In this document: in pieces, positions 1 to 64,000 of the stretch
Layout: each line of letters starts with the position of its first letter
Numbering within the stretch: position 1 is the stretch's first letter
Assembly (NCBI RefSeq): GCF_030010235.1
Contig: NZ_JASCRS010000001.1
Span: forward strand, 992,001-1,056,000
Length of the DNA stretch: 64,000 nt
DNA from: Leucobacter sp. UT-8R-CII-1-4
GTDB taxonomy: Bacteria; Actinomycetota; Actinomycetes; Actinomycetales; Microbacteriaceae
Direction: 5' to 3'
Notes under the pieces: model-generated
The model's database searches: none
What the model saw: the letters and a program-made list of their open reading frames with translations, nothing else
What the model was told of the DNA's origin: nothing
Made by a program: the position numbers and the translations under genes

Positions 1-617
1 ATGAGACTGGTTTTGTCTGCTCCGCTTGGCTCGCCAACCGTCGCGGTACGTGCGACCAGCACAAAGCGGGTGACAGCGTCTGGGTTTTCGGCGATGCCCT
101 CAGCGAGCACCTTCACGTCATAGTGAGCTTCGATGCCTGGGGGTGCGATAGCCGCGTCAACGCCCTTAGCCTCGTTGAAAATGTCGGCTGCGGCCTGCAC
201 ATTCGAAGTGGCTGGCAGGTGGTGATGAGCTGGCAGTTTTTCGTCAAGCCATTTGCGGCACTGACCGTAGGCGACCGGGTGCCCCGCAATCACGTCAACC
301 TGGTCGAGTGTGGTGCCCGGCCGAGCGACCAGCACAAAGCTCACCGGCACCAGGTATTCACCAATAATCTGCAAACCGGGAATGGTTGCGAGCGCGTCTT
401 GCGCAACTGTCACGCCGCCATCAACTGAATTCTCAATTGCGATCATGGCCGCGTCACTTGCGCCGGTAACCACATCGTTGAGTGCTTCGCCAATGTTGGC
501 GACGGGCTTCCACTCTTGTCCCTGAGCCTCTGGCACCTGCCGCAAAGCCGCCTCGGTAAAGGTGCCTGCCGGGCCCAGAAAGCTGTAGCGACGGAGCGGT
601 GCAGGCGTTGAGGACAT
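1..617 (-). CDS. pheA: Prephenate dehydratase, C-terminus cut by window edge
   Basis: Reading the minus strand from an ATG at 617 gives an open frame to the left edge. It begins MSSTPAPLRRYSFLGPAGTF and contains the prephenate dehydratase signatures FLGPAGTFTEAAL near the start and IENSVDGGV around residues 70-80. The enzyme converts prephenate to phenylpyruvate in phenylalanine synthesis and acts in the cytoplasm. About 205 residues are present. The family is usually 280-320 residues, so the end of the catalytic domain and the ACT regulatory domain lie outside the window. A TACGAT box sits 7 nt before the ATG, so the transcript is probably leaderless. The gene follows pgm on the same strand with a gap of about 30 nt. 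Confidence 0.93.
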   Translation of the reverse strand, partial: MSSTPAPLRRYSFLGPAGTFTEAALRQVPEAQGQEWKPVANIGEALNDVVTGASDAAMIAIENSVDGGVTVAQDALATIPGLQIIGEYLVPVSFVLVARPGTTLDQVDVIAGHPVAYGQCRKWLDEKLPAHHHLPATSNVQAAADIFNEAKGVDAAIAPPGIEAHYDVKVLAEGIAENPDAVTRFVLVARTATVGEPSGADKTSL

Positions 618-624
618 GCGAATA

Positions 625-630
625 ATCGTA
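625..630 (-). promoter_or_regulatory. Putative -10 box of pheA (leaderless)
   Basis: TACGAT on the minus strand lies 7 nt before the pheA ATG, which would put the transcription start at or next to the start codon. It overlaps the gap after pgm, so pheA may be transcribed independently. Confidence 0.5.
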
Positions 631-649
631 GTCCCTTCTTGACCTTGTA

Positions 650-2302
650 TCAGCTTGTTACGGCGGCAACCAGCTCTTGCGCTGCCTGCTGCACAAGAGC
701 GAGGTGATCCGCTCCCCTAAATGATTCTGCGTACACCTTCATTACGTCTTCGGTTCCGCTCGGCCTCGCCGCAAACCATGCGTGCTCAGTCTGCACCTTC
801 AAGCCTCCGATGGCTGCCCCATTGCCTGGTGCGTTCACCAGCACAGCAGTGATCGGATCGCCGGCAAGTTCTGTCTCGGTAACATCTGCGGGCGAGAGCG
901 CTGCGAGAGCTTTCTTCTGCGCGGGGGTCGCTGCGGCATCGACGCGTTCGTAGACCGGTGCACCAAATGTTTCGGTCAGTTCACGGTAGAGCTCACTCGG
1001 CGATTTACCGGTGACGGCCTGAATTTCAGCGGCCAGCAGCGCAAGCAGAATTCCGTCTTTGTCGGTGCTCCACGCGCTGCCGTCAAAACGCTGGAATGAG
1101 GCACCCGCACTTTCTTCACCACCAAACACCACGCTGCCATCACTCAGCCCAGGCACAAACCACTTGAAACCAACCGGTACTTCAAGCAGTCGCCGTCCGT
1201 GTTTCGCTACTACTCGGTCGATAATTGCTGAAGAGACAAGTGTCTTACCAATGCCCGCTTCTTTTGGCCAGTCGGGGCGGTGAGTAATCAGATAATCGAT
1301 CGCGACAGCGAGAAAATGATTGGGATTCATCAAGCCTGCGTCGCGAGTAACGATGCCGTGCCGGTCGGCGTCGGCGTCGTTGCCGGTCACAATGTCAAAG
1401 TCTTTACGATATTCGGCGACGGTTTGCATCACTTGGGCCGACGAAGGATCCATTCGAATCTTGCCGTCCCAGTCGAGGTGCATGAACGCCCACTGTGGAT
1501 CGATGCCGCTGCCAAGCACGGTGAGGTCGAGGTCGTAATGATCGCGAATGGCTGCCCAGTAGGCTTCGCTTGCGCCACCGAGCGAGTGCGCACCAATACG
1601 CACTCCTGCTTCACGAATCGCTTTCATATTGATCACGCTGCCGAGGGCCCTCACGTATTCGCCGACATAGTCGTATGTAAGCGCTGCCTCGTGTGGTTCG
1701 TCTGCCGCGGCGAGGGTGTCACGCCATTGGCCACTCTCAAGCAATTCGTTTGCTCGCGCCGCGATCCATGAGGTCGCGTCGGTGTCAGCCGGTCCGCCGT
1801 GTGGCGGGTTGTATTTAAATCCGCCGTCACGGGGCGGATTGTGGCTTGGCGTGACCACGATTCCGTCGGCCCGTTCAGCCGCATCGAGCGTCAGGTGTTC
1901 GTTGTGGGCGAGGATCGCCCGGCTGAGTGCCGGTGTCGGCACAAAATTGGCGGCTTCGCCCGGTGCTGCACTCGGCAGTACCACCTTTACACCCATTGCG
2001 ATGAGCACGCTCTTGGCGACCCGAAGCGCTGGCAGCGAGAGCGCGTGAGTGTCGCCACCCAAGTAGAGCGGCCCAGCAATGCCCTGCGCTTTGCGATACT
2101 CAGCGATCGCCTGGCTCATGGCGGCAATGTGCGCCTCGTTAAATGACGCGCTGAGCGAGCTGCCACGGTGGCCAGATGTACCAAACACAACGCGCTGTTC
2201 AGCTTGCGTTGGATCTGGAACTATCTCGGTGAAGGCAGCCAAAAGTTGGTGAACATCAATCAAGTCGCTCTGCTCTGCTTGGAGCCCGGCCCGTTCATGC
2301 AT
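650..2302 (-). CDS. pgm: Phosphoglucomutase (alpha-D-glucose-phosphate specific)
   Basis: This cytoplasmic enzyme interconverts glucose 1-phosphate and glucose 6-phosphate, linking glycolysis to glycogen and wall-sugar synthesis. The catalytic phosphoserine loop is TPSHNPPRDGG and the metal-binding loop is DADADRHG. An early FGTSGHRGS motif, a GGEESAG sugar-binding loop and a C-terminal RPSGTEDVMKVY phosphate-binding loop are all visible. The frame stays open upstream to 2446, but that extension would overlap the next gene's start and promoter and has no family-like sequence. The ATG at 2302 gives 550 residues, the usual length of the family. The stop lies about 30 nt before pheA. Confidence 0.95.
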   Translation of the reverse strand: MHERAGLQAEQSDLIDVHQLLAAFTEIVPDPTQAEQRVVFGTSGHRGSSLSASFNEAHIAAMSQAIAEYRKAQGIAGPLYLGGDTHALSLPALRVAKSVLIAMGVKVVLPSAAPGEAANFVPTPALSRAILAHNEHLTLDAAERADGIVVTPSHNPPRDGGFKYNPPHGGPADTDATSWIAARANELLESGQWRDTLAAADEPHEAALTYDYVGEYVRALGSVINMKAIREAGVRIGAHSLGGASEAYWAAIRDHYDLDLTVLGSGIDPQWAFMHLDWDGKIRMDPSSAQVMQTVAEYRKDFDIVTGNDADADRHGIVTRDAGLMNPNHFLAVAIDYLITHRPDWPKEAGIGKTLVSSAIIDRVVAKHGRRLLEVPVGFKWFVPGLSDGSVVFGGEESAGASFQRFDGSAWSTDKDGILLALLAAEIQAVTGKSPSELYRELTETFGAPVYERVDAAATPAQKKALAALSPADVTETELAGDPITAVLVNAPGNGAAIGGLKVQTEHAWFAARPSGTEDVMKVYAESFRGADHLALVQQAAQELVAAVTS

Positions 2303-2410
2303 ACCTACAGTTTGCCAGCTAAGTAACAATGCACTAACGCCCCTTGTATCCGACGGCTGTAGCAAAGATAGGCTGGGGCCAATACTCAACACACACACTG
2401 GAATGGTGAA

Positions 2411-3139
2411 ATGACTGGTCAGATGCCTGAAAACGATGCGGTTCACGACACCGAGGGTGCCGCAACGGCTCCTTCAAAAAAGAAGGTTGTGCTCTTTAGC
2501 GTTTTCGGCGCCGTGATTGTCATCGCGCTGCTCGTCTGGGTGCTCGTCACGCAGGTGTTCGCGGGCGATACCAACGAGGTCACACCACCAAAACCGGTCA
2601 CGACTACGAAACCGACCAAACCAACCACCGAGCCGGAAAAGCCGGCTGCTCCGATTGTGCTGCCCAGTTGCGAGGCACTGAACCCGCAGGAAGCCGCAAT
2701 TGATGCCGAAGCTCGCGCCCGCTACGCGGCAATGGAACATGATCCGCTTTCAGAGGTGACACCCTTCCAGAAATTCCCTGACCAGTTTGGGCCAGCGGCT
2801 GTCGATGCGCTTTCAAGTGCTGTGCAGTCTCGCGAGTGCGTCTACGTTCGCAATCTGGAAACCTTCCTCGCCACCGCGTTGATGGAAATCCGCGAGGCCG
2901 ACAAGGATGCCTTCCTTGAGAAACTGCGCGCCGATAGTGACTTTGTTGAAAGCACCGTAGACGGCGCGACCGTGTTCACATGGAAACAAGTATCTGACGA
3001 AGGCCACTGGGACGAATCAAACACTGTGCATGCGTTCATCGGAAATGTCTGGTACGCGAGCTTTGGCCCGTGGCCAGTCGAAGATTCGCTGCCAACCTCG
3101 ATCGCTTCAATCCGCGCCGCGAACCCGACACTTCCCTAA
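2411..3139 (+). CDS. Membrane-anchored protein with Pro/Thr stalk, paralogue 1 of 3
   Basis: I do not recognise a named family. The 242-residue protein has a short charged cytoplasmic N-terminus ending in a KKK cluster, one membrane helix at about residues 26-48 (VLFSVFGAVIVIALLVWVL), then a Thr/Pro/Lys-rich stalk (TTKPTKPTTEPEKP) and an outward domain of about 160 residues. Two cysteines in the outer domain (SCEALNP and RECVYV) are conserved in all three paralogues and could form a disulfide. The conserved C-terminus is IRAANPTLP. It lies first in a tandem array of three, suggesting co-transcription. The topology is an inference from hydrophobicity; the function is unknown. Confidence 0.85.
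   Translation: MTGQMPENDAVHDTEGAATAPSKKKVVLFSVFGAVIVIALLVWVLVTQVFAGDTNEVTPPKPVTTTKPTKPTTEPEKPAAPIVLPSCEALNPQEAAIDAEARARYAAMEHDPLSEVTPFQKFPDQFGPAAVDALSSAVQSRECVYVRNLETFLATALMEIREADKDAFLEKLRADSDFVESTVDGATVFTWKQVSDEGHWDESNTVHAFIGNVWYASFGPWPVEDSLPTSIASIRAANPTLP
2558..2646 (+). repeat. 89-bp identical DNA block shared with paralogue 2
   Basis: This stretch, coding the end of the membrane helix and the Thr/Pro stalk, matches 3335-3423 base for base by eye, whereas the flanking outer domains differ widely. This points to recent duplication or gene conversion confined to the stalk. Confidence 0.8.
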
Positions 3140-3178
3140 TCGATAGTTGATCCGAAACAGCCTGAAAGATTTCAACTC

Positions 3179-3919
3179 ATGACCGATCAGTTCCCGAGCG
3201 AAGAAACCCCTGAGACTGCTGCTGGTCAGCAGCCCTCACCAGCTACCGCGTCAAAAAAGAAGGTCTGGATCTTCGCGGGTATTGGCGCAGTTGTTGTTGT
3301 CGCCCTGCTGATCTGGGTGCTCGTCACCCAGGTCTTCGCGGGCGATACCAACGAGGTCACACCACCAAAACCGGTCACGACTACGAAACCGACCAAACCA
3401 ACCACCGAGCCGGAAAAGCCGGCCGCACCGATTGTGCTGCCCAGCTGCGAAGCGCTGAATCCAGATGGATATGCTGCTGGGCTTGAAGTTACCAAACGTT
3501 ATGCGGAACAAGGCATGACAGACGTCACTACGGGTGAGACCGACTTTTCAAAGTTCACACTCCGTTTTGGGCCAGCAGCACAGGCTGCTCTTGACGAGAC
3601 GATTCAATCACAAGCCTGCATCTACCCGATACACAGCGAGGCGTTCTCACTGAATTACACCTCCGAACTGCCCAGCGCGGCGCAACAGACACTGATAGCA
3701 GCGCTCAGTGCCGACGGGGATTACGTCGAGAGCACCGTCAACGGCGCAGCTGTCTACACCTGGCACAACCCCGAATTCGACGGCGCGTATACATCAACTT
3801 TCACCGTTCATGTCTTCCTCGGCGATGTCTGGTTCGCCAGTTCCGGTCCCGCAGTGGAAGACCTCACGACGGCGCCCGCACTCGCAGCAATCCGCGCCGC
3901 AAACCCGACGCTGCCTTAA
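3179..3919 (+). CDS. Membrane-anchored protein with Pro/Thr stalk, paralogue 2 of 3
   Basis: This 246-residue paralogue has the same plan as its neighbours: a hydrophilic N-terminus rich in Glu/Thr/Gln, a KKK stop before a single membrane helix at about residues 28-50, the stalk TTKPTKPTTEPEKP, and an outer domain containing SCEALNPDGYAAG and QACIYP. It closes with IRAANPTLP. The ATG is preceded by a purine-rich TGAAAGATTT ribosome site and lies 39 nt after the stop of paralogue 1. Its outer domain is closer to paralogue 3 (GYAAGLEVTKRYAEQGMT is nearly the same there) than to paralogue 1. No enzyme motif is visible; function unknown. Confidence 0.85.
   Translation: MTDQFPSEETPETAAGQQPSPATASKKKVWIFAGIGAVVVVALLIWVLVTQVFAGDTNEVTPPKPVTTTKPTKPTTEPEKPAAPIVLPSCEALNPDGYAAGLEVTKRYAEQGMTDVTTGETDFSKFTLRFGPAAQAALDETIQSQACIYPIHSEAFSLNYTSELPSAAQQTLIAALSADGDYVESTVNGAAVYTWHNPEFDGAYTSTFTVHVFLGDVWFASSGPAVEDLTTAPALAAIRAANPTLP
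3335..3423 (+). repeat. 89-bp identical DNA block shared with paralogue 1
   Basis: Second copy of the stalk-coding block at 2558-2646. The third paralogue carries only a diverged version, with an inserted IK in the stalk. Confidence 0.8.
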
Positions 3920-3957
3920 TTAGTTGAGGCACACAACCATCTGAAAGGTGTCGTCTC

Positions 3958-4701
3958 GTGAACGAGCAGTTCCCAAACGAAGATACCCCTGAGACTGCTG
4001 CTGGTCAGCAGGCCCCACCACCTACCGCGTCAAAAAAGAAGACCTGGATCTTCGCCAGCATCGGTGCCGTTGTCGTTATCGCACTGCTGGTCTGGGTACT
4101 CATCACCCAGGTCTTCGCAACTGACAGCGAAGAAACGGCTCCACCCAAGCCCACCACCACAACAAAACCGACCATCAAACCAACCACCGAGCCGGAAAAG
4201 CCAGCTGCCCCAATTGTGCTGCCCGACTGCGAGGCATTGAACCCTGAGGGCTATGCTGCTGGGCTTGAAGTTGCCAAACGTTATGCGGAACAAGGCATGA
4301 CAGGCATCACTGCGGGAGAGGGCGACTATGAAAAATTCCCGCTCCTCTTTGGACCAGCTGCACAGACTGCGATTGAGCACGCCACTCAATCTCGGGCCTG
4401 CTTGTATCCATTCAATAGCGAGAGCTTCCTGATGAGTTCCGTGGCTGAGTTACCAAAAGACGCGCGAGATGCGCTTGAGCAAAGCCTCAAAGCTGATAGC
4501 GATTTTGTACGGAGTGAAGTGAACGGCGCAGTGGTCTTCACTTGGCACAATACAGAATTCAGCGGATACCGGCTCCAGTCCTACACCGTTCACGCCTTCC
4601 TCGGAGATATCTGGTTCGCGAGTTCGGGCGAAGATGATTCCGCCCCAACTACCGAAGCGGCTATCGCAGCAATCCGCGCCGCAAACCCGACGCTCCCCTA
4701 A
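3958..4701 (+). CDS. Membrane-anchored protein with Pro/Thr stalk, paralogue 3 of 3
   Basis: The third copy is 247 residues, starting at a GTG preceded by GAAAGG about 9 nt upstream and 38 nt after paralogue 2. It has a single membrane helix at about residues 29-52, a stalk TTTKPTIKPTTEPEKP, and an outer domain with DCEALNPEGYAAGLEV and RACLYP that ends IRAANPTLP. The stalk has diverged from copies 1 and 2. The set resembles families of small actinobacterial membrane proteins with a secreted domain and variable binding faces, but I cannot assign one. No signal-peptidase or lipobox motif is seen, so the protein probably stays anchored by its N-terminal helix. Confidence 0.85.
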   Translation: MNEQFPNEDTPETAAGQQAPPPTASKKKTWIFASIGAVVVIALLVWVLITQVFATDSEETAPPKPTTTTKPTIKPTTEPEKPAAPIVLPDCEALNPEGYAAGLEVAKRYAEQGMTGITAGEGDYEKFPLLFGPAAQTAIEHATQSRACLYPFNSESFLMSSVAELPKDARDALEQSLKADSDFVRSEVNGAVVFTWHNTEFSGYRLQSYTVHAFLGDIWFASSGEDDSAPTTEAAIAAIRAANPTLP

Positions 4702-4762
4702 TTACTGAGAACCAGCTGCCACGCGCGGGTATTCGGGCTACCCTCCGTTTACCCGCGCCGCG

Positions 4763-4768
4763 TAGTCT
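4763..4768 (+). promoter_or_regulatory. Putative -10 box of the HAD hydrolase gene (leaderless)
   Basis: TAGTCT lies 6 nt before the ATG at 4775. No ribosome site is visible between them. Confidence 0.5.
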
Positions 4769-4774
4769 GAACAT

Positions 4775-5578
4775 ATGAGCAAATCACCTGCTGAACTGGG
4801 AAACCCACGGGCCCACATCGAATGCTGGCTCACCGATATGGACGGCGTGCTGGTGCACGAGGACCGCGCGATTCCCGGCGCGGCCGAATTGATCAAGCAC
4901 TGGACAGACACTGAGCAGCCCTACCTGGTGCTCACCAACAACTCGATTTTCACCGCACGCGACTTGAGTGCGCGCCTGGCCGCTTCGGGTCTCAACGTGC
5001 CCGAAGACCGCATCTGGACGAGTGCACTCGCAACCGCGGCGTTTCTCACCCAACAGAAGCCAGGTGGCACCGCGTTTGTGCTTGGCGAGGCAGGCATTTT
5101 GACAGCGCTGCACGACGCTGGTTTTGTGATGACCGAGACCAACCCTGACTTTGTGGTGGTTGGCGAGACACGCAACTACTCTTTCGACGCGATCACCAAA
5201 GCGATCCGTCTCATCAACAATGGCTCGCGCTTCATCTCGACGAACCCCGACGCCACCGGACCAAGTCCAGAGGGCCCGCTGCCGGCAACCGGCGCCATCA
5301 ATGCCCTGATCACCAAGGCCACCGGCAAGCTGCCATACATCGTTGGCAAGCCAAACCCGATGATGTTCCGCTCAGCGCTCAACAAGATTGGCGCTCACTC
5401 GCACAACACCGCGATGATCGGCGACCGCATGGACACCGATGTGGTCGCGGGCATGGAAGCTGGCCTGCACACGATTCTTGTGATGACGGGCATCAGTGAT
5501 CCAGCTGAAATCGAGAAGTTTCCGTTCCGTCCAGAAGAGGTGCTCGGATCGGTCGCTGAGCTGCTGCCTGCGAAGTAG
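4775..5578 (+). CDS. HAD-IIA family hydrolase (NagD-like phosphatase)
   Basis: This 267-residue cytoplasmic protein is of the NagD/p-nitrophenyl phosphatase type. HAD motif I is TDMDGVLVHE (nucleophile Asp and acid Asp), motif II is LTNNS, the motif III lysine is in GKPNPMMF, and motif IV is IGDRMDTDVVAG. The family dephosphorylates sugar phosphates, nucleotides or metabolite-damage products; the substrate cannot be read from sequence. The last turn ILVMTGISDP is also typical of the family. It stands alone, with its own -10 box, and ends at a strong hairpin shared with the convergent permease gene. Confidence 0.92.
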   Translation: MSKSPAELGNPRAHIECWLTDMDGVLVHEDRAIPGAAELIKHWTDTEQPYLVLTNNSIFTARDLSARLAASGLNVPEDRIWTSALATAAFLTQQKPGGTAFVLGEAGILTALHDAGFVMTETNPDFVVVGETRNYSFDAITKAIRLINNGSRFISTNPDATGPSPEGPLPATGAINALITKATGKLPYIVGKPNPMMFRSALNKIGAHSHNTAMIGDRMDTDVVAGMEAGLHTILVMTGISDPAEIEKFPFRPEEVLGSVAELLPAK

Positions 5579-5583
5579 TTTGC

Positions 5584-5630
5584 TTTCGGGCGCTGGATCG
5601 CACTCGCGTGTGCCGATCCAGCGCCCGAAA
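5584..5630. terminator. Bidirectional hairpin between convergent genes
   Basis: Perfect 17-bp arms (TTTCGGGCGCTGGATCG at 5584-5600 and its complement at 5614-5630) enclose 13 nt. It sits just after the HAD gene stop and just after the permease stop on the other strand, with A/T at both feet, so it can serve both genes. Confidence 0.8.
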
Positions 5631-5642
5631 TGCCGCGTTGTC

Positions 5643-6452
5643 CTACTTCGAACGAAACTTTCTCCAAGCCATCTGGCCCACGATAAAGAGCAGGTACACC
5701 GAGAACGCGATATTGCCCCAGAACGGGTCAATCAACCCGGCAAGCACGCTGCTGAATGGCACGCAAACGCAGGCAGAAAAGCCAACGATTGCTGCCGCAC
5801 GCATGTCAACGTTCTGTCTGCGGAAGTTTCCGATGGTTCCAGAAATCGAGCCGGGAATCATCATCAGCAGCGAAGTGCCCTTTGCGATCAAGTCGCTTGC
5901 GCCAAAGAAGAACATCAGAATTGGCACCACAACAATGCCACCACCGACGCCAAGAATGCCCGAGAGCACACCCGTCACAAAGCCGGTAACAACCAGCAAT
6001 GATCCAAGCAGCAAGTCGATCGTGATCACGTCATCGCGTTGCGGCACCACAAACCAGAGGCTTACAATCACGACGAGCAAAAAGCCCATGAATGCCCACT
6101 GAATCGCGTTCACGGGAAGTTTTACGAGCAGGTGAGTACCCACCTGAGCGCCGACGATGATGCCAACGGCCAAAAGCAGGGCCGCAAACCAGTCAACGTT
6201 TCCCTGGATCGCGTAAGTTGTCGCACCAACAATTGCGGTCGGCAAGATCGCGGCTACCGAGGTACCAGCCGAAAGCTTTTGCGGCATGCTCAACCAAATA
6301 GCGAGCGCCGGCACAATAATCGTGCCGCCGCCAATGCCGAATAGCCCCGAAAGTAACCCTCCGGCGAGGCCAACCAGAATGAGCGCGAGCGCGCTCGGAC
6401 GTGCTGTCTGATTCATCATTCCCCCTAGTGAGTCACCCGGGGCAACACTCAC
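5643..6452 (-). CDS. Sulfite exporter TauE/SafE family permease
   Basis: An integral membrane protein of up to 269 residues with about eight hydrophobic segments and the glycine-rich repeats GLLSGLFGIGGGTIIVPAL (N-terminal half) and GVLSGILGVGGGIVVVPIL (C-terminal half) that define TauE/SafE. Members move sulfite, sulfonates or other organic anions across the cytoplasmic membrane; the substrate is unknown here. Two starts are plausible: a GTG at 6452 preceded by AGGTGAGG, or the double ATG about 35 nt later preceded by AGGGGG. The gene reads away from pyrE with a 19-nt gap, so they may share a transcript. Confidence 0.9.
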   Translation of the reverse strand: MSVAPGDSLGGMMNQTARPSALALILVGLAGGLLSGLFGIGGGTIIVPALAIWLSMPQKLSAGTSVAAILPTAIVGATTYAIQGNVDWFAALLLAVGIIVGAQVGTHLLVKLPVNAIQWAFMGFLLVVIVSLWFVVPQRDDVITIDLLLGSLLVVTGFVTGVLSGILGVGGGIVVVPILMFFFGASDLIAKGTSLLMMIPGSISGTIGNFRRQNVDMRAAAIVGFSACVCVPFSSVLAGLIDPFWGNIAFSVYLLFIVGQMAWRKFRSK

Positions 6453-6471
6453 CCGAGCCTCACCTGATGCG

Positions 6472-7026
6472 TTACTGCGGGTCGAGACCCAGGTCGTTCA
6501 AGCCGATTGCGTAGCGGTACTCGTAGCCGGCTTCTTCAATGCGGGCTTTTGCGGGCGCCTGGCGATCAACCACTACGGCCACACCGGCCACGATTGCGCC
6601 GACCTTTTCGAGCGCTTCGATTGCCTGAAGCGGTGATCCACCGGTGGTTGAGGTGTCCTCGACCACGATGACGCGCTTGCCCTCAAGGTCTGGGCCCTCA
6701 ACTTGGCGACCACGACCATGATCCTTTGGCTCCTTGCGTACTACGAACGAATCGTAGGTCTTGCCGCGCGCAACACCCTGGTGCATGATGGCCGAAGCAA
6801 TCGGGTCTGCCCCCATGGTGAGTCCGCCAACCGCGACAACACCGTCAACATCCTCGATTAGGTCGAGCATGACCTGGCCGATCAGTGGAGCAGCACGGTG
6901 GTCAAGGCTCAGCTTGCGCAGGTCGATGTAGTAGGTCGCCTTCTTTCCGCTCGTGAGCGTGAAGTCGCCGTGAAACACCGCCTCGGAGGTGATCAGGTCA
7001 ATGAGTTGTTCGCGAGCGGTAGTCAT
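6472..7026 (-). CDS. pyrE: Orotate phosphoribosyltransferase
   Basis: PyrE joins orotate to phosphoribosyl pyrophosphate to make orotidine 5'-phosphate in pyrimidine synthesis. The PRPP-binding loop VIVVEDTSTTGGS lies at about residues 120-132, preceded by the family motifs TSGKKATYYIDLRK and VGGLTMGADP. The ATG at 7026 gives 184 residues, the normal size, and has a TAGACT box 7 nt upstream. The frame remains open to 7101, but that would run through this promoter and nearly meet the divergent sirtuin start. It is away from other pyr genes here. Confidence 0.95.
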   Translation of the reverse strand: MTTAREQLIDLITSEAVFHGDFTLTSGKKATYYIDLRKLSLDHRAAPLIGQVMLDLIEDVDGVVAVGGLTMGADPIASAIMHQGVARGKTYDSFVVRKEPKDHGRGRQVEGPDLEGKRVIVVEDTSTTGGSPLQAIEALEKVGAIVAGVAVVVDRQAPAKARIEEAGYEYRYAIGLNDLGLDPQ

Positions 7027-7033
7027 AACCTCA

Positions 7034-7039
7034 AGTCTA
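7034..7039 (-). promoter_or_regulatory. Putative -10 box of pyrE (leaderless)
   Basis: TAGACT on the minus strand, 7 nt before the pyrE ATG at 7026. It settles the short start over the longer open frame. Confidence 0.55.
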
Positions 7040-7090
7040 TAGACCGAGCGCTGGCAGCGAACGTCGAGGACTCTGCCGCGGCACCCGGCG

Positions 7091-7096
7091 TAGGCT
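7091..7096 (+). promoter_or_regulatory. Putative -10 box of the sirtuin gene (leaderless)
   Basis: TAGGCT lies 6 nt before the ATG at 7103 in the divergent gap with pyrE. Confidence 0.5.
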
Positions 7097-7102
7097 GACA
7101 AT

Positions 7103-7945
7103 ATGCACGAAGCGGATCGTCTTCAGTCTGAAATCATCAGCCTCTCGGGGCTCTTTGAGCTTGGCCCGGCTGCCCTGCTCACCGGAGCCGGGGTGAGTAC
7201 TGATTCGGGCATTCCCGACTATCGCGGTGCTGGCACTCCACCTCGCACCCCAATGAGTATCGCTCAGTTCACGGGCGATGATGCCTACCGGCGCAGGTTC
7301 TGGGCTGGTGCGCGAGTTGGCGCGCTCGGCCTGAGCGGAGTGCAGCCGAACGCGGGCCACCGCGCGATCGCAACGCTTGAGCGCGACGGTCGGCTGAGCG
7401 GTGTGATCACTCAAAACGTGGACGGTTTGCACGCTGCCGCTGGCACTTCTAATCTTGCCGAACTGCACGGCAATGGTGCGACCATTCGCTGCGTGCCTGA
7501 GGGCCATCGCTTCAGCCGCGCTGAGGTGCTTACCTGGTTCGATGTGGCAAACCCGGGTTTTGCTGACCGCAATGCTGGCGCAAAGATTACGCCGGACGGC
7601 GACGCTGATGTTTCTGATACTGCTGGCGTTCGAGTGCCGGTCTGCCCCGCATGCGGCGGCATGTTGCGACCAGATGTTGTCTATTTCGGCGAGCATGTGC
7701 CTGTCGACGTGTTCGCCCATGCTGAACGTATCGTTGCCGCGGCCAGTTCACTGATCGTTGCTGGCTCGTCTCTCGCGGTGAACACCGGCATCCGGCTGGT
7801 GCACCGTGCTGAGCAGCGCGGTTTGCCGATCGCCGTGATCAACCGTGGTGCTACCCAAATTGATCAGCGCGATTCGGTGAAGGTTCGGATCGATGGCGGT
7901 GCCAGTGAGGTGTTCATGGCGCTCACTGAACGCCTGGGCGCATAG
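7103..7945 (+). CDS. Sir2-family NAD-dependent protein deacylase
   Basis: This 280-residue protein has the NAD-binding GAGVSTDSGIPDYRG motif at about residues 29-43, the TQNVDGLH motif with its catalytic His in ELHGNG, and the later GSSLAVNTG and NRG motifs of sirtuins. It removes acyl groups from protein lysines using NAD. The zinc module is unusual: the second pair CPACGG is normal, but the first is C-V-P-E-G-H instead of CxxC, so a His may replace one cysteine ligand or the site may be altered. About 45 residues lie between the pairs, longer than usual. The gene is divergent from pyrE and convergent with the ferredoxin reductase gene. Confidence 0.92.
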   Translation: MHEADRLQSEIISLSGLFELGPAALLTGAGVSTDSGIPDYRGAGTPPRTPMSIAQFTGDDAYRRRFWAGARVGALGLSGVQPNAGHRAIATLERDGRLSGVITQNVDGLHAAAGTSNLAELHGNGATIRCVPEGHRFSRAEVLTWFDVANPGFADRNAGAKITPDGDADVSDTAGVRVPVCPACGGMLRPDVVYFGEHVPVDVFAHAERIVAAASSLIVAGSSLAVNTGIRLVHRAEQRGLPIAVINRGATQIDQRDSVKVRIDGGASEVFMALTERLGA

Positions 7946-7998
7946 TCTCAGACGCTGCCGAGGCTAGCGCTGCGATAGCGCGACAGCGCGTGAGAGAC

Positions 7999-8045
7999 CT
8001 GCGTTCGGTGAGACATTCTTGAAGAACATCTCCTACCGAACGCAG
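7999..8045. terminator. Hairpin between convergent sirtuin and ferredoxin reductase genes
   Basis: Perfect 11-bp arms CTGCGTTCGGT (7999-8009) and ACCGAACGCAG (8035-8045). The loop itself contains the palindrome TTCTTGAAGAA (8016-8026). There is no long T run, so its role as terminator rests on position between two convergent stops. Confidence 0.6.
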
Positions 8046-8070
8046 ATTCCTCGCCGAACCTCGGATACGG

Positions 8071-9513
8071 CTATTCGCCGAGTGAAACCTTGGTCATTTC
8101 CTCGCGCGAAACAACCTTGATACGCTCACGGCCAGCTGCCTCACCGAGCGAAAGCTCGTGCTCGTCGAGGCGATGCCAGCCTTCAACCGTGGTGAAAGGC
8201 ACGTTGCGCGATCGCAATAGCTCTGGAATCGCAGCGCTCTCAGGCTCGCTCGGCTGCCAAAGCTTTGAGCGATCCTCAAGCAGGCATTCGATGGTCTCCA
8301 TCGCGTCGCTCTTGGTGTGACCAATCAGACCGACCGGTCCGCGCTTGATCCAACCAGTCGCGTAAACACCCTGCATTTGCGAGCCGTCAGCGCTCTGCAC
8401 TCGGCCCTGTTCGTTTGGAATCACGCCGCGCACATCATCGAAGGGGATCTCTTCGAGTGGTGAACCGAAGTACCCGATTGCTCGGTACAGCGACTGCACT
8501 GGGATCACTTCAAACTCACCGGTGTCGATGATGCCGCCCTGCCCGTCGGGAGCTGTGCGTTCAATCTTGATACCTGCGACCCGACCGTTCTCGGTTACAA
8601 CCTCGACGGGCTTTGACCAGAAGTGCAGATGCAGTCGGCGGCTTGCCGGTGCGACCTCGCCGCTCTCACGCAGCTTCTGTGCTTCACGCCACTGATTCAT
8701 GATGCGCGAAATTACGATGATCTGTTTGTTGCTCATCAGAGTTTCGGTGACGTAGGGGTCGTCGAGGTCGAAGTCACGCTCGTCGATCACCATGTCTACG
8801 TCACGCACTTCACCGAGCTCACGCAGTTCGAGCGGCGTGAACTTTACGTACTGTGGACCGCGGCGACCGAAGAGGTGCAATTCTTCGATCGGGTTCTGAT
8901 CGAGCACCCGATGCACATTGTCTGGAATCTCGGTAGGCAGCAAGTCTTCGGCGTGCTTGATCAGCATGCGTGAAACGTCAAGCGCAACGTTGCCGTTGCC
9001 GATCACGGCGACCTGCTTCGCTTCAAGTGGCCACTCGCGTGGCACGTCTGGGTGCCCATCGAACCAGCTCACGAAGTCGGCTGCGCCGTATGAAGCCTCG
9101 GCGTCGATACCTGGGATGCTCAGTTGTGCATCACGGATCGCACCGGTTGAGAAGATCACCGCATGGTAGTGACGCTTCAGGTCTTCGAGCGTGATGTGCT
9201 CGCCGTAGCGAACGTTGCCGTAGTAGTGCACTGAGCCGTGTGGGCCTTGCGATCCTGCGCCCTCTGCTGAGGCGTCAGAATCGTTGCCCCGGTCGGTGCG
9301 GTCAAGCACCTCACGCAGTGCTTTGATGATGCCCTTGATGCGCGGATGGTCTGGTGAAACGCCATATCGAACAAGACCATACGGTGCTGGCAATTGATCA
9401 AATAGATCAATTTCAACGTCAAAGTCACGTTCGGCTTTGATCATCATGTCGGCCGCATAAATTCCTGCGGGGCCGGCTCCAACAATCGCGAGGCGCATCT
9501 TGCTCAAGTTCAT
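8071..9513 (-). CDS. fprA: Ferredoxin/adrenodoxin-type NADP reductase (FprA-like)
   Basis: A 480-residue flavoprotein that passes electrons between NADP(H) and ferredoxin. The FAD-binding fold starts immediately with RLAIVGAGPAGIYAADMM, followed by the adrenodoxin-reductase segment FDQLPAPYGLVRYGVSPDHP. The NADP-binding motif VAVIGNGNVALDVSRML comes at about residues 190-210, and GWIKRGPVGLIGHTK near the C-terminus completes the family pattern. Mycobacterial FprA is about 456 residues. I chose the ATG at 9513 (MNLSKMRLAI); a second ATG at 9498 is possible, and the frame extends uselessly to 9606. It lies downstream of the polyprenyl synthase gene on the same strand. Confidence 0.93.
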   Translation of the reverse strand: MNLSKMRLAIVGAGPAGIYAADMMIKAERDFDVEIDLFDQLPAPYGLVRYGVSPDHPRIKGIIKALREVLDRTDRGNDSDASAEGAGSQGPHGSVHYYGNVRYGEHITLEDLKRHYHAVIFSTGAIRDAQLSIPGIDAEASYGAADFVSWFDGHPDVPREWPLEAKQVAVIGNGNVALDVSRMLIKHAEDLLPTEIPDNVHRVLDQNPIEELHLFGRRGPQYVKFTPLELRELGEVRDVDMVIDERDFDLDDPYVTETLMSNKQIIVISRIMNQWREAQKLRESGEVAPASRRLHLHFWSKPVEVVTENGRVAGIKIERTAPDGQGGIIDTGEFEVIPVQSLYRAIGYFGSPLEEIPFDDVRGVIPNEQGRVQSADGSQMQGVYATGWIKRGPVGLIGHTKSDAMETIECLLEDRSKLWQPSEPESAAIPELLRSRNVPFTTVEGWHRLDEHELSLGEAAGRERIKVVSREEMTKVSLGE

Positions 9514-9565
9514 CGCTTTCTTGCTAGCCCTCGCTAGCCATCGGTGCGGGGTTTGCGTTGCGGTG

Positions 9566-10624
9566 TTATCCCTCGCGGGTGACGATCGACTCTGCCATGC
9601 GCTCAAGACCGCGCTTCACGGTCGACTTTGGCAGTGGGTCAAGCGCACGAACCGCGTCGGCAGCCCACTGACGGGCGGCTTCTTCGGTCTGCTGGGTAAC
9701 TTCGTGTTCGCGCAGCGCAACGACTTCTGGGTCGAGGATCGACGGGTCTTCGCCCGCAGCGATCCGAGCGACTCCGCTGTCAATGCGTGCGCAGAATTCT
9801 GCGGCGGCCGCATCGCCCTTTGCGGCGCGATCACGCAGCAAGAGCAGTGGCATTGTGACCACGCCAGCACGCAGGTCGGTGCCGGCGAGTTTGCCAGTCT
9901 GCTCTGCTTTTGGTGAGAGGTCGATAACGTCGTCGATCAGTTGGAAGGCGACACCGATCTTTTCGCCATATGCGGTGACACAATCGGCGTACTCACGTGG
10001 GGCGCCAGAGAACAGCACGCCCATTCGCGCAGCTGTGGAAATCAGTGCACCGGTTTTGTCGGCGAGCACCTGAAGGTAGTGCTGCATTGGGTCGTCTTCG
10101 GAGCGAGGGCCAACCGTCTCGTGCAGTTGTCCGAGGCAGAGACGCTCGAAGGTTTTTGCCTGCAGCAGGATCGCTTCTTCGCCCATGCCTGAAACCATTG
10201 ATGATGCGCGTGCAAACAGCAGGTCTCCGGCGAGGATCGCGACTGAGTTTGACCAGACAGTCTGAGCGGCGGGTACACCGCGGCGCAGCGTGGCGTCATC
10301 CATCACATCGTCGTGGTAGAGCGAGGCGAGGTGAGTAAGTTCAATTGCGATTGCTGCGCGGCGCACGCGATCGTTTGGTCCGTCGCCGAGTTGGCTGGTG
10401 AGCAGCGTCAGCATCGGGCGGATTCGCTTGCCACCGGCTTCGGCGAGGTAGCGCGCGGGTGCATCCGCAACTTCTGAAGCAAATGCGAGTTGTGCGAGCA
10501 GGTCTTCTTCGACAAGTGCAAGCTCTTGCTTCATCTTGTCGGCGTGACGTTTCTCGGCTGCACCGCGGAAGAGGTGCATGGGCATCGCCTGGGTGGCGGT
10601 GTCTTCGGTGATGGGGCGGCTCAT
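9566..10624 (-). CDS. Polyprenyl diphosphate synthase, probably for the menaquinone side chain
   Basis: The 352-residue trans-isoprenyl synthase has the first aspartate-rich motif in YHDDVMDD and the second in QLIDDVIDL, plus the early GGKRIRPML substrate-binding segment. It condenses isopentenyl diphosphate units into the long chain later attached by MenA. Its ATG overlaps the menG stop by 4 nt (ATGA), showing translational coupling, and this link to menG supports the menaquinone role over other isoprenoids. Product length cannot be read with confidence. The gene could be called hepT or grcC in related genomes. Confidence 0.93.
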   Translation of the reverse strand: MSRPITEDTATQAMPMHLFRGAAEKRHADKMKQELALVEEDLLAQLAFASEVADAPARYLAEAGGKRIRPMLTLLTSQLGDGPNDRVRRAAIAIELTHLASLYHDDVMDDATLRRGVPAAQTVWSNSVAILAGDLLFARASSMVSGMGEEAILLQAKTFERLCLGQLHETVGPRSEDDPMQHYLQVLADKTGALISTAARMGVLFSGAPREYADCVTAYGEKIGVAFQLIDDVIDLSPKAEQTGKLAGTDLRAGVVTMPLLLLRDRAAKGDAAAAEFCARIDSGVARIAAGEDPSILDPEVVALREHEVTQQTEEAARQWAADAVRALDPLPKSTVKRGLERMAESIVTREG

Positions 10625-11640
10625 TTGGCCTCCGCCTTCTTCGCTGGGGCAGACTTCGCGTCTGCAGTCTTGGTAGTTGAGGTCTTTGCTGGCCCTGGCT
10701 TTGGTGTTGCCGCCTCGGGCGTCTTTGCTGCTGGCTTCGCGCTTGAAGCAGGCTTCTTCGCTGCCGGCTTCGCGGCGGATGCGGGCTTTTTCGCAGCGGC
10801 AGCGGTCTTCGTAGCTGCGGGCTTCTTGCCTGTTGTCTGCTTCGAAGCAGGCTTCTTCGCAGCAGGCTTCTTCGCTACTGGTTTGGCTTCGGCAGCTTTG
10901 CTCGCTGATTCTGCGGCCGCTACCGGCTTATCTTGCGGCACAAATCCTCGGTGAAGGGCCACGATGCCAAGGGTGAGATTTCGATAGGCGACGCGCTCGA
11001 AACCGGCCTCGCGCAACCAAGCAGCGAGCTCGTCTTGGTTCGGCCAAGATTCAATCGACTCGTTGAGGTATCGATATGCTTCGGCAGCCTCACGATTGAT
11101 GAGTCCCGCGACCTTCGGCAAGACGTGGCGTCCGTAGAGTCCGTAGGGCACACGCACGAGCTGCGCTGGCGGAGTCGAGAACTCGGCGATCACGATTCGA
11201 CCGCCAGGTTTCACCACTCGCAGCATCTCGCGAAGTGCCTTGCGAGGATCGTTCACATTGCGCAGGCCGTACGAAATCGTTGCAGCATCGAAACTATTGT
11301 CTTCGAATGGCAGCTGTGTCGCGTCAGCGAACACGAAGTCGATGAGGTCGTTTCCTGCGTGACGCTTTCGCCCCTCAGCCAGCATGCCTTCCGAGAAATC
11401 TGCGGCAACTACATTCGCCCCGTGCTTGGCAATAGCGGCGCTCGAGGTACCCGTGCCTGCGGCAAGGTCGAGCACTCGCATTCCCTTGCGTGGAGCGATG
11501 GCTTTGGTGGTAGCAACACGCCAAAGGCGGTCGTTACCAACGGTGAGTACATCGTTGATCAGGTCATAGCGAGGAGAAACCTCGTCGAACATGGTCGAGA
11601 CGTCGGTGGCCAGCTTGGTGGCCGTATCGGGGCGGGTCAC
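10621..11640 (-). CDS. menG: Demethylmenaquinone methyltransferase with histone H1-like C-terminal tail
   Basis: Residues 1-234 form a complete UbiE/MenG methyltransferase: FDEVSPRYDLINDVLTVG, the SAM-binding LDLAAGTGTSSAAIAK, YGLRNVNDP and KPGGRIVIAEFS. It makes the last methylation of menaquinone at the membrane surface. Residues 235-339 are an extra tail of about 105 residues made almost only of Ala, Lys and Pro in KKPA-type repeats, like histone H1 or mycobacterial HupB tails. The tail is in frame and overlaps polyprenyl synthase by 4 nt, so it is translated. It may bind nucleic acid or acidic lipid; this is not known for MenG. The start is a GTG at 11640 with TAGCAT 7 nt upstream. Confidence 0.93.
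   Translation of the reverse strand: MTRPDTATKLATDVSTMFDEVSPRYDLINDVLTVGNDRLWRVATTKAIAPRKGMRVLDLAAGTGTSSAAIAKHGANVVAADFSEGMLAEGRKRHAGNDLIDFVFADATQLPFEDNSFDAATISYGLRNVNDPRKALREMLRVVKPGGRIVIAEFSTPPAQLVRVPYGLYGRHVLPKVAGLINREAAEAYRYLNESIESWPNQDELAAWLREAGFERVAYRNLTLGIVALHRGFVPQDKPVAAAESASKAAEAKPVAKKPAAKKPASKQTTGKKPAATKTAAAAKKPASAAKPAAKKPASSAKPAAKTPEAATPKPGPAKTSTTKTADAKSAPAKKAEAK
10624..10938 (-). repeat. Ala/Lys/Pro repeat tract coding the menG tail
   Basis: Imperfect repeats of the AAKKPA type give low-complexity DNA with repeated GCTTCTT/GCCGGCTT-like words on the plus strand. It is confined to the 3' third of menG and is absent from the catalytic part. Confidence 0.8.
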
Positions 11641-11647
11641 TCTTCCT

Positions 11648-11653
11648 ATGCTA
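11648..11653 (-). promoter_or_regulatory. Putative -10 box of menG (leaderless)
   Basis: TAGCAT on the minus strand, 7 nt before the menG GTG, in the divergent gap with menF. Confidence 0.5.
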
Positions 11654-11712
11654 GCCGCACTTCCCTCCGTGCTCGCCGGGAGAGCACAAGCTTGCGATCA
11701 GCGAATGCAGAG

Positions 11713-11718
11713 TACATT
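11713..11718 (+). promoter_or_regulatory. Putative -10 box of menF (leaderless)
   Basis: TACATT lies 7 nt before the GTG at 11726. It supports that GTG over upstream ATGs in the same frame. Confidence 0.45.
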
Positions 11719-11725
11719 GGACTGC

Positions 11726-12988
11726 GTGAACGCTGATTCGGTGCCTCCTCACCTCTTTGCCGTCACGCGACCCCTCCCACTTGAAGATGTCTCGCGGTTA
11801 CTTGAGTACACCGACGCGCAGCATCCTCTGGCTTGGATTCGCGATGATCGCGGTTGCGTTGGTGTCGGCGAACTCTTGCGTTACGATTTTTTTGGCGAGG
11901 ATCGTTTTGCCGCCGCCAATGACATTTGGCAAAAGATTTCAGCACTCTCGACGGTTGACGATCCGCTGAATCTGCCGGGCACTGGCTTGATCACGTTTGG
12001 CACCTTCGCTTTTGATGCGCGCAGCGAAGCTTCAAGCCTGCTCGTAGTACCCCGCATGGTGATCGCCCGCAACGCAACCCAGGCGTGGATCACCGAAATA
12101 TCGACTACACCGATCGACGACGAACCCAAGCTGCCTGAGCGGCAGACTGAAAGTTCGTGGCGCGGCACCAAACTGCTCACCGACCTCGCCGATGAAGCCT
12201 ACCTTTCAGGGGTGCGCGGGGCCGTCGCTCAGATTGATCGTGGCGAAGCCGAGAAGATCGTGATGGCCAGACGCGTTATTTCTGCGATTGATGCGAGCGA
12301 CGACCTGCGTATACCGCTCGATCGTCTCGCTGAACGCTACACCGATTGCTGGACATATGCTCTCGACGGAATGATGGGGGCGAGTCCCGAAACCCTTATT
12401 CGGCAAACCGGCGGAGGCATCACTGCACGGGTGCTCGCCGGAACCCGTGGCCGACGCGAAGACGAGTTGGCTGATGCGCGCGAACGTGACGAATTGCTCG
12501 CAAATAAGAAAGAACAGCATGAGCACGTTTTCGCTGTGCAAAGCGTAGTGACTGCGCTCTCGCCTCATGTGAACGACCTACAGGTGAGCCCGGAGCCGTT
12601 CGCACTCAAACTGCCAAATGTTTGGCACCTTGCTACTGACTTTCAGGCAACACCCGGAGACGGCGTCTCTTCCCTTGAGCTCACCGCTGCGTTGCACCCC
12701 ACTGCGGCAGTAGCTGGCACTCCAACCAGCGATGCTATCGAGGCGATCTACCAGTTGGAACCCTTCGACCGGGCACGTTATGCCGGCGCAATCGGTTGGA
12801 TGAACTCGCACGGTGACGGCGAGTGGGTCATCGCCCTGCGCTGCGCCCAGATCGGCGAGGCCGTAGATGGCGAACGCTCGGTTACGGCATATGCCGGTGG
12901 CGGCATAGTTGCGGGTAGTGATCCCTCGCACGAACTGCAGGAGACGGTTTCAAAGTTTCGCCCGATCGCTGAGGCGCTCGCACCCTAA
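11726..12988 (+). CDS. menF: Isochorismate synthase
   Basis: This chorismate-utilising enzyme converts chorismate to isochorismate, the first step of menaquinone synthesis. The C-terminal chorismate-binding domain is clear: KIVMARRV, the MMGASPETLIR substrate motif, ARVLAGTRGR, HPTAAVAGTP and a closing YAGGGIVAGSDPSHE. About 420 residues result from the GTG at 11726; ATG at 11705 would add seven residues, and the frame is open to 11591, which would overlap menG. Residues before about 160 form the less conserved N-terminal half. It is divergent from menG and convergent with menD, with only about 60 nt between the stops and no clear hairpin there. Confidence 0.92.
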   Translation: MNADSVPPHLFAVTRPLPLEDVSRLLEYTDAQHPLAWIRDDRGCVGVGELLRYDFFGEDRFAAANDIWQKISALSTVDDPLNLPGTGLITFGTFAFDARSEASSLLVVPRMVIARNATQAWITEISTTPIDDEPKLPERQTESSWRGTKLLTDLADEAYLSGVRGAVAQIDRGEAEKIVMARRVISAIDASDDLRIPLDRLAERYTDCWTYALDGMMGASPETLIRQTGGGITARVLAGTRGRREDELADARERDELLANKKEQHEHVFAVQSVVTALSPHVNDLQVSPEPFALKLPNVWHLATDFQATPGDGVSSLELTAALHPTAAVAGTPTSDAIEAIYQLEPFDRARYAGAIGWMNSHGDGEWVIALRCAQIGEAVDGERSVTAYAGGGIVAGSDPSHELQETVSKFRPIAEALAP

Positions 12989-13047
12989 ACAAATCGGCGC
13001 TAGGTCACTCATGGAGCCTTCACCCTGCCCTCAACGCACGACAGGTG

Positions 13048-14880
13048 TTACTCGCGCGAGAGCGGAACCTCAACGATTTGCGGCCCCGCTACCGGCTCAG
13101 TGAGTAGGCGCTCAAGTTCGCCGCGCGTTTCAACTCGACGGTATTCCCACCCGTAGGCAGCGGCGAGTGCCGCTAAGTCGACTCGCTGAGGGGTATACAT
13201 CACTCGCTCGAACGCCGCAGATTCAGCGGTTTGTGCGGCCTCAAGCGTGTCGAAAATGGTGCCACCGCCATCGTTTCCAACGAAGAGTTGGATACGTGGG
13301 TGCGGCTCGTCTACGGGCAAAAGTAGTGAGCCTGCATCGTGCAGCATGGCGAGGTCACCGATAAGCACCCGAGTGGTGCCCGCTCCGAGCTGCGGCTGAT
13401 CCAACGCTTGACTTGATGCTGCGATGCCGAGAGCTGTCGCTATGGTGCCGTCGATCCCCGCCAGGCCGCGGTTCGCTCGCACCTCAACTTTTCGCGGTGC
13501 AGCCACGCGGTCAAGCTCACGAACCAGGCGCGACGCTGCCACCACCAGTCGATCGTGGGGCCAGCTCGAACGCCACAGGCTTTCGGCCAGCATGGCCCGG
13601 CTCACCGGCTCTTTCTTGGCAGCGAGCTCGGCACGCGCATACGCATTGCGCTCTTTGTAGCCAACTGCTTTCGCTGATTCAAGATCGGGTTCGTGCACGG
13701 TGGATCGTTCCGCACGCAGCTCTCGGTCGGCCAACACCCAGCGACCGAGCCATCTGCGCATGACAGTCGGGTCGTAGTCTGCGCCGAGCTTGATGCCGAA
13801 CACATGCTTCGCGTCACCGCTCGGATCGTAATGGTCGACGTCGTCACCGCGATGCGGATCGACCACAATCACCTCAACGTCGTCACGCTTCAAGAGTGCA
13901 GGAATCTGTCTGGTAAGCGTCGGGTGTCCAAACACCACAGCACGTTCGATCAGCCCGCCGATCTCGGGATCGTCAATCAGCGTCGCATATCCGGTAATCG
14001 CTTCGCGCCCGTAGCGGACGCCGCTGATTATCTCCGCGAGTAGCGGCACCCCCGCATCGCGCGCGAACTGTTCAGCTTCTTCGCCAGCACCCTCACCTGC
14101 GATCACGACGGTGAGCGCGTCACCCTCAAGGGCAAATTGCGGTTCGTCGGGTAGAAATGTGACGAATCGCCCGTCAGCCAGCGGCACGCTCCGGCCCACG
14201 TTGTTCGTCGGCGTAACGCCAGAGTTCTGCTGATAGGCCTCGTCGCGTGTCTGTGCGGCACGCACGAGCAGTTCGTCAGCCGCGTCCGCTTCCCAGCTAA
14301 AGGGCCCAGAGAGTGGTTCCCGAAACTGCAGGTTGATTTGCACCGGGCCCGCTGGCTCGTGATACACGCCACCGTAAGCCGCACCCATGCTGTGCTTGCC
14401 AACACTTTCTGCGTTGTGCCAATTGGTTACGCCCGCGACGCTTTCAAAGCTTTGATCCACATCAATATCAAGCGAGTAGCGCGAGAACTCGGCGGTTAGG
14501 TTCGCCTGACGAGTTGTCTGATTGCTTCGTGTGCCACGCATTGAGGCAGGCCGGTCGGCCGTGAGTAGCAGCATTGGCACACGCGACTCGTGTGATTCGA
14601 TTGCCGCTGGCACGAGGTTAGCGACGGCAGATCCGCTGGTCACGATGATGGGCGCTGGGACTCCCGTTTCGCGCGCAATACCGAGCGCGAAAAATGCAGC
14701 GGATCGCTCATCCACTCGAACGTGCAGCCGAATGAGGCCGAGTCGTTCAGCATGCGCCGCAGTAAGTGCGAGAGCTTGCGAGCGTGAACCTGGACACACC
14801 ACGACATCGCGAACGCCCTCTCGGATCAGCGATGCCAGCAGAAGTGTGGCATATTCCGATGCACGCGAGACGTCTTTCAC
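13048..14880 (-). CDS. menD: 2-Succinyl-5-enolpyruvyl-6-hydroxy-3-cyclohexene-1-carboxylate synthase
   Basis: MenD is a thiamine-diphosphate enzyme that joins isochorismate and 2-oxoglutarate. The 610-residue protein starts from a GTG and shows the family N-terminus DVVVCPGSRSQALALTAAH, the invariant RVDERSAAFFALG with its catalytic Glu, and LTADRPASMRG. In the C-terminal domain, ANRGLAGIDGTIATALG and the thiamine-binding GDLAMLHDAGSLLL region followed by NDGGGTIF are visible. The GTG overlaps the upstream gene's stop by 4 nt, so the two genes are translationally coupled. Confidence 0.95.
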   Translation of the reverse strand: MKDVSRASEYATLLLASLIREGVRDVVVCPGSRSQALALTAAHAERLGLIRLHVRVDERSAAFFALGIARETGVPAPIIVTSGSAVANLVPAAIESHESRVPMLLLTADRPASMRGTRSNQTTRQANLTAEFSRYSLDIDVDQSFESVAGVTNWHNAESVGKHSMGAAYGGVYHEPAGPVQINLQFREPLSGPFSWEADAADELLVRAAQTRDEAYQQNSGVTPTNNVGRSVPLADGRFVTFLPDEPQFALEGDALTVVIAGEGAGEEAEQFARDAGVPLLAEIISGVRYGREAITGYATLIDDPEIGGLIERAVVFGHPTLTRQIPALLKRDDVEVIVVDPHRGDDVDHYDPSGDAKHVFGIKLGADYDPTVMRRWLGRWVLADRELRAERSTVHEPDLESAKAVGYKERNAYARAELAAKKEPVSRAMLAESLWRSSWPHDRLVVAASRLVRELDRVAAPRKVEVRANRGLAGIDGTIATALGIAASSQALDQPQLGAGTTRVLIGDLAMLHDAGSLLLPVDEPHPRIQLFVGNDGGGTIFDTLEAAQTAESAAFERVMYTPQRVDLAALAAAYGWEYRRVETRGELERLLTEPVAGPQIVEVPLSRE

Positions 14881-15350
14881 CGTTGTGCGTCGCCCTCAGC
14901 GGCACCGTTGTCATCGCGTTTGTTGTCCTCGGCACGAGGAGTTTCATTCGTGCGCTTTGAGACATCAGCAGGGTTGTCGGTGCTCTTTTCACCGCTCGCA
15001 TCACCGGCAACTGCCGATTCATCAGCAGTGGGGAACACTTCATTGTCGAGTTCGCGAAGCCGCGCTTCGAGCTCTTCGACGTGGGCGTCGATTTCGGCCG
15101 TCGAGAGACGCGTGCCGGTGAAGCGTGGGTCGTCGTCCGGTGCGGTCTGTTTCACAGGCGCCGGCCCTCGGCCTTTGCCGATCGTGAGCCAGAGCACAGC
15201 ACCGATCACGGGTAGCGCCACAATCAGCACTACCCACACGGGCTTAGAGACTCCCCGCGCGCGCGAGGCGTCGCTCATTGCCGCATCGACAAGAGCGTAC
15301 AAAATGAGCGCCACTCCGATAATGACACCGATGATCGCAAACCGAACCAT
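14877..15350 (-). CDS. PLDc_N domain membrane protein
   Basis: A 157-residue protein with two membrane helices (about residues 3-23 and 40-60) separated by a short SDASRARGVSKPVWV loop, the pattern of the phospholipase D N-terminal (PLDc_N) domain. The phospholipase catalytic HKD motif is absent. The remainder is a charged cytoplasmic tail rich in Asp, Glu and Ala with a probable coiled coil (LSTAEIDAHVEELEARLREL). Genes of this type commonly sit beside men genes in actinobacteria. The stop overlaps menD's GTG by 4 nt and a TAGCAT box lies 6 nt before the ATG, so this gene leads a menD operon. Function unknown. Confidence 0.87.
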   Translation of the reverse strand: MVRFAIIGVIIGVALILYALVDAAMSDASRARGVSKPVWVVLIVALPVIGAVLWLTIGKGRGPAPVKQTAPDDDPRFTGTRLSTAEIDAHVEELEARLRELDNEVFPTADESAVAGDASGEKSTDNPADVSKRTNETPRAEDNKRDDNGAAEGDAQR

Positions 15351-15356
15351 GACCCC

Positions 15357-15362
15357 ATGCTA
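15357..15362 (-). promoter_or_regulatory. Putative -10 box of the PLDc_N-menD operon (leaderless)
   Basis: TAGCAT on the minus strand, 6 nt before the ATG at 15350. Confidence 0.5.
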
Positions 15363-15437
15363 CCCGTGGTCGCTGACAGTCTCATTGAGCCGCAGCGTGC
15401 CCATGCAGGCATGACGCTTGCGCCCAGCTTCGCTCAG

Positions 15438-15443
15438 TAGACT
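15438..15443 (+). promoter_or_regulatory. Putative -10 box of the DUF4229 gene
   Basis: TAGACT lies 8 nt before the GTG at 15452, in a gap divergent from the PLDc_N gene. Confidence 0.45.
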
Positions 15444-15451
15444 GTGCTCTC

Positions 15452-15748
15452 GTGAATACCGGCAAAGCATGGATCGTCTACGTCCTTCTGCGAATCGTCT
15501 TTTTCGCCGTACCCTTTGCGGTGCTGTTTTTCATCGGCTGGCCGTGGTGGCTCGCCCTGGCTATCGCCTCACTGATCGCTTTGGCACTCTCAGTGATCTT
15601 CCTCTCGAAGCAGCGCAGCACGGCTTCAAGCAGCATCTACGAATGGCGCATGCGTGATCGCACCGCGGATGACATCGTTGAAGACGATGCTGTTGACGCG
15701 GCCGAGGCGGCCCAGAGCACCGATAGCTCTGCCAACGACACGAAGTAA
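15452..15748 (+). CDS. DUF4229 small membrane protein
   Basis: This 98-residue protein starts from a GTG. It has two membrane helices at about residues 8-28 and 30-50 with FFIGWPWWLALAIASLIALALS between and within them, then an SKQR positive-inside turn and a cytoplasmic tail with YEWRMRDRTADDIVEDD. This fits the DUF4229 family, which in actinobacteria is usually found next to menaquinone genes. Its role is unknown; a structural partner of membrane-bound MenA or MenG is only a guess from location. It is convergent with the cupin gene, 4 nt away. Confidence 0.82.
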   Translation: MNTGKAWIVYVLLRIVFFAVPFAVLFFIGWPWWLALAIASLIALALSVIFLSKQRSTASSSIYEWRMRDRTADDIVEDDAVDAAEAAQSTDSSANDTK

Positions 15749-15752
15749 CTGT

Positions 15753-16100
15753 CTACTCGCTAATGATCGTGTAGTGCTTGCGCAGTTGCTCGTGCACAAC
15801 CCAGGTGCCTTTCCAGCCTGAGGGCGTAACGAATATGTCCCCAGGGCCAAAGCTCACATCGGGTTCACCCTCAACTTGCAGTGTGACACGCCCACTCAAA
15901 ATAGTGCAGACTTCGTCGTAGCCATTGCGCTCTGCGGCGAATGCACCGGGCGAGCATTCCCAAATTCCGGTATCGATCTTGCCACCTGTCCAGATGGTGC
16001 GTGAAGCCTCGGTGAGTCCCTCAGTGAGCGCCGTTGCTTTTGCGGTGTGCTCGCCAATTTCGGCTTCATTTGCTGAGTGAAGTGCGGGTGTGCTTGTCAT
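15753..16100 (-). CDS. Cupin-domain protein (DUF861/EutQ-like)
   Basis: This 115-residue single-domain cupin has the core strands WECSPGAFAAERNGYDEV, CTILSGRVTLQVEG and FGPGDIFVTPSGWKGTW, matching the Cupin_3 (DUF861) group. The start at 16100 is chosen because AAGGAG lies 6 nt before it; the frame extends to 16118 without support. DUF861 cupins are often coded next to amine or amino-acid oxidases, as here with the FAD oxidoreductase immediately upstream on the same strand (about 50 nt gap). It may act as a ligand sensor or an isomerase; catalysis cannot be shown. Confidence 0.85.
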   Translation of the reverse strand: MTSTPALHSANEAEIGEHTAKATALTEGLTEASRTIWTGGKIDTGIWECSPGAFAAERNGYDEVCTILSGRVTLQVEGEPDVSFGPGDIFVTPSGWKGTWVVHEQLRKHYTIISE

Positions 16101-16148
16101 GCTTGGCTCCTTTGCCAAATCTCAATCAGTGTCTAAGCGTCTGTTCGG

Positions 16149-17519
16149 TTACGCGCGTCCGGTAATCACATCGGCGATCTTGGCAATCGGTGAGGTGGTT
16201 GGCCGGCCACGGTATTCGGCTGCGTCCGCCATGCCATAGGCGGTGTAGAGCCCCTTAGTGGCGATCCAGCGAAGTGGCTCAGGTTCCCACTTGCGAACGC
16301 GATGGTTCACCCACGGCAGAGTGACAAGTTCGCTTTGATTGCCGAGGATCAGATCGGTGATAGTGCGACCGGCCAGGTTGGTCGAGGTCACCCCTGTCCC
16401 AACGTAGCCACCGCCCCAAGCTATTCCGGTCTCGTGATCGAGGCCCACCGTGGCCGCCCAATCGCGTGGCACACCGAGCACTCCAGACCAAACGTGTTCT
16501 ACTGCTGCGCCCCGGGTCGCCGGGAAAAATCGGTGCATAATCTCGCTGAGGGTATCGACCGTGACGATGGGCGTCTGGCCGTCAGTATCGGTGCGTGACC
16601 CGTAGCGGTAGGGCACCCCTCTGCCGCCGATTGCAATGCGGTCATCGGCCGTGCGTTGGGCATACATATAAACGTGCGCGAAATCACCGAGCACCTCACC
16701 GTTGTTCCAGTGCAGGCTGTCCCACACGCTTTGCGGCAGTGGTTCAGTTGCGATGAGAGACGAATTCATCGGCAACCACAAACGGCGCAATCCTTTGAGG
16801 TTCGCGGTGAATCCTTCGGTAGCGCGAACCACATACTCGGCCGAAACCGTACCGCGGTTGGTCACCACCCGGTGCGGCGAAATTTCGGAGGCTGTGGTGC
16901 CCTCATAAATCGTTACACCAAGTTTTTCGACGGCAGTGGCGAGTCCGGCGGCGAGTTTTGCCGGTTGAATACGCGCGCAGTGCGGGTGCCACACGGCCGC
17001 CCGGGTGCCTGCGACGTTGATCTTCGCCATCGCTTCGTCGGCTTCAAGCAGTTCAAGGTCGGTGTATTTCCACGCTTGTTCGGCGGCCGCAAACTCGCGG
17101 ATCCGCTTTTCTTGTGCCGGGGCGTAGGCAACGTTGAACTCGCCGCCCTTTTTAATATCAGCGTCGATGCCTTCGGCCGCCGCCACACGAATCACTTCGT
17201 CGACCGTCTCGTTCATCGCGCGCTGTTGCCGCTCGGCGGCGTCACGCCCGTGGCTTGCCACGTACTGTTCACGTCCGCCAGTAATAGCGTTTGTGAGCCA
17301 GCCGCCGTTGCGTCCGGATGCGCCGTAACCTGCGTGTCGCTGCTCGATAATGGCGATGCGCAGATCTGGTTGCGCCTGCTTCAGGTAGTAGGCGGTCCAG
17401 AGGCCCGTGTATCCCGCACCAACGATGGCGACGTCAAGCTGCAGATCGCCTGCCAGTGGACTTCGCAACTTCGGCTGGCCGATCTGTTGCCACCAGTGAG
17501 AGACGTTGCCGTTAATCAT
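16149..17519 (-). CDS. FAD-dependent amine/amino-acid oxidoreductase (DAO family, PuuB-like)
   Basis: The 456-residue flavoenzyme begins with the FAD-binding fold VAIVGAGYTGLWTAYYL and carries the ASGRNGGWL motif typical of the gamma-glutamylputrescine oxidase and related DAO group. Later features are GGRGVPYRYG and a C-terminal GGGYVGTGVTSTNLAGR that closes the FAD site. No cysteine for covalent flavin is obvious. The likely reaction is oxidation of a secondary or primary amine with transfer to oxygen; the substrate is uncertain. A strong AAAGGAG lies 5 nt before the ATG. It probably forms an operon with the cupin gene, set inside the menaquinone cluster but not part of that pathway. Confidence 0.87.
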   Translation of the reverse strand: MINGNVSHWWQQIGQPKLRSPLAGDLQLDVAIVGAGYTGLWTAYYLKQAQPDLRIAIIEQRHAGYGASGRNGGWLTNAITGGREQYVASHGRDAAERQQRAMNETVDEVIRVAAAEGIDADIKKGGEFNVAYAPAQEKRIREFAAAEQAWKYTDLELLEADEAMAKINVAGTRAAVWHPHCARIQPAKLAAGLATAVEKLGVTIYEGTTASEISPHRVVTNRGTVSAEYVVRATEGFTANLKGLRRLWLPMNSSLIATEPLPQSVWDSLHWNNGEVLGDFAHVYMYAQRTADDRIAIGGRGVPYRYGSRTDTDGQTPIVTVDTLSEIMHRFFPATRGAAVEHVWSGVLGVPRDWAATVGLDHETGIAWGGGYVGTGVTSTNLAGRTITDLILGNQSELVTLPWVNHRVRKWEPEPLRWIATKGLYTAYGMADAAEYRGRPTTSPIAKIADVITGRA

Positions 17520-17589
17520 GAATCTCCTTTGATTCTTCGATCTTTCACGCCGCTGAAATCCTAGCGCTTCGCGCTCGGATTTCGCTTAG

Positions 17590-18546
17590 TTAAAACGCGA
17601 ATGCAACACCCATCAGCACACCGTACGCAAGTGCGGTGAAACTGGTCAGCGCAAGGGCCAGAATCATTTCGCGTGCGCTGCGCGCCCAAAGCATGATTAC
17701 GGCCGCCGGAATTGCGCCGATCAGTGCGAACAGCGCAAAGATCATCATTGGGTAGGCGAGCACATAAATTCCGGGGGCTGCGAATGGTGCAAGCACGAAG
17801 AAAGCGAAAAGAATTCGTGAGGCACGATCGCCTACGCGCACCGAGAGTGTGCGCTTTCCAACGAGTTTGTCGGTTGGAATATCGCGGGTGTTGTTTGCGA
17901 TCAGCACCGCGACGGCGAGCATGCCAACGCCGGTCCCGGTGATCCATGCCTCTTGCGGAATAATGTCGCTTTGTAGCCACACGGTGCCCACCGTTGCCAC
18001 GAGACCAAAGAAGATAAACACGGCAATCTCGCCAAGGCCCGCATAGCCGTATGGTCGCTTGCCACCGGTGTAGAACCAGGCCGCGAGTATCGCGACAGCA
18101 CCAACTGCCAGGAACGCCCAGCGCTCACTGAGGATCACGGCGACTAGGCCGGCGACGGCTGCAAGACCGAAAAAGACGAGGGCGGTCGCGAGTACCTTCT
18201 TCGGGTTGACGAGACCTGATCCGGTGAGCCGTGCTGGGCCCACTCGGTGCTCATCGGTGCCACGCACACCATCGCTGTAGTCGTTCGCGTAGTTCACGCC
18301 GATTTGCAAGAGCACTGCGACTGCGAGGGCCAAGAGTGTGAGCGTCAGGGAGAAGCTTTGTTGCATCTGCGCAATACCTGCGCCTGCTGCGACGGGAGCG
18401 ATCGCAAGTGGCAGTGTGCGCAGCCGAGCTCCGCCTACCCAGTCGACCCAGGTGATTTTGCTGCGGCCGTCTACATGCTGGTGCCGTTCTGCGGCAGCGC
18501 GAGTGGCCGGGTTGCCCGACCGCTGTGGGTTCTTCGAAGCGCTCAT
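17590..18546 (-). CDS. menA: 1,4-Dihydroxy-2-naphthoate polyprenyltransferase
   Basis: An integral membrane prenyltransferase of 318 residues that attaches the polyprenyl chain to dihydroxynaphthoate. It has about eight to nine hydrophobic helices, the first aspartate-rich motif in NYANDYSDGVRGTD and a second in NNTRDIPTDKLVGKRTLSV. GGARLRTLPLAIAPV near residue 40 is the usual MenA N-terminus; the preceding 30 residues are hydrophilic. A TAGGAT box lies 7 nt before the ATG. It is downstream of menE on the same strand with a 27-nt gap. Confidence 0.95.
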   Translation of the reverse strand: MSASKNPQRSGNPATRAAAERHQHVDGRSKITWVDWVGGARLRTLPLAIAPVAAGAGIAQMQQSFSLTLTLLALAVAVLLQIGVNYANDYSDGVRGTDEHRVGPARLTGSGLVNPKKVLATALVFFGLAAVAGLVAVILSERWAFLAVGAVAILAAWFYTGGKRPYGYAGLGEIAVFIFFGLVATVGTVWLQSDIIPQEAWITGTGVGMLAVAVLIANNTRDIPTDKLVGKRTLSVRVGDRASRILFAFFVLAPFAAPGIYVLAYPMMIFALFALIGAIPAAVIMLWARSAREMILALALTSFTALAYGVLMGVAFAF

Positions 18547-18553
18547 GGCTTCG

Positions 18554-18559
18554 ATCCTA
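18554..18559 (-). promoter_or_regulatory. Putative -10 box of menA (leaderless)
   Basis: TAGGAT on the minus strand, 7 nt before the menA ATG, within the short gap after menE. Confidence 0.45.
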
Positions 18560-18573
18560 CTGATCTGCGAGAG

Positions 18574-19761
18574 TCAGTGAGCGAACTTGCGCTTGAGCTC
18601 TTCAATGTCAGGCTTGCCACCCGCGAGTCGCGGCATTTTTTCGACACGGTGGATCGCTACGGGTACCGCGGCAACTCCGATCTGTGCGCGCAGCGCGTGA
18701 CTCACGGCTTGATCAAGATTTTCATCGTCGGCGGCAGCGTAGGCATCGTCTGCACCTGCGTCTGCGCTCACCCTTTCGGTGACGAGCAAGACCCGCTCAC
18801 CCCAGTCTTCGTCTTCGACGGCGAGCGCAACGGCAGAGTCGAACCCAGGCAGCTCTCGGGCAACCCGCTCAACTTCGTCAAGCGACACATTGATGCCGCC
18901 CGAAATCAGCACGCGATCGAGCCTGCCGGTGACGGTCAGCATGCCTCCGAGCAATTCACCCGCATCACCCGTGCGATACCAGCGAACGCCTTCTTCGGTA
19001 ATGAAGCGGTCAGCAGTGAGTGCATCGTCACCAACGTAGCCGAGCGCCAGGCTCTCCCCCGCCAGTTGCACCTCGCCGCCGCGGATCCTCATGCGCGTCT
19101 CACCAATTTCGACGCCGTCATACACGCAGCCGCCTGCGGTTTCGGTCATGCCGTAGCTGCGGCGCAGTTCAATGCCGAGTTCGTGGGCGCGTTGGCGTAG
19201 CGAGAGCGAAACGGCTTGGCCGCCCACCAAAATTGCTGAGAAGCTGCGCAGAATCTCGGCGGCTTCTTCGTTTTGCTCGGCGTGATCGAGCAGCCTGATC
19301 AGCTGCACGGGAACGAGGGAGACGTAGCGACGTTCGTGATCGAGGCGTTTCGCTGCCTCAAGAAATGCGTGTGGCTCGAAGGGCGCGTCAAAGAAGACTG
19401 GATCGATGCCGCTCACCTGGCTGCGCACAAGCATTTGTAGGCCAGAGATGAGATTGGCTGGCAGGGTGACAAGCCACTGCCCTTCGCCGCCGAGCCGCTC
19501 GTGCGTTGCGGCGGCGCTCGCTTGGAGCGCTTCGGCCGAGAGCGCTACTGCCTTTGGCACTCCGCTTGAACCTGATGTGCGTACGAGCACGGCGGTACTT
19601 TCTGGCAGCTCAAGTGCTTGCAGTCGTTGCACTTCGGCTTCGTCAAGCCCGGTCGCGACCGGCAGCACTGGTGCGCCGCCTTTCAGCGCGTCTCCGAGAG
19701 CGGCCAATAGCCAGGCTCGATCGTCAACTGGTACCGCGCGCAATTTGGCTTGATTCGTCAC
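18574..19761 (-). CDS. menE: o-Succinylbenzoate-CoA ligase
   Basis: This 395-residue adenylate-forming enzyme activates o-succinylbenzoate with CoA. The AMP-binding P-loop is LVRTSGSSGVPKAVALS, followed by the YGMTETAGGC core motif and the YRTGDAGEL hinge region. The catalytic C-terminal lysine motif is in PRLAGGKPDIEEL. It is shorter than E. coli MenE (about 450) because the N-terminal subdomain is reduced, as is common in actinobacteria. Start is a GTG with a TACCCT box 6 nt upstream. Together with menA, menD, menF and menG it leaves menB, menC and menH outside the window. Confidence 0.93.
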   Translation of the reverse strand: MTNQAKLRAVPVDDRAWLLAALGDALKGGAPVLPVATGLDEAEVQRLQALELPESTAVLVRTSGSSGVPKAVALSAEALQASAAATHERLGGEGQWLVTLPANLISGLQMLVRSQVSGIDPVFFDAPFEPHAFLEAAKRLDHERRYVSLVPVQLIRLLDHAEQNEEAAEILRSFSAILVGGQAVSLSLRQRAHELGIELRRSYGMTETAGGCVYDGVEIGETRMRIRGGEVQLAGESLALGYVGDDALTADRFITEEGVRWYRTGDAGELLGGMLTVTGRLDRVLISGGINVSLDEVERVARELPGFDSAVALAVEDEDWGERVLLVTERVSADAGADDAYAAADDENLDQAVSHALRAQIGVAAVPVAIHRVEKMPRLAGGKPDIEELKRKFAH

Positions 19762-19767
19762 CCTTTC

Positions 19768-19773
19768 AGGGTA
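19768..19773 (-). promoter_or_regulatory. Putative -10 box of menE
   Basis: TACCCT on the minus strand, 6 nt before the GTG at 19761. The spacer GAAAGG could instead be read as a ribosome site set too close, so this call is weak. Confidence 0.35.
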
Positions 19774-19815
19774 GCCGCGTTTTCTGGCTGTGCCGTGAAC
19801 GAGAGTTGCCGAGGA

Positions 19816-20586
19816 TTAGGCGCTGTCGCCCTGCAGGGTTCGTGCGGCCTCGCGCAGCGCTTCGACGCATTGCGCGACAGCTACCTCGGTCATTCGCACG
19901 GCTGGACCTGAAATTGAGACCGCTGCTGGCGGGTTGGTGCCGGGAATAGCGACCGCAATACAGCGCACCCCTACCTCTTTTTCTCCGTCGTCGATCGCAA
20001 ACCCTCGGGCTCGGGCTTCACGCAGGTCTGCAATGAGTGCGGTTTCATCTGTGATCGTGGTTTCGGTGTATTTTGGCTGCCCGGTGCGTTGTAGTAGTGC
20101 CCGCACGTGATGCTCTGGCAGCATCGACATGATCGCTTTGCCAACGCCCGATGCGTGCGGGAGCACTTGCCTGCCAACCTCGGTGAACATGCGCATTTGT
20201 TGCCGCGATGCGATCTGCGCGACATACACAATGAGGTCGTGTTCGAGCACGGCAAGGTTCGCGGTCTCTTGCGAGAGTTCTTCGAGTTCGGCGAGGATCG
20301 GTGCGGCCATTTCGGCGAGCCCGGGCGTTGCCTGCCTGCCGAGCGCAATCAGGGTTGGTCCGAGGCTGTAGTTTCGGTCGTTGCCCTGATTGACGGCGCC
20401 TCTGCTTTGCAGTGTCTTCAGTAGTCGATGCGCGGTTGGAGCTGCGAGTCCGGTCTGGGCTGCAATTTCGGCGAGTGAGAGCGGTCTTGCCGCGTCGCCA
20501 AGGGTTTCAAGCACGTCGAATGCTCGTTCGAGCGATTGAACGCCGCTGGTGGTCAAGGCCGCGCCGCCTTTCTTCCGGCTGTACAC
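19816..20586 (-). CDS. IclR-family transcriptional regulator
   Basis: The N-terminal winged helix (LERAFDVLETLGDAARPLSLAEIAAQ, TGLAAPTAHRLLKTL) and C-terminal ligand domain (residues about 80-250, with LPHASGVGKAIMSMLPE and the ARARGFAIDDGEKEVGVRCIAVAI stretch) define the IclR family. The GTG at 20586 gives 256 residues; a TTG at 20556, preceded by AAAGGCGG, would remove an atypical Lys/Gly-rich leader and is just as plausible. It is divergent from malate synthase G, and IclR proteins often control glyoxylate genes, so repression of glcB is a good inference. A 17-bp near-palindrome in the gap is a candidate site. Confidence 0.9.
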   Translation of the reverse strand: MYSRKKGGAALTTSGVQSLERAFDVLETLGDAARPLSLAEIAAQTGLAAPTAHRLLKTLQSRGAVNQGNDRNYSLGPTLIALGRQATPGLAEMAAPILAELEELSQETANLAVLEHDLIVYVAQIASRQQMRMFTEVGRQVLPHASGVGKAIMSMLPEHHVRALLQRTGQPKYTETTITDETALIADLREARARGFAIDDGEKEVGVRCIAVAIPGTNPPAAVSISGPAVRMTEVAVAQCVEALREAARTLQGDSA

Positions 20587-20604
20587 GCCGATATTGCTTC
20601 ACGA

Positions 20605-20621
20605 ATTCCACGATGCGGAAT
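20605..20621. promoter_or_regulatory. Palindromic candidate operator between iclR-type gene and glcB
   Basis: ATTCCACGATGCGGAAT is a 17-bp sequence with symmetric ATTCC/GGAAT arms and only two mismatched positions in each half. IclR-family operators are often of the TTCC-centre-GGAA type. It lies about 90 nt before glcB and 19 nt before the regulator. Confidence 0.5.
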
Positions 20622-20710
20622 AGCTATTTCAAAAAAGGATACGCCTGCCTACACTCAGCAACAAGCACCAAGCAATAAGCCCAACGCTCAGCACCAACGA
20701 AGGACTGCAC

Positions 20711-22900
20711 TTGTCTCACTACGCCCCCCGCGCCGATCTCAGTGTCGCAACACCAATCATCGAGTTCGCTGAGCAGACTGCCACGCGACATGGCTTTGAC
20801 CTTGATACCTTCTGGGCAGGCGTCGCCGACATCGTGCATGACCTCGCACCAAAAAACGCTGAACTACTCGCAGAACGAGACCGCCTGCAGCATCTCATCG
20901 ACGATTGGCACCGAGCGAATCCGGGCCAGCCTGATCCAACGCTCTACCAAGAATTTCTCGAACGAATCGGTTACCTTCGCGCAGAACCCGAACCCTTCGA
21001 AATCAGCACACTCAATGTTGACCCAGAACTCGCGACCCTCGCCGGCCCACAGCTCGTAGTGCCGCTGCTCAATGCTCGCTTTGCGCTCAACGCCGTGAAC
21101 GCCCGCTGGGGCTCGCTCTACGATGCGCTTTACGGCACCGACGCAATCGATCAGAGTGGTGACCTCGCGCCAGGCAAGGGCTACAACGCAGTGCGCGGCG
21201 CAAAGGTCATCGAGCTAGGCCGCGAGTTGCTTGACGAAGTAGCAGAACTCGACGCTGGATCGCACGCACAATCGACCCTCTACTCAGTCATCGGCGGAGA
21301 ACTCGTCGTATCACTCGTAGGCAACGAGACCGCAAGACTCGCAAACCCGACGACCTTTGTCGGCTACCGCGGGGAAGCCGAAGCGCCAAGCTCGGTACTC
21401 CTGCGACACAACGGACTGCACCTTGAAATCGTGGTCGACGCAAACGGCGCAATCGGCAAGACCGATGATGCGGGCGTACAAGACATTCTGCTTGAATCAG
21501 CCCTCTCAACAATCATGGACCTCGAAGATTCGGTTGCAGCGGTCGACGCAGACGACAAGGCCCTCGGCTACCGAAACTGGCGCGGCCTCATGGACGGCAC
21601 GCTCACTGAAACCGTTGAAAAGAACGGCACAAGCTTCACCCGCTCGGCCAACCCAGACCGCGAATACACCGCCATCGATGGCAGCACACTCGTATTGCCC
21701 GGACGGTCCACCCTGTTTATTCGCAATGTGGGCCACCTGATGCGCACCGACGCCGTGCTAGATCGCGAAGGCGAGTGGGTGCCAGAGGGCATCCTCGACG
21801 CGATCATGACCTTGCTCGGTTCGCTCAGCGACCTCACCCAATTCGGAGGCGAAAGCGCCGGCCGCAACTCCCGCACCGAGTCGATCTACATTGTGAAGCC
21901 AAAGATGCACGGCCCAGACGAGGTGGCCTTTGCCGCAGAACTCTTTGCACGCGTCGAAAGCCTCTACGGCCTGCCAGAGAACACCGTGAAGATCGGCATT
22001 ATGGATGAAGAGCGCCGCACCAGCGCAACTCTCGCAGCCTGCATTGCCGCAGCTCGCGAACGCGTGGTGTTCATCAACACGGGCTTCCTCGATCGCACCG
22101 GTGACGAGATCCACACCTCAATGCTCGCCGGCCCGATGCTGCCAAAGACCGAGATTCGCAACCAGCCGTGGCTCGGAGTCTACGAGCAGCGCAATGTTGC
22201 AATTGGTGTCGAATGCGGCCTCGACCACCGTGCGCAGATCGGCAAGGGCATGTGGGCCATGCCCGACCTAATGAGCGACATGCTCGCTCAGAAGATCGGC
22301 CACGTACGAGCCGGAGCCTCAACCGCTTGGGTTCCGTCGCCAACCGCCGCAACCTTGCACGCACTGCACTACCACCAGGTTGATGCATTCCGGGCGCGCG
22401 CGGAGCTCCCCGCACTTGCAGCCGATTCACTCAGCACTCTGCTCGAAATTCCGCTGGCTGGCGCAAACGACCTCAGCGTCGACGTGGTGCAAACCGAGCT
22501 CGACAACAACGCGCAATCGATTCTTGGTTACGTCGTGCGCTGGATCGACCAGGGTGTTGGCTGCTCGAAGGTGCCGGACATTCACGACGTTGCACTGATG
22601 GAAGACCGCGCAACACTTCGCATTTCGGCGCAGTTGCTTGCCAACTGGCTCACACACGGCGTCATCGATGCAGCCCAAATCGACGAGAGTCTGCGCCGTC
22701 TCTCAGCGGTAGTTGACGCTCAGAATGCGAACGATCCGCTGTACGAAAAACTGCTCGGCGAAGACGGCGATACCCCAGGAATCGCATTCACAGCCGCACG
22801 TCGAATGATTCTTGAAGGCGCAGCCCAGCCAAGCGGCTACACCGAGCCGCTGCTGCACGAGCTCCGTCGCGCAAAGAAGGCTGAACACATGCAGAAATAG
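20711..22900 (+). CDS. glcB: Malate synthase G
   Basis: The 729-residue protein condenses glyoxylate and acetyl-CoA to malate. The length marks the G isoform (about 720-740). Signature regions are [15 protein letters not shown] in the barrel, [39 protein letters not shown] and the C-terminal [17 protein letters not shown] with [21 protein letters not shown]. Translation starts from a TTG with AAGGA 7 nt upstream. The divergent IclR regulator and the shared palindrome suggest carbon-source control. Its glyoxylate-shunt partner, isocitrate lyase, is at the right edge of the window rather than next to it. Confidence 0.96.
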
Positions 22901-22914
22901 CATGTCACAGCCCC

Positions 22915-22920
22915 TAGGAT
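22915..22920 (+). promoter_or_regulatory. Putative -10 box of the aminotransferase gene (leaderless)
   Basis: TAGGAT lies 6 nt before the GTG at 22927, in the 26-nt gap after glcB, so the gene may have its own promoter. Confidence 0.5.
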
Positions 22921-22926
22921 TGAGTC

Positions 22927-24129
22927 GTGAGCAACATCTCCCGTCTTTCGAAGAAGATCGGCGCGATCGCCGAGTCCGCAACCCTCAAGGTCGACGCCAA
23001 GGCTAAAGCCCTGCAAGCCGAGGGCCGTCCCGTAATCAGCTACGCCGCTGGCGAGCCCGATTTCGCGACCCCAGCACACATCGTTGACGTGGCACGCGCC
23101 GCGCTCGACGATCCCAAGAACTTCCGCTACACCGCAGCGGCTGGTCTTCCCGTGCTGCGCCAGGCTATTGCCGCAAAGACCGCCCGCGATTCTGGCTGGA
23201 ACATTGATCCAGCGCAGGTAATCGTCACCAATGGTGGCAAGCAGGCTGTCTACCAGGCATTCCAGGTGCTGCTTGATCCGGGTGACGAGGTGCTGCTGCC
23301 AGCGCCATACTGGACCAGCTACCCAGAGGCGATTCAGCTCGCCGACGGTGTTCCTGTTGAGGTTTTTGCAGGTGCAGACCAGGGCTACAAGGTAACCGTT
23401 GAACAGCTTGAGGCGGCTCGCACCGAGCGCACCAAGGTTCTGCTCTTTGTTTCACCTTCGAACCCAACCGGTGCGGTCTACTCTCCAGAAGAGACCCGCG
23501 CAATTGGCGAGTGGGCAGAAGCGAACGGCCTCTGGGTTGTTGCCGACGAGATCTACCAGAACCTGGTGTACGACGGCGTGCGCGCTGTCTCGATTGTTGA
23601 GGCTGTGCCAGCGCTCACCGACCGCACCATCCTGGTAAACGGTGTCGCAAAGACCTACGCTATGACCGGCTGGCGTCTCGGCTGGATGATGGGCCCCGCC
23701 GACATCATCAAGGGCGCTTCGAACCTGCAGTCACACCTCTGCTCGAACGTGAACAATATTGCTCAGCTCGCTGCCGCTGCCGCACTCAACGGCCCGCAGG
23801 AGCCGGTCGAAGAGATGCGTCTCGCTTTCGACCGCCGCCGCAAGCTGATTGTTGACGAGCTCAACAAGGTTCCTGGCTTCCACTGCCCAACCCCAGAGGG
23901 CGCCTTCTACGCTTACGTAGATGTGCGCGAGGCGCTTGGCCGCGAGATCCGTGGCGTTACCCCGAACACCTCCCTTGAACTCGCCGATCTGATTCTTGAT
24001 CAGGCCGAGGTCGCAGCGGTTCCTGGTGAAGCATTTGGCCCGAGTGGATACCTGCGCTTCAGCTACGCGCTGGGCGACGAGCCACTGCTTGAGGGCATCC
24101 GCCGCATTCAGGCACTGCTTTCGGAGTAA
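22927..24129 (+). CDS. aspC: Aspartate-type PLP aminotransferase (class I)
   Basis: A 400-residue class I aminotransferase, closest in look to the Ib aspartate/prephenate aminotransferases. Seen are [16 protein letters not shown] near the start, [26 protein letters not shown], the [14 protein letters not shown] Asp/Tyr pair and the PLP lysine in [16 protein letters not shown]. The closing GYLRFSYA holds the substrate-binding arginine. It moves amino groups between aspartate (or an aromatic amino acid) and a 2-oxo acid. Substrate specificity is inferred from the family. It ends just before a strong rho-independent terminator. Confidence 0.9.
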
Positions 24130-24145
24130 TCTTCGCAAACAATAG

Positions 24146-24190
24146 GCGGTCCCGTTCCCTGAGCTATTCAGGTGACCGGGGCCGCTTTTT
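24146..24190 (+). terminator. Rho-independent terminator after the aminotransferase gene
   Basis: A 9-bp stem GCGGTCCCG/CGGGGCCGC (one G-T pair) with an inner CCTGA/TCAGG stem is followed by TTTTT at 24186-24190. Confidence 0.88.
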
Positions 24191-24220
24191 GTTCAGCGCC
24201 CACCTTCCCCTCCCCTGCCA

Positions 24221-24310
24221 ATCTGCGTTCGCGTCCCTGCCGTCTTTCTGCGTTCGCATCTCCTCTGTCTTTCTGCGCTCGCGTCTCCTCTGTCTTTCTG
24301 CACTCGCGTA
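24221..24310. repeat. 25-bp tandem repeat, about 3.5 copies
   Basis: Copies start at 24221, 24246, 24271 and 24296, exactly 25 nt apart, with core TCTGCGTTCGC followed by GTCTCCTCTGTCT. The copies differ by a few bases and the last is cut short. It lies in the 324-nt gap between the aminotransferase terminator and the siderophore-interacting protein gene. The rest of that gap (24311-24453) is AT-richer promoter DNA with TATAAGG shortly before the start. Confidence 0.8.
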
Positions 24311-24453
24311 GCGAATTGTGAAATATCACCCGCGGGCGGTTGCGGTTCTGCAACTTGGCGCAGACCCTAAGTACCCCCTTCTCTTCATCAGACGAATTGG
24401 CTAGGCTGGATAACTGTTGATATCGCGAGAGATTTATAAGGGGTAGGTGCACG

Positions 24454-25293
24454 ATGAGCGAACATTTCGAGTGGACCAGAGTGATGCACGAGCTCAAGCG
24501 CCGCAATCTGCGGGTGTTGCGCTCAGAACAGATTGCGCCACGCATGCAGCGCATCACGGTTGTCGGCGAGGATCTTGAGGGCTTTGTCGCCCTCGCACCG
24601 GGCGACCACGTCAAGGTATTTTTCCCTGACCCAGCGGGCGATGGCACCATTTTCACGCCGGCCCGAGACAAAGAAGCTCCGGCGCCAGCTGGCGAGGTCA
24701 TCGCTCGCGATTACACGCCGTTCGCGTTCTGCGCCGAAGGTGAACAAGGACCCGAGCTCGACCTTGACTTTGTGCTCCACGCAAACGACTCGCACAGCGG
24801 CCCCGCCGCAGCATGGGCAGCCAAGGCAGCGCCCGGCGATCCGCTGGTTGTCGCAGGACCTCGCGGCTCACTCGTGCCACCAAGCAACATTGAAGAGGCG
24901 ATTTTGCTCGCCGACGAGTCGGCACTGCCAGCCGTCACCCGCTGGCTCGACCTGCTCGGCGACACCCCGGTCGTGGGCCTCTTTACTGTCGACAACCCAG
25001 AAACCGCTTCGTACCTTGCGAGCTACGAAGGCCCCAGCCGAAACTTCCACTGGGTTAGCGGCGAGGATCGCGCCGACCGAATCAAAACCGCACTTGAGGG
25101 GCTCAACATCGGCGAGCGCACGATGGTCTTCTTGGCCGGCGAGGCAAGCTCGCTGATTCCGCTGCGCCGCTACCTGCGTCGTGAACTCGGCTTGCCGAAG
25201 CAGCAGGTTGACGCGCACGGTTACTGGAAAAAGGGCGAGGCGAATCTTGATCACCACGCCCCACTGGATCCTTCGGACCCAGACGAGGACTAA
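24454..25293 (+). CDS. Siderophore-interacting protein (ferric-siderophore reductase, ViuB family)
   Basis: The 279-residue protein has an N-terminal FAD-binding barrel of the ferredoxin-reductase type (RMQRITVVGEDLEGF, then DHVKVFFPD and RDYTPFAFC) and a C-terminal SIP domain (PAAAWAAKAAPGDPLVVAGPRGS, LLADESALPAVTRWLDLL, AGEASSLIPLRRYLRRE and a final GYWKKGEAN). Members reduce ferric iron in imported siderophores using NAD(P)H. A GGGG-rich ribosome site lies about 10 nt before the ATG. The upstream TTGGCTAGGCTGGATAA faintly recalls an iron-regulator box but is not convincing. No siderophore transport genes are adjacent. Confidence 0.9.
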   Translation: MSEHFEWTRVMHELKRRNLRVLRSEQIAPRMQRITVVGEDLEGFVALAPGDHVKVFFPDPAGDGTIFTPARDKEAPAPAGEVIARDYTPFAFCAEGEQGPELDLDFVLHANDSHSGPAAAWAAKAAPGDPLVVAGPRGSLVPPSNIEEAILLADESALPAVTRWLDLLGDTPVVGLFTVDNPETASYLASYEGPSRNFHWVSGEDRADRIKTALEGLNIGERTMVFLAGEASSLIPLRRYLRRELGLPKQQVDAHGYWKKGEANLDHHAPLDPSDPDED

Positions 25294-25324
25294 GGCAGCC
25301 AAGCCGCCAGGCTCCGTCAGAACG

Positions 25325-25374
25325 CAAAGCCCCGCCCATCGAGCTCGTCGAGATGCGCGGGGCTTTGCCTTTTT
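25325..25374 (+). terminator. Rho-independent terminator after the siderophore-interacting protein gene
   Basis: A perfect 11-bp stem CAAAGCCCCGC (25325-25335) and GCGGGGCTTTG (25357-25367) is followed by CCTTTTT. The remaining gap to 25604 holds a 7-bp tandem CGCTCGT run near 25427-25450 and the palindrome at 25526. Confidence 0.9.
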
Positions 25375-25426
25375 CAGCGACGCCTCTCACCATCAGCGCC
25401 GCCTCTCGCTCTTCGCCTTCACTTTT

Positions 25427-25450
25427 CGCTCGTCGCTCGTCGCTCGTCGC
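25427..25450. repeat. 7-bp tandem repeat CGCTCGT
   Basis: Three and a half head-to-tail copies of CGCTCGT in non-coding DNA between the terminator and the flavin-operon promoter. No function is apparent. Confidence 0.65.
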
Positions 25451-25525
25451 CTCATTCTGCGCCCGCGACGCGGATCACAGAATCCCATGAACAGATCGGG
25501 AATAGATTCACTCCCAGCGCGTTGA

Positions 25526-25543
25526 TATATGCAAACACATATA
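25526..25543. promoter_or_regulatory. Candidate MarR operator upstream of the flavin operon
   Basis: TATATGCAAACACATATA has perfect 6-bp arms around a 6-nt centre and sits in an AT-rich island about 60 nt before the luciferase-like gene. The size and AT content suit MarR-type repressors, and a marR gene is the second gene of the operon. Confidence 0.5.
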
Positions 25544-25604
25544 ATTGGTTTCGAAGATCGGCCCACCCGGGCACGAGATTCACCACAGCGCAACAGGAGC
25601 AATC

Positions 25605-26816
25605 ATGGAATTCGGCGTCTTCACCGTCAGCGACATCACGCGCGACCCTACGACCGGGTACACCCCGAGCGAAGCCGAGCGAATTGATGCAACCGTGCAG
25701 ATCGCGAAGAAGACTGAAGAGGTTGGTCTCGATGTCTTCGCGGTAGGCGAGCACCACAACCCGCCGTTCTTCTCGTCAAGCCCAAGCACCCTGCTCGCAT
25801 TCATCGCCGCGCAGACCAGCACGCTCAAGATGAGCACTTCGACAACACTGATCACGACGAATGACCCCGTACGCATTGCAGAAGAGTACGCAATGCTGCA
25901 ACACCTGGCCAAGGGCCGCATGGACCTGATGCTCGGTCGCGGCAACACCGCCCCCGTCTACCCTTGGTTCGGCAAAGACATTCGTTCCAGCCTGCCGATG
26001 GCGCTTGAGAACTACAACCTGCTGCACCGCCTCTGGACCGAAGATGTGGTCGACTTCGAGGGCAACTTCCGCACTCCGCTGCAGGGCTTCACCTCTACCC
26101 CACGCCCGCTCGATGACGTCGCGCCATTCGTTTGGCACGGATCGATCCGCACCCCAGAGATTGCAGAGCAGGCCGCGTTCTACGGTGACGGATTCTTCGC
26201 AAACCATATCTTCTGGCCAAAGGGCCACTACAAGCGCCTGGTCGATTTCTACCGCCAGCGCTTTGAGCACTACGGCCACGGCACCGCAAAGCAGGCAATC
26301 GTTGGTCTCGGCGGCCAGACCTACATCGCCAAGAAGTCGCAAGACGCTTGGAACGAGTTCCGGCCGTACTTCAACGAGGCACCTGTCTACGGTGGCGGAC
26401 CCTCAATGGAAAGCTTCACCGAGCAGACTCCACTTTCGGTTGGCAGCCCCCAGGAAATCATCGACAAGACACTCACCTTCCACGATGAGTTCGGTGATTA
26501 CCAGCGCCAGATGTTCCTCATCGACCACGCAGGCCTGCCTCTCAAGGCCGTACTGAATCAGCTCGACCTGCTCGGCGAAGAAGTGATTCCCGTGCTGCGC
26601 AAGGAGCTTGAGGCTCGGCGCGATCCAGAGACGCCAGACACTCCTTCGCACGCATCGCGAGTCAAGGCAAAGTACGGCGATGAAGAACCACGCCAGCCAC
26701 GCCCGAACGCAAACCGCGGTGATAACGTGACCGGTGGATCCCCTTACCAAGACACCCAGAAGAAGCCATCGGGTCTCGACGCATTCGGTCGCGACCTCTC
26801 TGACTCAAAGGAATAG
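25605..26816 (+). CDS. Luciferase-like FMN-dependent oxidoreductase, CE1758 type
   Basis: A 403-residue bacterial-luciferase-like monooxygenase. The barrel begins MEFGVFTVSDITRDP and shows VGEHHNPPFFSSSP, TTLITTNDPVRIAEEYAMLQHLAKGRMDLMLGRGN and WHGSIRTPEIAEQAA. The last 60 residues are a hydrophilic, probably disordered tail. Its partner FMN reductase lies two genes downstream, matching the CE1758/CE1759 pairing known from corynebacteria and other actinobacteria, where the reductase supplies FMNH2. The substrate is unknown. The start at 25605 is fixed by AGGAG 5 nt upstream; the frame opens earlier at 25545 without support. It stops 5 nt before marR. Confidence 0.88.
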   Translation: MEFGVFTVSDITRDPTTGYTPSEAERIDATVQIAKKTEEVGLDVFAVGEHHNPPFFSSSPSTLLAFIAAQTSTLKMSTSTTLITTNDPVRIAEEYAMLQHLAKGRMDLMLGRGNTAPVYPWFGKDIRSSLPMALENYNLLHRLWTEDVVDFEGNFRTPLQGFTSTPRPLDDVAPFVWHGSIRTPEIAEQAAFYGDGFFANHIFWPKGHYKRLVDFYRQRFEHYGHGTAKQAIVGLGGQTYIAKKSQDAWNEFRPYFNEAPVYGGGPSMESFTEQTPLSVGSPQEIIDKTLTFHDEFGDYQRQMFLIDHAGLPLKAVLNQLDLLGEEVIPVLRKELEARRDPETPDTPSHASRVKAKYGDEEPRQPRPNANRGDNVTGGSPYQDTQKKPSGLDAFGRDLSDSKE

Positions 26817-26821
26817 GCATC

Positions 26822-27307
26822 ATGGCCGACCTGCGCGAAGCTAACCAAGCTTGGGAGGCGCTACTCACCGCCCACTCGGTGATTATGCGACGATTTGCCG
26901 ACGAGCCGGTGTGGAAAAAACACGGCGTCAGCATGCGCGAGTATGACGTGCTCTACACGCTCGCAAAGTGCGGCAAACCGGCCCGCATGAGCGACCTGCA
27001 GCACAATGTTCTACTCAGCCAACCGGCGCTCTCGCGCATGGTCGACCGCCTGGAGGCCCGCGGATTGCTCTCGCGCGTGCGTGACGATGCTGACGGCCGT
27101 GCCGTGCGGATCGCGCTCACTGCCCAGGGAACAGATGTGCAGCGAGCCGTCGGCCGATCACACGCCCGAAGCGTTGAGCGCGAAATGCGCACACTCACGC
27201 CTGAAGAACAGCACGAACTCGGCCGCCTTGCCAGCAAACTGCTCACTCCGACAGTTGAGTCCGGCGCGCAGGTTGAGTCCGGCGCACAGGCAAATCCCGC
27301 CGTCTAA
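26822..27307 (+). CDS. MarR-family transcriptional regulator
   Basis: This 161-residue regulator has a winged helix at about residues 45-105 (REYDVLYTLAKCGKPARMSDLQHN, then LSQPALSRMVDRLEARGLLSRV and the wing DDADGRAVRIALTAQG), followed by a dimerising helix. The C-terminus holds a short duplication, VESGAQVESGAQ. It lies between the oxidoreductase and its FMN reductase, so local autoregulation through the palindrome at 25526 is likely. The inducer is unknown. No cysteine suited to redox sensing stands out except one in LAKCGKP. Confidence 0.9.
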   Translation: MADLREANQAWEALLTAHSVIMRRFADEPVWKKHGVSMREYDVLYTLAKCGKPARMSDLQHNVLLSQPALSRMVDRLEARGLLSRVRDDADGRAVRIALTAQGTDVQRAVGRSHARSVEREMRTLTPEEQHELGRLASKLLTPTVESGAQVESGAQANPAV

Positions 27308-27330
27308 GTTCCGGCGATCCAACGCCCCAT

Positions 27331-27408
27331 CGAGATCGCCTGGTTTTACCGAAACACACTCGCGTCTCCCGAAAAACCAGGCGATCTCGGCAAAACCAGG
27401 CGATCTCG
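27331..27408. repeat. Intergenic repeat: one left and two right copies of a 17-bp unit
   Basis: CGAGATCGCCTGGTTTT (27331-27347) faces two inverted copies at 27373-27389 and 27392-27408. The first two can form a perfect 17-bp hairpin. The same unit recurs at 54192-54250 between unrelated genes, so this is a dispersed element. It lies in the gap between marR and the FMN reductase gene. Confidence 0.85.
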
Positions 27409-27446
27409 GCACAAACACACAGACTTCCAGAAAGCAGCACGACACC

Positions 27447-28157
27447 ATGTCAGAGCTCAACTCACACGACACCACCACCCCATCGAGCAAAGCACCGCTC
27501 AATCTAGTCGCAATCAATGCGGGCACGAGCGATCCATCTTCAACCCAGATGTTGGCCGACCGCATCGCCGATCGCGCCATCACCATCGGCGCCGAGCACG
27601 GTATCGAGATCGGCCTTCGACAGATCAACCTGCGTGGGCTCGCAAACGACATCACCTCGGCAGTGGTGAGCCGGCACGTCTCCCCCGAGCTGCAACACGC
27701 GCTCGATTTGGTACGCGACGCCGATGGCCTCGTGGCCAGCACTCCCGTCTACCAGGCTGGCGCGAGCGGCCTCTTCACCCAGTTTTTCCAGATTCTCGAC
27801 ACCGATGTGCTGATTGGCACACCCGTCGTGCTCGCCGGAACCGGCGGCAGCGCACGCCACTCACTTGTGATCGACGATCAGTTGCGGGCATCGTTCGCCT
27901 ACCTGCGCACCATGACCGCACCGACGGCTGTTTACGCGGCTCCAGAAGACTGGCAAGAAAAGGGCTTAGGGTCGAGGATCGGCCGTGCCGCCAATGAATT
28001 GGTGCTGTTGATGCAGTCAGGCCTGCGAGAACAACTGCGCGGAAACTCCTGGGGGTCGTACCAGCACAGCTTCGGCAGCGCCGGCGGCACCGAAACCTCA
28101 ATCGACTTCGATAGTGATCTGATGCGTCTCGCCGCTGGTGGAGCCAGCAGCAAATAA
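27447..28157 (+). CDS. NAD(P)H-dependent FMN reductase, CE1759 type
   Basis: A 236-residue flavodoxin-fold reductase with LVAINAGTSDPSSTQMLADR (phosphate-binding loop for FMN), STPVYQAGASGLFTQFFQIL and the loop VLAGTGGSARHSL. It would provide reduced FMN to the luciferase-like enzyme coded at 25605. The ATG at 27447 is chosen since the frame upstream runs through the repeat element and the marR 3' end. The AAAGCAGCACGACACC leader holds only a weak ribosome site. It ends before a strong hairpin shared with the convergent dehydrogenase. Confidence 0.87.
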   Translation: MSELNSHDTTTPSSKAPLNLVAINAGTSDPSSTQMLADRIADRAITIGAEHGIEIGLRQINLRGLANDITSAVVSRHVSPELQHALDLVRDADGLVASTPVYQAGASGLFTQFFQILDTDVLIGTPVVLAGTGGSARHSLVIDDQLRASFAYLRTMTAPTAVYAAPEDWQEKGLGSRIGRAANELVLLMQSGLREQLRGNSWGSYQHSFGSAGGTETSIDFDSDLMRLAAGGASSK

Positions 28158-28168
28158 TCGGGCACAAG

Positions 28169-28204
28169 CAGTGAGGGCCGGGGCGAATGCCCCGGCCCTC
28201 ACTG
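28169..28204. terminator. Bidirectional hairpin between FMN reductase and dehydrogenase genes
   Basis: Perfect 16-bp arms CAGTGAGGGCCGGGGC and complement around a GAAT loop, 11 nt after the plus-strand stop and 19 nt beyond the minus-strand stop. Confidence 0.85.
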
Positions 28205-28223
28205 GATCCAGCGTGTGAAAAAA

Positions 28224-29600
28224 CTACTTCGCCACGAAGTAGAGACGCTTGTTCGCGAACTCACCGATGCCGATTGGACCCATCTCGCGACCGAAACCGC
28301 TGCGCTTGACGCCACCGAATGGCAGCTCTGCGGCTTCAGCAGCGATCGTATTGACGTGCGCCATGCCGACCTCGAGACGCGATGCTACACGAGCCGCACG
28401 AGCCTCATCGGTCGAGAACACCGAGCCGCCGAGACCGAGCGCGCAATCGTTTGCAAGCTCGAGCGCTTCTTCATCGCTCGACACCTTGTAGACGGTCGCG
28501 ACCGGGCCGAAGATCTCTTCGCCGTATGACTCAGACTCGCGTGGAACTCCGGTCAGCACTGCTGGCGAATAGTGCGCGCTCGGGCCGTCAGAGAGCACGC
28601 CGCCTGCAACGAGAGTGGCGCCCTCGGCAACTGCCTTCTGCACCTGCGCGTTAACGGTCTCTGCCGCGGTGCGAGTCGAGAGCGGAGCGAACTCACCCTC
28701 GCCAAGGTTCATCTGATCGCCTGGCACAAGACCGGTTGCGAGCTTCGTAAGCTCAGCCACAAACTCGTCGTAGATGTCGTCCATCACGATAAGACGCTTG
28801 TTCGAATTGCAGACCTGTCCACCGTTGTAGACGCGGAAGTTCCACGCCTCGGCAGCAACAGCTGCGACATCGTCAGAATCGAGCACAACCATTGGGTCGA
28901 TGCCACCAAGTTCAAGCACACACTTCTTCAGGTGGCTGCCGGCCTGAGCGCCGATGATGGCGCCGGCACGCTCAGAACCGGTCAGCGAAACACCCTGCAC
29001 GCGAGGATCCGCGATCATCGAAGCGATCTGATCGTGCGAGGCAAAGACGTTCTGGTAGCCGCCGACTGGAACACCGGCTTCTTCCATGATCTCCTGAATC
29101 GTGAGCGCAGAGCGCGCGCAAATGTCTGCATGCTTGAGCAGAATCGTGTTGCCGAGCACCAGGTTTGGTGCGGCGAAACGTGCGACCTGGTAGTACGGGA
29201 AGTTCCAAGGCATGACACCGAGCAGGGTGCCCACCGGCAGGTGCTCGATCATTGCCTTGCCCGGAATTGTGCTCGGGATCTCGTAGTCAGTGATCAGGCT
29301 TGGGCCGTGCACTGCGTAGTACTCGATGATGTCGGTCGCGAAATCAACCTCGTCGAGGCTCTCAGCAATCGACTTGCCCATTTCGAGGGCGATCAGGCGC
29401 GCGAGTTCTTCGCGGCGCTCTGCAAAAATTTCGGCCACACGCTTGACAACGCCAGCGCGCTCCTGCACGCTGCGTTCACGCCACTCGCGGTATACGTCGT
29501 CGGCGCTGGTAACTGCTTCTTCGATCTGCTGATCAGTGGCGCTCTCGAAGGTTTCGAGGATCTCACCGGTCGCAGGGTTCTGCACTCGATACTTAGCCAT
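28224..29600 (-). CDS. gabD: NAD(P)-dependent succinate-semialdehyde dehydrogenase family
   Basis: The 458-residue aldehyde dehydrogenase has MPWNFPYYQVAR, the catalytic Glu in LELGGIDPMVVL and the nucleophilic Cys in NGGQVCNSNKRL; the usual GQ-xC spacing is kept. The C-terminus shows PFGGVKRSGFGREMG. The length and N-terminus (YRVQNPATGEI) fit the short succinate-semialdehyde dehydrogenase group, which turns succinate semialdehyde into succinate. The start at 29600 has AAGGA 7 nt upstream; an ATG 15 nt earlier has none. It is the last gene of the mmsA-aminotransferase-gabD group, but separated by 260 nt containing hairpins. Confidence 0.88.
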   Translation of the reverse strand: MAKYRVQNPATGEILETFESATDQQIEEAVTSADDVYREWRERSVQERAGVVKRVAEIFAERREELARLIALEMGKSIAESLDEVDFATDIIEYYAVHGPSLITDYEIPSTIPGKAMIEHLPVGTLLGVMPWNFPYYQVARFAAPNLVLGNTILLKHADICARSALTIQEIMEEAGVPVGGYQNVFASHDQIASMIADPRVQGVSLTGSERAGAIIGAQAGSHLKKCVLELGGIDPMVVLDSDDVAAVAAEAWNFRVYNGGQVCNSNKRLIVMDDIYDEFVAELTKLATGLVPGDQMNLGEGEFAPLSTRTAAETVNAQVQKAVAEGATLVAGGVLSDGPSAHYSPAVLTGVPRESESYGEEIFGPVATVYKVSSDEEALELANDCALGLGGSVFSTDEARAARVASRLEVGMAHVNTIAAEAAELPFGGVKRSGFGREMGPIGIGEFANKRLYFVAK

Positions 29601-29741
29601 TTCGCTTCCTTGCAATCTTTGTCTTGGGGGTTTGAATGTCTGTTCGCACGATTCGTGATCCTGCGTTGACGGTGCGCTTCTTCAGCCCGCGCGGGCTGCG
29701 TTCGCTTTGCGTCCACCGCCATCCTGCGTTCGCCTTGCAAA

Positions 29742-29793
29742 TCGCAGGGTCTCATCCACGTCCAGTTTCACCTTTGACGATGAGACCCTGCGA
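29742..29793. repeat. 14-bp inverted repeat, family shared with 31365
   Basis: TCGCAGGGTCTCAT (29742-29755) and its exact complement (29780-29793) lie between the gabD start and the aminotransferase terminator. A closely related pair lies at 31365-31414 on the other side of the aminotransferase gene. Confidence 0.75.
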
Positions 29794-29827
29794 CTTCGCT
29801 CGCGAAGCTCACTTCGCACAGGGAGGG

Positions 29828-29860
29828 TTGAGTTGGGGGTGGCCAGCACCCCCAACTCAA
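29828..29860 (-). terminator. Hairpin directly after the class III aminotransferase gene
   Basis: Perfect 14-bp arms TTGAGTTGGGGGTG and complement with a 5-nt loop, 1 nt past the stop on the minus strand. It lacks a T run, so it may protect the RNA 3' end or partly terminate before gabD. Confidence 0.75.
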
Positions 29861-29861
29861 A

Positions 29862-31253
29862 TCACTTGCCCGTGTAGTAACTATCTGCCACGGTCAGCGC
29901 CTCGTCAATGATGTCGAGGCCCTTCACCAGATCTTCTTCGCTAATTACCAGCGGAGGTGCGATCTGCAGGCGGTTGCCCGCCGCGAATGGCCAGAGGCCC
30001 GCCTTCTTGCACGCAGCAACCACTGCGTTGAACGGAGCAGCTGCCTCGCCACCGGCGTTGAACGGCACGAGTGGTTCGCGGGTTTCACGGTCAAGCACGA
30101 GCTCAAGTGCCCAGAAAAGGCCCTTGCCTCGGTACTCGCCGACCGATGGGTGCTTTGCAGCGAACTCACGCAGGCGTGGCTCGACGACGCGCTCGCCGAG
30201 GTCGCGCACACGCTCCATGATGCCCTCTTCTTCGAAAATGTCGAAGGTGGCGACACCGGCAGCGCAAGCGAGTGGGTGGCCCGAGTAGGTAAGTCCGCCT
30301 GGGAAAGCGCGATCCTCGAATGCCTTATGAATTTCTTCAGAAATCACGACGCCGCCGAGTGGCACGTAGCCCGAGTTAACACCCTTGGCGAAAGTGACGA
30401 GATCTGGTGTCACGCCAAAGCCCTGGTATGCGAACCATTCGCCGGTACGACCGAAGCCCACCATGACCTCATCGCAGATCATGAGAATGCCGTACTTGTC
30501 GCAGAGTGCGCGCACGCCTGGCAGGTAGCCGGCTGGTGGCACGAGCACACCGTTAGTACCCGTTACGGTTTCGAGCACGATCGCAGCGATGGTGTTTGGT
30601 CCCTCAAGCATGATCTGCTCTTCGAGGTGTGCAAGCGCGCGCTCTGCTTCTTGCTCTGGCGTCTCTGCCCAGAAAGCGCTGCGGTAGGCGTATGGGCCGA
30701 AGAAGTGCACAACTTCGCCGTCGATCACATCGTTTGCCCAGCGGCGTGGTTCACCGGTCATGGTGATCGCGGTGCCGGTCGAGCCGTGGTACGAGCGGTA
30801 GCGCGAGAGGATCTTGCGCTTTCCGCTCGACTGGCGAGCGAGACGCACTGCGTACTCGATTGCTTCTGCGCCACCGTTGGTGAAGAACACTGAGCGGGCA
30901 CCCTCGAACGAGTGCTCAACGATTCGTTTTGCGAGTTCGCCGCGCACGTCGTTTGCGAGTGCTGGCTGGATGGTTGCGAGGCGGCCCGCCTGCTCCTGGA
31001 TCGCCTTGATCAGGCCTGGGTGCTGGTGGCCGAGGTTCAGGTTGACGAGCTGCGACGAGAAGTCGAGGAACTCGTTGCCATCGTAGTCCCAGAAACGCAC
31101 GCCTTCGCCCTTGGCGATTGGCAGTGGGTTGATCGCGCCCTGCGCAGACCACGAGTGGAAAACGTACTGGCGGTCGTTTGCGCGCACCTCACGCTGTGCG
31201 TCGTTGTCGCCGAAGCTCTGTGCTTCGCCGTTGAGGTCGATGTAATCGCTCAT
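29862..31253 (-). CDS. Class III (omega) aminotransferase, GABA/beta-alanine type
   Basis: This 463-residue PLP enzyme shows LDFSSQLVNLNLGHQHP, FFTNGGAEAIEYAVRLAR, RSYHGSTGTAITMTG, the cofactor Asp in ICDEVMVGFGRTGEWFA and the PLP lysine in VTFAKGVNSGYVPLGG. It moves a terminal amino group from an amine such as GABA, beta-alanine, taurine or putrescine to a 2-oxo acid. The first residues (FHSWSAQGAINPLPI) resemble taurine/beta-alanine-pyruvate aminotransferases more than classic GabT, so I leave the symbol blank. It lies between mmsA and gabD on one strand, which implies the product aldehyde is oxidised by either. Confidence 0.85.
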   Translation of the reverse strand: MSDYIDLNGEAQSFGDNDAQREVRANDRQYVFHSWSAQGAINPLPIAKGEGVRFWDYDGNEFLDFSSQLVNLNLGHQHPGLIKAIQEQAGRLATIQPALANDVRGELAKRIVEHSFEGARSVFFTNGGAEAIEYAVRLARQSSGKRKILSRYRSYHGSTGTAITMTGEPRRWANDVIDGEVVHFFGPYAYRSAFWAETPEQEAERALAHLEEQIMLEGPNTIAAIVLETVTGTNGVLVPPAGYLPGVRALCDKYGILMICDEVMVGFGRTGEWFAYQGFGVTPDLVTFAKGVNSGYVPLGGVVISEEIHKAFEDRAFPGGLTYSGHPLACAAGVATFDIFEEEGIMERVRDLGERVVEPRLREFAAKHPSVGEYRGKGLFWALELVLDRETREPLVPFNAGGEAAAPFNAVVAACKKAGLWPFAAGNRLQIAPPLVISEEDLVKGLDIIDEALTVADSYYTGK

Positions 31254-31276
31254 GTGTTGAGAAGTCCTTTTTGTTG

Positions 31277-31305
31277 GCGTTGGATCAGGCTGACTGATCC
31301 AACGC
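31277..31305. promoter_or_regulatory. 12-bp inverted repeat 24 nt before the aminotransferase start
   Basis: GCGTTGGATCAG and its exact complement around a 5-nt loop. It lies in the leader between mmsA and the aminotransferase start, so it could be an attenuator, a terminator of mmsA or an operator. The core TTGGATC/GATCCAA recurs in other gaps of this window. Confidence 0.6.
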
Positions 31306-31364
31306 GATCTGAAAATGCTGTGCGCTACTTTGCGCGGGGTTTTCGCCGCTCTGCTGCTTGTGCA

Positions 31365-31414
31365 CCAAAGTCGCAGAATCTCACTCTCTGAGGAACGAGA
31401 CCCTGCGACTTTGG
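31365..31414. repeat. Inverted repeat, family shared with 29742
   Basis: CCAAAGTCGCAG (31365-31376) and its exact complement (31403-31414), with inner TCTC/GAGA. The GAGACCCTGCGAC word matches the element at 29742-29793. It follows the mmsA stop by about 30 nt. Confidence 0.75.
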
Positions 31415-31446
31415 CTACGCTCTAGACGCAGAATGGCGAGAGAGCA

Positions 31447-32931
31447 TTAGTTGTTGCTTGGGAAACCGAGGTCGACCTTCGACTGCTCTGGGTTTGGCCA
31501 GCGAGTGGTGATGACCTTCGAGCGGGTGTAGAAGTGGATCGACTCTGGGCCGTAGATGTGCGAGTCGCCGAAGAGCGAGTCCTTCCAGCCACCGAACGAG
31601 AACGAGCCGACTGGCACTGGGATGGGCACGTTAATACCAACCATGCCGGCCTCAACCTCGAACTCGAACTGGCGAGCGAGGCCGCCGTCGCGGGTGAAGA
31701 TTGCGGTGCCGTTGCCGAACTGGTGCTCGTTGATGAGCTTGACGCCCTCTTCGTAGGTATCGACACGAACGACTGCAAGCACTGGGCCGAAGATCTCGTC
31801 GCGGTACACCTTGCTGTCGGTCTTCACGTGATCGATCAGTGAGACGCCGGTGAAGAAACCGTTGCCCTCGAACTTGTCGTCACGGCCGTCAACCACAACG
31901 GTTGCACCCTCTGCCGCGGCACCCTCAACGTAGGACTCGACACGAGCTTTCGCCTCTGCGGTGATGAGCGGACCCATCTCGCTTGCCGGATCGGTGCCGT
32001 CACCGATCTTGAGGTCCTTCATGCGATCAGCGATCTTCTGCACGAGCACGTCACCCACGCCGCCAACTGCGACAACCACCGAGACAGCCATGCAGCGCTC
32101 ACCGGCCGAACCGTATGCAGCCGATACAGCGGCATCTGCTGACATGTCGAGATCGGCGTCTGGCATCACGATCATGTGGTTCTTTGCACCACCGAGAGCC
32201 TGCACGCGCTTGCCGTTTGCAGCTGCGCGCTCGTAGATGTACTTCGCGATTGGGGTCGAACCAACGAAGCTGATTGCCTTGACCTCTGGCGCGTCGAGCA
32301 GTGTGTCAACGGCAACCTTGTCACCGTTCACCACGTTCAGCACACCGTCGGGCAGGCCAGCCTCACGGAAGAGGTCGGCGATGAAGATCGATGCACTTGG
32401 GTCGCGCTCAGATGGCTTCAGCACGACGGTGTTGCCGCACGCGATCGCGCTCGCGATCATCCAGAGTGGCACCATCACTGGGAAGTTGAACGGGGTGATG
32501 GCCGCGACAACGCCGACTGGCTGCTTCACCGAGTGCACGTCGACGCCGGTCGAAACCTGCTCGTCGCGCTCACCCTTGAGCAGATGCAGCAGACCTGATG
32601 CGAACTCTACGTTCTCGAGACCACGTGCGATTTCGCCTGCTGCGTCGCTGAGTACCTTGCCGTGCTCGCTGGTCACGATTGCTGCGAGCTCTGGGGTGCG
32701 CTGCTTAAGCAGCTGACGCAGGTTGAAGAAGACGTCTGCGCGCTTGGTGAGGCTGGTCTTGCGCCACATTGGCAGGGCAGCGGCTGCTGCAGCAACGGCC
32801 TGCTGAACGGTCTCGACCGAAGCGATGCTCAGCTCGTGCTGTACCTCGCCGGTTGCTGGGTTGTAGACAGGCTGAGTGCGCTCAGCGTCGGTGACCTTTT
32901 CACCGGCGATGACGTGGGGAATGCGTGCCAT
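31447..32931 (-). CDS. mmsA: CoA-acylating methylmalonate/malonate-semialdehyde dehydrogenase
   Basis: The 494-residue enzyme belongs to the CoA-dependent branch of aldehyde dehydrogenases. It shows TPFNFPVMVPLWM, FVGSTPIAKYIYERA, the segment LGGAKNHMIVMPDADLD in place of the catalytic Glu motif, and the nucleophilic Cys in GSAGERCMAVSVVV, all typical of MmsA/IolA. It converts malonate or methylmalonate semialdehyde to acetyl- or propionyl-CoA. With the aminotransferase this gives a route from beta-alanine (pyrimidine breakdown) or valine/inositol products. A weak AGAGG site lies 9 nt before the ATG. It is divergent from the PucR regulator. Confidence 0.92.
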   Translation of the reverse strand: MARIPHVIAGEKVTDAERTQPVYNPATGEVQHELSIASVETVQQAVAAAAAALPMWRKTSLTKRADVFFNLRQLLKQRTPELAAIVTSEHGKVLSDAAGEIARGLENVEFASGLLHLLKGERDEQVSTGVDVHSVKQPVGVVAAITPFNFPVMVPLWMIASAIACGNTVVLKPSERDPSASIFIADLFREAGLPDGVLNVVNGDKVAVDTLLDAPEVKAISFVGSTPIAKYIYERAAANGKRVQALGGAKNHMIVMPDADLDMSADAAVSAAYGSAGERCMAVSVVVAVGGVGDVLVQKIADRMKDLKIGDGTDPASEMGPLITAEAKARVESYVEGAAAEGATVVVDGRDDKFEGNGFFTGVSLIDHVKTDSKVYRDEIFGPVLAVVRVDTYEEGVKLINEHQFGNGTAIFTRDGGLARQFEFEVEAGMVGINVPIPVPVGSFSFGGWKDSLFGDSHIYGPESIHFYTRSKVITTRWPNPEQSKVDLGFPSNN

Positions 32932-33026
32932 AGCTGGCCCTCTTCTCTAGCTCTTGGGTTGTTGTTCGGGTGTTCTTTTGCTGGTTGCTTTGAATTCTGT
33001 TGAATATGCAACCGCATTTGGTCAAT

Positions 33027-33047
33027 GTGTTCGATTTCTCGGAACAC
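33027..33047. promoter_or_regulatory. Candidate operator between mmsA and pucR
   Basis: GTGTTC and GAACAC, 6-bp perfect arms with a 9-nt centre, midway in the 209-nt divergent gap. The gap is clearly AT-richer than its surroundings. Binding by the adjacent PucR protein is an inference. Confidence 0.4.
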
Positions 33048-33128
33048 GATCTATCCAAGTATCACAAGGCTTGCACCGAGTGCGCACGGCCAATTCATCT
33101 TGAAATACGCGAAATCTCGGACAAATTG

Positions 33129-33134
33129 TATGAT
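33129..33134 (+). promoter_or_regulatory. Putative -10 box of pucR (leaderless)
   Basis: TATGAT lies 6 nt before the ATG at 33141 and is close to the consensus TATAAT. Confidence 0.55.
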
Positions 33135-33140
33135 TACGTC

Positions 33141-34817
33141 ATGAGCGCCTCCTTTCAATCCGATTTGCCTGGCGAACCGCGCACAGAGCAGCAACCCCTG
33201 CCGACCGTCGCGCAGGTACTCGACCTACCTGAGGTGCAGGCCGGCGCACCGGAAGTTATCGCTGGATCGCGGGGCCTTGACCGCGAGATTCGTTGGGCGC
33301 ACGTCGTCGCCGGAGCCGGCGCCGCTGAGTTGCTTGATGGCGGTGAACTAGCCCTCACCACCGGCGCCGGCTGGCCGCACGATGCCCGCGCTTTGCGCTC
33401 GCTCGCCACTTCGCTCACAGAAGCCGGCGGGACCGGCGTTGCCGCGATCGTCCTTGAGCTGGGCATTGGCTTCACCTCGGCCCCGAGCGAGCTGGTACAG
33501 GCGTGCGAATCGCGCGGCGTCCCGCTGATTGTGCTCCACCACGAGGTTCGTTTTGTGCAAATCACTCAGCGTGTACACCAACGCATCCTGTCGGCGCAGA
33601 CCGAAGCCCTGCAGGCACGCGAAGAGGTTCACAACATGCTCACCGAGCTTGGCCTCAATCGCAGCCCTGTTGATTATGTGGTTGAGCGTCTCGCCGCGAC
33701 CCTCGGCTGCCCCGTTGTGCTTGAAGACTCCGCACACCAGGTTGTCGCGGTCGCGGTACACGGAGAAGATCCCGTCGAGACCCTGCACCCTTGGAATTCC
33801 GACGGCGAGCCAAAGCTACCTGCGGCGAGCGCCCGCGTGCCTGTTGAAGCACGCGGTAATCGCTGGGGATACCTCACAGCCTTGCCAGGACCGGCGCATC
33901 CCGCCGGGCGTCGTACCGTACTCGAGCTTGGCGCCTTCGCGCTCGCGCTTGGCCGTCTCGCCGACACCAGTTCTGACCAGTGGCTGCAGCTCGCTTCAAA
34001 GCGCGTGTTTGAGGCGCTTCTGAGCGGACGCTACCGCAATGACACCGAACTTGAGGCTCAACTCACTGCTGCTGGATTACCGATCGAGGGGCGGATAATC
34101 CTCGCCGCTACCCTACGCGGGACGGGTGACTTTGGGGCGCACGATTCGCTCGCACATGCGATTCTTGAAACCTCCCTTCGACGCGCGGTTGCGCCTGACG
34201 GTCGAGTGCTGATTACGGATGACGGTGAGGGCGCTTTGCTGACCCTGATCTCACTGCCAGAGGGCGACCCTCGGCTTGCTTGGGCCGAGGATCGCGACGC
34301 ACCGATGCTCGCGGTACGGCTTGCCCGCGAACTCGACATGTTGGTGCCGGACACCACCCCAAAAGCTTGGCGTGCGCACCTGGCTTTGGGTGCGGCCGGA
34401 CATCGCCTTGGCCAGCTTGTGGCTTCACTTGAGCAGCTACGCGCTGCTGGACGTTTAGCACCGTCGTCTGAGGTCGGCCGGGTGACGGTGCAGCAGGCGG
34501 AGAGGCAACCGCTTGCTCATTTGATTCGTTCGCTTGCTGGAGCTCCCGAACTACAGCAATTCTCTGCGGATATGCTCGCGCCCCTCGTCGAACACGACCG
34601 CATCTCAGGCCCCGGCCATACCGGCGACCTGCTTGTTGTGCTTGCAGCCTACACTGCACATCCGACAAACCGATCGCTCGCTGCGCAGAAGGCAAGACTG
34701 TCTCGATCTGTCTTTTACCAGCGCCTCGATCTCATCGAACAATTACTTGCGGTTGACCTCGCTGAGGGGGAAACCATTGCCGCGCTGACCGTGGCGCTGC
34801 TCGCTCGCTCTCGATAG
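33141..34817 (+). CDS. PucR-family transcriptional regulator
   Basis: A 558-residue activator-type regulator. Residues about 20-160 are the PucR N-terminal domain (TVAQVLDLPEVQAGAPEVIAGSRGLDREIRW then LLDGGELALTTGAGWP), followed by a CdaR/GGDEF-like middle region and the C-terminal helix-turn-helix (LVEHDRISGPGHTGDLLVVLAAY, then TNRSLAAQKARLSRSVFYQRLDLIEQLL). PucR relatives control purine, GABA, proline or pyrimidine breakdown. Its divergent position suggests it activates the mmsA operon. The start at 33141 is set by the TATGAT box; the frame is open back to 33000 through the AT-rich promoter. Confidence 0.9.
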   Translation: MSASFQSDLPGEPRTEQQPLPTVAQVLDLPEVQAGAPEVIAGSRGLDREIRWAHVVAGAGAAELLDGGELALTTGAGWPHDARALRSLATSLTEAGGTGVAAIVLELGIGFTSAPSELVQACESRGVPLIVLHHEVRFVQITQRVHQRILSAQTEALQAREEVHNMLTELGLNRSPVDYVVERLAATLGCPVVLEDSAHQVVAVAVHGEDPVETLHPWNSDGEPKLPAASARVPVEARGNRWGYLTALPGPAHPAGRRTVLELGAFALALGRLADTSSDQWLQLASKRVFEALLSGRYRNDTELEAQLTAAGLPIEGRIILAATLRGTGDFGAHDSLAHAILETSLRRAVAPDGRVLITDDGEGALLTLISLPEGDPRLAWAEDRDAPMLAVRLARELDMLVPDTTPKAWRAHLALGAAGHRLGQLVASLEQLRAAGRLAPSSEVGRVTVQQAERQPLAHLIRSLAGAPELQQFSADMLAPLVEHDRISGPGHTGDLLVVLAAYTAHPTNRSLAAQKARLSRSVFYQRLDLIEQLLAVDLAEGETIAALTVALLARSR

Positions 34818-34887
34818 GCATTTTCGGCAATGTGCTTGTGGTGCCCCGTCTCATTCCGGCGTTCTGCGTTCCAGACATTGTCAGGCA

Positions 34888-35913
34888 CTACTCGAAGTCC
34901 AGGCGCGAGGAGTTGGCCCTACCGGACGGCGATTTTGGGATCGGCACCCCATAGGATTCCAAAAGTTGAGCGAGAGTAATTGGTGTCGCTACGTCCGCAT
35001 AGCCCCAGCGTACGATTCGCTTTCCGGTGCTAGAGGAGATCCATTCTTCTCTGCGCTTTTCTCGATACACCACCTCTTCTGCACTCAGACCACCGCGCAG
35101 AACACTATTGGTGTACTTGCTCTTCCCGTCACACTCAGCAAAAACGCCAAGACCCAAGAGTTCAAAATCAACGAAGTAGTGGCCTCCATAACGTGCTGGC
35201 ACTGCGACCTGCAACGCCACATCAAACCCGAGACGTCGAAGTTGCAGATGGCTCACGCTCTCAAGAACTGAATCGCACCTCGCATCAGCAAGTTCGCACA
35301 CTTGTAGGGCCCGTCGAACACCACGGTGTCCGCGCAGAAGTCGAAGTCGAATCGCAAACGCTTCCCGCCACTGTTCGACTTCGTTCGAATCAACGATTCG
35401 ACCAACTCGGTATTCCTGGCGAAGATAACTGTCAGCCGCAGCAAGAGCAAGCTCGGCGGGTTCGAAACGAGCAAGGTCAAGCAAAGTTCGAAAAGGGCTC
35501 GTACACAGTAGTCCATGTACGGAGACAATCTCAGCCGAGTCAATGGGGCACCGATGCCTCACGATTCCTGCTGTGGTTTTCCCCGCTCCAGATTCGGACG
35601 TGACAATGTGCACTCGAGTATCCCTCGGCTTATGAACCGAAAGGCCAAGCAAGATCGCGGCTGAGAGTCTGGAGAACACCAACGGCCGAGTCGCCGCTCT
35701 CTGAGCGCTCAGCATGGCAGCAAGGTGACGATCCTCGGTTGACAGGGCCGACCAGCGCCGCTTCGGCATGTAACTGCCCCGGTGTAGGCGAACAAGTTCG
35801 CCATTGCGGTCAAGCGACGGTCGCACGTGCGGGGAATGCACTCTGTGTTTGGTGTGTCGGCCCGAATCGAGGATCGCCACCAAGATCGGGTCAAGCTTTG
35901 GGCTTGAGTTCAT
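34888..35913 (-). CDS. Orphan AbiEi-like/DUF559-like protein with nuclease-type C-terminus
   Basis: The 341-residue protein fits the actinobacterial group with an AbiEi-antitoxin-like N-terminal winged helix (residues about 30-60, ELVRLHRGSYMPKRRWSAL) and a C-terminal very-short-patch-repair-like fold. The C-terminal half has FVDFELLGLGVFAECDGKSKY, which matches a PD-(D/E)xK nuclease core (Asp, then Glu-x-Asp-Gly-Lys). A central Cys-rich part includes VHGLLCTSPFRTLLDLARF. No toxin partner is next to it. The DNA is visibly less GC-rich than neighbours, hinting at a separate origin. Start is not firmly supported (CAAGG 1 nt before ATG). Function unknown. Confidence 0.72.
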   Translation of the reverse strand: MNSSPKLDPILVAILDSGRHTKHRVHSPHVRPSLDRNGELVRLHRGSYMPKRRWSALSTEDRHLAAMLSAQRAATRPLVFSRLSAAILLGLSVHKPRDTRVHIVTSESGAGKTTAGIVRHRCPIDSAEIVSVHGLLCTSPFRTLLDLARFEPAELALAAADSYLRQEYRVGRIVDSNEVEQWREAFAIRLRLLRGHRGVRRALQVCELADARCDSVLESVSHLQLRRLGFDVALQVAVPARYGGHYFVDFELLGLGVFAECDGKSKYTNSVLRGGLSAEEVVYREKRREEWISSSTGKRIVRWGYADVATPITLAQLLESYGVPIPKSPSGRANSSRLDFE

Positions 35914-36395
35914 GCCTTGAGTTTTGCCGAGGTTGTTGCGAGATGTGGGTTATCCACAGAAGCGGTCACGAATTGCTCGACTTGTCCGTCTGTGAGCGGA
36001 TAGTGCAAGTCAGACCTGTTCCCTGCCCCACCCCGCTACTGCCCCTTGCTCTCCTCACCGAGGGGATACGTTGTCACCGAGTGGATACGTCGGGGCGACG
36101 AAAAACGCGGCAAATATGCGACAACGTATCCACTCGGCGGAAGGGGGGCTGGTGTAGGGAGCAGGAAGGTCGGCGGGAGAGGCAGGAAGGCTGCCAACAG
36201 AGGGCAGGAGGGTCGGCGACGGAGGGTTTGTCGCAAGGAAGGAACGGGGGCGAAGAAAACGGAAAACGAGCAGACAAGACGACGGAAGATGACCAGGCAA
36301 GACAACGGAAGAGGGCGTGGTGCAGAGGCAGGAGCAGAGGCAGCCAAGAAGACGAGAGGGCAAGAACACGAGCTGCCCGTCCAGCGTAGACTGCG
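35914..36395. other. 482-nt gap with inverted repeats and a strongly purine-rich tract
   Basis: No convincing gene. The left part holds the repeat element at 36058-36137. From about 36138 to 36390 the plus strand is overwhelmingly A and G with almost no stop codons in any frame, so long frames on both strands are artefacts of composition. One plus frame (36046-36399) would give a 117-residue Arg/Lys/Gly/Glu-rich basic peptide, but without a ribosome site or any family resemblance. An RNA gene or the leader of an unknown transcript is possible. Confidence 0.6.
36058..36137. repeat. Intergenic repeat: two direct and one inverted copy of a 14-17-bp unit
   Basis: CCGAGGGGATACGTTGT (36058-36074) and CCGAGTGGATACGT (36077-36090) face one inverted copy ACAACGTATCCACTCGG (36121-36137). 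The arrangement matches the elements at 27331, 40148 and 54192 although the sequence is different. Confidence 0.8.
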
Positions 36396-36893
36396 CTAGC
36401 TCCCCGCGGTCGGCGTCCAGCCGCCCTCGCGCATGTCAAAGATGATGTGCGTCTCGGTTCCGCGCACTGACGGGTGTACTGTGACGTGGTCGAGCACGAA
36501 GGTGCGCAATTGCTCGGCGTCGCGCACGGCCACCGTCACTAAGAAGTCGTAGCGTCCGGTGAGGTTCATGACCTGCAGCACATTGGGTGTCTGCACCATG
36601 CTGCGCATGAACCGGTCGACGACCTCGCGAGAATGGCTGCTCAGCACCACCATGATCACGGCGTGCAGCGAATAGCCGAGCTGGTTGTGGTCGAGTTCGA
36701 GTCGTAATGGGCGTATTACTGCTGATTCGCGCATGCGTCGCACCCGGTACGCGCAGGTCGATTCGGCGACGTCTAGTTCTGCGGCGAGTGATTTGTTGGT
36801 GCGCGTGGGATCGGCGCTGAGCAAGCGCACGATATCGAAGTCAAGTGCATCGAGCGTGAGCGTCTTCTTGCTATCGTTCCGGGGTTCAGCCAC
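36396..36893 (-). CDS. Lrp/AsnC-family transcriptional regulator
   Basis: The 165-residue protein has an N-terminal winged helix (LDALDFDIVRLLSADPTRTNKSLAAELDVAESTCAYRVRRM) and a C-terminal RAM ligand domain (NQLGYSLHAVIMVVLSSHSREVVDRFM, LMNLTGRYDFLVTVAVRD). Such proteins respond to amino acids. It starts from a GTG and is divergent from a trans-sulfuration-type lyase, an arrangement seen for regulators of methionine or cysteine breakdown. The candidate operator at 36940-36969 lies in the gap. The helix-turn-helix has ESTCAYRV where many relatives have xxTVxxRI. Confidence 0.9.
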   Translation of the reverse strand: MAEPRNDSKKTLTLDALDFDIVRLLSADPTRTNKSLAAELDVAESTCAYRVRRMRESAVIRPLRLELDHNQLGYSLHAVIMVVLSSHSREVVDRFMRSMVQTPNVLQVMNLTGRYDFLVTVAVRDAEQLRTFVLDHVTVHPSVRGTETHIIFDMREGGWTPTAGS

Positions 36894-36939
36894 CAGTATT
36901 CGCCTCCATCAGCAACCCGCCTCTACGTTGATTGGCGGT

Positions 36940-36969
36940 AGATCAAGTTTTTCAGATAAACATTGATCT
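36940..36969. promoter_or_regulatory. Candidate Lrp-type operator in the divergent gap
   Basis: AGATCAA (36940-36946) and TTGATCT (36963-36969) flank an AT-rich centre of 16 nt containing TTTTTCAGATAAACA. The AT-rich dyad shape is typical of Lrp/AsnC sites, and the two flanking genes are the regulator and its likely target. Confidence 0.5.
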
Positions 36970-37012
36970 TGAAACAAGAGCTATTGGATTTTCTTCGACC
37001 GAACAGCAAACT

Positions 37013-38197
37013 ATGCCTATGAACGCCTCGAAGAACGACCTTCCCATGAGCTTTGACACTCTCGCTGTGCACGCTGGCCGCGAAGATCTGACCGCGCTTG
37101 GCTTGCACGCCCTGCCGATCGACCTTTCAACGACCAACCCGCTGCCAGACATCGAAAAGGGCGGCGACTCATATGAAGCACTGGCCACTGGCGGCACACC
37201 GCCAGAGGGCGGCAGCAATGTCTACGCACGCCTTTGGAACCCGACCGTTGCTCGATTTGAAGCTGGCCTTGCCCAGCTCGAGCACGCGGAGACTTCGGTA
37301 GCTTTCGCCAGCGGAATGGCGGCGCTCACCGCCGCACTGCTTGCGTTCACGGCGAGCACTGGTAAGCGGCACGTCGTCGCGGTTCGCCCACTCTATGGCG
37401 GCACAGATCACCTGCTCGCGACTGGGTTGCTCGGCACCGAGGTCACCTTCTGCAATCCAGATGAGGTTGCCGCATCAGTGCGCAGCGACACTGGTCTTGT
37501 GTTGATGGAGACACCCGCGAACCCAACGCTTGAGCTTGTGAGCATTGCCGATGTGGTGAAGCAGTCGGGCGAAGTGCCGGTCCTTGTCGACAACACCTTT
37601 GCAACCCCGGTGTTGCAGAACCCTCTCGATCACGGGGCTGCAATGTCGATGCACAGCGCAACCAAATATCTGGGTGGTCACGGTGACGTGATCGGCGGCG
37701 TGATTGCGTGTTCAGAAGAGCACGCGGAAATGCTGCGCCCGATCCGAGCCATCACTGGCGCAATCTTGCATCCGCTCGCGGCTTATCTTTTGCATCGCGG
37801 GCTCACCACGCTGCCGTTGCGTGTGCGCGCCCAGCAGGACAATGCTCGCAAGGTGGCCGAGTGGCTCAGCACCCAGGAGTCGGTCGAGAAGGTGTATTTC
37901 CCCGGTATGAATGAGGATCCGGCGGGTGTGCTTGGCACACAAATGTCGGGCCCGGGAGCAATGATCTCCATTCGACTCAAGGGCGGGTATGCGGCGGCAG
38001 AGAAGCTCACCACTTCGGTCAACATCTTCACTCACGCTGTATCGCTCGGTGGAGTTGATTCTCTGATTGAGAATCCTGCTGCGCTTACGCACCGCCCCGT
38101 TGCCGGCGACGCAAAACCCGACGCCGGTCTTGTGCGTATGTCGATCGGCCTTGAGAGCCCTGAAGATCTCATCGCAGATCTCGCTCAGGGTCTCTGA
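37013..38197 (+). CDS. PLP-dependent trans-sulfuration enzyme (Cys/Met metabolism family)
   Basis: This 394-residue member of the cystathionine gamma-lyase/synthase family shows YARLWNPTVARFEAGLAQLE, ASGMAALTAALLAF, RPLYGGTDHLL, ETPANPTLE, DNTFATPVLQNPLDHGA and the PLP lysine in SMHSATKYLGGHGDVIGG. The position that is Cys in methionine gamma-lyases (YGCT) is Gly here (YGGT), so classic methionine gamma-lyase activity is not supported by this residue. Cystathionine cleavage, homocysteine or methionine lysis remain possible. The start is either the ATG at 37013 or 37019; the frame opens at 36932, which would run through the operator. It is divergent from the Lrp regulator. Confidence 0.85.
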   Translation: MPMNASKNDLPMSFDTLAVHAGREDLTALGLHALPIDLSTTNPLPDIEKGGDSYEALATGGTPPEGGSNVYARLWNPTVARFEAGLAQLEHAETSVAFASGMAALTAALLAFTASTGKRHVVAVRPLYGGTDHLLATGLLGTEVTFCNPDEVAASVRSDTGLVLMETPANPTLELVSIADVVKQSGEVPVLVDNTFATPVLQNPLDHGAAMSMHSATKYLGGHGDVIGGVIACSEEHAEMLRPIRAITGAILHPLAAYLLHRGLTTLPLRVRAQQDNARKVAEWLSTQESVEKVYFPGMNEDPAGVLGTQMSGPGAMISIRLKGGYAAAEKLTTSVNIFTHAVSLGGVDSLIENPAALTHRPVAGDAKPDAGLVRMSIGLESPEDLIADLAQGL

Positions 38198-38209
38198 GCT
38201 ACACCATCT

Positions 38210-38884
38210 TTACCGTGGGCGCAGCGGCGAGTGCTGCTGCACCCACGAGTACATTGAGACTGCTGCCGCCGCACTCGCGTTGATCGAGCGGGTTGAACCG
38301 TACTGGGTGATCTCGACCACGGCTTCAGCGGCGGCGACTGCTTCGTCGGTGAGTCCGGGGCCTTCTTGCCCGAACAGCATGACGCAGCGCTCTGGCCAGT
38401 CGAAAGTCTCCATTGGCACACAGCCTGGCACGTTGTCGATCGCGATAATCGGCACGCCCTCGGCTTGAGCCCACTCGATGAGCGCATCAATGTCTTCGCG
38501 GTGCTCAACGTGCTGGTATCGGTCTGTGACCATTGCGCCGCGCTTGTTCCAACGGCGACGGCCCACAATGTGCACTGTGTCGGCTCCGAACGCGTTCGCG
38601 CTGCGCACGATTGAACCAATGTTCATATCGTGTTGCCAGTTTTCGATCGCAACGTGAAAGGTGTGCCGCTGCTGATCTAGGTCTTCTTTGATCGATTCGG
38701 TGCGCCAGTAGCGGTACCTATCGATCACGTTGCGAGTGTCGCCGTGTTCGAGCAGCTCAGGATCGTAGTATGGCTCACTCGGCCAGTCCGCACGTTCACC
38801 AGGCCAGGGGCCGACACCGGAGGTGCTGCGTTCGTGGGTCTCGTTGTTCGCCGCTTCGGGTCGAAGATCTGGGCTCGTCGTCAC
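38210..38884 (-). CDS. TrmH/SpoU-family RNA 2'-O-methyltransferase
   Basis: The 224-residue SPOUT methyltransferase has the motif 1 region NWQHDMNIGSIVRSANAFGA, motif 2 in MLFGQEGPGLTDEAV and motif 3 in VEITQYGSTRSINASAAAA. These form the knotted SAM-binding site. It methylates ribose in tRNA or rRNA; which base is unknown. The first 60 residues (PGERADWPSEPYYDPELL) are an extension outside the catalytic domain. It starts from a GTG and is convergent with the lyase gene (12 nt between stops). Confidence 0.9.
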   Translation of the reverse strand: MTTSPDLRPEAANNETHERSTSGVGPWPGERADWPSEPYYDPELLEHGDTRNVIDRYRYWRTESIKEDLDQQRHTFHVAIENWQHDMNIGSIVRSANAFGADTVHIVGRRRWNKRGAMVTDRYQHVEHREDIDALIEWAQAEGVPIIAIDNVPGCVPMETFDWPERCVMLFGQEGPGLTDEAVAAAEAVVEITQYGSTRSINASAAAAVSMYSWVQQHSPLRPR

Positions 38885-38927
38885 CTAGTTATTCTCGCAG
38901 GTGCTGGAGACGTTCAGTGACGCTGGA

Positions 38928-40100
38928 CTACCGCTTCGTCGCAGCGAGCACGGTAAAGGTGCGATCCCGCGCAATCTGCCTGCTGGGACCAATTTCACGC
39001 TCGATCAGCGCGCGATACGGCAGGTGCGAGTTGTACACGAGGCGCAATTCTCCGCCGTGAGCGAGCGCCGCGGCAGTGGAGCGGATCAGCCGCTGCCCAA
39101 CGCCGGCATGCACCGTGCTGCCCGTGTGAAAGGGCGGATTCAGGAGCACCAGATCGGCCCAGCCTTCAGGCACAGCCTCACTCGCGTCGGCGCGCTGCAC
39201 TTCGACTCGATCCGCGACCCCGGCGGCTTCGGCGGTGAGCCGAGTCGAGGCGACCGCGGCAGCCGACTGGTCGCTCGCAATCACTCGCGCGTCGGCGAAG
39301 GTCAGCGCCGCCGCGACCGCAAGCACACCGTTTCCGCAACCAATATCAACCACCTTCGCAGGCGTGGTGGCGGGAGGCTGCGACCGCAGAGTACTCAAGA
39401 GCAAACGGCTGCCGTGATCCAGCGTTGCCCCGCCGAAGGTCGCACCGAAGGCGTAAAGCTGAAACGGCACATCTCGGTCACCCGCATGCGTCGGGAACGT
39501 TGGATCGCCAAGCGCTTCGGTGTCCTTTGGCCTTCGCACTGTGAGTACTCGGGCTTTGCGCCAGCCACGCCCCGCCGACACCTCGGCAAAGTATTTCGCA
39601 AGCGTCTCGTTCATGCCGCGGCTCATGTGTTTGTCGCGACCGCCAGCGAGCACGGTGACATCGGTGTCGGCGTAGCGCGCAATGTTGAAGGAGATTTCTT
39701 CGAGTTCAGCGAGTGACTTCGGGAGTTGCAGCAGTACGAGTCTCGCGCCGCTTAGCAGCGATTCTCCCAACTCATGTTTTTCGTAGTGGCTGGCGAGGTC
39801 GAGCCGCGCCGCGTTCGCGTCGAGAGCGCGCTCAGAGAGTAGCGGATCTTGGTGCACCCGAACAGCGCTCGCGCCAAGTGCTTTGATCGCGCCGAGGGTG
39901 AGGGCTCCGTGCCTGTCTCCGAGTATGACGGTTGCCTCTGCGAGCGACGGCACAGCCGTTTGGCTGTTCAGTGTCTCGTGAGCACGCTCGATCAGCAACA
40001 GATCTGCGGCATCAAAGGCCTGCAGTTCTGGAGCGTCGAAGTCGGGTTCGCGCGAAAGTTCGGCGAAAAACGTCTCAAGCTCGTTGATCTGCGGTGTCAC
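38928..40100 (-). CDS. Class I methyltransferase, RlmG/RsmC-like (rRNA guanine-N2)
   Basis: A 390-residue two-domain protein. The N-terminal half (residues about 1-190, with ATVILGDRHGALTLGAIKALG) resembles a degenerate methyltransferase and the C-terminal half is active-looking, with VVDIGCGNGVLAVAAAL, VIASDQSAAAV and the catalytic NPPFHTG motif. This duplication is the plan of RsmC and RlmG, which methylate guanines in rRNA. I chose the GTG at 40100 (VTPQINELE); the frame opens at 40157 through the repeat element at 40148. It follows the SpoU gene's direction, 43 nt upstream of it, so two RNA-modification genes are adjacent. Confidence 0.87.
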   Translation of the reverse strand: MTPQINELETFFAELSREPDFDAPELQAFDAADLLLIERAHETLNSQTAVPSLAEATVILGDRHGALTLGAIKALGASAVRVHQDPLLSERALDANAARLDLASHYEKHELGESLLSGARLVLLQLPKSLAELEEISFNIARYADTDVTVLAGGRDKHMSRGMNETLAKYFAEVSAGRGWRKARVLTVRRPKDTEALGDPTFPTHAGDRDVPFQLYAFGATFGGATLDHGSRLLLSTLRSQPPATTPAKVVDIGCGNGVLAVAAALTFADARVIASDQSAAAVASTRLTAEAAGVADRVEVQRADASEAVPEGWADLVLLNPPFHTGSTVHAGVGQRLIRSTAAALAHGGELRLVYNSHLPYRALIEREIGPSRQIARDRTFTVLAATKR

Positions 40101-40147
40101 CCAAGTATTCTCGCACCAGTTTGTGCGGTGAAACACACTGCTTTTGC

Positions 40148-40207
40148 CGAGACGCACTCTTATTTACGTTGAAAGCGAGTGTGTCTCGACAAAAAGGGTG
40201 TGTCTCG
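40148..40207. repeat. Intergenic repeat: one left and two right copies of an 11-12-bp unit
   Basis: CGAGACGCACTC (40148-40159) faces GAGTGTGTCTCG (40177-40188) with one mismatch, followed by a second right copy GGTGTGTCTCG (40197-40207). It sits between hspR and the methyltransferase and may end the heat-shock transcript. Same layout as 27331-27408. Confidence 0.75.
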
Positions 40208-40250
40208 CGAGGGGCGCTGGATCGCCGGGCCGTATCGAAGCAACCAGCGT

Positions 40251-40685
40251 CTAGCGGCCGTCTGGCCGCCAGACTACAACTTCGGCGCTGCGGCGCAGCC
40301 GCGATCCGCGTCGCATGGATATGACCTCACCGGCCTGGCCGGCGGCGAAAACTCGCCGCTCTGGCCGGCTCAGTAGTTCATCTGAAAGGGCACGCTCTAG
40401 TTCGCGCACACGATTCTGCAATTGCTGTACTTCGTCTTCTAGGCGAAGCACGCGGCGAATTCCTTCAAGGCTGAGTCCCTCAGACGAGAGTTTCGCCACC
40501 TCGCGCAATTGCTCAACATCGCGCAGGGAGTATCGGCGGGTGTTGCCGCTCGTGCGACCCGGCGACACCAGCCCGATACGGTCATACTGGCGCAGCGTCT
40601 GCGGGTGCATCTCGGCAAGCTCTGCCGCCGCTGCAATCGCGAAGATCGGAGTGAACCGATCCATCTGTGGTCTTTGCTGCGCCAT
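40251..40685 (-). CDS. hspR: HspR heat-shock repressor (MerR family)
   Basis: The 144-residue repressor has the MerR-type winged helix FAIAAAAELAEMHPQTLRQYDRIGLVSPGRT, then NTRRYSLRDVEQLREVAKLSSEGLSLEGIRRVLRLE, and a coiled coil (VQQLQNRVRELERALSDELL). With DnaK as co-repressor it controls its own operon through CTTGAGT-N7-ACTCAAG repeats; one good copy and extra half-sites lie upstream of dnaK here. It is the last gene of dnaK-grpE-dnaJ-hspR, 13 nt after dnaJ, with AAAGGAG 8 nt before the ATG. The C-terminus is Arg-rich (MRRGSRLRRSAEV). Confidence 0.95.
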   Translation of the reverse strand: MAQQRPQMDRFTPIFAIAAAAELAEMHPQTLRQYDRIGLVSPGRTSGNTRRYSLRDVEQLREVAKLSSEGLSLEGIRRVLRLEDEVQQLQNRVRELERALSDELLSRPERRVFAAGQAGEVISMRRGSRLRRSAEVVVWRPDGR

Positions 40686-40698
40686 GACCTACTCTCCT

Positions 40699-41679
40699 TT
40701 AGCCTTTCGCCCTGGCAATCAAATCTGCCCGGGGCGACTCATCTGGCATCTCCGCGTCGAACGCGAGCAACGCCTCTTTTGCTTTGTCGCTAATGTGCGA
40801 GGGCACTGCGACCTGCACTTCAGCCAGCAAATCACCGGTTGCCTTTGCCGTGTGCACACCGCGACCCTTTACTCGCAGCACGCGGCCGCTTGGGGTGCCC
40901 GGCTGCATCTTGAGCTTGACCGGGTCGCCACCAAGGGTGGGCACCTCGATGGTCGCACCAAGAGTCGCTTCGACGAAGGTGACCGGTAGCTTCACGCGCA
41001 GGTTGTGCCCTTCACGTTCGAACACCGGGTGCTTGCGCACATGAACGGTGAGCATCAGATCACCGGCGGCGCCGCCGTTGGGGCTTGGTTCGCCCTTGCC
41101 GCGCACGCGAATCCGCTTGCCGTCTTCAACTCCAGCCGGAATCTTGACCTTGACCTGGCCGCTCTGCATCTGCAGCGTTACGGTGTCACCGCGCACTGCC
41201 GATTCGAAGTCGAGCGTCGTCGATGCGGTGATGTCACGCCCTGGCTGCGGCCCGCGCGGTGCGCGTGGTCCACCGCCGAACATGCCGCCGAAGAGATCTT
41301 CGTAACCGCCTGCGCCACCCTGTTGAAAGGTGAAACGCTGGCCGCCGGGGCCACCGGGCCCACCGGCTCCGCCAAACATACCGCCGAAGATGTCCTCGAA
41401 GCCCTGGCCGCCAGCTCCACCCGAGGTGAAGCGAGCACCACCAGCACCCATCGCACGAATCTGGTCGTACTCTGAGCGCTGCTCTTTGTCAGAGAGCACC
41501 GAGAAGGCCTCGCTGATCTCTTTGAACTTCGCTTCGGCCGCAGTATCACCCGGGTTTGAATCCGGATGATACTTGCGCGCGAGTTTGCGGTAGGTCTTTT
41601 TCAGATCAGCTTCGCTGACATCTTTTGAGACGCCGAGGATCTGGTAGAAGTCCTTCTCAAGCCAGTCTTGACTAGCCAT
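40699..41679 (-). CDS. dnaJ: DnaJ chaperone lacking the zinc-finger domain
   Basis: The 326-residue co-chaperone starts with a J domain (DFYQILGVSKDVSEADLKKTYRKLARKYHPD, with the HPD motif that stimulates DnaK), then a long Gly/Phe-rich linker (residues about 80-145) and two C-terminal substrate-binding domains. The four CxxCxGxG zinc motifs of classic DnaJ are absent, so this is a type II (CbpA-like) protein even though it is the operon copy. It overlaps grpE by 8 nt. Confidence 0.94.
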   Translation of the reverse strand: MASQDWLEKDFYQILGVSKDVSEADLKKTYRKLARKYHPDSNPGDTAAEAKFKEISEAFSVLSDKEQRSEYDQIRAMGAGGARFTSGGAGGQGFEDIFGGMFGGAGGPGGPGGQRFTFQQGGAGGYEDLFGGMFGGGPRAPRGPQPGRDITASTTLDFESAVRGDTVTLQMQSGQVKVKIPAGVEDGKRIRVRGKGEPSPNGGAAGDLMLTVHVRKHPVFEREGHNLRVKLPVTFVEATLGATIEVPTLGGDPVKLKMQPGTPSGRVLRVKGRGVHTAKATGDLLAEVQVAVPSHISDKAKEALLAFDAEMPDESPRADLIARAKG

Positions 41680-42289
41680 CGGTCGGCACCGCCACAGCTA
41701 CCTTGGCGGGGCGCAACTCCACCTCACCCAAACGATATCCACGCTCGACAACGTCAAGCACAGTCTGCTGCTCGGTACCGGGGATCGGCAGCTGAGCGAT
41801 TGCTTCGTGCAGCTGAGGGTCGAAGGCTTCGCCCTTTTCACCGAATCCGATAAGGCCCATTCGCTCAAGCGATCCGCGGATCTTCTGCGCGATGGTTGCG
41901 AAAGCGCTGCCCTCTTCAAGATCACCGTGCGCTTCGGCGCGGTCGAGGTCGTCAAGCACCGATAGCAGTGGCGTTACAGCCGATGCTTTTGCGCGCTGCT
42001 TTTCGATTTCGGCGTTTGCCTCGGTGCGCTTGCGGTAGTTCGCGTACTCGGCAGAGAGGCGACGCAGATCTTCGAGGTATGGGTTTGCTGCATCGTCGAG
42101 CGGATCAACAGCAGCTTCGGCTTCGCCAGCTTCTGCGTTCGAAGCCTCGCCAGCGGCACCATTCTGATCCTCGCTATGGCCGGAACCGGCTGCCTCTTCA
42201 GCAGCCGGTTCGCGGTCAGCAGATGCGGCGGCGCCGCTCTGCTGCGAGTTCAGGATGTCGTCAACAGTCAGATCATCCTTCTCAGCCAT
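41672..42289 (-). CDS. grpE: GrpE nucleotide-exchange factor
   Basis: This 205-residue protein releases ADP from DnaK. An acidic, Ala/Glu-rich N-terminus (residues 1-60) precedes the long dimerising helix (YLEDLRRLSAEYANYRKRTEANAEIEKQ) and the C-terminal beta domain (FDPQLHEAIAQLP, VLDVVERGYRLGEVELRPAKVAV). It begins 2 nt after the dnaK stop and its end overlaps the dnaJ start by 8 nt, so all three are translated together. Confidence 0.95.
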   Translation of the reverse strand: MAEKDDLTVDDILNSQQSGAAASADREPAAEEAAGSGHSEDQNGAAGEASNAEAGEAEAAVDPLDDAANPYLEDLRRLSAEYANYRKRTEANAEIEKQRAKASAVTPLLSVLDDLDRAEAHGDLEEGSAFATIAQKIRGSLERMGLIGFGEKGEAFDPQLHEAIAQLPIPGTEQQTVLDVVERGYRLGEVELRPAKVAVAVPTDG

Positions 42290-42291
42290 GG

Positions 42292-44172
<1,881 letters not shown>

Positions 44173-44285
44173 TTACTCAGGCGGGTTGCCCGAAATCTCT
44201 ATGGCTTAGCTTTTGGGGCGGTGTTCTCGCGGATCTTGCGATCCAACGGTTTGTTATCTTGCGCCCCACAAGTTGAGCCTTATGC

Positions 44286-44354
44286 ACTCAAGTTTAGCTT
44301 CGGCTCCACTCAAGTCAAGTTTTGAAAACGAAACTTGAGTGAACTCGACTCAAC
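44286..44354. promoter_or_regulatory. HspR binding sites (HAIR) between dnaK and the MFS transporter gene
   Basis: CTTGAGT (44334-44340), 7 nt, then ACTCAAC (44348-44354) is a full HAIR with one base off. Two more ACTCAAG half-sites lie at 44286-44292 and 44308-44314. The second faces CTTGAGT at longer spacing. The cluster lies about 150-215 nt upstream of dnaK and only about 50-115 nt upstream of the divergent transporter. Confidence 0.85.
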
Positions 44355-44387
44355 TCTCAGCATCTATTCAGCGTTACTTGAATCAGA

Positions 44388-44393
44388 TACAGT
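44388..44393 (+). promoter_or_regulatory. Putative -10 box of the MFS transporter gene (leaderless)
   Basis: TACAGT lies 7 nt before the ATG at 44401. Confidence 0.45.
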
Positions 44394-44400
44394 GACCCCC

Positions 44401-45816
44401 ATGAGCGACACAGCAGCGCAGATACCGGCAGAGGCGCCGGCAGAGAAAACAGTGCCAGGCAAAATCGTGCGGGCATGGGCCCTCTGGGACTGGGCGACTC
44501 AACCCTTCAACTCAGTCATTCTGACCTTCGTCTGGGTCTCGCTCTACCTCGTCTCAGACAGTTTCTTGCCAGATGACATCGCCGCCCAGAACGCTGACGG
44601 CTCAATCATTTGCTCGCGAAGCGAAGACGCCGCAACCGCGTACTGCCAAGGCTTGTCAGACCTCTCAGCGAACTACGGCTGGATCACCTTCGTAGCCGGC
44701 ATCTTGGTCTTGGTGCTCGCGCCAGTGCTCGGCCAGCAGGCCGACGCCCGCGGCAACAAAAAACGCTGGGTCGTCGGTGGCACCGCGGCCCTGGCGCTAC
44801 TGCAATTTGCGCTGTTTTTTGTGCACTCAGACCCGCAGTACTTCTGGTTCGGCGCAATCGCGGTAGCCCTCGGCTCCGTAGTCAGCGAAATTGCTGGCGT
44901 GAGCTACAACGCAATGCTGCACGAAGTTTCAACCAAAAAGACCGTCGGCCGCGTGAGCGGACTCGGTTGGGGCCTCGGCTACATCGGCGGCATCGTCGCG
45001 CTGGTGATTGTTGTGGTGGTGACACAGCTCAACTGGTTCGGCATGGATGTTTCAGACGGCCTCGCCTACCGCCTGATCGCAGTCGGCGCCGCAATCTGGA
45101 CCGTCGTCTTCTCACTGCCATTCGTGCTTCGTGTGCCAGAGGCCGCGGCCCGCACCGACCGCCCAAAGGTCGGGTTCTTCCGCAGTTACGCCGTGCTCGT
45201 GAAAGACCTAGCGAAACTCTTCCGCGAGCAGCGCACCACCTTCTGGTTCCTGATTTCGAGCGCCGTGTATCGCGACGGACTTGCCGGAGTCTTCGCCTTC
45301 GGAGGCATTCTTGCGGCGGTCTCATTCGGCTTCACATCGACCGAGGTCATGATTTTTGGCATCGCACTCAACCTGGTTGCTGGCGTTTCTACGATTCTGG
45401 CTGGCCGCCTCGACGACCGTTTCGGGCCACGAGCCATCATCGTCTGGTCGCTGGTGATCTTGATTATCAGCGCCCTCTTTGTCTTCTTCTTCAGGGAACA
45501 AGGCAAGATCATCTTCTGGATCGGTGGCATCGCACTCTCGGCCGGTGTCGGCCCTGCGCAAGCTTCAAGTCGCTCGCTCCTCACGCATGTCACTCCCCCG
45601 GGCATGCAGGGTGAAATCTTTGGCCTCTACGCAACAACTGGTCGCGTCATGAGCTTCCTGTCACCGTGGCTCTGGGCCGCATTCATTGGCTGGTTCGGTG
45701 CAACTCACTTTGGCGTGCTCGGCATCACAATCGTGCTCGTGGCTGGCTTGGTGCTGATGCTTGTACTTGTTCCAGCAAACGCGGGTCGTTCGCGCGCTGG
45801 ATCGCCAAGCGCCTAA
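44401..45816 (+). CDS. MFS transporter, UMF1/Atg22-like family
   Basis: A 471-residue permease with about 12 membrane helices. The family sign is AWALWDWATQPFNSVILTFVW near the start, then a helix-turn with GQQADARGNKKRWVV and a later GRLDDRFGPRAII that marks the second half repeat. An external loop at about residues 55-90 is hydrophilic with two cysteines (ICSRSED, YCQGLSDL). Yeast Atg22 exports amino acids from the vacuole; bacterial substrates are mostly unknown. The ATG at 44401 is chosen because of the TACAGT box; upstream frame runs through the HspR sites. Possible heat-shock control by shared HAIR sites is an inference. Confidence 0.88.
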   Translation: MSDTAAQIPAEAPAEKTVPGKIVRAWALWDWATQPFNSVILTFVWVSLYLVSDSFLPDDIAAQNADGSIICSRSEDAATAYCQGLSDLSANYGWITFVAGILVLVLAPVLGQQADARGNKKRWVVGGTAALALLQFALFFVHSDPQYFWFGAIAVALGSVVSEIAGVSYNAMLHEVSTKKTVGRVSGLGWGLGYIGGIVALVIVVVVTQLNWFGMDVSDGLAYRLIAVGAAIWTVVFSLPFVLRVPEAAARTDRPKVGFFRSYAVLVKDLAKLFREQRTTFWFLISSAVYRDGLAGVFAFGGILAAVSFGFTSTEVMIFGIALNLVAGVSTILAGRLDDRFGPRAIIVWSLVILIISALFVFFFREQGKIIFWIGGIALSAGVGPAQASSRSLLTHVTPPGMQGEIFGLYATTGRVMSFLSPWLWAAFIGWFGATHFGVLGITIVLVAGLVLMLVLVPANAGRSRAGSPSA

Positions 45817-45882
45817 CTTCGCTGCCCAAAACCGGGCGCAACTCGGTTGTGCATAACGGCATTGCAAACCGGTGCGGGCGGC

Positions 45883-45888
45883 TACGAT
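45883..45888 (+). promoter_or_regulatory. Putative -10 box of the helicase gene (leaderless)
   Basis: TACGAT lies 7 nt before the ATG at 45896, the same word and spacing as at pheA. Confidence 0.5.
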
Positions 45889-45895
45889 TGAGAGC

Positions 45896-47182
45896 ATGCC
45901 AAAAGTCGCCCTGTCTCCCGAGCAGTTGGCGGTATATGAGCGGATCGAGCACACTCGCGAACACGTCTTTGTGACGGGTCGCGCCGGCACCGGCAAGAGC
46001 ACGATTCTGAACCACCTCTCGTTTCACACGAGCAAGATCATCGCGGTGTGCGCGCCAACCGGCGTGGCCGCATTGAACGTCGGTGGCCAGACGATCCACT
46101 CGTTGCTGCGCTTGCCAACCGGCGTGATCGCTGATCACGACCTCGACCAACCAGCAGAGCTTAAAAAGATGCTCGCCGCAATCGACACCCTCGTGCTCGA
46201 CGAAGTCTCGATGGTCTCTGCCGATCTGATGGACGCGATCGACCGTTCATTGCGCCAGGCTCGTGGGCGCAAACACGATGCCTTCGGCGGCGTGCAGATC
46301 ATCATGTTCGGCGACCCTTACCAGCTGCCACCCGTGCCGCCGCGCGACCCGCACGAGCGAGCCTACTTCGCAGACAACTATCGTTCGCTTTGGTTCTTCG
46401 ACGCCAAGGTGTGGCTTGATGCGCCTCTCACCAGCATTGAGCTGATCGAGGTGCACCGCCAGCGCGACGATCGGTTCAAACAGATCCTTGGCGCGGTTCG
46501 CTATGGCGAAGTCACGGCCGATATGGCACAGGAGTTGAACGCCGCGGGCGCTCGACCCGCGCCAGAAGACGCGCTTACGCTCGCGACAACAAACGCGACG
46601 GTAACCAGGATCAATGCCACACGTCTTGCCAAGCTTTCCGGAGATCCGCTTCGCGCTGTTGCAGAGGTGAACGGCGAATTTCGAGAGAACACGTACCCCG
46701 CCGATGAGGTACTCGAACTCAAAAAGGGCGCGCAGGTGATGTTCTTGCGCAACGACCCAGACGGGCGCTGGGTGAACGGCACTATCGGTGTGGTCTCGCG
46801 CGTTGAAGGCACCGTTTGGGTCGAGGTGGATCAGGAAGAGTTCGAGGTCGAGCCAACCACTTGGGAGCGTTACCGCTATCGCTACGACGCCGAGACAAAG
46901 AAGCTCGAAAAAGAGGTTGTTGCCGAGTTTGAGCAGTTCCCACTGCGACTCGCGTGGGCGGTTACTGTGCACAAATCGCAGGGGCACACCTATGATCAGG
47001 CGATCGTCGATCTCGGCCCACGCGCATTTACCGCCGGCCAAAGCTATGTGGCGCTCAGCCGCGTCCGTTCGATGGAGGGCCTGTACCTGGCTCGCCCGCT
47101 ACAGCCGCGAGACGTAATCGTCGACCCGAATGTGACACGCTTTATGCAGACCGCGCTACGCGGAGAGAGCATCGCGCTCTAA
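45896..47182 (+). CDS. Pif1/RecD-like superfamily 1B helicase
   Basis: The 428-residue ATPase has Walker A VTGRAGTGKSTILNHL, motif Ia APTGVAALNVGGQTIHSLL (typical of Pif1), Walker B LVLDEVSMVSADLMDAIDR, motif III IIMFGDPYQLPPV and the C-terminal motifs AWAVTVHKSQGHTYDQAIVDLG and YVALSRVRSMEGLYL. Pif1-type helicases unwind DNA 5' to 3', often at G-quadruplexes or stalled forks. There is no extra nuclease or Zn domain. The GTG at 45872 is an alternative start, but the TACGAT box favours 45896. It is convergent with the peptide-binding protein gene. Confidence 0.9.
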   Translation: MPKVALSPEQLAVYERIEHTREHVFVTGRAGTGKSTILNHLSFHTSKIIAVCAPTGVAALNVGGQTIHSLLRLPTGVIADHDLDQPAELKKMLAAIDTLVLDEVSMVSADLMDAIDRSLRQARGRKHDAFGGVQIIMFGDPYQLPPVPPRDPHERAYFADNYRSLWFFDAKVWLDAPLTSIELIEVHRQRDDRFKQILGAVRYGEVTADMAQELNAAGARPAPEDALTLATTNATVTRINATRLAKLSGDPLRAVAEVNGEFRENTYPADEVLELKKGAQVMFLRNDPDGRWVNGTIGVVSRVEGTVWVEVDQEEFEVEPTTWERYRYRYDAETKKLEKEVVAEFEQFPLRLAWAVTVHKSQGHTYDQAIVDLGPRAFTAGQSYVALSRVRSMEGLYLARPLQPRDVIVDPNVTRFMQTALRGESIAL

Positions 47183-47227
47183 CCCGTCGAGCGCTTGTCG
47201 AGCGCCCGTCGAGCAGTTCTCCAGGCC

Positions 47228-47287
47228 CCGCAGCAGCCGCCCCGCCGCCACCCTGCGGCGCGAAGCGGCTGCTGCGGATCCCGCGAA
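47228..47287 (-). terminator. Hairpin between helicase and peptide-binding protein genes
   Basis: Perfect 13-bp arms CCGCAGCAGCCGC (47228-47240) and complement (47275-47287), ending right at the minus-strand stop and 45 nt past the helicase stop. There is a long 34-nt loop and no T run. Confidence 0.6.
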
Positions 47288-48883
47288 CTAGTCGACCAAA
47301 ATGACGCCGGTCACGAACATGTCGAGACCAACCACCGGCACCAGCGCTTTCACACCATTGCCGTAGGCCACATCAGGCCGCATAGCAAACGGCACATAGT
47401 CGGCTGCGCTGTACATTGCTGCCTCTGCCTGCTCCCAGCTTGGGCAAGCTGCTGCTCCCGAGAAACCAGAAGCTTCTGCAACGAGGCGATCAAACTCGGT
47501 GTTCTTCAGTTCACCGAAGTTGTTGCCCTGGACCGGAGCTGGGCCACTCACGAAGGCGGCCAGAGTGTTCGGCACAATGTGGTTTGGTGCGAGCCACATC
47601 GCTTCGAACTCCTTTGCGGCTCCACCAGCAAAGATCTTTTCGCTGAATGCGCTGTAGTCGCTGCCGTGCTGGTTCACCTTGACACCAATCGCGCTCCACT
47701 GCTCACCGATCATCTCAGCGGTTGCGGCGTTCTCGGCCCAGCGGGTCTGCCATGCGAAATCAATCTCGAGCGGCTTGCCGTTTTTCTCTCGAATCCCCTT
47801 TGAGTTCTTCACCCAACCGGCTTCGTCAAGCATCTTTTCTGCTGCCTCAACATCGTGGCTTGGCAGGTTCGGAGTCGCCGCGTCGTACTGGCAAATCTCT
47901 GGCGAGACCACGGCGATACGGGTAGCGCGTTCACCCTTGCCCTCGGTATTCACAGCCATCAGTGCGTCAAGGTCAAGTGCTTTCGTTAAAGCGACACGCA
48001 CGTTTTCGTCCTCGGTTGGTGCGCCTGGCGCTTGACTGTAGACGAAGCCACCACTGAGCAGGTTTGTTGAAACGATTGGCTCAAGACTCGAAGCGACACG
48101 TTCGCCGTCTGCGCCTGGGATCGCGGCAATGTTGAGGTCACCTGCAAGCAGCAGATTTGCGCGCGTACTGTTGTTCGGAATCACCCGAATCACAACCTGC
48201 TTTGGCACGCCAGGCGTGTCTGCGGTTGGCGCACCCTCGGCTGCCCAGGTGTAGTCGTCACGGCGCTCGAAGGTGTAGTGGTCGCCCGGAGCCGCTTCGG
48301 TCAGCTTGTACATTCCGCTGCCGTTGGTTCCGATTTTCACGCTGTCGGGGTTGTCGAGAGCGCCCTGGCAGTAGATGGGGTTCACACCAAGCACGGGCAG
48401 CAGGAACGAGTTCGGTGTACCGGTGGTGAGGGTCACGGTGTTGCCCTCGTTCTCGACCGAAGCATCGGTGGGAATGATGAGGCCAGCGAGCGCCGAACCG
48501 TTTGCGGGGTCGATGATCCAGCGATAATTGTTTGCCACGGTTTCGGCAGTGAGTGGGGTGCCATCTGAGCACACCGCATCTTCACGAATCTCGAATTTCA
48601 CCGAGGTTGGGGTTTCTTCCCACGAGGTTGCGAGCCATCCGTGCACCTTGCCTTCTTTGTCATAGTAGACAGGTGCTTCATAGGCCCAGGGGAACACGTA
48701 GCTCAGTGTTGCGCTCGAATTCAGCGGCTGAAAAAGGTTGCCTGGATCTTCGTTGATCGCATAGTTCAGTGTGCCGTCAATTACCGGTTCGCCACTGCCA
48801 CCACCACTGCCGCCACCCGCGCTGCACCCGCTCAACGCCAGCGCACCAATAGCCAAGAAAGCGGCGATCGTCTGCTTTTTCAT
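47288..48883 (-). CDS. Peptide ABC transporter substrate-binding lipoprotein, copy 1
   Basis: This 531-residue family 5 solute-binding protein begins MKKQTIAAFLAIGALALSGC, a lipoprotein signal with the lipid-modified Cys in LSGCSAG, then a Gly/Ser linker. The mature part shows TLNYAINEDPGN, LATSWEETPTSVKFEIREDAVCSDGTPLTAETV and DLDALMAVN, as in oligopeptide and nickel binders. It would be tethered outside the membrane and deliver peptides to a permease. No permease or ATPase gene follows. AAAAGGGGA lies 6 nt before the ATG at 48883; the frame is open to 49045 through the upstream terminator. It is about 75% like copy 2 by eye. Confidence 0.92.
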   Translation of the reverse strand: MKKQTIAAFLAIGALALSGCSAGGGSGGGSGEPVIDGTLNYAINEDPGNLFQPLNSSATLSYVFPWAYEAPVYYDKEGKVHGWLATSWEETPTSVKFEIREDAVCSDGTPLTAETVANNYRWIIDPANGSALAGLIIPTDASVENEGNTVTLTTGTPNSFLLPVLGVNPIYCQGALDNPDSVKIGTNGSGMYKLTEAAPGDHYTFERRDDYTWAAEGAPTADTPGVPKQVVIRVIPNNSTRANLLLAGDLNIAAIPGADGERVASSLEPIVSTNLLSGGFVYSQAPGAPTEDENVRVALTKALDLDALMAVNTEGKGERATRIAVVSPEICQYDAATPNLPSHDVEAAEKMLDEAGWVKNSKGIREKNGKPLEIDFAWQTRWAENAATAEMIGEQWSAIGVKVNQHGSDYSAFSEKIFAGGAAKEFEAMWLAPNHIVPNTLAAFVSGPAPVQGNNFGELKNTEFDRLVAEASGFSGAAACPSWEQAEAAMYSAADYVPFAMRPDVAYGNGVKALVPVVGLDMFVTGVILVD

Positions 48884-49034
48884 TGTGTTCCCCTTTTCTA
48901 TTATTTGTCGTCTGTTGAAAGCCCGGTCGTTGAGCCCTAAAAAATCAAAAAGTGAGTCGTCTTCCTGCGCGCATGAAAGGAATCGCAGGAAGACGGTGGG
49001 CAACGTCTGCAGCGGATCGGGACTACCGACGAGT

Positions 49035-49073
49035 CGGATCCGCACATCGCGTCTAGCGGGATGTGCGGATCCG
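49035..49073 (-). terminator. Hairpin after peptide-binding protein copy 2
   Basis: Perfect 14-bp arms CGGATCCGCACATC and complement around 11 nt, starting 6 nt beyond the minus-strand stop at 49080. Confidence 0.75.
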
Positions 49074-49079
49074 TCAGAC

Positions 49080-50678
49080 CTACTTGACCAAAATCACGCT
49101 CGGGAAGTACTGATCGAGCGTGGCGTCGTCAAACATTCTCGCGATGCCATTGCCGTACACGACGTCCTCGCGCATTGCGAAAGGTACATAGTCGGCTGCT
49201 CGATACATTTCGTTCTCGGCCGCCTGCCAACTTGGGCAAGCATCCGAGCCAGAGAATGATGAGGCCTCTTCAGCCAGGCGAGTGAACTCCGGGTTCTTCA
49301 CCTCGCCAAGGTTTTTGCCAGCCGGCGCTGCCGGACCGCTGAAGAAGTTCGAGAGCACATCGGGCACTGCATAGTTTGGCGCGATCCACATCACGTCGTA
49401 CTTGCTTGCCGCGCCTGGCACGGAAGTCTTCTCAGCGAACGCAGAGTAGTCGCTTCCCTCTTGGTTTACCTTCACCCCGACGGCCTTCCACTGTTCACCG
49501 ATCATCTCTGCGGTCGCAGCGTTTTCCGGCCAGCGAGTTTGCCAAGCAAAATTCAACTCAAGCGGCTCGCCATCTTTCGCGCGCATCCCGTCTGCGCCTT
49601 TCACCCAGCCAGCTTCATCAAGCATCTTCTCAGCGGCTGCCACATCATGGCTTGGCAGATTTGGGGTGGCCGCGTCGTACTGGCAGATGTCTGGTGAAAC
49701 CACCGCGAGACGCGGGGCACGCTTTCCCTTGCCTTCAGTGTTCACTGCCATGAGCGCATCAAGGTCGAGTGCCTTGGTGAGTGCAATACGAACATTTTCA
49801 TCTGCGGTTGGCATGCCCTCTGCTTGGCTGTACACAAAGCCGCCCGTAACCAGATTGATTGCGTACGCGGGCGACATTGTTGAGGCAACCCGCGCAGCAT
49901 CCGAAGCGGAGACACTCGCTATGTTCAAGTCACCAGAGAGCAGCATGTTTGCTCTCGTGCTGGGGTTGGTGATGACGCTAATCACCACGTTCTTTGGCAC
50001 TCCGGGGGTATCACCATTTGGCGCGCCCTCTGGTGCCCAGTTGTACTCATCTCGACGTTCGAGTGTGTAGTGATCACCTGGCACCGATTCAACCAGCTTG
50101 TACATCCCTGTGCCATTGGTCCCGAGCTTCACGCTTTCAGGGTCGTCAAGCGCAGCCTGGCAGTAGATCGGGTTCGCCCCAATCGATCCCATCAGGAATG
50201 AGTTGGGGGTGCTGGTAGTCAGCGTCACAGACGTGTCGTCGTTTTCTACTACCGTGTCGGTTGGCACGGTGAGCCCGGCGAGTGCCGAACCGTTTGCCGG
50301 GTCGGTGATCCAGCGGAAGTTGTTCGCCACTGTCTCTGCTGTGAGTGGGGTGCCGTCCGAGCAAATCGCATCATCGCGAATCTCAAAGTGCAGCGAAGTT
50401 GGGGTTTCTTCCCACGAGGTCGCGAGGCGGCCCTGCGGCTTTCCGTCTTGATTGTAAAAGACGAGAGTCTCGTAGACCCACGAGGTGATGTATGGGAGCG
50501 TGCCACTTGAATTCAATAAGCGAAACAGACTCCCTGGATCATCATTGATCGCGTAGTTCAAAGTGCCATCAATAACAGGTTCGCCGGCTACGTTGCCGGC
50601 ACTGTTTGCTCCCCCGCTGCAAGCAGTCAGCGCCAGGGCGCCGACGGCCGCAAGCGAGGCAATCGTGTACTTTTTCAT
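49080..50678 (-). CDS. Peptide ABC transporter substrate-binding lipoprotein, copy 2
   Basis: This 532-residue paralogue of the previous gene has the lipoprotein signal MKKYTIASLAAVGALALTAC with the lipobox LTAC, and the mature domain TLNYAINDDPGSLFRLLNSSG, LATSWEETPTSLHFEIRDDAICSDGTP. Two disulfide-capable cysteines (ICSDG and PIYCQA) are kept in both copies, plus YSQA and DACPSW. Divergence is spread along the protein rather than at the N-terminus only, so the two may bind different peptides. It lies between two D-aminopeptidase-like genes and copy 1, all on the same strand. Confidence 0.92.
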   Translation of the reverse strand: MKKYTIASLAAVGALALTACSGGANSAGNVAGEPVIDGTLNYAINDDPGSLFRLLNSSGTLPYITSWVYETLVFYNQDGKPQGRLATSWEETPTSLHFEIRDDAICSDGTPLTAETVANNFRWITDPANGSALAGLTVPTDTVVENDDTSVTLTTSTPNSFLMGSIGANPIYCQAALDDPESVKLGTNGTGMYKLVESVPGDHYTLERRDEYNWAPEGAPNGDTPGVPKNVVISVITNPSTRANMLLSGDLNIASVSASDAARVASTMSPAYAINLVTGGFVYSQAEGMPTADENVRIALTKALDLDALMAVNTEGKGKRAPRLAVVSPDICQYDAATPNLPSHDVAAAEKMLDEAGWVKGADGMRAKDGEPLELNFAWQTRWPENAATAEMIGEQWKAVGVKVNQEGSDYSAFAEKTSVPGAASKYDVMWIAPNYAVPDVLSNFFSGPAAPAGKNLGEVKNPEFTRLAEEASSFSGSDACPSWQAAENEMYRAADYVPFAMREDVVYGNGIARMFDDATLDQYFPSVILVK

Positions 50679-50750
50679 TGGGTTCCTTTGCGTCGTTAAG
50701 AGATGGGTCTGCCAAATTGAGTTGACGATCCACCGCTGAAAAACAAAAAC

Positions 50751-52289
50751 TCAGTCGGTACTGCGCTGCAATTCAGCCTCGAATACGCCAACGGCGAGAC
50801 GTACCCGGTTTGGCTCGGCGCGATCGACGACAAGCCACCCTGCCGGCAATTCACCAAGCCAGAGCTCTTCGGTCTGCCCAACTGGGAGAACCGGGAGCTT
50901 TTGATCACCGGGCAAGATCACGGTCAGCTGCTCTTCAAGCTGGGTGATTTGTACTTCCCGGTTCCATCCGGGCTCACGGTAGAGCCCGACCGCTGCGCTC
51001 GGGGGTGGCCCGGCTGCAGCAAGTTTTGAGTACGGCACGTTGACCCCGAACGCGGTCGCGATGTGCAGTCGCCCGTCGATCATTTCGATCAGGCTGAAAT
51101 CGTCTTCTCGTGTCCAGCGGCGTTCGCCGTTGCGTTGCATCACGAATCCTGGGCCTGCCAGGCGAAGTTTTGCATTGAGATTTCCGTCAGCAAGCACCTC
51201 AAGCTGAACGATGTTGTGGCCTTCATCTGAGTACCAGAACCCGGCGATGCCAGCCAGCGAACTTGCCAGTTGGAATGCTCGCCAGGCGTTGTCTGGCGCC
51301 GAATAGTCGCTTCGATTTGAGAAGCAGGCAACACTCAGCCCGGTTACCTGGTCGACGAGCGAGTAGGCGGTGTAGCCCCACATGCCACCGCTGTGGCACT
51401 GCGCGATCGTCTCGCCGCGCTGCTCGTGCTCGATTCCGAGGCCGTAGCTTGAAACCTGACCGTCGGCGAGCACTACGCGTTCGAACAATTCTTCGCGCAC
51501 GTCTTTGCCGAGCACGCGCCCGTCTCGCAGGAACGCATGCCATTTGCCGAAGTCGTTCAGGGTGCTGATCACTTGGCCGCCGCCGCTCACGTTGCGCACG
51601 GGTTCAACTTCACCAACGCCCATGCTCACGCGCACAAAGCTTCCGTCTGGCTGGGCGGTGAAGCTCATCGCCATGCCCTGCTCGAATTGGCCGAGTGTGC
51701 GAATAATGAAGCTGTCGTTCATGCCGAGCGGTCGAAACACCGATTCTTCTACAAGCGACGGAAACTCAATTCCGCTTGCGCGCTCTGCGGCGAGCGCGGC
51801 GAGCGCAAAGCCGGTGTTCGAGTAGCCCTGATTGGTTCCTGGCACGTAGCTGCCCTTGGTGACGGTACTGATCCACGAAAGAAACGTATCGAGGGAATTA
51901 ATCTCGATGAGCGCGACACCGGCGACCATAGCTGCCGCATAGTAGTCGGGCACGCCGGCGGTGTGGTTCAGGCAATTGCGGACGGTGACGCCCTCAAGTT
52001 TCAGCTCTGGCACCCAGCGGCGAATGTCTTCATCAAGGTCGAGCTCGCCGTGTTTTGCTGCCATCAATACGGTAGTTGCCGAGATCTGCTTGCTCACCGA
52101 GGCGATGTACATGAGAGTGGTCTCGGTGAGCGGCTCAGGTGTCGTCTTGGTGATGTCGTCGACTCCGGCACACGCGCTCGCGATCATCTCGCCATCACGG
52201 TACACAGCGATCACTGCGCCCGGTTGGCTTGCGCTGATCTTCGGGGCAAGCAACTCGTTGTGCAGTTGTGCGCTGAGCGTGGTGTCCAT
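50751..52289 (-). CDS. D-aminopeptidase-like serine hydrolase (DAP/class C beta-lactamase fold), copy 1
   Basis: The 512-residue protein matches the three-domain plan and length (about 520) of D-aminopeptidase. The catalytic SxxK is SVSK at residues 64-67, the YxN is YSN at 156-158 and the third motif is HSGG near residue 290, close to the positions in Ochrobactrum DAP. The C-terminal 180 residues are beta-rich (lipocalin-like barrels). There is no signal peptide, so it acts in the cytoplasm, cleaving N-terminal D-residues or a related amide. The ATG at 52289 is chosen to match copy 2; an ATG at 52313 adds MKKRPESH. It follows copy 2 after a 170-nt gap. Confidence 0.85.
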   Translation of the reverse strand: MDTTLSAQLHNELLAPKISASQPGAVIAVYRDGEMIASACAGVDDITKTTPEPLTETTLMYIASVSKQISATTVLMAAKHGELDLDEDIRRWVPELKLEGVTVRNCLNHTAGVPDYYAAAMVAGVALIEINSLDTFLSWISTVTKGSYVPGTNQGYSNTGFALAALAAERASGIEFPSLVEESVFRPLGMNDSFIIRTLGQFEQGMAMSFTAQPDGSFVRVSMGVGEVEPVRNVSGGGQVISTLNDFGKWHAFLRDGRVLGKDVREELFERVVLADGQVSSYGLGIEHEQRGETIAQCHSGGMWGYTAYSLVDQVTGLSVACFSNRSDYSAPDNAWRAFQLASSLAGIAGFWYSDEGHNIVQLEVLADGNLNAKLRLAGPGFVMQRNGERRWTREDDFSLIEMIDGRLHIATAFGVNVPYSKLAAAGPPPSAAVGLYREPGWNREVQITQLEEQLTVILPGDQKLPVLPVGQTEELWLGELPAGWLVVDRAEPNRVRLAVGVFEAELQRSTD

Positions 52290-52459
52290 GTGCGATTCTG
52301 GCCTTTTCTTCATTGCTTGGGCGAAATTCTTTGCTGTCGGCGGTCGCTGAGGGGTACCGATCTCGTCGAGAACGAGCGCTAGTTTGTGTTGTTTCGCTCG
52401 TTTTCGGCGGTTGCGATGTGTTTTGGTACTTTCGGTACTTTTCGGTGGCGGTGGATCGC

Positions 52460-53992
52460 CTAGCTCTTGGCTCGCGTCAGTTCTGCGGCAAATGAGCCTC
52501 GGGTGTAGCGCACTCCGCCGCCGGGCTCGCGATCCACAACGAGAAGTCCGAACGCGGTTTCGCCGAGCCAGACTTCTTCGGTCTGCCCCCAGGGCGTAAT
52601 GGCGAGTTCGTTTCCGTCAGCCAGCACCAGCGTGAGCCCGGTGTCGCGCTGTTCAATCTTGAGCTCTCGCTGCCAGGTTGGTTCGCTGTAGTTGCCTAGC
52701 GTGCCGTCTGGTAGTGGTCCGGCGACCTCGACTCGGGAGTAGGGCATTTTCAGTTCAAACATCGGCGCGATGTAGAGGCGACCGTCGATCAGCTCGACCG
52801 CGGCGAATCCACCGTCGCGACTCCAGGAGGTCTTGGTGAGGCGGCGCAGCGTGGTGCCCGGCGCGCTTGAGTGTAGTTTGATTTGCACGTTGCCGTCGAC
52901 GAGGGTGTCTAGTTGTACTCCGTGAAAACTCTGTTCTGAGAACCAGCGGCCCGAGATTCCTCCGCTTGTGGTCGCCAGCTGGTAGGCGCGCCACGCGTAT
53001 TCTGGCGACATGAAGTCCCCGCGGTTTGAGAAGCATGCGACGCTCAACCCGCTGGTTTGGTCGACGAGTGAGAACGCGGTGTAGCCCCACATGCCACCGC
53101 TGTGGCTTTGCACGACGGTGTCGCCTCGACGTTCGTTATCGATTCCGAGTGCGTAACTTGAGATTCGTCCGTCGTCGAGCACTGCGCGCTGAATCAGTTG
53201 ATTGCGAATGTCTCGGCCAAGTACTCGACCGTCGCGCAAGAAACCGTGCCACTGACCGAAATCGGCGAGGCAGCTGACAATCTCGCCGTCGCCAAACACG
53301 CTGCGCACCGTTGGTTCGGTACCGACGCCCATCGGCACCTCTTCGAATGTGCCGCCCGTTGCCGGTTTGAAGCTGAGGGCCATGTTCGGCCGGGTTTCGC
53401 CGACTTTGCTCGCGGCAAAACTTCGGGTCATGCCGAGTGGCCGCAAGACTGTCGCTTCGATCAGGGTAGGAAACTCAACTCCTGTGGCGCGCTCGGTTGC
53501 GAGGGCCGCTGCGACATAGCCGGTGTTCGAGTATGCCTGGCTTGTGCCGGGCAGGAAGTCTGGTTTTGTGACGGTACCGAGCCACGCGGTGAACTTTTCA
53601 AGCTCAACGCTTTCGACGACCGAGATGCCTGCAACAAAGGCAACGGCAAAGTAGTCGGGTAGTCCGGCGGTGTGGTTCAGGCAGTTGCGCAGTGTGATTC
53701 CGGGCAGCTGGAGTTCGGGCAGCCAGCGGCGGATGTCTTCGTCGAGGTCAACCGAGCCGTTCTTGGCTGCCAGCAGAATTGTGGTGGCGGCGATCTGTTT
53801 ACTCACCGAGGCGATGTTCAGCAGGGTCTCTTCGCTCAGCTGTTCTGGCGCTGCAATGTTGGTTACACCGCGGCATGCGCTTGCGATCATTTCGCCGTCT
53901 CGATACACCGCGATTACGGCGCCTGGCTCGTCTGCACCGATGCGACCCACCAGCAAATCGCTGTGTAGCCTTTCGCTGAGTGCAGTATCCAT
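52460..53992 (-). CDS. D-aminopeptidase-like serine hydrolase, copy 2
   Basis: A 510-residue paralogue beginning MDTALSERLHSDLL. The motifs are SVSK in LLNIASVSKQIAATT, YSN in SQAYSNTGY and HSGG in VVQSHSGGMWGYTAFSL. The N-terminal half is closely shared with copy 1 and the C-terminal barrels less so. No signal peptide is present. With the two peptide-binding lipoproteins it forms a run of duplicated pairs that suggests uptake and hydrolysis of peptides containing D-amino acids, perhaps cell-wall fragments. The frame opens at 54091; the ATG at 53992 is supported by the paralogue. A -10-like or ribosome site is not strong. Confidence 0.85.
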   Translation of the reverse strand: MDTALSERLHSDLLVGRIGADEPGAVIAVYRDGEMIASACRGVTNIAAPEQLSEETLLNIASVSKQIAATTILLAAKNGSVDLDEDIRRWLPELQLPGITLRNCLNHTAGLPDYFAVAFVAGISVVESVELEKFTAWLGTVTKPDFLPGTSQAYSNTGYVAAALATERATGVEFPTLIEATVLRPLGMTRSFAASKVGETRPNMALSFKPATGGTFEEVPMGVGTEPTVRSVFGDGEIVSCLADFGQWHGFLRDGRVLGRDIRNQLIQRAVLDDGRISSYALGIDNERRGDTVVQSHSGGMWGYTAFSLVDQTSGLSVACFSNRGDFMSPEYAWRAYQLATTSGGISGRWFSEQSFHGVQLDTLVDGNVQIKLHSSAPGTTLRRLTKTSWSRDGGFAAVELIDGRLYIAPMFELKMPYSRVEVAGPLPDGTLGNYSEPTWQRELKIEQRDTGLTLVLADGNELAITPWGQTEEVWLGETAFGLLVVDREPGGGVRYTRGSFAAELTRAKS

Positions 53993-54191
53993 TGAATACA
54001 CCTGAGCCTTTCTCACCACGTCGTTGTGTGTCTGGCGTCGCAGAGCTAAAAGTTGCAACTCACGCCAGCCTATTTGTCTGTCAACGCACAAAAATGTTGA
54101 GCTCGACGAAAGCAGAGCGAAATGCCCGTTCGATCCGACAAGTACTTAGGTGTGGCGCCAGTTCTGGCTCATCGAAAACACCTGGTTTTAT

Positions 54192-54250
54192 CGAGATCGC
54201 CTGGTTTTTCGCGCGCAAAAGAGGCGATCTCGACAAAACCAGGCGATCTC
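54192..54250. repeat. Intergenic repeat, same unit as 27331
   Basis: CGAGATCGCCTGGTTTT (54192-54208) is followed by a partial inverted copy AGGCGATCTCG (54222-54232) and a full inverted copy AAAACCAGGCGATCTC (54235-54250); a partial left copy CCTGGTTTTATCG starts near 54181. The remaining 53993-54274 gap shows no gene. Confidence 0.85.
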
Positions 54251-54274
54251 ACGCTTCGATTAGGGCGCGCTGGA

Positions 54275-55390
54275 TCACTCAGCCCCTGAGATAACCGACA
54301 GGAGGGCGTCAACATCAGCTTCAGTGGTGTCGAACGAACACATCAGGCGCACCAGGCGCGGATCGCCTGGCCAGTCGTAGAAGTGGAATGCGTCGTGGGC
54401 GCGAGCCTTGATGTCTGCTGGCAGTTCGGCGAAGACAACGTTTGACTGGGTCGCGTAGGGCAACACAATTTCAGTGTTGGAATCTTCGGCAATCAGTTTT
54501 TCGAGCCCGGCACGGAGCCGATCTGCCATCGCGTTTGAGTGGCCTGCAGAGCGCAGCCAAAGATCACCCTCGTAGAGGGCGGCGAGTTGTGCAGAGACGA
54601 AACGCATCTTCGAGCCGAGCTGCATGTTCAGCTTGCGCAGGTATGCGAGCCCCGGCACGGCCTGCGGGTTCAGCGCGATCACGGCTTCTGCACCGAGCAG
54701 GCCGTTTTTGGTGCCGCCAAGGCTGAGCACGTCTACGCCAGCGTCGACGGTGAGCTCGGCAAGGCTTGTGCCAAGGCGAGCAGCTGCATTGCTGAGGCGG
54801 GAGCCGTCCATGTGCAGCACCATGCCGCGCTCGTGAGCGTGGTCGGCAAGCGCACGCACTTCTGTCGGGGTGTAGCAGGTGCCGAATTCGGTGCTCTGCG
54901 AGATTGAGATGGCGAGTGGCTGTGCACGATGTTCGTCGCCCCAGCCCCAGGCTTCACGGTCTACGAGCTCTGGCGTCAGTTTGCCGTCGGGAGAAGGCAC
55001 CCCAAGAATCTTGATCCCCGCGACTTTCTCTGGCGCACCGCCCTCGTCTACGTTGATGTGTGCGCTGCGCACGGTCACGACAGCACCCCAGCGGGGCAGG
55101 GCCGCCTGAAGCGAGAGCACGTTTGCGCCGGTACCGTTAAAGACTGGGTAGGCCTCGGCGTTCACACCGAAGTGACCCCGCACGATCTCGCTGAATCGCT
55201 CAGTCCAGGCATCTGTGCCGTATGCAGAGGCATGCCCAACATTTGCCGCAGTGATTGCAGCAATCACCTCGGGGTGTGCACCCGAATAGTTGTCTGAGGC
55301 GAAGCCTCGCGGATGCGCTGCGAGCGTGCTGTTGACGGCTGGAAGATCGCTTGCGCCTGCAACGGCGTTGTCTGGGCTGGTCTGCTTCAC
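54275..55390 (-). CDS. ltaE: Low-specificity L-threonine aldolase (beta-eliminating lyase family)
   Basis: The 371-residue PLP enzyme has FASDNYSGAHPEVIAAI at its start, GHASAYGTDAWTERF, FNGTGANVLSLQAAL, the HMDGSRLSNAAARL segment with the cofactor aspartate, and the PLP lysine in VLSLGGTKNGLLGAEAV. It splits threonine or allo-threonine to glycine and acetaldehyde. The C-terminal half lacks further domains. It starts from a GTG with a TAAGCT box 6 nt upstream, facing away from the signal-peptidase genes that precede it on the same strand. Confidence 0.9.
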   Translation of the reverse strand: MKQTSPDNAVAGASDLPAVNSTLAAHPRGFASDNYSGAHPEVIAAITAANVGHASAYGTDAWTERFSEIVRGHFGVNAEAYPVFNGTGANVLSLQAALPRWGAVVTVRSAHINVDEGGAPEKVAGIKILGVPSPDGKLTPELVDREAWGWGDEHRAQPLAISISQSTEFGTCYTPTEVRALADHAHERGMVLHMDGSRLSNAAARLGTSLAELTVDAGVDVLSLGGTKNGLLGAEAVIALNPQAVPGLAYLRKLNMQLGSKMRFVSAQLAALYEGDLWLRSAGHSNAMADRLRAGLEKLIAEDSNTEIVLPYATQSNVVFAELPADIKARAHDAFHFYDWPGDPRLVRLMCSFDTTEADVDALLSVISGAE

Positions 55391-55396
55391 GAGGTC

Positions 55397-55402
55397 AGCT
55401 TA
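55397..55402 (-). promoter_or_regulatory. Putative -10 box of ltaE (leaderless)
   Basis: TAAGCT on the minus strand, 6 nt before the GTG at 55390. Confidence 0.4.
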
Positions 55403-55474
55403 ACGTGCGGCGAGAGCTTCTTGCCAGGCGCGACATGTTTACGAGCTGTCTTGCAAATAGTGTCAGGTTCACGG

Positions 55475-56272
55475 CTATTTTTTTGATCTGAGTTCGCGTC
55501 GTTTGGGAAGGCGCTGACTGGGCGCAGCCGCCACATCAGATTCACGAGTTGTGGCACTTTGCTGCGCCCCAACCTTAGCTTCTGCCTTTGCCGAGAGGCC
55601 TTTGGGGTTTGCACGATGCCGCCATATCGCCCGGCCAAATAGAAACAGCGCCCACGCATAGCCGACTACCGCAATGCCAATGATCGCGACCGAGCGGTTG
55701 CCCTCATCATGATTCAGCCAGGTATTAAATGTGCCGATGGGTGGTGGCAGGTGGTACCAGACGGTACCGCGAATTTGATAGTCGGAAACCTTGTCTCGAT
55801 CGGGCACCCGGTTGTTATCGCCCTTGGTGGTGTAGGCCATGACGCCGTCGGCGTGTGCGGTCATGCTCACGATGCGGTGGATGATGATCGTCGGGTCGTT
55901 GCGGTCTGGCTGGTAGGCGACCACTGCTCCAAGTTGCAGGCTGCTGAAGTCTGATCGGGCACGAATCTCTTCGGGCGTAAGTACGGTGAGTTCGTCGCGG
56001 CTGAGTGGGCTGTTCGGCTTAATAATCGCGAGGCTGCCAACCGGCATACTCGGTGCCATTGAGTCGGACAGAATTGTGACCGGAACGGCGCCTGCAAACT
56101 TTGGGATCACCACAACAATGCTTGAAGCGGCGAGCGCAATACCGAGCAATCCGTAGGAAAGCCCCTGCAGAACGGTGTTGAACCATGAGTTCGGCGGGGT
56201 TTCTGGTTTGAGTTCAGGTTTCAGTTCTGAGTTGACTCCAGCTTGTGAATCTGGCTCGGCTTTGACTGACAT
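55475..56272 (-). CDS. sipW: SipW-like (ER-type) signal peptidase I, copy 1
   Basis: The 265-residue membrane peptidase has an N-terminal helix (LSYGLLGIALAASSIVVVIPKFAG), the catalytic Ser in ILSDSMAPSMPVGSL, the His that replaces the bacterial lysine in IIIHRIVSM and the TKGDNNRVPD box, followed by IRGTVWYHLPPPIGTFNTWLN and a second membrane helix. The Ser-His pair marks the ER/archaeal-type family that includes Bacillus SipW, dedicated to TasA-like exports. The C-terminal 60 residues are charged and cytoplasmic. I use the ATG at 56272, 10 nt after the copy 2 stop. It is the last gene of the adhesin operon. Confidence 0.88.
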   Translation of the reverse strand: MSVKAEPDSQAGVNSELKPELKPETPPNSWFNTVLQGLSYGLLGIALAASSIVVVIPKFAGAVPVTILSDSMAPSMPVGSLAIIKPNSPLSRDELTVLTPEEIRARSDFSSLQLGAVVAYQPDRNDPTIIIHRIVSMTAHADGVMAYTTKGDNNRVPDRDKVSDYQIRGTVWYHLPPPIGTFNTWLNHDEGNRSVAIIGIAVVGYAWALFLFGRAIWRHRANPKGLSAKAEAKVGAQQSATTRESDVAAAPSQRLPKRRELRSKK

Positions 56273-56282
56273 TTCGGCGCGG

Positions 56283-56990
56283 CTATTCTTCGGCGGTGTT
56301 CGTCTCTGGCGTTGCGGTAGGCGCGTCGGCGATGCTGGCTCTAACGTCACGTAAGGCTCGGCGGCGAGCGCGCGCCGGTACGATGAACTGCATGAGTGCC
56401 CAGAAGTAGCCAACCGCGGCAATAATGATGATCGCAATCATGTGGTTTGTTGTGTCGTGGTTCAGCCAGGTATTGATTGTGCCGATGGGTGGCGGCAGGT
56501 GGTACCAGACGGTTCCTCTGATCTGAAAGTCGAATACCGGGTCACGGTCTTCCGTGTTGTTGTTGTCGCCTTTCGTGATGTATTCCATGCTGCCGTCACC
56601 GTGTGCGGTCATTCTGACGATACGGTGAATGATGAGCGTCGGGTTCTTGGGGTCTGGTTGGTACGCGACTATGTCGCCGTTGCTCAGCGTCGAATAGTCT
56701 GAGGCGTTTCGAATCTCTTCGGGCGAGCGCGTGGTGAGCGCTGCTTGATCCAGCGCGCTGTTTGGCCGAATGATGGCGAGGCTGCCCACTGGCATTGTCG
56801 GAGCCATCGAATCCGAAAGAATTGTTACCGGAATCGCACCGGCGACCTTTGGAATGATGATTGCGACACAGGCGAAGGCGAGCGCAGCACCGAGCAGAGT
56901 GTAGGAAATCAGACGCAGTATGACATTGAAGAAAGAAAACTTGCTGCGTGGGGGCACAAGCGTCTCTACGGGGGTGGTTTGAAGGGTCAT
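56283..56990 (-). CDS. sipW: SipW-like (ER-type) signal peptidase I, copy 2
   Basis: The 235-residue paralogue has the helix ISYTLLGAALAFACVAIII, the catalytic SDSMAPTMPVGS, the LIIHRIVRM histidine and TKGDNNNTEDRD, then IRGTVWYHLPPPIGTINTWLN and the terminal helix HMIAIIIIAAVGYFWALM. Its ATG overlaps the stop of copy 3 by 4 nt (ATGA) and is preceded by GGGAG 7 nt upstream. The N-terminal cytoplasmic stretch is short (MTLQTTPVETLVPPRS), unlike copies 1 and 3. Such enzymes cleave after the hydrophobic segment of exported proteins. Confidence 0.88.
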   Translation of the reverse strand: MTLQTTPVETLVPPRSKFSFFNVILRLISYTLLGAALAFACVAIIIPKVAGAIPVTILSDSMAPTMPVGSLAIIRPNSALDQAALTTRSPEEIRNASDYSTLSNGDIVAYQPDPKNPTLIIHRIVRMTAHGDGSMEYITKGDNNNTEDRDPVFDFQIRGTVWYHLPPPIGTINTWLNHDTTNHMIAIIIIAAVGYFWALMQFIVPARARRRALRDVRASIADAPTATPETNTAEE

Positions 56991-57883
56991 GATTGGCTCC
57001 CTATGAGCTCGCGTTCAGATTCAAGTTGTGCAGCGCTCTCGAGTTCTGAGCTTTCGACTGCGTGCAGCAGCCAGGCGGGCGCTATGAGTTTCTGGGGGTC
57101 TTGCGTGTGTGTTACCGCTGAGGTGTCGCCTGGCCCTTGGGGGCCTTGACGTTTCTGTTGTTTCGTTTGCGCGGGCGGCTCTATCTCGCCTGGTTTGTGG
57201 CGGCGGAAAGCTCGCCAGAAGAGGGTGAGCGCCCAGATGTAGCCTGCGCCTGCCACGATGATCACCGCAATGAAGTGGTTGGTGGGGTCATGGTTCAGAA
57301 AGGTGTTAATTGTGCCGAGCGGCGGTGGCAGGTGGTACCAAACCACTCCCCTAATCTGAAAGTCAGCGACGGCGTCTCTGTCGGGTACCCGGTTGTTGTC
57401 GCCCTTGGTGGTGAAGCTAAAACTGCCGTCGGCGTGCGCGCTGACGCTCACGATTCGGTGAATAACAAGCGTCGCGTTGCGCGGGTCTGGTTGATACGCG
57501 ACCACATCGCCGATAGAAAGATTCGAATAGTCGGAGGCCTCACGAATCTTTCCTGGCGATCTGGTCTGAATCTCGGCCATATCGAGCGGGCTTGTCGGTT
57601 TGATAATCGAGAGGCTGCCGAGCGGCATGCTCGGCGCCATTGAGTCAGAGAGAATTGTGACCGGCACCGCGCCACCGAGTTTCGGTACGACGATGGTTGA
57701 ACCGGTAAAGGCGACAGCCACAAGCAAGAGCGAATATGAAAACACCCGCAACAGCAGGTTGATCGCCTGTTGCGTTTTGCTCGGTTCGGCTTCGCCCGCC
57801 GGATGGCGAGCAGCCGAAGTGTGCCGGGGCTGAGCATTCACGCTCAGCCCCGGCACACCCAGCGCTTGCAGTGAAATGGCCAT
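56987..57883 (-). CDS. sipW: SipW-like (ER-type) signal peptidase I, copy 3
   Basis: The 298-residue copy nearest the adhesin has a long hydrophilic start (about 40 residues), the helix VFSYSLLLVAVAFTGSTIVV, the catalytic SDSMAPSMPLGSL, the LVIHRIVSVSAHADG histidine and TKGDNNRVPDRD, then FNDHDPT-type loops and a helix near the C-terminus (VIIVAGAGYIWALTLF). The last 60 residues are charged. It begins only 5 nt after the adhesin stop, so the two are translationally coupled. All three copies keep the three catalytic boxes, so none looks dead. Confidence 0.88.
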   Translation of the reverse strand: MAISLQALGVPGLSVNAQPRHTSAARHPAGEAEPSKTQQAINLLLRVFSYSLLLVAVAFTGSTIVVPKLGGAVPVTILSDSMAPSMPLGSLSIIKPTSPLDMAEIQTRSPGKIREASDYSNLSIGDVVAYQPDPRNATLVIHRIVSVSAHADGSFSFTTKGDNNRVPDRDAVADFQIRGVVWYHLPPPLGTINTFLNHDPTNHFIAVIIVAGAGYIWALTLFWRAFRRHKPGEIEPPAQTKQQKRQGPQGPGDTSAVTHTQDPQKLIAPAWLLHAVESSELESAAQLESERELIGSQS

Positions 57884-57888
57884 CTTCT

Positions 57889-60800
57889 TTATTGCCAGGC
57901 CAGTGGCCAGCGGTACTTAAACTCCGGCGCGAGACCCGGTGTATTAAAGTTCCAGGTAACAGGAATCGTGGAAATCTTTGCTACGTTCCAGGCTGAAAGA
58001 TCGCGGTCAAACACTGAATTACCGCTGAACATAAAATCCATGTTGGTGACGTTCGAGACATCCCAGTTGTAAAGGTCTTGATTGAATACACCCTGGCCGA
58101 AGGTAAAATTCATGTTGGCAACACTGCTAACGTTCCAGTTGTTCAGTGGCTGGTCAAAAGCAGAAGCACCGCGGAACATGTATGAAATGTCCGTCACGTT
58201 TGTCATGTTCCAGCTATCCAGCGACTGATTAAATTGGTACGCCGCGTAAAACATCTTGGATGTTGTCGTAACACCCGACATATTCCATGAGCCGATGGGC
58301 TGATCGAAGAGATACGCGGCTTCGAACATACTTGCCGTGTTGACCAAAGAAGTAGTTACCCAGTTCTTGATCGAATCGCTGCCGTCATTATTGAAGGCCT
58401 GAGAACTCCGGAACATGCCAGACATTGTGCTGACGTTGGCAACATTCCAATTACCTAGAGACTGATTAAACGTCGAGGCTCTTTCGAACATTTGGTCCAT
58501 GTGCGTCACGTTGCCAACGTTCCAGGCGCCAATGGGCTGGTTGAACGCGGCCGCATAATTAAACATGCCGCTCATATCGGTCACGTTAGAGACATCCCAT
58601 GAACTGATGTCTTGGTTGAACGCGGCCGCATAACTGAACATGAACTTCATGTTGGTAATCGTTGCGGGGGGTGCCGCAACAGACTGCAGGTTGGACGCAG
58701 AATCAAACGCCGATGTAGCGTCGGTCACACCGTTCGCATCCCATTGAGAGACCGAAATCAACCCAGCGTTTGAAGTATTCGCCACGGTATTTCCGTATGA
58801 GGTGAACTCACCCCTAATCTTCACCGTGTACGTGCCGGCAACCGCATAGTTATGCGTCGGGTTTGCAGACACGACGGTCTGCACCGGTGAACCATCACCC
58901 CAGTCGATCGTGACCGTTCCGAGCGACAACCCGCCAACCGGCACCAACACATTATTCGTCGCACCAGGTAGCGAAGTGTCATAGTTCAACACCATCTGCG
59001 GCAACGGCTGCCACGGCAACGGCCAACGATAGTTAAACGTCGACGACAAGCCTGGGGCGTTGAAATTCCAATAAAACGGCATCGTGGGGAGCAGTGCACC
59101 CACATCCCAGCCCGACAGATCCTGCGCAAACGCCGATGCAGACACAAACATCATGTTCATAAAAGCGACATTCGCCACATCCCAGCCACTAATGTCCTGG
59201 TTAAACGCCGATGCAGACTGAAACATCCCATTCATAGAAGTGACATTCGACACATCCCAGCCACCAATATCCTGGTTAAACGCCGATGCGTCAAAAAACA
59301 TGGCGTCCATGGATGTCACGTTCGCCACATTCCAAGCGGAGAGATCACCATTGAAGATGGTCGCTCCCTCAAACATGGACATCATCCTGGTAATCGTTGC
59401 CGGAGGAGTTGCAACAAACTGCAAGTTGTACGCAGAATGAAACGCCGCTGTCGCGTCGGTCACACCATTCGCGTCCCAGCGAGACACCGAAACGAGACCC
59501 GCATGCGAACCGTCATACGCTGGATTACCAAATCGCGTGAACTTGCCCTTAATTGTCACCGTATATGGGCCAGCAACCGCATAGTTATGCGTCGGGTTCG
59601 CAGACACGACGGTCTGCACGGGAGAACCATCACCCCAGTCGATCGTGACCGTTCCAAGCGTCAGCCCTCCAACCGGCACAGCCACATTATTCGTCGCACC
59701 AGGCAGCGAAGTGTTGTAGTTCAACACCATCTGCGGCATTGGTTGCCACGGCAACGGCCAACGATAGCTGAACGCAAGCGCCAGGCCAGGGGCACCTTGG
59801 TTCCAGGACAGCGGCATCGTTGGGAGGTTGGCGGCAACGTCCCAGAGTGAAAGATCTTGCGCAAACCCTGTCGCCGCAAAGAACATGTAGTTCATATTGG
59901 TGACATTGGCAACATTCCACGCACCAATATCCTGATTGAACAGCACCGTGTTCGAGAACATGAACGACATATTTGTGACGTTTGCCACATTCCAAGCGGA
60001 AATATCTTGGTTAAACCCAGACGCAGCCGTAAACATTGAAGACATGTCAGCTACATTCGCAACATTCCAACCGCCAATCGGCTGGTTAAACGCCGTTGCG
60101 TAGGCAAACATGCCCTGCATGTCTGTGACGTTCGTCACATTCCAGTCGGAGACGTCACCGTTAAATCCGTACGCTTCAACGAACATGTACTGCATATTGG
60201 TAATCGAGGCCGGAGGCCTCGCAACACTCGCCAGGTTATATGCCGCAGAAAACGCCCATGCAGCATTGGTCACACCATTTGCATCCCAACGAGACACTGA
60301 AACAAGACCAGCGCGCGAGGTGTCGGGCTCATTGTCCAAACCAAAACGGGTGAACCCGCCCGTAATTGTTACCGTGTACGGGCCAGCAACCGCATAAACA
60401 TGCGTCGGGTTCGCAGACACGACAGTCTGCACAGGAGAACCATCACCCCAGTCGATCGTGACCGCACCAAGCGACAACCCGCCAAGTGGCACCAACACAT
60501 TATTCGTCGCACCAGGCAGCGAAGTGTCGTAGTTCAACACCATCTGCGGAATACCCAGGTGAATATCTTGCAGCGGCACATCGAGCGGGTAAAGCGTGTC
60601 TTGCCAAACAGTGCCAGTGCTGAGCACTAATTGAGCAGCCGAGAGGTTAATCAGCTCACCATTAAACATGGCCTCACTCGTCGAGGTGAGGCTGAGTGTG
60701 ATGGTGACTGTCTGTTCATCAGGTGAGACGACGAGTTCGCTCGTGCTCACCGACACATCAAGCGAATCTCGCACCGATTCTGGCAGAGTCCAGCCGCTCA

Positions 60801-61260
60801 GTTCGAGCTTTGGCTCCATGTTTGAACCGGTGACTTTCACTCTTGTATCAAATGACACGGTGAAGGTCTCTCCAGGGCGCAACACGTCATGATTCGGGTC
60901 AAAGGCGGATTGATCGAGCAGGTATACCGGTGATCCGGTCGACAAGATCTCTACTTGGCCGGTTGAAATGTTCCCAGACACTGCCGCGGCAGTGGTGTCG
61001 CCCCAAAGAGAATAGGCTCCCATGCCCTTCGGCAGAATCGCAGTTGCGGCGAGAACCGAAACTGCAAGAAACATGACAAACACCGCACGCATTGGTGAGC
61101 GCCGTTGCCTTGAGGCCAGCACAGCAGATTCGTGCGAGTGGCGAGCCGAACGAGGATTTCGGGCGCCGAGAAAGGCAAACGAGTGCACCGCCGAGCGATC
61201 CAGGCTGAGCCTAAACCGCTTCGAGGGTGCACCATGCGCGTGCCTTGGGGCCGAAGACAT
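57889..61260 (-). CDS. Large secreted adhesin: BspA-type leucine-rich repeats plus PKD-like domains
   Basis: The protein of about 1123 residues starts with a basic hydrophilic stretch, then a hydrophobic segment (VFVMFLAVSVLAATAILPKG) and SLWGDTT, the SipW-cognate motif. A beta domain (about 90-245) follows. Then three modules come in turn: a PKD-like domain with VTIDWGDGSPVQTVVSANPTH and a block of BspA (DUF285) repeats of type FNQDISAWNVANVT-x-M-x-x-MF, with about 5, 4 and 9 repeats. It ends YRWPLAWQ with no LPXTG or anchor helix. BspA repeats bind host or matrix proteins in other bacteria. The ATG at 61260 has AGGA 9 nt upstream; 61266 is an alternative. A bacterial adhesin or matrix role is inferred. 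Confidence 0.85.
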   Translation of the reverse strand: MSSAPRHAHGAPSKRFRLSLDRSAVHSFAFLGARNPRSARHSHESAVLASRQRRSPMRAVFVMFLAVSVLAATAILPKGMGAYSLWGDTTAAAVSGNISTGQVEILSTGSPVYLLDQSAFDPNHDVLRPGETFTVSFDTRVKVTGSNMEPKLELSGWTLPESVRDSLDVSVSTSELVVSPDEQTVTITLSLTSTSEAMFNGELINLSAAQLVLSTGTVWQDTLYPLDVPLQDIHLGIPQMVLNYDTSLPGATNNVLVPLGGLSLGAVTIDWGDGSPVQTVVSANPTHVYAVAGPYTVTITGGFTRFGLDNEPDTSRAGLVSVSRWDANGVTNAAWAFSAAYNLASVARPPASITNMQYMFVEAYGFNGDVSDWNVTNVTDMQGMFAYATAFNQPIGGWNVANVADMSSMFTAASGFNQDISAWNVANVTNMSFMFSNTVLFNQDIGAWNVANVTNMNYMFFAATGFAQDLSLWDVAANLPTMPLSWNQGAPGLALAFSYRWPLPWQPMPQMVLNYNTSLPGATNNVAVPVGGLTLGTVTIDWGDGSPVQTVVSANPTHNYAVAGPYTVTIKGKFTRFGNPAYDGSHAGLVSVSRWDANGVTDATAAFHSAYNLQFVATPPATITRMMSMFEGATIFNGDLSAWNVANVTSMDAMFFDASAFNQDIGGWDVSNVTSMNGMFQSASAFNQDISGWDVANVAFMNMMFVSASAFAQDLSGWDVGALLPTMPFYWNFNAPGLSSTFNYRWPLPWQPLPQMVLNYDTSLPGATNNVLVPVGGLSLGTVTIDWGDGSPVQTVVSANPTHNYAVAGTYTVKIRGEFTSYGNTVANTSNAGLISVSQWDANGVTDATSAFDSASNLQSVAAPPATITNMKFMFSYAAAFNQDISSWDVSNVTDMSGMFNYAAAFNQPIGAWNVGNVTHMDQMFERASTFNQSLGNWNVANVSTMSGMFRSSQAFNNDGSDSIKNWVTTSLVNTASMFEAAYLFDQPIGSWNMSGVTTTSKMFYAAYQFNQSLDSWNMTNVTDISYMFRGASAFDQPLNNWNVSSVANMNFTFGQGVFNQDLYNWDVSNVTNMDFMFSGNSVFDRDLSAWNVAKISTIPVTWNFNTPGLAPEFKYRWPLAWQ
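58790..60550 (-). repeat. Three repeated PKD-like coding blocks inside the adhesin gene
   Basis: Near-identical DNA coding WGDGSPVQTVVSANPTH and the preceding MVLNYDTSLPGATNN appears at about 60370-60545, 59575-59740 and 58840-59005. The sequences around each are also duplicated, including the YRWPLPWQP joint. This shows modular growth by internal duplication of a PKD plus BspA unit. Confidence 0.8.
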
Positions 61261-61289
61261 AACCATACTTCCTGCTCGGAGGGGGTAGA

Positions 61290-61320
61290 CCCCGGTTAGA
61301 GTTTGATCTTCTAACCGGGG
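61290..61320 (-). terminator. Hairpin between TasA-like gene 1 and the adhesin gene
   Basis: Perfect 11-bp arms CCCCGGTTAGA and complement, 19 nt past the TasA-like stop and 24-30 nt before the adhesin start. On the minus strand the stem is not followed by a T run, so partial termination is likely and the adhesin would be expressed at a lower level. Confidence 0.65.
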
Positions 61321-61338
61321 CCATTTGGGATGCTTTAG

Positions 61339-61941
61339 TTATGGAGTCACTGGTGCTGGGGTAGGTGCCTGAACCTGATCCAGCTGAACAGTAAGCGCGC
61401 TCAGATCAATCACGTTTGCTGCGTCCTGGCCGAGCAGCCCAGTGATCTGATCGCTGAACTTCACGGTGATCTTCACTGGAACACGCTGTGGGTTCACATC
61501 TGGGAAGATCGTCTGGTTTGCGTTGTTCACGCTCACCGTGATGAAGCCATCCCAATCAGGGTCGTTGATCGTGTACGAGCTCTGATCAATGCTGAACTCA
61601 CCCAGCATGTCGTCACCGGTCACGAGAACATTCGCGAAGGTGTTGTAGATCAGTTCGTCACCGGGCGATACCAACCAGTTGGCGATATCGGCGATTGGCG
61701 TTTCGATACCGGTAATGCCGGTGCCGGTCATATCGGTATCGTTATTAGCGAAGTACCAGTCGCCAGCTTCGACATCCTGGATGCGGAGCTGACCGGTAGT
61801 GATGGAATCGTTGATTCCACCAGTAGCTGTGTCTTGCCAGAGCGAGAAACCACCGAAACCGCCAAGCAGAACGGCAGTGGCAACGGTTGCGGCTACAGCG
61901 CCGCGTGCGGCGGCGCCGCCGCGCTTCTTGTTAATAGACAT
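61339..61941 (-). CDS. TasA/camelysin-like SipW-cognate secreted protein, copy 1
   Basis: The 200-residue protein has a basic start (MSINKKRGGAAARGA), a hydrophobic segment at about residues 13-32 (VAATVATAVLLGGFGG), the SipW-cognate motif FSLWQDTATGGINDSITTGQL and a beta-rich mature domain. The mature part includes WLVSPGDELIYNTFANVLVTGDDMLGEF and SVNNANQTIFPDVNPQRVPVKITVKF, and ends with APTPAPVTP. This is the plan of TasA/CalY, whose mature forms polymerise into biofilm fibres after SipW cleavage. It is almost identical to copy 2 apart from one variable loop at residues about 68-88. It precedes the adhesin on the same strand. Confidence 0.82.
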   Translation of the reverse strand: MSINKKRGGAAARGAVAATVATAVLLGGFGGFSLWQDTATGGINDSITTGQLRIQDVEAGDWYFANNDTDMTGTGITGIETPIADIANWLVSPGDELIYNTFANVLVTGDDMLGEFSIDQSSYTINDPDWDGFITVSVNNANQTIFPDVNPQRVPVKITVKFSDQITGLLGQDAANVIDLSALTVQLDQVQAPTPAPVTP

Positions 61942-61994
61942 GAGTGATGGTCTCCCTTTCGTTGAGTCAATGGACCACCACTAGCTTCAATCTG

Positions 61995-62009
61995 GTTTGG
62001 TATACAAAC
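61995..62009. promoter_or_regulatory. Palindrome upstream of TasA-like gene 1
   Basis: GTTTGGTATACAAAC, with perfect GTTTG/CAAAC arms, lies about 54 nt before the start codon. It contains TATACC on the minus strand, a possible -10. The exact sequence recurs at 62941-62955 before copy 2, inside duplicated flanks of about 90 nt that also include TTGAGTAG. Confidence 0.6.
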
Positions 62010-62107
62010 AACCACTAAAAGGGGCGAAAAACTACTCAAGTTTGAGGGTCGCTACTCAGACGTACGCTTGGTCTCACGGACTCGCAAAAAGCCGTTCACT
62101 CGGGACT

Positions 62108-62128
62108 GCTCGGCTTTGCCGAGCTTTT
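62108..62128 (+). terminator. Orphan plus-strand hairpin with T tract
   Basis: GCTCGGC, TTT loop, GCCGAGC and TTTT. It is a compact terminator-like structure on the strand opposite to all neighbouring genes, with no plus-strand gene in front. Confidence 0.5.
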
Positions 62129-62230
62129 GGGCAGGCCACCAAAACCAGCACTTCACCGGGCAATACGGCAAGAGCCAAACCTGCGTTCATGGCGCGCTTC
62201 ACCTACACCGTCGGGCGCCCATGCAGAAAG

Positions 62231-62268
62231 TTTCGGTGGGCCCGTCGACAAAACGGGGCCCACCGAAA
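62231..62268 (-). terminator. Hairpin after TasA-like gene 2
   Basis: Perfect 13-bp arms TTTCGGTGGGCCC and complement, 16 nt past the stop at 62285. On the minus strand the stem is followed by CTTTCTGC. Confidence 0.75.
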
Positions 62269-62284
62269 CCTCACTAGCCCAAAC

Positions 62285-62887
62285 CTATGGAGTCACTGGT
62301 GCTGGGGTAGGCGCCTGAACCTGATCCAGCTGAACAGTAAGCGCGCTCAAATCAATGACGTTTGCTGCGTCCTGGCCAAGCAGCCCAGTGATCTGATCGC
62401 TGAACTTCACGGTGATCTTCACTGGAACACGCTGTACGTTCACATCTGGGAAGATCGTCTGGTTTGCGTTGTTCACGCTCACCGTGATGAAGCCATCCCA
62501 ATCAGGGTCGTTGATCGTGTACGAGCTCTGATCAATGCTGAACTCACCCAGCATGTCGTCACCGGTCACGAGAACATTCGCGAAGGTGTTGTAGATCAGT
62601 TCGTCACCGGGCGATACCAACCAAGTGTTGATATCGATAGGACGCTCTTCATCGAACGGCCAGCCCAGGACTTCCATATCAGTATCGTTTGCCGCAAAGT
62701 ACCAGTCGCCCGCCTCGACATCGTTAATACGCAGCTGACCAGTAGTGATGGAATCGTTGATTCCACCAGTAGCTGTGTCTTGCCAAAGCGAGAAACCACC
62801 GAAACCGCCAAGCAGAACGGCAGTGGCAACAGTTGCGGCTACAGCGCCGCGTGCGGCGGCACCGCCGCGCTTCTTGTCAACAGACAT
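62285..62887 (-). CDS. TasA/camelysin-like SipW-cognate secreted protein, copy 2
   Basis: This 200-residue near-twin of copy 1 has the identical signal region (FSLWQDTATGGINDSITTGQL) and identical stretches such as VSPGDELIYNTFANVLVTG and GLLGQDAANVIDLSALTVQL. The differences are concentrated at residues about 55-90 (ANDTDMEVLGWPFDEERPIDINTW versus NNDTDMTGTGITGIETPIADIANW), the loop after the first beta strand. A variable loop on an otherwise fixed scaffold suggests a distinct surface or assembly face. It has its own promoter copy and a hairpin at its end. Confidence 0.82.
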   Translation of the reverse strand: MSVDKKRGGAAARGAVAATVATAVLLGGFGGFSLWQDTATGGINDSITTGQLRINDVEAGDWYFAANDTDMEVLGWPFDEERPIDINTWLVSPGDELIYNTFANVLVTGDDMLGEFSIDQSSYTINDPDWDGFITVSVNNANQTIFPDVNVQRVPVKITVKFSDQITGLLGQDAANVIDLSALTVQLDQVQAPTPAPVTP

Positions 62888-62940
62888 GAGTGATGGTCTC
62901 CCTTTCGTTAAGTCAATGGACCACCACCAGCTTCAAACTG

Positions 62941-62955
62941 GTTTGGTATACAAAC
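62941..62955. promoter_or_regulatory. Palindrome upstream of TasA-like gene 2
   Basis: GTTTGGTATACAAAC, identical to 61995-62009 and at the same distance (54 nt) from its gene. Confidence 0.6.
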
Positions 62956-63059
62956 AACCACCAAAGAGGGCGCAAAGCTACTCAAATTTCGGCAAGGCCC
63001 TCATGCGCAAGAACCGAAGGGCACACCATCCCGTGTCATCAACGCCAAAAAAGGGAGAA

Positions 63060-63092
63060 CCCCGCCCATCGCGGAGTAGGCGATGGGCGGGG
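63060..63092 (-). terminator. Rho-independent terminator after aceA
   Basis: Perfect 12-bp arms CCCCGCCCATCG and complement, followed on the minus strand by TTCTCCCTTTTTT. Confidence 0.88.
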
Positions 63093-63155
63093 TGGTCTGG
63101 GGCTAGATAGCCCCGCTCGCTTCGACAACGTCGATGGCGGGGCGATCCAACGAGA

Positions 63156-64000
63156 TTAAGCGAACTGATTCATGGTGTTGTCTTTGCCGCCAGCCTTGAG
63201 AGCTGCATCACCGGCAAAGTACTCCTTGTGGTTGTCACCAAGGTCGCTACCCGCCATGTTCTGGTGCTTCACAGTTGCGATGCCCTGGCGGATCTCTTCA
63301 CGCTGCACGTCGCGAACGTAGGTGAGCATGCCCTCGTCACCGAAGTAGCCCTTTGCCAGGTTGTCAGTCGACAGTGCGGCAGTGTGGTACGTCGGCAGGG
63401 TGATCAGGTGGTGGAAGATACCCGCGCGAGCCGATCCATCCTTCTGGAAGGTGCGGATCATCTCGTCAGCCTTTGTTGCGAGCTCGGTGCCGTCGTAATC
63501 GACGCTCATCAGCTTGTCACGATCGTAAGCCGAAACATCCTTGCCCTCAGCCGCAAACAGATCGTAAGCCTGCTGGCGGAAGTTCAGAGTCCAGTTGAAC
63601 GAAGGGCTGTTGTTGTAAACGAGCTTCGCGTTCGGAACAACCTCGCGGATACGATCAACCATGCCGGCAATCTGCTCAACGTGCGGCTTCTCAGTCTCGA
63701 TCCAGAGCAGATCTGCACCGTTTTCAAGCGAGGTGATGCAGTCAAGAACACAACGATCTTCGCCGGTGCCAGCACGGAACTGGTACAGGTTGCTGGCGAG
63801 ACGCTTCGGGCGCAGCAGCTTGCCGTCACGCTTGATAATGACATCGCCGTTGCCGAGCTCTGCCTCAGAAATCTCTTCAACGTCGAGGAACGAGTTGTAC
63901 TGGTCGCCGAGATCGCCAGGAGTGTTCGTAACAGCGAGCTTCTGAGTAAGACCAGCGCCAAGCGAGTCGGTACGCGCCACGATCACACCGTTGTCGATGC
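63156..64000 (-). CDS. aceA: Isocitrate lyase, N-terminus cut by window edge
   Basis: The last 281 residues of isocitrate lyase run in from the right edge. Seen are VARTDSLGAG, RFRAGTGEDRCVLDC-like region, LLWIETEKPHVEQIAGMVDRIRE, LVYNNSPSFNWTLNF and FHHLITLPTYHTAAL, ending with KDNTMNQFA. The active-site KKCGH loop lies outside the window. The enzyme splits isocitrate to succinate and glyoxylate; malate synthase G at 20711 completes the shunt. The frame is read from the edge without a start codon. It is followed by a strong terminator. Confidence 0.95.
   Translation of the reverse strand, partial: IDNGVIVARTDSLGAGLTQKLAVTNTPGDLGDQYNSFLDVEEISEAELGNGDVIIKRDGKLLRPKRLASNLYQFRAGTGEDRCVLDCITSLENGADLLWIETEKPHVEQIAGMVDRIREVVPNAKLVYNNSPSFNWTLNFRQQAYDLFAAEGKDVSAYDRDKLMSVDYDGTELATKADEMIRTFQKDGSARAGIFHHLITLPTYHTAALSTDNLAKGYFGDEGMLTYVRDVQREEIRQGIATVKHQNMAGSDLGDNHKEYFAGDAALKAGGKDNTMNQFA

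What the first reader, a model, noticed from the sequence alone, without database searches (positions are those of the whole stretch)
55475..62887. Actinobacterial SipW-TasA-type system combined with a large BspA/PKD adhesin
Six adjacent minus-strand genes: two near-identical TasA/camelysin-like small proteins, a protein of about 1120 residues with BspA-type repeats and PKD-like domains, and three ER-type signal peptidases. All three substrates carry SLW-x-DT after a hydrophobic segment. The last four genes are coupled with gaps of 5-10 nt or 4-nt overlaps. This looks like a dedicated surface fibre or biofilm-matrix machine whose fibre subunit, adhesin and processing enzymes travel together. 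SipW-TasA is known in Bacillus; this composition in a high-GC bacterium is not one I can match to a described system.
Basis: partly seen in the sequence, partly recalled or inferred. Interest (0 to 1): 0.85.

Follow-up and report, generated by a model that had tools for sequence, protein, structure and literature searches.

The report
TasA-like fibre operon with repeat adhesin
A bacterium carries a small gene set that probably builds TasA-like surface fibres and plugs a large sticky repeat protein onto them; the fibre-plus-peptidase part is common in its relatives, while this repeat-protein version is a rare variant.

Summary
The six-gene observation is correct. TAS1 and TAS2 exceed the NCBIfam TIGR04089 cut-off. 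The peptidases exceed TIGR02228 and keep Ser-His-Asp. The 1125-aa protein is 3 x (PKD + DUF285/PARCEL) behind a TAS-like N-domain with a SipW-type signal. The SipW/TAS pairing is not new: TIGR04089 occurs in 84 of 199 family genomes, and 82 of 86 relatives' loci fetched have a same-strand SipW-like gene within 6 kb of TAS. New here is the unit TAS - [TAS-like domain + DUF285 adhesin] - SipW, seen in four genomes of two families, and, in the window, three SipW genes in a row. A profile of 46 TAS proteins ranks AbpX and both TasA chains first in the PDB, with weak scores; TasA's proline-box residues are conserved. The adhesin's TAS-like domain keeps the donor aromatic but lacks the acceptor glutamine in 5 of 5 cases. 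I read it as a donor-only subunit that starts, probably tips, a TasA-like fibre. Related operons often hold ricin-type lectins instead. AlphaFold models were too weak to show the fold. Fibre formation is inferred.

The parts
62285..62887 (-). TAS1: TasA-superfamily fibre-subunit candidate, 200 aa, SipW-type signal ending GGFSLWQD
   Evidence: TIGR04089 83.8 bits, cut-off 60; proline-box residues W35, P93-G94, Q189
61339..61941 (-). TAS2: tandem copy of TAS1, 91% identical, differing mainly in aa ~51-84
   Evidence: TIGR04089 82.2 bits; identity by 50-nt bins
57889..61266 (-). Adhesin, 1125 aa: SipW-type signal, TAS-like N-domain, then 3 x (PKD + DUF285/PARCEL array); no LPxTG or C-terminal membrane segment seen by eye
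   Evidence: PF03382 602 bits, PKD_4 56.8 bits; TIGR04089 34.1 bits, below cut-off; 18 PARCEL units by a local profile
60553..61020 (-). TAS-like N-domain of the adhesin (from GAYSLWGD on)
   Evidence: hhalign of mature parts 92.0 and 93.8% probability against TAS; homologues in L175, L192, L266, L291
56987..57883 (-). SipW1: ER-type signal peptidase, 298 aa
   Evidence: TIGR02228 67.8 bits; S81, H142-R143, D162, D168 invariant in 92 aligned sequences
56283..56990 (-). SipW2: ER-type signal peptidase, 235 aa
   Evidence: TIGR02228 73.6 bits; catalytic residues kept
55475..56272 (-). SipW3: ER-type signal peptidase, 265 aa
   Evidence: TIGR02228 67.2 bits; catalytic residues kept
62230..62269 (-). 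Strong RNA hairpin after TAS1, no T tract
   Evidence: -39.1 kcal/mol for 62215-62288, z -4.64
61288..61322 (-). Strong RNA hairpin between TAS2 and the adhesin, no T tract
   Evidence: -26.6 kcal/mol for 61268-61342, z -4.48
62888..62988 (-). 5' region of TAS1, about 100 bases, duplicated ahead of TAS2 (61942-62042)
   Evidence: alignment of upstream stretches

Best explanation
The operon makes and processes a TasA-like surface fibre that carries a large adhesive protein. TAS1 and TAS2 are the abundant fibre subunits. They cross the membrane by Sec, and a dedicated ER-type peptidase (SipW1-3) cuts near the SLWxD segment, freeing an N-terminal strand. As in TasA, that strand would insert into the next subunit, so subunits chain by donor-strand exchange. 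The DUF285 protein has the same signal and a TAS-like domain that keeps the donor aromatic but has lost the acceptor glutamine, so it would donate a strand but not accept one. It would therefore be the first subunit (a TapA-like starter and probably a FimH-like tip), held on the fibre by this strand instead of by sortase. Hairpins after each TAS gene would keep adhesin and peptidase scarce relative to TAS. Shown here: gene set, recurrence, homology, residue patterns. Inferred: secretion, cleavage, fibre, tip position, adhesion, stoichiometry.
For: Unit recurrence TAS-adhesin-SipW in G221, G249 and G784. Profile of 46 TAS without Bacillaceae rows: the first three of 177635 distinct PDB sequences are AbpX (E 2.9e-4), TasA 5of1 (0.011), TasA 8aur (0.017); the next is a designed protein at 0.076. 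TasA proline box F29/P62/Q232 (PMC10151520, passages) matches W 134, P 146, Q 148 of 152 TAS. Adhesin N-domain homologous to TAS without the signal, hhalign 92.0 and 93.8%; SipW controls 0.9-5%. Glutamine in 5 of 5 partner TAS and 0 of 5 N-domains; tryptophan in all ten. TapA precedent: its N-terminus donates, its complete Ig fold cannot accept. The own genome's four other DUF285 proteins carry L-x-NTG tails and no SLWxD signal, by eye. Hairpins.
Against: Pfam camelysin/TasA model PF12389 gives no hit to TAS1/2 at E 0.1. AlphaFold model of TAS1 is poor (pLDDT 42.4), N-domain moderate (64.3), with only middling PDB matches and no TasA among the rows listed. The TasA matches rest mainly on the C-terminal half (116-188; best single stretch 13.9 bits for 5of1). 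With the signal removed, family TAS and Bacillaceae profiles match weakly (hhalign 5-42%), the window-lineage TAS hardly (0.2-0.5%), the N-domain 3.9-21%; a mature-only TAS profile did not hit the two adhesins tested. N-domain profile finds no TasA in the PDB. The F200 counterpart is F in only 73 of 152 TAS. The acceptor proline is still present in 3 of 5 N-domains, and the L192 N-domain has a glutamine one column earlier. G249 hairpin is weak (z -1.59). No expression or imaging data.
Confidence: 0.6

Rival explanations
1. Fibre with the adhesin as a repeated, mid-fibre or side-decorating component, not a starter or tip. The TAS-like domain both donates and accepts, so several adhesins are built into one fibre.
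For: N-domain is TAS-like over about 100 columns by profile; proline of the box kept in 3 of 5.
Against: Acceptor glutamine missing in 5 of 5 N-domains but present in 148 of 152 TAS.
Confidence: 0.15
2. Ordinary co-secretion: SipW handles several unrelated secreted proteins, TAS is a monomeric or lattice-forming matrix protein, and the adhesin acts alone.
For: Structure prediction did not establish the TasA fold; the N-terminal parts of ten large SipW-type proteins of other family loci do not look TAS-like by eye.
Against: Recurrent adjacency in four genomes; conserved interface residues; PDB profile ranking.
Confidence: 0.17
3. TAS is a camelysin-type metalloprotease or an antimicrobial factor, not a fibre.
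For: Three of four Bacillaceae relatives tested exceed the cut-off of Pfam 'camelysin metallo-endopeptidase', the fourth is below it.
Against: TAS1 and TAS2 contain no histidine at all, so no HExxH zinc site; no Pfam hit at E 0.1.
Confidence: 0.05

Closest known systems
Bacillus subtilis tapA-sipW-tasA
   Same: Dedicated ER-type peptidase, SipW-type signals on a small subunit and on a second protein, proline-box residues, a donor-only starter (TapA; PMC10151520, passages) as the model for the adhesin
   Different: No PF12389 match; peptidases fail the Bacillus SipW equivalog cut-off (48.8-51.1 against 190 bits); three peptidases; starter replaced by a 1125-aa PKD/DUF285 protein
Bacillus cereus sipW-calY1-bc_1280-calY2
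   Same: Two camelysin copies with one SipW locus (PMC10151520, passage)
   Different: No large adhesin mentioned in the passages seen
Family-wide TIGR04089 loci (L051-L139)
   Same: TAS, a large SipW-type protein in many, and SipW in one cluster
   Different: Large protein often a ricin-type lectin without an evident TAS-like domain, often with a membrane-anchored protein that the window lacks
PARCEL/DUF285 proteins of mollicutes and Listeria
   Same: Same repeat (TIGR02167, DUF285; PMC2996958, passages)
   Different: NCBIfam names those families lipoproteins or surface proteins, not SipW substrates
Type 1 pili with FimH (recalled)
   Same: Donor-strand chain with a special first subunit at the tip
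   Different: No chaperone-usher, no outer membrane, donor strand exposed by a peptidase

Membership tests
TIGR04089 exp_by_SipW_III | Whole-protein score at or above 60 bits, TAS1 and TAS2 | tested here: met
   83.8 and 82.2 bits
TIGR04089 exp_by_SipW_III | Same cut-off for the adhesin | tested here: not met
   34.1 bits, residues 70-159
TasA/camelysin (PF12389) | Pfam model match | tested here: not met
   No family at E 0.1 for TAS1 and TAS2
TasA superfamily | Proline-box residues (aromatic after cleavage, P, C-terminal Q) | tested here: met
   W 134, P 146, Q 148 of 152 TAS; aromatic and P in 13 of 13 rows of A8; F200 counterpart F in only 73 of 152; paper residues
TasA superfamily | Profile match to solved TasA-type chains | tested here: met
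   AbpX 2.9e-4, TasA 0.011 and 0.017 as the first three of the PDB; weak, and for TasA mainly the C-terminal half
TasA superfamily | Jelly-roll fold | tested here: inconclusive
   TAS1 pLDDT 42.4; N-domain 64.3, matches Z 7.2 at most and not clear of unrelated rows
TasA superfamily | Fibre assembly by donor-strand exchange | not testable with these tools
   Needs protein
ER-type signal peptidase I (TIGR02228) | Score over 51.85 and Ser-His-Asp | tested here: met
   67.8, 73.6, 67.2 bits; S81, H142, D162, D168
Bacillus SipW equivalog NF046067 | Score over 190 | tested here: not met
   48.8-51.1 bits
DUF285/PARCEL | PF03382 and TIGR02167 over cut-off | tested here: met
   602 and 172.6 bits
BspA-type LRR_5 (PF13306) | Pfam match in the window's adhesin | tested here: not met
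   Absent at E 0.1
Sortase-anchored surface protein | C-terminal LPxTG-like motif plus membrane segment | tested here: not met
   By eye: protein ends ...YRWPLAWQ

The most novel reading that the evidence does not exclude
In this actinobacterial family and its kin, exposing an N-terminal strand by SipW is a general plug: adhesive heads with different folds (ricin-type lectins, laminin-G, DUF285 arrays) are mounted, without sortase or chaperone-usher, on the end of TasA-superfamily fibres, so each lineage swaps heads on one shared fibre. The window's DUF285 form is one such swap, with a TAS-derived donor-only adaptor domain.
Probability: 0.35. Interest if true: 0.82.

Novelty: new variant of a known kind. 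Interest (0 to 1): 0.6.

Why it matters
If right, it extends donor-strand TasA-type fibres, studied in Bacillus and archaea (PMC9674648, PMC10151520, passages), to a large actinobacterial family and gives them tip adhesins. It offers a sortase-independent way for Gram-positive bacteria to present large adhesins. The within-genome contrast (four DUF285 proteins with sortase-like tails, one with a SipW-type signal) makes the idea directly testable in one strain.

Tried and rejected
Structure route: both AlphaFold jobs spent; TAS1 too poor to read, N-domain moderate. In the N-domain's structural list the first rows are FimH lectin domains (Z 7.2, rmsd 3.8, 121 aligned), with FimA, CfaB and CupB6 lower, but unrelated rows (site-one protease 6.3, NBR1 6.2) are tied, so I draw nothing from it; TasA is not among the rows listed. 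The TAS1 structural list had no row above Z 3.3.

A profile of A8 hits TasA at 6.9e-15, but A8 contains Bacillaceae CalY/TasA-like rows, so I do not use it; one search is the clean test.

My first DUF285 pattern did not flag the G249 adhesin; a PARCEL profile replaced it, and 'DUF285 only in the window' was withdrawn.

The stop reported inside the G221 TAS match is not a break: the ORF runs intact to its stop.

First named-genome scan with TAS found no relative; TAS1 not found on plasmids.

Paper searches (open-licence papers only): SipW with actinobacteria, 16 papers; alternate signal with SipW, none; SipW-dependent, 2; TasA with camelysin and actinobacteria, 1; TasA with Actinomycetota and filament, none; at least two of SipW, lectin, Microbacteriaceae, Leucobacter and others, 863 of which only 15 were listed. 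No title listed names such a system; apart from passages of PMC10151520, PMC9674648 and PMC2996958 I read no paper.
Full report
OBSERVATION. The six minus-strand genes are present as described. TAS1 and TAS2 are 91% identical; a third copy in the same genome, on another contig, is 67-68% identical, with no second TAS and no SipW-like gene in the 19.9 kb fetched around it. NCBIfam names the small proteins TIGR04089 'exp_by_SipW_III' and the peptidases TIGR02228. The large protein has DUF285 (602 bits) and PKD. All three peptidases keep the serine, histidine and aspartates that are invariant in the 92 SipW-like proteins aligned, so all look active.

HOW COMMON THE CORE IS. TIGR04089 is found in 84 of 199 genomes sampled from the family. 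I fetched 92 loci: 6 from the window's own genome and 86 from 76 relatives; hits in seven further genomes (G018, G052, G062, G099, G107, G113, G183) were not fetched. Of the 86, which were chosen for having a TIGR04089 hit, 82 have TAS with a same-strand SipW-like gene within 6 kb; 3 have TAS but no such gene in the stretch (two of them cut short by the contig end) and 1 has no TAS at my threshold. So the pairing itself is ordinary for this family. Three SipW-like genes in a row were seen in none of these loci; a few hold two.

WHAT ELSE THOSE LOCI HOLD. Many contain a large protein with a SipW-type signal, and often a protein with a C-terminal membrane segment. I picked 24 such large proteins by eye for Pfam; 20 carry a ricin-type beta-trefoil (4 of 4, 8 of 10, 8 of 10), one of these also laminin-G and PKD. 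This is not a random sample; a local ricin profile, built from twelve of them, finds one in 28 of 82 loci, and it missed at least one Pfam-positive locus, L092. Their N-terminal parts, printed for ten, show the tryptophan motif but no TAS-like domain that I could see.

THE DUF285 UNIT ELSEWHERE. Search with the adhesin's N-terminus in 54 genomes of the genus: 6 match, and besides the window only G221 strongly (44%, E 3.6e-54); its locus reads TAS 192 aa, adhesin 879 aa (one PKD and DUF285 over cut-off), SipW 227 aa, in order and closely spaced, between other neighbours than in the window. A search of 398 family genomes with the N-domain gave 42 with a match; the strong outside one, G249 (another genus, E 7.4e-16), has TAS 189 aa, adhesin 553 aa, SipW 192 aa with a 4-nt overlap; the others are at 3.9e-10 or weaker, mostly in ORFs of TAS size. 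Of 396 order genomes 20 match; the strong outside one, G784 (another family, E 1.7e-32), has TAS 227 aa, adhesin 609 aa and a SipW-like gene. Pfam finds DUF285 but no PKD in the G249 and G784 adhesins. Seven weaker matches whose surroundings I fetched (G243, G355, G409, G321, G424, G804, G486) hold no gene that the PARCEL profile hits; the remaining weak matches were not all inspected. So the unit is real but rare and patchy. L192 (Cellulomonadaceae MAG) has the same TAS-like N-domain on a different C-terminal part between TAS and SipW, and L191 (Bifidobacteriaceae MAG) has TAS, an LPVTG-containing protein and SipW.

SIPW TREE. In a tree of 95 SipW-like proteins the window's three form one clade (100/99), and they group with G221, L191, L192 and G249 (95/95; the bootstrap had not fully settled, and L191 is a long branch). 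On these rows the triplication arose in the window's lineage, while the peptidase type spans several families. G784 was found later and is not in the tree.

IS TAS A TASA RELATIVE? Against: no PF12389 match, poor structure model, weak profile match once the signal is removed. For: a profile seeded on the window and extended over the family hits Bacillaceae TasA/CalY-like proteins (1.8e-12 downwards), although the shared signal contributes; a profile of 46 TAS without Bacillaceae rows puts AbpX (an archaeal pilin by its name, recalled), TasA 5of1 and TasA 8aur first among all PDB sequences, at E 2.9e-4, 0.011 and 0.017, though the TasA matches lie mainly in the C-terminal half. TasA's conserved protomer contact is made by F29, P62, F200 and Q232 (PMC10151520, passages). 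In 152 TAS the matching columns hold W 134, P 146, Q 148; the likely F200 column holds F 73. In the MAFFT alignment with Bacillaceae the aromatic and proline columns agree in all 13 rows; the terminal glutamines are present by eye but not in one column, and one hhalign alignment pairs them. I conclude: member of the wider TasA-like group, probable; member of Pfam camelysin, no.

THE ADHESIN AS A DONOR-ONLY SUBUNIT. Its N-domain is homologous to TAS even without signal (hhalign 92.0 and 93.8%; SipW control 0.9%), although a mature-only HMMER profile of TAS did not hit the window and G221 adhesins. In the ten-row alignment all five N-domains and all five partner TAS keep the tryptophan; the acceptor glutamine is in 5 of 5 TAS and 0 of 5 N-domains, which share a tryptophan four residues on; the proline is in 3 of 5 N-domains; the L192 N-domain has a glutamine one column earlier. 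In TasA, F29 belongs to the donor, Q232 and P62 to the two following subunits, and TapA is proposed to start filaments because it donates but cannot accept. From this I infer the adhesin starts the fibre. Whether the start is the distal tip is a further inference from subunits being added at the membrane. None of this has been observed.

CONTRAST WITHIN THE GENOME. Four other DUF285 proteins (C1:234k, C1:900k, C6:301k, C6:349k) have ordinary-looking signal sequences and end in L-x-NTG, a hydrophobic stretch and basic residues, a sortase-like tail, judged by eye. The window's protein has neither. The same repeat is thus apparently displayed in two ways.

EXPRESSION. An intrinsic-terminator-like site follows the isocitrate lyase gene at 63093-63059. 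Strong hairpins without T tracts, not listed by that scan, follow TAS1 (z -4.64) and TAS2 (z -4.48); the G221 gap folds at z -3.57, the G249 gap at z -1.59. They could lower read-through into adhesin and SipW genes, or stabilise TAS mRNA. Promoter-like matches were not above chance (4 found, 3.6 expected).

VERDICT. A real, recurrent, rare variant of a known kind: SipW-processed TasA-like system with a built-in PKD/DUF285 adhesin and a tripled peptidase. Confidence 0.6 in fibre plus strand-held adhesin; the starter/tip position is less sure.

Noticed in passing
62285-62887 and 61339-61941: The two TAS copies are 45-50 of 50 identical per 50-base bin except at gene positions about 150-250 (38 and 23 of 50), just after the putative donor strand; it looks like a diversifying loop between otherwise homogenised copies.
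   Followed up: partly
62888-62988 and 61942-62042: About 100 bases ahead of both TAS genes are duplicated and hold a near-palindrome TTTGTATACCAAA; the first part of the stretch, not the near-palindrome itself, recurs ahead of the lone third copy on contig 5.
   Followed up: no
L116, L125, L140, L141 (own genome): Four further DUF285 proteins with ordinary-looking signals and L-x-NTG sortase-like tails.
   Followed up: partly
L142:6982-7575 (own genome, C4): A fourth, distant SipW-like peptidase with no TAS gene in the 14 kb fetched around it.
   Followed up: no
relatives' loci L051-L139: Large SipW-type proteins beside TAS genes often carry ricin-type lectin domains; a family-wide fibre-plus-lectin theme worth its own study.
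   Followed up: partly
50751-52313 and 52460-54091: Two tandem paralogues of the beta-lactamase/serine hydrolase family (PF00144) downstream of the operon.
   Followed up: no
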